Shown in pieces: positions 1 through 22,054 of a stretch of 22,054 bases of DNA (its first letter is position 1; each line of letters begins with the position of its first letter). The notes beneath the pieces are model-generated. The model worked only from the letters and a program-made list of their open reading frames with translations. It did not search any database and was not told where the DNA came from. The translations under genes and the position numbers were made by a program. Origin of the DNA: a virus; IMG/VR virus record IMGVR_UViG_3300042691_031063, positions 1-22,054 of that record, one strand, 5' to 3'.

Positions 1-38
1 GAGGCGCAGTTCCAGCAGGCATCCAGACGAAGGATGTC

Positions 39-809
39 ATGCGTGATGATTTCGGGTTTGAGATTCCAGTTGAGTCGGTACCGCTTCCCTCGAACGGAAC
101 CGTCTACCCAGCAGAGTCCCCGCTCAGCGGGAAGGAGACCGTTGATATTCGTTCGATGACAGCACGTGAGGAGGACATCCTGACGTCGAGAGCCCTCATC
201 AAGAAGGGCACTGTCATCACAGAGCTCATCAAGAGCTGCCTCGTTGACAAGCGAATCTACGTTCCTGACATGCTCGCGGGTGATAGGAACGCGATCATGA
301 TCGCCCTTCGCATCACGGGTTACGGAGCAGACTACGGTGTTGAGGCTGACTGCCCGAAGTGTGGTAAGCGATCCAAGCAGGAGTTCAACCTTGCAGATAT
401 GCCGATCAAGCGACTCGAGATCGAGCCCGTGGCGAAGGGGCAGAACGTTTTCGAGTTCAAGCTTCCCGTCACCAAGAAGACCGTGCACTTCAAGTTCCTC
501 ACAGGTCGTGATGAGGAGGAGATCTCGGTCGTTCAGGAGCGCGCGAAGAAGCAGGGTGCAATTGGCGATAACAACGTGACGACCCGCCTGCAGTACGCGA
601 TCGTCTCCGTGGACGGCAAGACCGATCGATCCGCCGTGAACGGCTTCATCAGAAGCATGCCCGCCAGGGACTCCATGGCCCTGCGTAAGTACATAGATGC
701 CCAGGAACCGGGTATCGACATGAAGGGAGAGTACGATTGTCCCGCCTGCAGCGAGGTGAGCGAGGTGCGCGTACCGCTGGGTGCCAGCTTTTTTTGGCCT
801 GACGCCTGA
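39..809 (+). CDS. 26: T4 gp26-like baseplate hub assembly protein with two CxxC pairs
   Basis: The 256-residue product resembles the T4 gp26 baseplate family (the Pfam T4_baseplate type), which takes part in assembly of the baseplate hub. The N-terminal signature around residues 11-50 (VPLPSNGTVYP, then SMTAREEDILTSRALI) is typical of this family in T4-like phages. Two cysteine pairs, CPKC at 105-108 and CPAC at 234-237, form a likely zinc-binding site joining the two ends of the domain. The C terminus ends in SFFWPDA, also familiar for the family. The ATG at 39 has an AAGGA sequence 4 bases upstream. However, the same frame is open to base 3 (reading GAVPAGIQTKDV before the ATG), so the real start could lie outside the window. 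The 3' end overlaps the next frame at a run of seven T. Family assignment is by motif recognition only. Confidence 0.75.
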   Translation: MRDDFGFEIPVESVPLPSNGTVYPAESPLSGKETVDIRSMTAREEDILTSRALIKKGTVITELIKSCLVDKRIYVPDMLAGDRNAIMIALRITGYGADYGVEADCPKCGKRSKQEFNLADMPIKRLEIEPVAKGQNVFEFKLPVTKKTVHFKFLTGRDEEEISVVQERAKKQGAIGDNNVTTRLQYAIVSVDGKTDRSAVNGFIRSMPARDSMALRKYIDAQEPGIDMKGEYDCPACSEVSEVRVPLGASFFWPDA

Positions 810-1059
810 GGATCGTGAGATCTACCTCGAGCAGAGCTTCCTCCTCATGTACTACATGGGGTTCAGCTACTGGGAGTGCTACAACATACCGATACGGTAC
901 CGTGAGTGGTTCATCACCAGGTTGAACAAGGAGCTCTCAAGGAACAGCGAACGAGAGAACACCCCCACGCGGGCTGCCCACCAGAATGACGCACAGACGC
1001 GGGCTATGATGGGAATGCAAAGGGGTGAGACACCAGCGCGGCTTCGTCGATTCACGTAA
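781..1059 (+). CDS. Small gp51-like baseplate/tail assembly protein
   Basis: This is a 92-residue protein with an aromatic-rich core (YLEQSFLLMYYMGFSYWECY, then IPIRYREWFI). It resembles the small proteins that follow gp26 in T4-like phages and are usually annotated as gp51, the baseplate hub assembly catalyst. The assigned start is a GTG at 781, inside the 3' end of the gp26-like gene. The best Shine-Dalgarno candidate, GAGGTG at 762-767, is rather far away (13 bases). Its frame is +1 relative to the upstream gene and is closed by TGA at 757-759, so expression is either by GTG initiation or by slippage at the T run 789-795. The last 35 residues are polar and probably disordered. The position just before the tape measure gene fits a tail-assembly chaperone role. 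The reading frame is convincing; the gp51 label is tentative. Confidence 0.6.
   Translation: MPAFFGLTPEDREIYLEQSFLLMYYMGFSYWECYNIPIRYREWFITRLNKELSRNSERENTPTRAAHQNDAQTRAMMGMQRGETPARLRRFT
789..795 (+). other. Homopolymer T7 run at the gp26/gp51 overlap, candidate recoding site
   Basis: Seven consecutive T, followed by GG, lie in both overlapping frames. In the gp26 frame the codons are AGC TTT TTT TGG. A phenylalanine tRNA can re-pair with TTT after a +1 (or -2) slip and continue with GGC CTG ACG into the gp51-like frame. The -1 frame stops almost at once (TGA 800-802). The run could instead be simple overlap, or a miscounted homopolymer in the assembly. Confidence 0.35.
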
Positions 1060-1081
1060 TACTTAACGTCAGGAGCGTAAT

Positions 1082-1345
1082 ATGGCGAAAAATCAGGAGA
1101 AGCTGCTGGCTGAGGTTATCGGCGAGATGGGACGTTACATACTCGAGGGTGGTGAGATACCGAAGCTCTCAGGTGATCAGGAGCAGATGAAGATCATCAG
1201 GAGGGCGACCCTCGCCTCACGGAGGCTGTACGAGGCTCTCTGCGACGAGAGATCGACCCTCGATACCATCGCAGTGATGACCGACGAGAAGCGCCGAGCC
1301 GCAGCGGATTTTGAACGTACATTTGGTCGTCCTTGGCGTCTCTGA
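1082..1345 (+). CDS. Small helical protein of unknown function before the tape measure
   Basis: I do not recognise this 87-residue protein. It is rich in charged residues with helix-favouring composition throughout (for example GEMGRYILEGG near residues 14-24, and a Lys/Arg/Glu-rich C-terminal half). There is no signal peptide, membrane segment or metal motif. The ATG at 1082 follows an AGGAG at about 1071-1075, a good ribosome-binding site, which supports real expression. It sits between the gp26/gp51-like pair and the tape measure gene, where tail assembly chaperones and small baseplate components are often encoded. A part in tail assembly is therefore likely by context, but its activity cannot be stated. 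Confidence 0.65.
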   Translation: MAKNQEKLLAEVIGEMGRYILEGGEIPKLSGDQEQMKIIRRATLASRRLYEALCDERSTLDTIAVMTDEKRRAAADFERTFGRPWRL

Positions 1346-1390
1346 AAAATTTATTCCCTGAATAGTTAGATCACGGAGCGCGGGAACTGA

Positions 1391-4300
1391 GTGGATCCGA
1401 ATCAGCTATCACGTCAGGTAGAGCTCATGGAGTCCATGAACCGCCTGCTCACGCAGCAGCTCGAGAAGCTGGCTGCTCTCGAGCAGCGCATGGGCGGTCA
1501 ATCAGGAGCTTACAATGAGCTCGCTGAGGCGGCGGAAGGAGTAACATCTGCGACTGGCGACATGAGTGATGCCATCACCGCTGCGGGTGAAAGCGCGGAG
1601 AAATCAGAGGGCTTTCTCTCAGGGTTCGTGAATGGAATAAAAAAGTTCAACACCAAGATCACGGAAACCCTGACGAAGTATCTGGGTCCGTTCAAAGACG
1701 GGTTGGAGCTGCTTGGCGTGAATTTCCAGTCTCTTACCGATATCATCACGAACCCGATAGGGGCTGCGTTCGGTTTCTTAAGGACAGCTTACAATACCAT
1801 CATCGAGAAAGCTGCCGAGCTTGCGAAAAAACAGTATGAGCTGCTCAACGCCTTTGAGAAGGTGAGGGATAAGTTCGGAAGCTTCTCGGACAACACCTCA
1901 CGTAGGATAAAGACGGGTTACGAGCAGTTCTCGGGATCATTGAGAGCAGCAGCTGGTAATTCGACGGCCTTCGCATCGAAGTTCCAGATGGGAATCGACG
2001 GAGCCATCCAGCAGCTCGAGAAGATCTCTGAGATCGCTGGAGATCTTGGACCGATATTCGACGCGATGGGACAGCAGTTCAACGACGCGACCGCTGAGCT
2101 CTACGTTCTGAAGGACGGATTACACTTCACCGATCAGGGCCTGCAGCAGACCGCCCGTCTCGCTATGCTGAACGGTAAGAGCGTGAAGCAGTTCAGCCAG
2201 GAGATCATGGCTTCGGTCGATAAGATCGGAAAGAACTTCGGGGTCTCCACCAAGGTTCTCGGCGCTGACGTCGGAAAGGCGCTCAGCAACTTCAAGATGC
2301 TGGGCAAGATGACGGGCGATTACGTGAAGCAGATCACACAGGCTGCCGTCTTCACCCGTAAGTTGGGCTTCGAGCTCACGGAGCTCACGGGTCTCGTCGA
2401 TAAGTTCGACGATTTCGAGCAGGGTGCCGAGGCCGCCGCGCAGCTCGCGCAGGGCTTCGGTCTCGTCCTTGATCCTCTGAAGATGATGAACATGGAGGAT
2501 CCGGCCGCTCGCCTGCAGGAGGTTCAACGTGCTTTCACTGCGACAGGTCGATCGGTCGAATCGATGACGCGCCAGGAGCGCGCGCTGCTTGCATCAACGT
2601 CAGGCCTCAGTGAGGAGATCCTGACACAAGCTCTCTCCGCGAAGGGTCTCTCACAATCGTACGACGACATCGTCAAGGGCGCCGACGCTGCGAGCAAGAA
2701 GCAGAAGTCGACGCAGGAGGTCATGAACGATCTCGCCGATAACATCGAGAACGTCATTACTCCGTTCAGGGAATTCACGGGATTCGTGTCCGCGTTCATC
2801 GAAGGTTTCCTCAGGGGATTCGGAACGTCCGGTGGCATAATGAGCGTTCTCAGGCCCCTCGCCGCTGGAATGCTCAAGGTGGCTGAGATCGGTGGAAGGG
2901 TCGGATCGATTGTCGCCGAGCTGTTCTTCGGTAAGAAGCAGGAGGGAAAGACGTCCCCACTCGTCTCCCTCGCGAACACCATATCGAACATGTTCATCGG
3001 GATCGCGACCAGCATAGAGAATTTCGTCACCATGATAAGGGACGGTGACATCGTAGGAGCCGTTGACGGCCTGCTCAGCGGGATCTTCGGATCCATACAG
3101 AAAGCATTCGGTGATGGAACGGAGGGTTTCGACATCGGCGCGATGATAAACAAGTTCGGTCTGACCATCATCAAGGTCCTTACCGGAGTCGTCAAATGGC
3201 TCCCAAAGCAGCTGACAAGCTGGGCGAGGAGCCTTAGCACTATGTTCACAGATACGGTGAGCAAGGACGGTAAGAAGGGCCTCACCGATGGATTCGGCGA
3301 GGCGATCGATGGTCTCATCGACGCGCTCCCGGATCTCGGAAACGCTTTGATTGATTTCGGTGGGGAGCTGCTCAAGGCTCTTCCGAGATTCTTCAAGAAC
3401 TTCAAGATCACGACGCTCTTCGCCACTGGTGGCCCGATCCTCGTCACACTCACCGGTATCGTGAGCCAGCTGTGGGAGACCCTGGGCTCGTTATTCAGCA
3501 GCACAGCGACGACCGCGGCGGCTGGAGGGGGTAGCGGAACGGCAGGCGCTGGTGCGGCGATCAGCGGTCTCGCGGAGGGAGTTGAGACGACAGGAGTCGC
3601 AGCGGTCACTCCCGTCGTCGAGAAGAGTCAGGGCATCATCAGCCGCATCTTCGATGTCCTCGAGGATCCTGCCAAGGTCGCGGCGATGTCAGGCGCGATC
3701 GCGTACGCGATCGGTAAGATCGGTATCGCGATCAGGGACATCCTGCTCGCGTTCATGGATCCGCTTCCCGGTCGCTCCCCCGCGCAGAGCTTCGTTGATA
3801 TCGTCGTTGCGTCGGCCAACAAGTTCAGGGAGGTCTCCGTGGAGGACCTCGCATCCCTCGGTGCGGTGCTCGGGGCCGTCATGCTGGGTATCGGCGGTGT
3901 GCTATACGTGATCACATCGGAGGCCAGCAAACTCAGCGTCATGGGCGGGATCGGGCTTCTCGTTGGAGGTGCCGCCCTCGCGTTCGGTCTCTCGTTGATC
4001 CCCAAGGGCGATGGCGAGGGATTCTTCGGAAAGCTCCTGGGTGGCATCGGTGGCGTGATCGGTGACATCGTGAAACCTTTCGGTGACGCTGAGTTCACGA
4101 TGGGTCTGACAACCGCGGCGGCGATGGCAAGCGACGTTGACAAGCTCGCATCCGCATCCAGCAGTCTGGGAAAGCTGATGGGTGCTCTCCTCGAGATTGG
4201 AAGCGCGCTCCCGAAGAAGTACCTCGGTCTGGGCGGCACTGACTTTGAAAAGCTCCGTCAACCGATGGTCGACGTTATCTCCATCCTTCAGGGAGACACC

Positions 4301-5500
4301 GAGAATGTTGGAATCCTGTCCCTGCTATCAACGATAAGCGTGCCGGCTGGACTCAATGACATTGCGACAAAGATAGCCCCAGCAGCGACGATCATGACAA
4401 AGATAAAGGAGATCGTCGCATCCCTGACCGGGTTAGGCAACGTCGGTTTCGCCAAGCTTAACATGGTCAACCTCACCAGCGGTGACGTCGATTTCATCTC
4501 GAACCTCAACACTCTCGTGTCCGACCTAAACGGTATGACGGCGGTCGATGTGACGGTCGCAGGAAACATCGGATCCATAAAGTCAGCGCTTGATAAGGTC
4601 AACGAGATAATGAAAGCGATCATGGGCTTGACAAGTCTGGAAGCGCTGAAGACGAAGCTTGTCGATCTGAACGGTAAGCCGAAAACAGCGACGTACCAGA
4701 TCGGCTCGTACATAGCTAGTGACCCCGCTGTGACGGGCATACTTGAACTCATCGGCGGCATCGCTAGGAACTTCAACACGCACTTTACGACCCCGATAGC
4801 ACCAGAGGTGAGCCAGAACATCACCGACACAGCGACCAACATCGCGAATCTATCAAAGATCAAGGAGAGCATCGACAAGATAGGTGACGTGACGGCCACG
4901 CTCGAGAATGCGAAGGGTTTGAACCTCCTGATACCCGAGGTTTACACGGTGATGGGCAGCGCCGTGACGTGGTTCGATCCGTCCATGCTGTCCGTTCTCT
5001 CTGAGGATCAGGTGCTGGAGTCGACGGACGGCATGAACCGAACGTTTGGCGTCCTGCTCTCGTTCGCCGATAGCATGGACATGCTGATGGAGAAGGTGAC
5101 ACTCGAGAAGCTCGATGAGTTCGCTGGTCGCACCGAGGCGATCGTCGAGCACACCCGTAAGATGAAGGAGATGCTCGAGAACCTCGACTCGATCCCGATC
5201 GATGCGACGGTCGACCAGATGGGTCGAAACATGAAGATCGCCAGGAAGATCATGGAGATCAACGGCGGCGCGGTGAGGGTCGCCGTGCAGGTGAACCTCA
5301 CGATGAACGCCGAGAAGATGGCGGCGGGTCTAGTGGCGAACGGTTACATCATGCCGACAGATCAGTTCGGAGAGTACATGCAGAACAATGACGGCATCGG
5401 TGAGCAGTTCAAGAATCCTTCCACGAAGTACGAGTCGAGGACTGATAACGCGACCTGGCGTAGTGCCAACCAGAGCATGCTCGATCAGACGGGGGGTTAA
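1391..5500 (+). CDS. Tail tape measure protein
   Basis: At 1369 residues this is the longest product in the window and has the composition of a tape measure protein. A coiled-coil-like N terminus (residues 1-40, ELMESMNRLLTQQLEKLAAL) is followed by long alternating helical segments. Glycine/alanine-rich hydrophobic stretches that could cross a membrane lie near residues 675-695 and 815-870. The gene follows the gp26/gp51-like genes and precedes baseplate genes, the usual tape measure position. It would correspond in role to T4 gp29 (590 residues), which sets tail length and is handled by chaperones during tube assembly. The start is a GTG at 1391 with only a modest purine-rich site upstream. 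The stop TAA at 5498-5500 shares its last base with the next ATG and is preceded by six G. Function is inferred from length, composition and place, not from a conserved motif. Confidence 0.85.
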   Translation: MDPNQLSRQVELMESMNRLLTQQLEKLAALEQRMGGQSGAYNELAEAAEGVTSATGDMSDAITAAGESAEKSEGFLSGFVNGIKKFNTKITETLTKYLGPFKDGLELLGVNFQSLTDIITNPIGAAFGFLRTAYNTIIEKAAELAKKQYELLNAFEKVRDKFGSFSDNTSRRIKTGYEQFSGSLRAAAGNSTAFASKFQMGIDGAIQQLEKISEIAGDLGPIFDAMGQQFNDATAELYVLKDGLHFTDQGLQQTARLAMLNGKSVKQFSQEIMASVDKIGKNFGVSTKVLGADVGKALSNFKMLGKMTGDYVKQITQAAVFTRKLGFELTELTGLVDKFDDFEQGAEAAAQLAQGFGLVLDPLKMMNMEDPAARLQEVQRAFTATGRSVESMTRQERALLASTSGLSEEILTQALSAKGLSQSYDDIVKGADAASKKQKSTQEVMNDLADNIENVITPFREFTGFVSAFIEGFLRGFGTSGGIMSVLRPLAAGMLKVAEIGGRVGSIVAELFFGKKQEGKTSPLVSLANTISNMFIGIATSIENFVTMIRDGDIVGAVDGLLSGIFGSIQKAFGDGTEGFDIGAMINKFGLTIIKVLTGVVKWLPKQLTSWARSLSTMFTDTVSKDGKKGLTDGFGEAIDGLIDALPDLGNALIDFGGELLKALPRFFKNFKITTLFATGGPILVTLTGIVSQLWETLGSLFSSTATTAAAGGGSGTAGAGAAISGLAEGVETTGVAAVTPVVEKSQGIISRIFDVLEDPAKVAAMSGAIAYAIGKIGIAIRDILLAFMDPLPGRSPAQSFVDIVVASANKFREVSVEDLASLGAVLGAVMLGIGGVLYVITSEASKLSVMGGIGLLVGGAALAFGLSLIPKGDGEGFFGKLLGGIGGVIGDIVKPFGDAEFTMGLTTAAAMASDVDKLASASSSLGKLMGALLEIGSALPKKYLGLGGTDFEKLRQPMVDVISILQGDTENVGILSLLSTISVPAGLNDIATKIAPAATIMTKIKEIVASLTGLGNVGFAKLNMVNLTSGDVDFISNLNTLVSDLNGMTAVDVTVAGNIGSIKSALDKVNEIMKAIMGLTSLEALKTKLVDLNGKPKTATYQIGSYIASDPAVTGILELIGGIARNFNTHFTTPIAPEVSQNITDTATNIANLSKIKESIDKIGDVTATLENAKGLNLLIPEVYTVMGSAVTWFDPSMLSVLSEDQVLESTDGMNRTFGVLLSFADSMDMLMEKVTLEKLDEFAGRTEAIVEHTRKMKEMLENLDSIPIDATVDQMGRNMKIARKIMEINGGAVRVAVQVNLTMNAEKMAAGLVANGYIMPTDQFGEYMQNNDGIGEQFKNPSTKYESRTDNATWRSANQSMLDQTGG

Positions 5501-5730
5501 TGAGTTTCAGCGATGCATACGTCAACTCAGCCGTGGTGCGGAGGATCCTCGAAGGTATACCTGAGGGCGAGCGCGAGGCTTTCGTGAAGACACTTCGTGA
5601 GAGCGTCTCCGTGTTCGACAGTCTCGTGCTGGACCCGTCGGCGCTCTCCATGTTGAACGGTTCGGCTGAGGAAAGCATCGGAGGAATACCTAATCAGGAA
5701 GGGAGCCGTCGTCCTCCCAGGAGACGCTGA
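5500..5730 (+). CDS. Small unknown protein between tape measure and baseplate genes
   Basis: This 76-residue protein is not recognised. It has an amphipathic helical N-terminal two thirds (residues 5-50) and a short basic tail (SRRPPRRR). The ATG shares one base with the tape measure stop. Its stop TGA (5728-5730) shares one base with the next start, so translation is probably coupled on both sides. The only Shine-Dalgarno-like sequence is the G6 run at 5491-5496, unusually close to the ATG. A -1 slip on that run would instead join this frame to the end of the tape measure protein. Co-expression with tail genes suggests a tail or baseplate role, but nothing more specific can be said. Confidence 0.6.
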   Translation: MSFSDAYVNSAVVRRILEGIPEGEREAFVKTLRESVSVFDSLVLDPSALSMLNGSAEESIGGIPNQEGSRRPPRRR

Positions 5731-8702
5731 TGTCGAGCACACGCTTCAACCCGCCAGTTCCAACGTTCGAGGAGGTCGGTCCGTTAGGTGTTGGGTTACC
5801 GGAGGATGACGGCTTCATCGTCCCGGGCGAGAATGACTACGCGGGAACCACGAACAAGCGGACATTACGCTCCTACCTCAGCAGCCTGACGCGTGGTGAG
5901 GTACCTACCGTCAACGTCGTTGAATACAACGGTCCCGTTCCGGACCACGGAAATGCGTACCCCGTCGGCGACGGCTCCGGTAATCCGGACCGCAGCTTCA
6001 CGGAGCTTGGGATCGAGGGTGGCTCTGTCAACGAGCTTGACAACTACTCGAACTCGGGACTTTTCGATGGCGCTGTCTCTGACAAGAACCTCTCGAGCAT
6101 CATAGACAAGGGAGATCTGGGTTCCGCTCACGGTCAGAACTCACTGTCAGGGCACCTGCTGCTGCCGGGCGTCGAATCGATCAGGCCGAGCACGGGCGGA
6201 GAAGCGTACGAGGAGATCATCTCCGAGGTCCTGCGGGACAAGAATCCCAACAACCCGGACGCTCCTGCGATAAGTGAGTTTGAGCTTCCACTCGACCCGT
6301 TCGATAGAGAGATACTACGAGGTCCCTCCTCCCGCGTCAAGATATCGACGGGTGAGAGCGTCTCGTTCCCGAGCTCAGCGCCGACTCCCACAAGTGAGAA
6401 GGTATCGATAGTCGAGCTCAGCAAGGTCGCCGCTGATATCATGCTGCGCTCGACAGGTAAGTCCAACGGACCCGACCAGTACGGCGAGTTCACGGCAGGC
6501 TTCATTCCCTCCACGGTGCAGACTGGGATCGGACGGGTCGACACCGACGACCTTCGCGCCCGCAACTACGCAGGTTTGAGTGGATTGAACTCGACCGTTG
6601 ACGGGGTCGACGTCAGCTTTCCGAGATCTGACGGTGTTGGAGAGACAAGGTACAGCGACAAATCGTACGGTAACACCTACAACTACCTGGAAAATTTCAC
6701 AGACCTCAACTCGGGGGTAACCGCATTCGCCGCTCTGGGCGCCGGGGCATTCGCTGCCGTATTTGCGTTGCTCGCGATATTCGCCATCCCAGGTGTTGGG
6801 GGTCCGACGGAGAGGATACCGAGGTATCCAGATCTTTCGACCAGCACCAAACGATATAGTAAACTTGAGGCGGGTTCTTTTAGAATCAAAGATGAAAGTA
6901 ATCCGATCAGTGACCTGCTATCATCTGTTGGAATCGAAACTGACATCCTGCAGCTATTGAACTTCTACAGACCTACAAACAAATACACAGATTATGGAAA
7001 CTGCGTGATCCTTGGGTTCGCGTCCTTCATAGGTGCAAACTCTAGTATCACCGCCGATAACATCTTGGCCGAAGGATTATTCGGGGCAGAAAAGAGTTTC
7101 TCTCGACTCGCGATTGGTCGGTTGTCTCTTGCAATCGCGGCGAGATTTTTGGTGATACCTCTCACTTCTGAGAAAGGTTACTACCTTAATATCTTTCGTG
7201 AAATTATGAAGGAGGCGGGGAGCATCGTCTCGAGTATAAGCGACATCGGGATCGCTAATTTGGTTTCGACCCTCACAAGCGCTAAGATCGTGAGATTCAT
7301 TGACACATTGGCGAAAATCGGTGATCTCATTCTTTTGCAGATCGCTGCGAAGGAAGAATATAAGTTCAACGATATTGTAGAAGATCCGTACATTAGAGGT
7401 TTCAACGTGGCGGAAAAGGGAGATCCTGCTGCGGCTCGTCTTTTCGCAAGTCAAAGAATTAGAGGATCACAATTCGGCAGCACGAACGGCAACAAGAGAG
7501 GCACACATCTTGCCGTGAATGAAATTCCATCCGCCCATCTCATACCTGAAAGTTATAAATCTCTGATCAGTAATGAGAAAATTAAGTCTTTTGTCGCGAC
7601 AGGAAGCTTGAATAGGACAAATCTGCGCTTGAAGAAATCAGATGTGGTTCAGATAGAGTCTTTGCTCGATGCTGAATACATGCCGTTCTATTTTCAAGAT
7701 CTGCGAACCAACGAGATTGTTGCTTTTCACGCGTTTCTTGATGAACTGAGTGACAGCTACAGCGCAGAATACAATTCGACATCGGGATACGGTCGAGTCG
7801 AGGACATAAAGATGTACAAGTCTACGAAACGCTCAGTCGGATGCACTTTCCACGTGATTTCTACGAATCCAGACGACTTCGAGTACATGTGGTGGCAGAT
7901 TAATAAGCTAACGACCATGGTGTACCCGCAGTGGTCGCAGGGAAGATCAATCTCAACCAAGCTGAACGAGAATGATTTTAAGTTTACCCAGCCTTTTTCG
8001 CAGATTCCGACCGCCACACCCGTCATAAGAGTAAGAGTCGGTGATCTCGTCAGATCGAATTACTCTAGGTTTAATTTGAAGAGGCTGTTCGGGTTCCAAG
8101 ATGTTGACAAAGCTCAGCTGGCGTCTGGAGCAACTGCGACAATCGGATACTACGCTCCAGCTGGTCGTTACTTCAGCGATGATATCGCAGAAGGTATACA
8201 GATCGATGATATCATAGATTTTGGAACTACAAAACCAGTGCCCTTGACGAGCATGGAAAGATCAGGTGATTACGTCGTGGTTCCAACTCCGAAGGGTAAC
8301 GTTCAAGTGCAAATGCTGGACATCAAGGAGCGCATTCTCGGTAGACTTCTGCCACTTGGAAAAAATGTTGATGACTTTTACAGATACGAAAATAACTCCG
8401 TCGTGAAATCATTCGAGTCTACCATGGGCATGGGTCTTGCGGCCGTGGTGACTCAGCTTCAATTCACCTGGATGGATGCACTTTGGGGTGCTGGTGAGGA
8501 CGGTCCTGGTTATCGCGCGCCGAGATCATGCAAAGTGCAGATGAGCTTCGAACCCATTCACGATATTGCGCCGGGTCTCGATCATGAGGGTATCAATCGC
8601 GCGCCGATTTACCCTGTCGGGTCTCTTGTTAACAATTTGGTCGAAGGTGGTGAGGATGAACCTTACGGTCGCTTCACCAGCAAAATGGGATCAAGCACAT
8701 GA
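5730..8702 (+). CDS. Large baseplate / tail-tube-initiator-like structural protein
   Basis: The C-terminal part of this 990-residue protein carries a signature I associate with baseplate tail-tube initiator or cap proteins of T4-like and other myoviruses (compare T4 gp48 and gp54): a glycine-rich MGMGLAAVVTQLQF segment, then SFEPIHDIAPGLDHEGIN, then RAPIYPVGSL, within the last 90 residues. The first 320 residues are polar, Gly/Ser/Pro-rich and probably extended. Residues 331-355 are a hydrophobic Ala/Phe/Leu segment that could insert in a membrane or pack in the hub. The C-terminal 620 residues look globular. At 990 residues it is about three times the length of T4 gp48. The start has a good AGGAG site (5719-5723). 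The DNA is GC-rich up to about 6830 and distinctly AT-rich from there to the stop. It probably caps the baseplate and nucleates the tail tube. Confidence 0.65.
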   Translation: MSSTRFNPPVPTFEEVGPLGVGLPEDDGFIVPGENDYAGTTNKRTLRSYLSSLTRGEVPTVNVVEYNGPVPDHGNAYPVGDGSGNPDRSFTELGIEGGSVNELDNYSNSGLFDGAVSDKNLSSIIDKGDLGSAHGQNSLSGHLLLPGVESIRPSTGGEAYEEIISEVLRDKNPNNPDAPAISEFELPLDPFDREILRGPSSRVKISTGESVSFPSSAPTPTSEKVSIVELSKVAADIMLRSTGKSNGPDQYGEFTAGFIPSTVQTGIGRVDTDDLRARNYAGLSGLNSTVDGVDVSFPRSDGVGETRYSDKSYGNTYNYLENFTDLNSGVTAFAALGAGAFAAVFALLAIFAIPGVGGPTERIPRYPDLSTSTKRYSKLEAGSFRIKDESNPISDLLSSVGIETDILQLLNFYRPTNKYTDYGNCVILGFASFIGANSSITADNILAEGLFGAEKSFSRLAIGRLSLAIAARFLVIPLTSEKGYYLNIFREIMKEAGSIVSSISDIGIANLVSTLTSAKIVRFIDTLAKIGDLILLQIAAKEEYKFNDIVEDPYIRGFNVAEKGDPAAARLFASQRIRGSQFGSTNGNKRGTHLAVNEIPSAHLIPESYKSLISNEKIKSFVATGSLNRTNLRLKKSDVVQIESLLDAEYMPFYFQDLRTNEIVAFHAFLDELSDSYSAEYNSTSGYGRVEDIKMYKSTKRSVGCTFHVISTNPDDFEYMWWQINKLTTMVYPQWSQGRSISTKLNENDFKFTQPFSQIPTATPVIRVRVGDLVRSNYSRFNLKRLFGFQDVDKAQLASGATATIGYYAPAGRYFSDDIAEGIQIDDIIDFGTTKPVPLTSMERSGDYVVVPTPKGNVQVQMLDIKERILGRLLPLGKNVDDFYRYENNSVVKSFESTMGMGLAAVVTQLQFTWMDALWGAGEDGPGYRAPRSCKVQMSFEPIHDIAPGLDHEGINRAPIYPVGSLVNNLVEGGEDEPYGRFTSKMGSST

Positions 8703-8718
8703 GGAGTTTCAAATCTAA

Positions 8719-9012
8719 ATGGCAGTGAGTCGTTACCAGAAGGACACGATCATCGGAGCACCCCGACGGCTCTCGACGGCTGCCGCTGTGCTACGCATCC
8801 GTCAGTCGATCAACGCAGGCCTCATCCCAACCCGTGAGCTTGTACTGGCCGAGGGACAGCGTCTCGATCACCTGGCGGGTAACCTACTCGGCGACGGTAG
8901 GCTCTGGTGGGTTCTAGCAGCGACGTCGAACATCGGATGGGGGTTACAGGTTCCTCCTGGGACACGTCTCCTGGTCCCGATCGACATCGGTAAGGTTCTG
9001 GAGCTCGTCTAA
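8719..9012 (+). CDS. 53: LysM-like baseplate protein, gp53 family-like
   Basis: The 97-residue product resembles T4 gp53-type baseplate wedge proteins and short LysM-like baseplate proteins. Its second half carries the typical pattern: LAGNLLGDGRLWWVLAATSN (a helix with the Trp-Trp pair where this family usually has Tyr-Trp), then a VPPGTRLLVPI strand that matches the end of a LysM fold. The N-terminal half is a basic segment with repeated Arg. A GAGGAG sequence (about 8701-8706) lies upstream of the ATG. The stop shares its last base with the next start. The position between the tube-initiator-like and hub-like genes supports a baseplate role. Whether it is a true wedge subunit (gp53) or a hub-linked LysM adaptor cannot be decided by eye. 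Confidence 0.7.
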   Translation: MAVSRYQKDTIIGAPRRLSTAAAVLRIRQSINAGLIPTRELVLAEGQRLDHLAGNLLGDGRLWWVLAATSNIGWGLQVPPGTRLLVPIDIGKVLELV

Positions 9013-12000
9013 TGCCCAGATCACCGCTCGTCACCAGGGCGACCAAAGAGCTTGCCCTTTACTTTCAGGCTATCACCGACGCAGCTTTTATAGATCGTTC
9101 CTACAGGGCTGTGACATCACAGCAGGAAAGAAAAGATAGGATCAGCGATGATCCTGCGTTGAGGATCGAGACCAATCGCGCCATCATCTCACGAGTTGTC
9201 GATTACGTAGAGGGCACCGAGACGGCCGATCACATCTCAAACCTGATCAACGGTGCGGTGGGCTTCGCGTCATTCTACCAGGCAGCGTCAGGTGGTCTGA
9301 CCGACGTGTACAAGGAGGAATTCAGATTCCTGAAAGACTCCGGCGTACCGAAGGAGGCGGCGCCGCCGAAACTCGTCGAGCGCTCACCGATCATGAAGCT
9401 CATCGGTGATGGAGAGGGTGATCCGTCTCCTAAACCCACCACCGAAAACCCGAACTTCTACGCGATACTCGTCAATAACCCGTACATGGGACCGACCACC
9501 CGAGACACCGGGGCGGTTGAGATCTTCATGAACGCGATTCCGACACTGGAATTCAGCAAATGTGTCCCGTACATCGGTCTCGAGATCATCAGCCTACGAC
9601 GTACCTCAGGAGCAGTTGCTCCCCCGCTTACGCTTCTCGGTTATTTGAATCCATCGAAGCTCGGGTCGGCCGACCTCGCGATGATAAATGGGCAGCAGAC
9701 GACAGTGAGGAGCGAGGTTCTGGAAGTGGGACCAGGAATCAGGTCAGGCATCGAGCTCTTTACCATGCCTCAGACGCTAGCGAATCTAGGCGACACCGGC
9801 CCTGAGTTCGTACCTGTCATTGACAGGTTCCGCCCCCTTGCAAGCCTTGGCTCATTATCTCTCAGCACTAAGCTGCAGGGCGGTACCCTATCATTCACCA
9901 CGGGTAAGCTAGAGATTACCATACACGACAGGTCAAGGCTTCGTGAGGTTGCAACTTTCGTTCGACCGGATCTCTACGGGACCACCTTCCTCGATATCAC
10001 CCACGGTTGGTCACATCCAGATGGTGGTATACTTTCCGACAATTCTTACGGAAAGTTCCTTGATGCGTTGAAAACGACGACACGTTACCGTGTCTCAAAC
10101 TCATCGTACAGCTTCGAGGAGGGCGGTCAGATCAAGGTGACCCTCTCGATACAGAGCGTTGGATCGGTTGATCTGCTGTACCTGGGACCCAGGCAGACGA
10201 TCCCTGCGCTCGTCACATTACAAAATCTCATCAGGGAGATTAACGAGCGTCTCGCCGAACTCAGGTTTCGAGGTACTTCTCCCTCGATGGCTCCGTATGA
10301 TATTCTGGACACCTTCAAGGATCCAACGTCGGCTCTTCGCGCCGCCGGAGACGCTGACTTCATAAAGAAGCTCACCAGCGCTATCCCTAAGATGAAGGAC
10401 GGAACCATTCGCAAGAATATGAATGAGCTGGTCGGCATCCTGACGAAGGGAAGCAAACAGGCGGGAGGTGTACTCTCCGAAGTGCAGAAAGCGTTAATTA
10501 AACCCTACGACGAGATCATTGACAGATTACCCACGTTCGCAGACAAGGACGAGTTCGTCCGTCAGTTCATGGAGGAGAATCGATTCAAGTTCATGGATGA
10601 CAACAAGGTTGTTATCGACGCAACATTGGATGATGGGACGCAGATACAAAACATTGACGTAAAAGCTGGGCAGGACGTTGCGGTCACGTCATCGAGCGCC
10701 TCTGAATACATTTCTTTTGGATCAGCTTTCATGAAAATGGTGGCTGAGCCCGTCGCGAAATCAGGTCAGTACGATGAGGTACAGGTCATCTTCTACCCGT
10801 TCAACCAGTACGCGGGTGCCGTCCATGACCTACCGATCAGCTCATTCCCGCTTGAGAAGGGTCGTCTGTCAAAAGCCATCCAAGAGATCGTGAAGTACTC
10901 GCCCGAACTCTCGGCTAGAAGCATAATCAAGGTTCTTTACGATAAATTCATTCATTTCATGCCCTCCCGTGCCTATCTCATGGCTGGCTTTTACCAGCAG
11001 AAGAAGGACGATTCGACGAAGCTAGAGATGGAAGCAAAGCCGCTGAAGGAAGTTTACACGATCAAGTTACCCAACGGCACAAAGAAAAATGTTGCTGCGA
11101 ACCTGCAGCTGACCTTCGAGGAGCGACTTAGGGACGCTGGCGTGCCGGAGGGTAAATTTAAGACGCCTGTCGTCGAAGTTGCGGTTGAGGCAGCCCCGAT
11201 GCTCGACGTGAACGGTGCGCCGATAGTCGACGAAGCAACGGGAAATCCGAAGACGATAATAAAGATGCACGTGTACGATTCCGCGATGGATCCACACGCG
11301 ACTCTCACCGATATCATCTCAGCAGCGAAAGATAACGAGCTTGGAGTGATAAACTTACCGGTGGCTCAATATCAGTCGGCTGTTCAATCAGTTTCTAGAA
11401 CTGGCTTAACGGCACAGTCAATGATCAACAAGTACAACATTCCGAGAACCCTGGCAACAGGTTTAGAATCGGGCATCTTAGAAGCTGTGTCAAAAGATAA
11501 TCTTGATGTTATCAAGAACACCGAAGATGACGAATTCATTAAAAAATTGTTCGAGGGCGCAGTGTTCCTTCGGGTCAAGAGCACGTACGACGAGATAAAG
11601 AAGCTCGTCTCCTCCGGAATGCCGACGATCACATACGGATCCTCGATGACTGCCCTGACGAACGCGAGCCTCACGACCGGCGGTAGCGCAGGACTTGCCA
11701 ACGTCCAGCTGCAACGCGCGTTCGCCTCCCCCGGCGAGACGGCTGCTGAGAACGTTGACACGGGCGTACCGATGCAGCTCATACCGGCGCAGCTCAGCAT
11801 CACCACGATAGGCTGCCCACTCTTCTATCCAATGCAGAGATTCTTCGTCGATTTCGGTACCGGCACGTCGATCGATAACGTCTACTTCGTGACGTCCGTC
11901 GATAGTAACATCAGCAGGGAAGGCTACAAGACCGACGTCAAGATGAGCTTCGGTGAGGGTTTCGCGACCTATAGGAGTCTGAACCAGAAGCTTGCGATGA

Positions 12001-12530
12001 TGGCAGCGAATTGGGCAGACGCGACGAGAGGCAACAATGAGGATGATGGTTCGGCCATCAGCGTTGATCAATCACCAGTGGTGTTGGGTAATCTACGTGA
12101 CACGAGCGAGAATTACGAGAAGCTTCTCGCAGAGGCGTTCACGTTGCAGGGTCGGATCGGAGACGCCGCTGCTGCGGCCGCGCAGAGAGTGATCGCGCAG
12201 GCTCAAACTCGGGCGTTCTTGGCTCGTGCCGAGGCGGAGCGTAGTCTGCAATCCCGTCTGGAAGCGAAGCTCGATGATGCGACGAGGCAGAGGCTCCGAG
12301 ATGTCGAGACAGAGATCACAATAACTGAATTCAAACTCGAAAGAGCCAATACTGCAGCTGAGAAAGCGAAGGTGCTCGCGCAGGGTCTGGCAGAGGCGGA
12401 ACGCCTCGCAGCCAGTATGCCGGGTGGGCTTTCTGAGTTTTACCTCGCGCAGGCCATCGATAAGCGGGAGAGAGAGAAGGCCGTCGCGGCATCGAGACCG
12501 GCGGCTTCCGGATCTAAACCTGCGAAGTAG
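9012..12530 (+). CDS. Very large baseplate hub-like structural protein
   Basis: This 1172-residue virion protein has segments I recognise from large hub-like proteins of T4-related phages. A region near residues 155-195 contains FYAILVNNPYMGP and then IPTLEFSKCVPYIGLE. A beta-rich block near residues 295-385 contains KLEITIHDRSRL and FLDITHGWSHPDGG. A conserved-looking block near residues 930-990 contains IGCPLFYPMQRFFVDFGTG and then YFVTSVDSNISREGY, reminiscent of gp27-type hub domains. The last 150 residues are an alanine-rich, strongly charged helical region that should form a coiled coil. T4 gp27 has only 391 residues, so this protein carries large extra domains. The ATG overlaps the preceding stop by one base and has a GGAG about 8 bases upstream. 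The hub assignment is tentative; that it is structural is much safer. Confidence 0.6.
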   Translation: MPRSPLVTRATKELALYFQAITDAAFIDRSYRAVTSQQERKDRISDDPALRIETNRAIISRVVDYVEGTETADHISNLINGAVGFASFYQAASGGLTDVYKEEFRFLKDSGVPKEAAPPKLVERSPIMKLIGDGEGDPSPKPTTENPNFYAILVNNPYMGPTTRDTGAVEIFMNAIPTLEFSKCVPYIGLEIISLRRTSGAVAPPLTLLGYLNPSKLGSADLAMINGQQTTVRSEVLEVGPGIRSGIELFTMPQTLANLGDTGPEFVPVIDRFRPLASLGSLSLSTKLQGGTLSFTTGKLEITIHDRSRLREVATFVRPDLYGTTFLDITHGWSHPDGGILSDNSYGKFLDALKTTTRYRVSNSSYSFEEGGQIKVTLSIQSVGSVDLLYLGPRQTIPALVTLQNLIREINERLAELRFRGTSPSMAPYDILDTFKDPTSALRAAGDADFIKKLTSAIPKMKDGTIRKNMNELVGILTKGSKQAGGVLSEVQKALIKPYDEIIDRLPTFADKDEFVRQFMEENRFKFMDDNKVVIDATLDDGTQIQNIDVKAGQDVAVTSSSASEYISFGSAFMKMVAEPVAKSGQYDEVQVIFYPFNQYAGAVHDLPISSFPLEKGRLSKAIQEIVKYSPELSARSIIKVLYDKFIHFMPSRAYLMAGFYQQKKDDSTKLEMEAKPLKEVYTIKLPNGTKKNVAANLQLTFEERLRDAGVPEGKFKTPVVEVAVEAAPMLDVNGAPIVDEATGNPKTIIKMHVYDSAMDPHATLTDIISAAKDNELGVINLPVAQYQSAVQSVSRTGLTAQSMINKYNIPRTLATGLESGILEAVSKDNLDVIKNTEDDEFIKKLFEGAVFLRVKSTYDEIKKLVSSGMPTITYGSSMTALTNASLTTGGSAGLANVQLQRAFASPGETAAENVDTGVPMQLIPAQLSITTIGCPLFYPMQRFFVDFGTGTSIDNVYFVTSVDSNISREGYKTDVKMSFGEGFATYRSLNQKLAMMAANWADATRGNNEDDGSAISVDQSPVVLGNLRDTSENYEKLLAEAFTLQGRIGDAAAAAAQRVIAQAQTRAFLARAEAERSLQSRLEAKLDDATRQRLRDVETEITITEFKLERANTAAEKAKVLAQGLAEAERLAASMPGGLSEFYLAQAIDKREREKAVAASRPAASGSKPAK

Positions 12531-12567
12531 ATCATGAAAACCCAGGGCGATCGATCTAAATTTCTGC

Positions 12568-13743
12568 ATGCTCACCCTGTCGTCCCACTCTTTGAATTCA
12601 CCACGTGATCTCACGTACCACGATGGTCAGGTGAGCTGGTCCCAACCGCAGCCCGAATCGTGGTTCCTCGGTGACAGTCACGCTTCGAGATCATTCGAGG
12701 CCCTACTGGACGTTGCGGGCAAGCCGCACCCGAGAGTTGTCCCGGAGGAGTATGAGAGATCGATGGAGGGCCTCGCGCGTGGACAGGTTCCGTGGCCTCT
12801 CGTAGTGCCCCAGCATGTCCTAGGTGAGCATGTCAGGTCCATCGCATCCGAGTTAGACGACGTCCTTGAGCAGCTGGGATCGTACAGCGAGACTCTAGCA
12901 GCCTCCAGACGTATACTGAGCATGCTACGTCCATGTCGCATCGACCTTGCGGCTCTTCGAGTTGAGCAGGGAAAGGGCACTATGGGTGTTCTCGACACTT
13001 TCGAACCCGGACCCGACTTCATGTGTCAGGTTCCGGTGTACTCCCATGCGACAGCCACGGGTCGGCTCACCGTTCGTGAGGGTCCACGGATCCTGACGTT
13101 ACAGAAGGAGCATCGAAAGATACTCTCGAGTCGTTTCGATGGAGGTCGGGTAATGCAGGTTGACTTTGTGTCCCTCGAGCCCCGTGTCCTACGTCTGCTC
13201 GCGAATGGGTCTGCACCCATCGACATCTACTCCGATGTCGCAGAGAGGATCGGGGGTGGCGCGACACGCCGGCAGGTGAAGCTTGCCACGTTGAAGCTGC
13301 TCTACGGTTCCTCACGAGCCGGTCTAACCGAGGAGGTGGGATCGATCAGCACCCACTCCATCAAGAAGCTCGAGGAGTACTTCGGTCTGCCGAGCCTCCG
13401 CTCGAAGCTCGGCACCGAGCTAGCGAGATCCGGGATGATCAGGAGCTTCTGGGGACGTCCTCTTCGGGAGGCGACGGAGCAGCACCTGCTGATCTCCCAC
13501 TACACGCAGTCGACTTCCGTCGACGTCTCCCTGACCGGGTTCGGGGATCTGATGGATGACGTGATCGAGGCCGACCTCGATGTTATTCCATGCTATGTGC
13601 TTCACGATGCCCTGCTGGTTGACGTGCATCCGGACTCGATGGAATCCCTCAGATCGATCGTGGGCGAGGGTCTAGAGATCGAGGGTTTGGGACACTTCGA
13701 GGTTTCCCTGTCACCAGCATACTTAGAATCCGAGGGATCATGA
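12568..13743 (+). CDS. Minimal family A (Pol I-like) DNA polymerase, exonuclease domain absent
   Basis: The 391-residue product carries the family A polymerase motifs in order. TGRL at 164-167 matches the Pol I TGRLSS motif. Motif A at 195-212 (VMQVDFVSLEPRVLRLLA) has catalytic Asp199 and Glu204 at the steric-gate spacing. Motif B at 234-247 (RRQVKLATLKLLYG) has Arg234, Lys238 and Tyr246 at Klenow spacing, but Leu242 where Pol I has Phe762. Motif C at 345-352 (LHDALLVD) keeps His-Asp but has Ala348 in place of the usual Glu. Only about 150 residues precede these motifs, too few for a 3'-5' exonuclease plus thumb, so proofreading must come from another protein if it exists. T4 uses a family B polymerase, so this is unusual for a T4 relative. 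The ATG has no good Shine-Dalgarno site; the frame is open only back to 12538 without another standard start. The stop overlaps the next ATG. Confidence 0.75.
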   Translation: MLTLSSHSLNSPRDLTYHDGQVSWSQPQPESWFLGDSHASRSFEALLDVAGKPHPRVVPEEYERSMEGLARGQVPWPLVVPQHVLGEHVRSIASELDDVLEQLGSYSETLAASRRILSMLRPCRIDLAALRVEQGKGTMGVLDTFEPGPDFMCQVPVYSHATATGRLTVREGPRILTLQKEHRKILSSRFDGGRVMQVDFVSLEPRVLRLLANGSAPIDIYSDVAERIGGGATRRQVKLATLKLLYGSSRAGLTEEVGSISTHSIKKLEEYFGLPSLRSKLGTELARSGMIRSFWGRPLREATEQHLLISHYTQSTSVDVSLTGFGDLMDDVIEADLDVIPCYVLHDALLVDVHPDSMESLRSIVGEGLEIEGLGHFEVSLSPAYLESEGS

Positions 13744-14162
13744 CTCCGATTAGGGATAAGCTGTTCAAGAAGCTCGGAAGATCGTTCGGCGACTCGCCAC
13801 CGGGTTGGGCACGTGCAGGTGATTTAGGGATCGCAGATAGTAATCCTGCTTACATCTGCAATGGTCTGAACCTACGAGGATTCCAGGGTAAGGGTGAAGA
13901 TTGGACGCAGGACATCGCCGACGCCCTGAGACTGGCTTTCAGATCGAGGATACTCTACGGTCTCTACAGCGAACCCACGGTTTCCTATAACAGGTCAACG
14001 ATAAAGGTCAACGCAGCTGCTGATGTCGTTAAGTTCAGCCCGGCGGTCGCCATGCGTATGATAAAATCGACTCTTTGGGCCGCAGAGCAGCAGGGTAAGA
14101 TCGCCATGCCGTCCCGGTTGAAGGTGAGAATCGACGGCAGTCTGATCCAGATCGGCTTGTAA
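13740..14162 (+). CDS. Unknown protein, translationally coupled to the family A polymerase
   Basis: I do not recognise this 140-residue protein. The start overlaps the polymerase stop in an ATGA arrangement, so the two are almost certainly co-translated. The N-terminal 30 residues are basic. The middle contains a WTQDIADALRLAF helix, and the second half alternates predicted strands and a helix (KFSPAVAMRMIKSTLWAAEQ). The protein ends in a short strand pair (RLKVRIDGSLIQIGL). There is no metal motif or membrane segment. Tight coupling suggests it might be a polymerase partner or another replication accessory, but that rests on position alone. Confidence 0.65.
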   Translation: MTPIRDKLFKKLGRSFGDSPPGWARAGDLGIADSNPAYICNGLNLRGFQGKGEDWTQDIADALRLAFRSRILYGLYSEPTVSYNRSTIKVNAAADVVKFSPAVAMRMIKSTLWAAEQQGKIAMPSRLKVRIDGSLIQIGL

Positions 14163-14175
14163 AGCTATCGTAATG

Positions 14176-14193
14176 ATGGGATTATTATCCCAT
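14176..14193 (+). promoter_or_regulatory. Perfect 7-bp stem-loop covering the start of the HD-like gene
   Basis: ATGGGAT (14176-14182) and ATCCCAT (14187-14193) form a perfect 7-bp stem with the 4-base loop TATT. The 3' arm contains the first two bases of the ATG at 14192, and the 5' arm contains the only Shine-Dalgarno-like GGGA. As RNA it would hide the translation start. It could be a translational control element or a chance inverted repeat in a 29-base gap. Confidence 0.4.
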
Positions 14194-14776
14194 GATGAAC
14201 GAACGAGAACTGACTGACCTCTGGACAAGCTACACCAAACTCATCGATAAGATCGATCGCGGTGAAGGTCTCACGCGGATGATGGACGAACTCGGCGAGC
14301 GCCTCCTGATGTGCCCGGCCGAGCCCAGAAACGACAGTCCGGGCTGCGAGCCGGGGGGTCTCGTCCAGCAGGCGATCACCGTAGCGAAGGGCATGAAGAA
14401 GCTCAACGACGGTTTCAACATGGGTGTGTCGACCGAATCGATCCTGCTCGTTGGTCTCCTTCACGAGCTCGGTAAGGTCGGTAACCTCAACGAGCCTTAC
14501 TTCGTTCCTGAGGAGGAGGGGTGGCGTCGTGATAAGTTGGGCGCTTTCTACAAGCCGAATGAGGGCATGTCACGGATGACGATTCCGGAACGCTCCCTTT
14601 ACCTCCTGCAACACTACGGCGTGCATCTCACCGAGGAGGAGTTCATGGCGATCCGTGGTCCGAGCCGTCCTCCTGATTGGGTCGAGAGTCGGCTCGCTCC
14701 CACCGCCGAGCCGACTCTCACGATTCTCCTACGTTCTGCGCGAGATATTCTCGTTAGAAAGGTCGGAACCGAATAA
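14192..14776 (+). CDS. HD-domain-like protein with degraded metal-binding residues
   Basis: The layout of this 194-residue protein resembles phage HD-domain phosphohydrolases: GGLVQQAITVAKGM (55-68), ILLVGLLHELGKVG (84-97), then LLQHYGVHLTEEEFMAIRG (138-156), which matches the usual LTxEExxAIR segment, and a C-terminal helix ILLRSARDILV (178-188). The residues that bind metal in active members are altered. The first His is replaced by Gln (59/60), the His-Asp pair reads His91-Glu92, and the final helix has Arg where His and Asp are expected. It may have lost catalysis and kept a binding or regulatory role, or use a changed metal site. Two adjacent ATG codons (14192, 14195) could serve as start. 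It lies between the polymerase-linked unknown gene and an 83-residue gene. Confidence 0.6.
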   Translation: MMNERELTDLWTSYTKLIDKIDRGEGLTRMMDELGERLLMCPAEPRNDSPGCEPGGLVQQAITVAKGMKKLNDGFNMGVSTESILLVGLLHELGKVGNLNEPYFVPEEEGWRRDKLGAFYKPNEGMSRMTIPERSLYLLQHYGVHLTEEEFMAIRGPSRPPDWVESRLAPTAEPTLTILLRSARDILVRKVGTE

Positions 14777-14784
14777 TTAAGGAT

Positions 14785-15036
14785 ATGGACACGATAGACA
14801 GAAAGTCTCTTCGCCTTATGATCTTTGAGGCTCTCGATGAGATCGCTTGCGGCACGGATGAGGGTAGTGGGTGCATGGATGAGGAAGAGCTCGATGAGTT
14901 CTCGGGAGCTGGCGCAGTCGCTGGTTACACGTTGCCGCTTGGTATGCGTCCGTCTGGTCCACGTCGGGATATTGTCAACATCACCCGTCGGTCTTTCGGC
15001 GGCGTCGGTCGCAAGAAAAAGCGCCGCAGCCGCTGA
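14785..15036 (+). CDS. Small acidic protein with basic tail, unknown function
   Basis: This 83-residue protein is strongly bipolar: residues 15-40 are acidic (MDEEELDEF) and the last ten are basic (RKKKRRSR). Between them is SGAGAVAGYTLPLGMRPSGP, a Gly-rich motif resembling short motifs I have seen in assorted phage proteins of uncertain role. An AAGGAT sequence just upstream of the ATG gives a good ribosome-binding site. The basic tail could contact nucleic acid. The gene precedes the gp32 leader, and the candidate gp32 promoter starts at its very end. No function is assigned. Confidence 0.6.
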   Translation: MDTIDRKSLRLMIFEALDEIACGTDEGSGCMDEEELDEFSGAGAVAGYTLPLGMRPSGPRRDIVNITRRSFGGVGRKKKRRSR

Positions 15037-15061
15037 AAATCAGCAAACAATAACATACAAT
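15033..15061 (+). promoter_or_regulatory. Candidate sigma70-type promoter for the gp32 gene
   Basis: CTGAAA (15033-15038, 4 of 6 matches to TTGACA) and TACAAT (15056-15061, 5 of 6 matches to TATAAT) are separated by exactly 17 bases. It overlaps the stop of the preceding gene. Transcription would start near 15068, the first base of a strong stem in the leader. Host and phage sigma specificity are unknown, so this is a consensus match only. Confidence 0.45.
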
Positions 15062-15063
15062 CT

Positions 15064-15136
15064 CCCTATGTCTTGGCCCGAAAGGCGGGACATTGGGTAA
15101 ACCCCGGGGAGGGGAAGCGAAAGCCGAAACTCTCCG
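15064..15136 (+). promoter_or_regulatory. Structured RNA leader of gp32, candidate autoregulatory operator
   Basis: The leader can form a long hairpin at 15064-15097. Its outer pairing is CCC/GGG, a U-U mismatch, then AUGUC (15068-15072) with GACAU (15089-15093). An inner GCC/GGC stem is capped by CGAAA. A second hairpin at 15108-15135 pairs GGAGGG with CUCUCC (one G-U) and holds a GC-GAAA-GC tetraloop. C-rich and G-rich runs (77-79, 95-97, 102-109 of the 15000s) also allow pseudoknots. In T4, a 5' pseudoknot in the gene 32 mRNA nucleates cooperative gp32 binding that shuts off translation. This leader has the same place and general plan. Exact folding is not established. Confidence 0.5.
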
Positions 15137-15179
15137 TCTATCAACAACAATCAATCAATCAAGGAAATACTAAAACATC
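15137..15179 (+). promoter_or_regulatory. Unstructured A/C/T-rich ribosome-binding region of gp32
   Basis: Forty-three bases between the structured leader and the ATG contain almost no G outside the AAGGA ribosome-binding site (15161-15165), and include repeated CAA/CAAT units (15142-15162). A single-stranded stretch like this is what T4 gp32 coats on its own mRNA. The AAGGA is about 14 bases from the ATG, longer than usual. Confidence 0.5.
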
Positions 15180-16016
15180 ATGGCAATCGATCTCGACGCA
15201 ATCCGCCGCAAGCTCGGCGAACTCTCCGGCAAGAACAACAAGCGTGACCAGCAGTGGAAGCCCGAGGAGGGCAAGGAGTACACGGTACGGCTCCTCGCAT
15301 TCCAGAACAACGATGGTCAGCCCTTCAAGGATCGCTGGTACTACTACGGCGTTGGCAACAGCCCGGGCATCCTCGCTCCCTTCCAGTTCGGCAAGCCGGA
15401 CCCGATCAAGGAGCTTCGCAGCAAGCTCTACGATGAGGGCAGCGACACAAGCCGTGAGCTTGCGAAGAAGGTTGCACCGAAGATGCGTACCTTCGCTCCG
15501 GTCATCGTTCGTGGTGAGGAGGACAAGGGCGTACGTATCTGGTCCTTCGGTAAGATGGTCTACCAGGACATCCTGAATCTCATGCTCGATGAGGACTACG
15601 GCGACGTTACCGATCCGCTCGAGGGACGTGACATCCGCGTCTCGGTCTCGAAGCTTCCTGGCAAGCAGTTTGCCGACACGAAGATCTCTCCCCGTGCGAA
15701 GGTTGAGCCGCTCAGCCGCGACTCCGCCCAGGCGAAGAAGTGGATCGAGTCGATCCCTGAGGTCGATGAGGCTGTGAATCTCAAGTCCTATGAGGAGATC
15801 GAGAAGATCGTCAACGACTGGATCAACGGCGGCGGCTCGAGCGACTCTGGCACCACCCGCGGTGGTCCTGCTCCTCGTACCGAGACTGACAGCAAGCTCG
15901 CGGCTTTCGATGATGATGATCTTCCGAAGACGAGCAAGAAGACCGGCTCCGGTCCGAAGGCGGCTGCCCGTGATCTCGATGATGCGTTCGCTGATCTCGA
16001 GGACAGCGGTTTCTGA
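15180..16016 (+). CDS. 32: Single-stranded DNA-binding protein gp32
   Basis: The 278-residue product resembles T4 gp32 (301 residues), which coats single-stranded DNA and organises replication, recombination and repair complexes. The N-terminal 25 residues are basic (the region used for cooperativity in T4). The core contains the oligonucleotide-binding fold with EYTVRLLAF, then aromatic residues WYYYGVG, and VRIWSFGKMVYQDIL matching the T4 KYRFGKKIWDKI region. The C terminus has two acidic clusters, AAFDDDDLP (near 232-240) and a final DLDDAFADLEDSGF, like the protein-recruiting tail of T4 gp32. The protein contains no Cys and no His, so the zinc site of T4 gp32 (His64, Cys77, Cys87, Cys90) is absent. 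It has its own candidate promoter, structured leader and terminator, consistent with separate, autoregulated expression. Confidence 0.88.
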   Translation: MAIDLDAIRRKLGELSGKNNKRDQQWKPEEGKEYTVRLLAFQNNDGQPFKDRWYYYGVGNSPGILAPFQFGKPDPIKELRSKLYDEGSDTSRELAKKVAPKMRTFAPVIVRGEEDKGVRIWSFGKMVYQDILNLMLDEDYGDVTDPLEGRDIRVSVSKLPGKQFADTKISPRAKVEPLSRDSAQAKKWIESIPEVDEAVNLKSYEEIEKIVNDWINGGGSSDSGTTRGGPAPRTETDSKLAAFDDDDLPKTSKKTGSGPKAAARDLDDAFADLEDSGF

Positions 16017-16040
16017 TTCCAGCCTCTAGCGGCTGATGCG

Positions 16041-16072
16041 AGGGCGGACGGGGTTAATCCTCTCCGCCCTTT
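16041..16072 (+). terminator. Terminator-like hairpin after gp32
   Basis: AGGGCGGA (16041-16048) pairs with TCCGCCCT (16063-16070). The inner GG/CC pairing is closed by a TTAA loop. The stem is GC-rich and perfect over 8 bp, but only TTT follows, so intrinsic termination may be partial. T4 gene 32 is also followed by a terminator. Confidence 0.6.
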
Positions 16073-16099
16073 GCACATTGTGCCCAAGCAATTTAGAAT
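16071..16099 (+). promoter_or_regulatory. Candidate promoter for uvsX with an overlapping inverted repeat
   Basis: TTGCAC (16071-16076, 3 of 6 to TTGACA) and TAGAAT (16094-16099, 5 of 6 to TATAAT) are 17 bases apart, just after the terminator-like hairpin. The inverted repeat GCACA-T-TGTGC (16073-16083) overlaps the -35 side and could be an operator. CAGGAGC, about 5-6 bases before the ATG at 16115, is the ribosome-binding site. Confidence 0.35.
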
Positions 16100-16114
16100 A
16101 TCACAGGAGCTAAA

Positions 16115-17314
16115 ATGGCAAAGAAGGATACTGCAGCAGCGAAGACGGCTGCTGATGATTTCACCAGCGAGCTTATCTCGTCCCTTAACAAGGACCATGG
16201 ATCACGGATAGCCTACAACCTGGCAGTCGATACGTCACCGACACACGTGAAGCGTTGGATCTCGAGTGGTTCGAGGCAACTCGACCTTGTCGTCTCGAAC
16301 AGGGCGAACGGCGGTTTACCTGAGGGTCGTATCGTGGAGATCTTCGGACCTCCGTCGATTGGAAAGTCGCACATCGCAACGCAGATCGCTCGTTCCACCC
16401 AGTCGATGGGCGGTATCGTCGTCTACATCGACACTGAGAACGGTACTTCGGTCGAGAACTTGGCTGCCCTCGGTGTCGATGTCTCTAAGCGCTTCGTCTA
16501 CGTCGATACCCACTGTACCGAGGAGGTACTGGACATCGCCGAGAAGACGATCCTGAAGGCCAAGGCGATGGCGAAGGACGTCCCAATCACCATCATCTGG
16601 GACTCGGTCGCCGCAAGCTCCCCGAAGGCTGAGCTTGAAGGCGCTTACGATAAGGATACGATCGGTCTCCAGGCCCGTGCGATCTCGAAGGGCATGCGTA
16701 AGATCACCGGCGTCATCGGCGACCAGAACGTTCTCTTCGTCATCCTCAACCAGATCCGCACGAAGATCGGCGTGATGCATGGCGATCCAACAACGACCCC
16801 CGGGGGCATGGCGATTCCATTCCACGCGTCGGTCCGCCTCAAGCTCGGCGCTGGTTCCCATATCGAGAACAAGCAGGGTGAGGCGATCGGCATCAACGTG
16901 TGGGCGAAGACGATCAAGAACAAGGTCGCGCCGCCCTTCCGCAAGGTGGAGTTCCGCATCATCTTCGGAAAGGGTATCGAGGAGCACGAGGAAGTTTTCG
17001 ACGTCCTTCGCGAACACGGTCCTGACATGGTGAATGACCACCAGGTCTCTGTCGAGGGTACGTCCGCCTGGAAGACGATCAAGGTCACGAATGAGAAGAA
17101 CGAGAACATTCTCGAGAAGAAGTTCTACAAGGCTGACTTCGGTGATCTCTGGAAGGATCCACAGTACAAGCCGTGGATCGATGGGCTTCTCGAGAAGGCA
17201 CTCATCCGAACGACGGTGAACACAGCTGACCTTGACATCGATCCTGAGTCGTACGAGGAGATGCGAGCTCTCCGCGATCAGATGGTCGGCGCTGACATCG
17301 ATCCGGAGGCCTAA
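16115..17314 (+). CDS. uvsX: UvsX recombinase (RecA-like)
   Basis: The 399-residue product is close in length to T4 UvsX (391). It is a RecA-family ATPase that forms filaments on single-stranded DNA and drives strand invasion in recombination-dependent replication. The Walker A motif is GPPSIGKS at 78-85. IDTENG at 105-110 places Glu109 at the catalytic position, and the Walker B strand is ITIIWDS at 158-164. The L2-region segment TTPGGMAIPFHASVRLKL (227-244) is typical of the RecA/UvsX group. The C terminus is acidic (VGADIDPEA). The start has a good AGGAG site, and the gene follows a terminator and candidate promoter. The downstream rnh-like gene begins at the base after the stop. It most likely acts with the gp32 encoded next door. 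I did not see genes for the T4 mediator UvsY in the window. Confidence 0.92.
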   Translation: MAKKDTAAAKTAADDFTSELISSLNKDHGSRIAYNLAVDTSPTHVKRWISSGSRQLDLVVSNRANGGLPEGRIVEIFGPPSIGKSHIATQIARSTQSMGGIVVYIDTENGTSVENLAALGVDVSKRFVYVDTHCTEEVLDIAEKTILKAKAMAKDVPITIIWDSVAASSPKAELEGAYDKDTIGLQARAISKGMRKITGVIGDQNVLFVILNQIRTKIGVMHGDPTTTPGGMAIPFHASVRLKLGAGSHIENKQGEAIGINVWAKTIKNKVAPPFRKVEFRIIFGKGIEEHEEVFDVLREHGPDMVNDHQVSVEGTSAWKTIKVTNEKNENILEKKFYKADFGDLWKDPQYKPWIDGLLEKALIRTTVNTADLDIDPESYEEMRALRDQMVGADIDPEA

Positions 17315-18277
17315 ATGCTCGGTGGAAGGCCCACTTTGCTGGTGGATGGGCTTAACTGCTTCACCCGTCACTTCTGCGCGAACCCAACACTGGGCGCGAA
17401 TGGGCAGGCTGTCGGCGGTATCGTGGGCTTTCTCAACGAGTTAGGCCAGAAATGCGAGTTTCTGAGCCCGAGACGTGTCATTGTCGTCTGGGAGGGCGGT
17501 GGTTCTCCCAGGCGACGGGCTCTCTTCGCTGAGTACAAGACGAAGAGAAAGCCCCAGAAGCTCAACAGGTACTACGAGGGTGATATACCCGACACTGTCG
17601 GTAATCGAAACTGGCAGGTTGCCACACTCGTGCAGCTCCTGAAGCTTCTACCGGTCCAGCAGAGCTACGTCACCGACTGTGAGGCTGATGACGTCATCGC
17701 CTACGTGGCGAGATACCGCCTGAAGGATGATCCGTGCGTCATCATGTCCTCCGACAAGGATTACTACCAGCTCCTCGATGATCGGGTTCGAGTCTGGAGT
17801 CCAACTTCAAAATCTTTCGTCAATGAGCCTGACGTTCTATCACGTTTTGGATGCACGGCTCGAAATTTCGTCGCGACACGATGCTTCGTAGGTGATGGAG
17901 CCGACGGAATCCCTGGAATCGACGGCGCTGGCTGGAAGACCATGGCTAAGCGCTTCCCGGAGGTCGCTGGAGAGGCTTTGCTTGGCCCAGATGATATTGT
18001 CAGCCTAGCTGAGTCCCGGGCCTCTCCGAAGGGTCCACAGTTGTTCAGAAGCATAGTCGAGGGCGCCGATGAGGCACGTCTCAACTGGCAGCTGATGAAC
18101 CTTGACGTGAGCAGCCTGTCAGGCACGCAGGTGGGAAAAATCGACTCCGGACTCGAATCATTCAGCCCCTCCGCTAATAAAATGGAATATCTCAGGTTGC
18201 TGGTCAAGTCCGGTATCAACAATTTCGATCGCGACCGAGTTTTCTTCCAACTGACCAGTCACCTCCTTCATACTTAA
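17315..18277 (+). CDS. rnh: RNase H / FEN-type 5'-3' nuclease (T4 rnh-like)
   Basis: The 320-residue product has the layout of T4 RNase H (305 residues), a flap endonuclease-family 5'-3' nuclease that removes RNA primers from lagging-strand fragments. Acidic residues in family positions include Asp11 (TLLVDGLN), the cluster CEADD at 122-126, SSDKD at 145-149, and FVGDGADGIPG at 191-201, the helix-hairpin-helix region with Asp194 and Asp197. The RRALFAEYKTKRKP segment (68-80) corresponds to the usual RRxLxPxYKxxR block; the preceding Asp of many homologues is Glu60 here. The start follows the uvsX stop directly, with GGAGG about 5 bases upstream, so it is co-transcribed with uvsX. The C-terminal 60 residues are less conserved in appearance. 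Confidence 0.88.
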   Translation: MLGGRPTLLVDGLNCFTRHFCANPTLGANGQAVGGIVGFLNELGQKCEFLSPRRVIVVWEGGGSPRRRALFAEYKTKRKPQKLNRYYEGDIPDTVGNRNWQVATLVQLLKLLPVQQSYVTDCEADDVIAYVARYRLKDDPCVIMSSDKDYYQLLDDRVRVWSPTSKSFVNEPDVLSRFGCTARNFVATRCFVGDGADGIPGIDGAGWKTMAKRFPEVAGEALLGPDDIVSLAESRASPKGPQLFRSIVEGADEARLNWQLMNLDVSSLSGTQVGKIDSGLESFSPSANKMEYLRLLVKSGINNFDRDRVFFQLTSHLLHT

Positions 18278-18285
18278 GAGAGCTC

Positions 18286-19677
18286 ATGACTTCAACTGAA
18301 CTTAACGCAGGCGAGGCTCTGTTTCGCCAGTATGGCAAGTCGTTTCAAGAGAAGATTTTCCAAGGGTTACTGACAGACCATGCCTGGGCTGCCCAGATGG
18401 TCGAGGTCATGCGCCCCGATTACTTCGACCTGAAGTACCTTGCGTTCCTAACCGATCGCTACTTCAAGCACTACGAGAAGTACAAGTGCTTCCCAACCAT
18501 GCAGCTCCTGGTCTCGATCATCAAGGAGGATCTGCAGCAGGGTCCCGATGCGATCCTCAAGGATCAGATCATCGACTTCCTGCATCGAATGCGAGCGAAT
18601 CCCGATCCTGGAGATCTCGGCTATACGAAGGAGAAGTCGCTTGATTTCTGCAAGCGTCAAGCTTTCCGTGAGGCGCTCGAGAAGGCAGTTGAGATGGTGG
18701 CAACCGACAAGTTCGAGTCTGTCGTCGATCTCATGAAGAAAGCGGTTTCCGTCGGCATGGCGAACACCACAGGTCACGATTTCTTCGAGGACGCCGAGGC
18801 TCGCTTCGTGAAGATTAATCGTAATCCGTGCCCGACAGGCCTCGATGTCCTTGACAGCAAGGAGATCTTCCGCGGGGGACTCGGTCGCGGTGAGCTCGGT
18901 GTCGTCGTGGCACCGACAGGCGTCGGTAAGTCACACTGGCTCACGGCGATGGGAGCTCACGCCCTCAAGATGGGTAAGAACGTTGTTCACTACACATTCG
19001 AACTCACGGAGACTGCCGTCGGTCTACGCTACGACTCGAACCTCTGTGGGATTCCCTCGAATGAGGTCCCTGATATGAAGGAGGACGTGCTCAACACCTA
19101 CAAGACGATGGATCTCGGTCGACTCATCATCAAGGAGTACCCGACGGGCACGGCAACAGTTCAGATGATCAGGAATCACATCGAGAAGCTGAGCCTGAAG
19201 GGCTTCGTCCCGAGCCTCATCGTTATCGACTACGCTGACATCATGAGATCGTCCAGGACATTCGACTCCCTTCGTCATGAGTTGAAGCTTGTGTACGAGG
19301 AGCTTCGTAACCTGGCGATGGAGCTCAACCTTCCGATCTGGACCGCCTCACAGGCGAACCGCGAAGCTTCAGGCGCCGAGGTCGTCGGTCTTGAGAACAT
19401 GAGTGAGGCTTACGGTAAGGCGATGGTTGCCGATGTCGTCGTGTCGATCTCCCGCAAACCAAGTGAAAAAGCTGACGGTTCAGGTCGTCTTTTTGTGGCA
19501 AAGAACCGAGCCGGGAAGGACGGCGTTCTTTTCCCTATTCACATCGACACTGCGCAATCTAGGATTAAGATTCTTGATGAGAACAGCTTGACGCTGAGCG
19601 AATCCATGACGCAAGACAACAATGATGCCAAGAAACTCCTGCGTAAGAAATGGCAGGAAGTGACGGGTGCGAAGTAA
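18286..19677 (+). CDS. 41: Replicative DNA helicase, DnaB family (T4 gp41-like)
   Basis: The 463-residue product matches T4 gp41 in length (475) and plan. This hexameric helicase unwinds the fork and works with the primase. The N-terminal 160 residues are helical (DnaB N-domain and linker). The RecA-like core has Walker A APTGVGKS at 209-216, the H2 segment VVHYTFELTETAVGLRYDS at 233-251, Walker B LIVIDYADI at 311-319 with Asp315, and the H3 segment IWTASQANREASG at 351-363. A later SISRKPSEK and LFVAKNRAGKDG block supplies the arginine-rich region (about 387-415). The start lies 8 bases after the rnh-like stop, with GAGAGC upstream. The gene is followed by the ribonucleotide reductase with only a ribosome-binding site in between. 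No gp59-like loader is visible in the window. Confidence 0.9.
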   Translation: MTSTELNAGEALFRQYGKSFQEKIFQGLLTDHAWAAQMVEVMRPDYFDLKYLAFLTDRYFKHYEKYKCFPTMQLLVSIIKEDLQQGPDAILKDQIIDFLHRMRANPDPGDLGYTKEKSLDFCKRQAFREALEKAVEMVATDKFESVVDLMKKAVSVGMANTTGHDFFEDAEARFVKINRNPCPTGLDVLDSKEIFRGGLGRGELGVVVAPTGVGKSHWLTAMGAHALKMGKNVVHYTFELTETAVGLRYDSNLCGIPSNEVPDMKEDVLNTYKTMDLGRLIIKEYPTGTATVQMIRNHIEKLSLKGFVPSLIVIDYADIMRSSRTFDSLRHELKLVYEELRNLAMELNLPIWTASQANREASGAEVVGLENMSEAYGKAMVADVVVSISRKPSEKADGSGRLFVAKNRAGKDGVLFPIHIDTAQSRIKILDENSLTLSESMTQDNNDAKKLLRKKWQEVTGAK

Positions 19678-19686
19678 GGAGAAATG

Positions 19687-22054
19687 ATGACTTATAGCAA
19701 GAGTGAGGTTCTCAAGAGGACCAGCGCTTATTTTGAAAATGATGAGCTGGCGCCAGACGTCTTCATGAAGTACGCGCTTCGGGATGTGGATGATAACATT
19801 CTCGAGGTCGACCCCGACATGATGCATGACAGGCTGGCGAAGGAGTTCGCAAGGATCGAGGAGAAGTATCCGAATCCTATGAGCGAGCCTGAAATCAAGG
19901 ATCTGCTCACCGACTTCGCGATGGTGATACCTCAAGGCTCTCCGATGTCGGGCATCGGTAACCCGCACCAGCTGCAGAGCCTTTCGAACTGCTTCGTGAT
20001 CGAGCAACCCCACGATAGCTACGCTGGCATACTTTTCACCGATCAGGAGCAGGTCCAGATCATGAAGCGTCGCGGGGGTGTCGGGTTCGATGTCTCCACC
20101 ATCCGGCCGAAGGGCCAGCCCACTACGAACGCAGCGAGGACGACCGATGGTATCGGAGTCTTCATGGAGCGGTTCTCGAACTCCTGCCGTGAGGTTGCGC
20201 AGGGTGGACGTCGTGGAGCGCTCATGCTCACCATCGATTGCCGTCATCCTGAGATTGAGACTTTCATCGACATCAAGCGCGACCTGAAGAAGGTCACTGG
20301 CGCCAATATCTCGATCAGATTCACCGACGAGTTCATGCGGGCGGTGGAGGGTAACACCGAATTCTGTCTCCGTTGGCCAGTCGAGTCGAGTCCTGAGGAC
20401 GCGCAGATCGTCAAGATGGTCGATGCGAAGCAGATCTGGGATAAGTTCGTGGACGCAGCTTGGGCCTCAGCCGAGCCCGGCGCTCTCTTCTGGGACACTG
20501 TCGTTGATCAGGGTATAGTGGACTGCTACCGCGATGTAGGCTACAAGACGATCTCCACGAACCCATGCGGCGAGATTCCACTCAGCCCGTACGACTCCTG
20601 CCGTCTCATGGTGGTCAACCTAACCACGTTCGTGCAGAATCCTTTCACGTCCAACGCACGTTTCGATTACGACAGGTTCAGCTCGGTCGTATGGAAAGCC
20701 CAGCGCCTCATGGACGATCTCGTTGATCTTGAGGTTGAGTGCGTTGATCGGATCCTCGAGAAGATCGAACGTGACCCTCAACCCGAGCACGTGAAGGCGA
20801 TCGAGCGTCAGCTGTGGAACAAGATTCGCGCGGCTGGTCTCAACGGTCGTCGAACGGGTCTCGGAATCACAGGTCTCGGCGATGCGCTTGCAGCTCTCAA
20901 TATCCGCTACGGATCTCAGCTCTCCATCGAAATGACGTCTGTGATCTACCAGCACCTTGCGATGGGTGCGCACAAGTCGTCCTGCCAGCTTGCTGTCGAG
21001 CGCGGATCGTTCCCAGTCTTTGATTACAACAAGGAGAAGGATCATCCGTACCTCAACCGGGTTATGAACGCGTGCGGCCTTGAGACTCAGAGGCAGTGGA
21101 AGACGACAGGTCGTCGTAACATCGCTCTCACCACCACGGCCCCGGTTGGCTCCGTCTCCTGCCTTACGAGAACGACTTCTGGCATCGAACCTGCGTTCCT
21201 CCTCTCCTACAAGCGTCGCCGTAAGATCACGCAGGGTGATCTCACCTCCAGGGTTGACTTCGTTGATCCTCTCGGTGACAAGTGGCAGGAGTACACTGTC
21301 TATCATCACTGGTTCAAGAAGTGGATGGATGTCACCGGAAAGACGGATCCGCAGGAGAGCCCGTACTGGGGTGGAACTGCCAACGACATCGACTGGGAGA
21401 AGTCCGTAGAGATCCAGGCTGCTGCCCAGCAGTGGATCGATCACTCGATATCCAAGACCTGCAACCTTCCTAACTCCGCGACACGCGAGATCGTGAATGA
21501 TGTCTACCTGAAGGCGTGGAGGACCGGCTGCAAGGGATTCACGGTTTACCGTGACGGATGCAGGACGGGTGTACTTGTCTCCAACGATGAGCCGAAGAAG
21601 GAGAAGAAGGCTGAGGATGGTCGCCTCGCGCCGAAGAGACCGAAGTCACTTGACTGTGATATTCATCGTGCTACCGTCAGGAACGGTGAGATCTCAGAGT
21701 CATGGCTCGTTCTCATCGGACTCAACGATGGAAAGCCGTATGAGGTGTTCTGCGGTATTCCCGAGAACATCGAGATCCCGAAGAAGTACAAGTCAGGATC
21801 GCTCATCAAGAACGGGAAGCGAGATGGAGTGACCACATACAACCTGCAGGTTCCTGTGGGAGATGACGACAATCTCGTTTTCAAGGATATCCTTAACTTG
21901 TTCGACAATCCAACGCAGGGAGCTTTTACCAGGACCATCTCCCTAGCGTTGCGTCATGACGTTCCGCTCCATTATGTTGTGGAACAGTTGCAAAAGGACA
22001 AGAATAGTGATATGTTTTCATTCGGAAGGGTAATTGCCCGGGTCCTCAAGGGAT
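19687..22054 (+). CDS. nrdJ: Adenosylcobalamin-dependent (class II) ribonucleotide reductase, 3' end cut by window
   Basis: An open frame of 789 codons runs off the window end. It reduces ribonucleotides to deoxyribonucleotides using a cobalamin radical, supplying precursors for phage DNA. Landmarks (from the ATG at 19687) are Cys102 in SLSNCFVI, active-site NPCGE with Asn292, Cys294 and Glu296, and Cys305 in YDSCRLM, an 11-residue spacing that fits class II enzymes. TGLGITGLGDALAAL (near 390), TAPVGSVS (near 484-491), SGIEPAF and GFTVYRDGCRTGVL (617-630) follow. The last visible part (AFTRTISLALRHDVPL, then FSFGRVIARVLKG) is the segment that in NrdJ precedes the C-terminal Cys pair. No N-terminal ATP-cone is seen. 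The tandem ATGs at 19684 and 19687 share AAGGAG; the second has better spacing. No small-subunit gene follows within the window. Confidence 0.88.
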   Translation, partial: MTYSKSEVLKRTSAYFENDELAPDVFMKYALRDVDDNILEVDPDMMHDRLAKEFARIEEKYPNPMSEPEIKDLLTDFAMVIPQGSPMSGIGNPHQLQSLSNCFVIEQPHDSYAGILFTDQEQVQIMKRRGGVGFDVSTIRPKGQPTTNAARTTDGIGVFMERFSNSCREVAQGGRRGALMLTIDCRHPEIETFIDIKRDLKKVTGANISIRFTDEFMRAVEGNTEFCLRWPVESSPEDAQIVKMVDAKQIWDKFVDAAWASAEPGALFWDTVVDQGIVDCYRDVGYKTISTNPCGEIPLSPYDSCRLMVVNLTTFVQNPFTSNARFDYDRFSSVVWKAQRLMDDLVDLEVECVDRILEKIERDPQPEHVKAIERQLWNKIRAAGLNGRRTGLGITGLGDALAALNIRYGSQLSIEMTSVIYQHLAMGAHKSSCQLAVERGSFPVFDYNKEKDHPYLNRVMNACGLETQRQWKTTGRRNIALTTTAPVGSVSCLTRTTSGIEPAFLLSYKRRRKITQGDLTSRVDFVDPLGDKWQEYTVYHHWFKKWMDVTGKTDPQESPYWGGTANDIDWEKSVEIQAAAQQWIDHSISKTCNLPNSATREIVNDVYLKAWRTGCKGFTVYRDGCRTGVLVSNDEPKKEKKAEDGRLAPKRPKSLDCDIHRATVRNGEISESWLVLIGLNDGKPYEVFCGIPENIEIPKKYKSGSLIKNGKRDGVTTYNLQVPVGDDDNLVFKDILNLFDNPTQGAFTRTISLALRHDVPLHYVVEQLQKDKNSDMFSFGRVIARVLKG

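Follow-up and report, generated by a model that had tools for sequence, protein, structure and literature searches.

Since divPolA1 was described in 2024 as a second family A DNA polymerase (PolA) encoded upstream of conserved replication genes in 14 large phages (PMC11348598), it has been an open question why some large phages carry a second PolA that lacks proofreading. The locus analyzed here raises this question for a further phage lineage. In a 22,054-nucleotide virus record (IMGVR_UViG_3300042691_031063; this whole stretch is referred to as the window), an initial annotation had recognized a minimal family A polymerase of 391 residues (here P0001), and had offered two readings of it: the replicative enzyme of a lineage in which polymerase and exonuclease are split, or an accessory polymerase kept beside a family B enzyme. 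Given that the window is a 22-kb record, the remaining genome had to be read from relatives. We searched 16 large relatives, with Flavobacterium phage immuto as the 17th record, and collected a family of 60 IMG/VR loci with the patterns Q[VI]DFVSLE or [VI]SH[FY][TA]QST. Among 50,697 GenBank phage records, no close phage relative was found, the best match having 28% identity and none covering 80% of P0001.

A family A polymerase domain without an exonuclease

P0001, which has an ATG start common to its near relatives, was confirmed as a divergent family A DNA polymerase without a 3'-5' exonuclease domain. The motif residues listed in the initial annotation were all present at Pol I spacing (Table 1). 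On its own, the protein matched Pfam DNA_pol_A (PF00476) with an E-value of 5e-6 and 26.2 bits, below the curated cut-off of 34.3, which was passed by the proteins of 11 of the 16 large relatives; it matched phrog_17 'DNA polymerase' at 8.6e-14 and had no match to the family B domain (PF00136) in the Pfam search. While a single-sequence phmmer search of the PDB returned just one weak chance match to an unrelated protein, a profile of ten relatives matched Bst Pol I at 1.6e-7, followed by Pol nu (2.8e-5) and Pol theta (2e-4), and a profile-profile comparison of the 53-member family with a PolA panel reached 1.1e-26.

Structure prediction, a check suggested with the initial annotation, recovered the palm-fingers-thumb fold of Pol I. 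The AlphaFold2 model had a pLDDT of 93.7 and a pTM of 0.91, and its top Foldseek matches were all Taq, Bst and Klenow fragments, with E-values down to 6e-14 and TM values up to 0.69 by query length. Fold and catalytic residues are thus those of bacterial Pol I, at 12–18% identity in structural alignments. The model has a single long helix ahead of the palm, whereas the Klenow thumb has two long helices at that place. Given that the polymerase domain alone occupies the protein, with only ~75 residues of uncertain ancestry before the first long helix, the earlier remark that it leaves no room for a 3'-5' exonuclease was right.

Table 1. Features of the window, with the family C polymerase gene of the 143-kb relative G001 in the last row
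Feature	Coordinates	Strand	Evidence or remark
97-aa ORF, upstream	8719-9012		in order with the large baseplate gene in all contigs with room
Large baseplate-region protein	9012..12530	+	always immediately upstream of the polymerase
Exonuclease-less family A DNA polymerase, 391 aa (P0001)	12568..13743	+	ATG start
TGRL, residues 164-167	13057..13068	+	Arg166 = Pol I Arg668; alignment with E. coli Pol I
Motif A, residues 194-212, includes QVDFVSLEPRV	13147..13203	+	Asp199 = Pol I Asp705, Glu204 = Glu710
Motif B, residues 234-247	13267..13308	+	Arg234 = Arg754, Lys238 = Lys758, Leu242 = position 762, Tyr246 = Tyr766
Motif C, residues 341-356 (PCYVLHDALLVDVHPD)	13588..13635	+	His346-Asp347 = His881-Asp882, Ala348 replaces Glu883
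Fast-evolving 140-aa ORF	13740..14162	+	no family match in Pfam and PHROG searches
HD-domain phosphohydrolase-like protein, 194 aa	14192..14776	+	weak: HDOD E 0.087, phrog_28876 metal-dependent phosphohydrolase E 0.0076
Small 83-aa cluster ORF	14785..15036	+	
gp32-like single-strand DNA-binding protein	15180..16016	+	PF08804 2.1e-11, phrog_1192 4.6e-17
UvsX/RecA recombinase	16115..17314	+	PF00154 2.9e-62, phrog_97 3.1e-71
5'-3' exonuclease of flap endonuclease type, same family as the 5' nuclease domain of Pol I	17315..18277	+	PF02739 4e-25
DnaB/gp41-like replicative helicase	18286..19677	+	PF03796 4.1e-18, phrog_19 5.4e-74
Ribonucleotide reductase (RNR) large chain, incomplete at contig end	19684..22053	+	PF02867 3.4e-88
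Pol III alpha (family C) of G001, 1222 aa	L018:5705-9373; G001:43705-47373	-	phrog_405 6.8e-224, PF07733 4.9e-60

Conservation was assessed in an alignment of 53 members, including P0001, to which the others were 26–77% identical. The equivalents of Asp705, Glu710, Arg754, Lys758, His881 and Asp882 were invariant (Arg234 and Lys238 each in 53/53), the invariance of motif A being partly built in by the search patterns and that of motifs B and C not, and the equivalent of Arg166 was Arg in 52/53, with one gap. Position 762 (residue 242) was Leu in 39 members and Ile in 14, while the residue after the motif C Asp was Ala in 50/53 and Ser in 3/53. The initial annotation had pointed out Leu762 and the non-Glu residue after the motif C Asp as departures from Pol I. 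Neither is an anomaly: Leu762 is one of three common viral PolA states and is described as making Taq slower yet more accurate (PMC6302109), and HDS or HDA at motif C is also found in HMO-2011, SscM1, Bacchae, SIO-2 and Herelleviridae phages. Given that both states are known in other phage PolAs, we rejected the idea that they mark an inactive or unusual enzyme.

The gene is under purifying selection, as indicated by dN/dS values of 0.05–0.26, which are rough since dS was often > 1. In the same contigs, UvsX and DnaB had values of 0.01–0.07, so that constraint on the polymerase appears several-fold weaker, with the same roughness of the ratios. In comparison with loci L030-L043, L045 and L050, the polymerase, the 140-aa ORF that ends at 14162 and the baseplate-region gene had diverged far faster (27–69% identity to the window), while UvsX, DnaB and the HD protein of these loci were mostly 83–98% identical to it. 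Recombination, host or defence pressure, and relaxed constraint are candidate causes of this divergence.

A protein with these features could still be devoted to something other than DNA polymerization, as a primer-making or RNA polymerase-like enzyme or as a catalytically weak regulatory remnant. The replaced Glu of motif C and the single helix ahead of the palm would fit such a function, and divPolA2, another second phage PolA, has been suggested as a possible RNA polymerase (PMC11348598). We consider this extremely improbable. Glu204, equivalent to the Glu710 that excludes ribonucleotides, was present in 53/53 members, both catalytic Asp residues are intact, the HDS/HDA state occurs in ordinary phage PolAs, the best structural matches are DNA polymerases, and a DnaG-type primase has its own gene.

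Gene neighbourhood and the companion polymerase

The T4 type of the phage carrying P0001, stated in the initial annotation, is supported: the window has T4_baseplate, gp32 and UvsX as T4 signature, and G001, whose PolA is 67–68% identical to P0001, has portal, head and terminase families of T4 type. The polymerase occupies a slot with the order baseplate, PolA, gp32, UvsX, 5'-3' exonuclease, DnaB and RNR. Downstream, gp32, UvsX, the 5'-3' exonuclease and DnaB followed in order in 52/52 loci with at least 6 kb of sequence on that side (50 distinct contigs, after two contigs counted twice were removed), and the 97-aa and large baseplate-region genes preceded the polymerase in 41/41 loci with 5.5 kb upstream (40 distinct contigs). 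The HD-domain protein was kept in most relatives. Two family members (L218 and L219) come from contigs that binning had assigned to a Halobacteriovorax MAG and a Flavobacteriales MAG, which are possible host hints.

A position in the core replication cluster, together with helicase, single-strand DNA-binding protein and recombinase, is what a replicase might have, and a replication role was likewise proposed from the neighbourhood by the authors who described divPolA1 (PMC11348598). P0001 could in that case be the lineage's replicative polymerase, with its exonuclease supplied by a separate gene. The large relatives argue against this split-enzyme model, which we regard as very unlikely. A family C polymerase (PF07733) was detected in 9/16 of them, always on the same strand as PolA and 22–45 kb past it, and thus in 9/9 records that reach that locus. 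The contigs of the 7/16 without this gene all stop < 20 kb past PolA, so that all seven absences are attributed to contig truncation, and a clade with this PolA as its sole polymerase was ruled out. No gene for a Pol I-type (DNA_pol_A_exo1) or RNase_T/DnaQ exonuclease was found in 12 large records, and no PolB, including the gp43 looked for on the suggestion of the initial annotation, among the 16 large relatives.

The precedent named for a split family A enzyme, Rhodothermus phage RM378, also proved to be of another kind. Its p012 carries the annotation 'similar to DNA polymerase I' but belongs to the 5'-3' exonucleases (PF02739), and the product annotated as 'DNA polymerase', p024, corresponds to a PolB exonuclease domain (PF03104). 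The PolB polymerase domain is encoded elsewhere, at 79977-81137, and exonuclease and polymerase are thus separate genes (L024:21996-22937 and NC_004735 79977-81137). RM378 is therefore a T4-type phage in which several genes share the polymerase functions, but the enzyme is of family B, in contrast to P0001, and we rejected it as precedent. Given the family C gene in all contigs that reach its locus, and the lack of PolB and exonuclease genes in the records searched, both the split family A model and a PolB companion are disfavoured, and an accessory role beside a family C enzyme is favoured. Of the second reading in the initial annotation, the accessory role has stood, while its family B partner has been replaced by family C.

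The relatives nearest to the window among those showing the family C gene have PolAs 54–68% identical to P0001, and family C Pol III alpha is probably also the main replicase of the window's phage, encoded outside the 22 kb available. In G001, this protein retained the catalytic PDIDTD and KFDLLGL motifs, and its alignment with Taq alpha showed the PHP ligand residues in place (HxH, D, H, E, H, C, DxH); those ligand residues that were checked in G016 were present there too. Given that these residues align with those of Taq alpha, the phage Pol III alpha likely proofreads via its own PHP domain. Since its set of PHP metal ligands is apparently full and G001 was found to have no DnaQ gene, it may represent a PHP-proofreading replicase. 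The C-terminal region of this protein showed no simple beta-clamp motif.

Several further genes were observed in these records. G001 has a second 5'-3' exonuclease (phrog_107, 276 aa; L017:7526-8356 (-)) besides that of the replication cluster, as well as a UvdE-type UV endonuclease (L016:15833-16849 (-)), an Fpg-like glycosylase (L018:18917-19726 (-)), GroEL (L017:5690-7285 (-)), a glutamine synthetase-like gene (L019:3334-4368 (-); PF00120 1.1e-16, PF03951 1.7e-12), and both a ThyA-type thymidylate synthase (L018:3132-4133 (-)) and ThyX (L019:2500-3132 (-)). SbcD- and SbcC-like (gp47/gp46) domains were fused in one 1042-aa ORF (L021:16110-19238 (-)).

Relationship to divPolA1 and other viral polymerases

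The slot described above is the one in which divPolA1 resides. In immuto, divPolA1 (QQO91919.1) is followed by two ORFs, the single-strand DNA-binding protein, recombinase, 5'-3' exonuclease, DnaB and RNR, and the gene for a full PolA is located next to GroES/GroEL. Homologues of divPolA1 also occupy this slot in Microcystis phage Mel-JY01 and in the 484-kb LR756508, both of which encode PolB as well, and LR756508 also has a homologue of the 97-aa gene upstream. Given this common gene order, P0001 sits in the divPolA1 slot. In Mel-JY01, the divPolA1 homologue (WWT39333.1, L027:15398-16624) is annotated as hypothetical, while the protein annotated as 'DNA polymerase I' (WWT39339.1) matches the cluster's 5'-3' exonuclease. 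The regular polymerase alongside divPolA1 may belong to family A, B or C (PMC11348598).

Both groups are second polymerases in the same position without a working 3'-5' exonuclease and with Ala after the motif C Asp. However, the exonuclease domain is wholly missing in the P0001 family, while in divPolA1 it is retained but inactivated, with all three Asp replaced (PMC11348598); ~75 residues precede the first long helix in P0001 compared to ~140 before the alignable part in immuto divPolA1, whose model had a middling pLDDT of 71.8 and was used for element order only. Additionally, the P0001 family kept the equivalents of Glu710, Arg754 and His881; in divPolA1, the first is replaced by His and the third by Tyr, and the Arg is missing. 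In the family A tree, one of the checks suggested with the initial annotation, the P0001 family and divPolA1 formed two separate clades (99/98 and 100/100) on long branches. Given this separation, the residues that divPolA1 has lost and the missing exonuclease domain, we did not file the P0001 family as divPolA1.

The tree was less decisive on kinship. It placed the P0001 family and divPolA1 together to one side of the sampled PolAs, with a support of 93/93, while the AU test did not reject a grouping of the P0001 family with HMO-2011-type PolA (p 0.144). BLASTP of P0001 against divPolA1, divPolA2 and the immuto PolA2 gave nothing significant, and the profile-profile link to divPolA1 was weak (E 1.5e-6, probability 90). 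We consider it probable, from the tree and the shared features, that the P0001 family and divPolA1 are sister groups which share this slot. It is also conceivable, although we judge it the less likely history, that an unrelated PolA was swapped into a former divPolA1 slot, or the reverse, so that position is shared and descent is not. Such a swap stays a rival because polymerase replacement in situ, with unchanged neighbours, is documented for tailed phages (PMC11348598), and the nil BLASTP similarity to immuto divPolA1, the far stronger profile link to ordinary PolA (1e-26) and the AU result are in line with it. The joint position of both clades at 93/93, as well as the common loss of exonuclease function and the common Ala, speak for shared descent instead, and divPolA1 is the more degenerate of the two, which would weaken any score between them.

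HMO-2011-type viral PolA was the best BLAST match in cultured phages (28%) and the best profile match, and it has the motif A pattern DF..LE.R. in common with the P0001 family. It differs in being a ~680-aa protein with a 3'-5' exonuclease domain from a 55-kb phage, and in having Phe at 762 and Ser following the Asp of motif C instead of Leu/Ile and Ala. The divPolA2 of barbaviruses and vibriophages (AUR84708) is, like P0001, an exonuclease-less second PolA beside another replicase, but it has a variable gene neighbourhood and an unrelated N-terminal domain (PMC11348598). Given the invariant neighbourhood of P0001 and a weak profile link (probability 26%), an assignment of P0001 to divPolA2 was ruled out.

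A predicted role as half of a split Pol I

We predict from its catalytic residues, fold and purifying selection that P0001 is an active DNA polymerase, and its role in this T4-type phage lineage is probably that of an additional, accessory polymerase, with a family C Pol III alpha as the replicase. Sequence alone does not separate a replicase from a helper, and work on the lagging strand is read from the neighbours. In bacteria, the Pol III replicase is accompanied by Pol I, which removes primers with its 5' nuclease and fills the gaps with its polymerase. A similar division of labour is proposed for P0001, with the difference that its Pol I-type 5' nuclease is a separate gene in the same cluster and that a 3'-5' exonuclease domain is missing. 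P0001 would then supply the polymerase part of a split Pol I. The neighbouring 5'-3' exonuclease would take off RNA primers or flaps, and P0001 would act on gp32-coated DNA to fill gaps on the lagging strand and those arising in recombination or excision repair. Slow, accurate incorporation of the Leu762 type may partly offset the absent proofreading, while Pol III alpha would perform the bulk copying, its PHP domain probably proofreading. Given that the 5' nuclease, PolA, gp32 and DnaB lie in one cluster and Pol III alpha elsewhere, the simplest reading is that PolA and the 5' nuclease form a split Pol I serving in Okazaki maturation and in repair synthesis. Gap filling also fits the gene content of G001, since the products of UvdE and the Fpg-like glycosylase need it.

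The chief alternative for its function is a polymerase directed to recombination or damage, similar to the exonuclease-less Pol theta and Pol nu, which would extend UvsX D-loops or bypass lesions without taking part in Okazaki maturation. UvsX and gp32 are nearby in every contig, the family profile also matches Pol nu and Pol theta, and P0001 lacks an exonuclease as these enzymes do. However, the 5'-3' exonuclease and DnaB are just as constant as neighbours, neither a helicase nor insertion loops of the Pol theta type were noticed, and Bst Pol I outscores both Pol nu and Pol theta, so that we regard this role as unlikely compared to that of a split Pol I.

More tentatively, and with somewhat less than even confidence, the uncultured lineage might have its own bacterial-style two-polymerase replisome, composed of a PHP-proofreading Pol III alpha and a split Pol I, in which the block of PolA, 5' nuclease, UvsX and gp32 would be kept across distant phages while the replicase is swapped among families A, B and C.

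A second phage PolA of the divPolA1 type was known already (PMC11348598); what appears to be new is a better-preserved, exonuclease-less separate clade in the same slot, for which a function can be predicted. The 60 loci widen the second-PolA arrangement to a lineage without close relatives among GenBank phages. Given that the P0001 family is better preserved than divPolA1, with the equivalents of Glu710, Arg754 and His881 and a confident Pol I fold, it would be the better enzyme for testing the role of such polymerases, and its constant pairing with a 5' nuclease and a family C replicase leads to a concrete prediction, namely that these phages use P0001 as part of a split Pol I.
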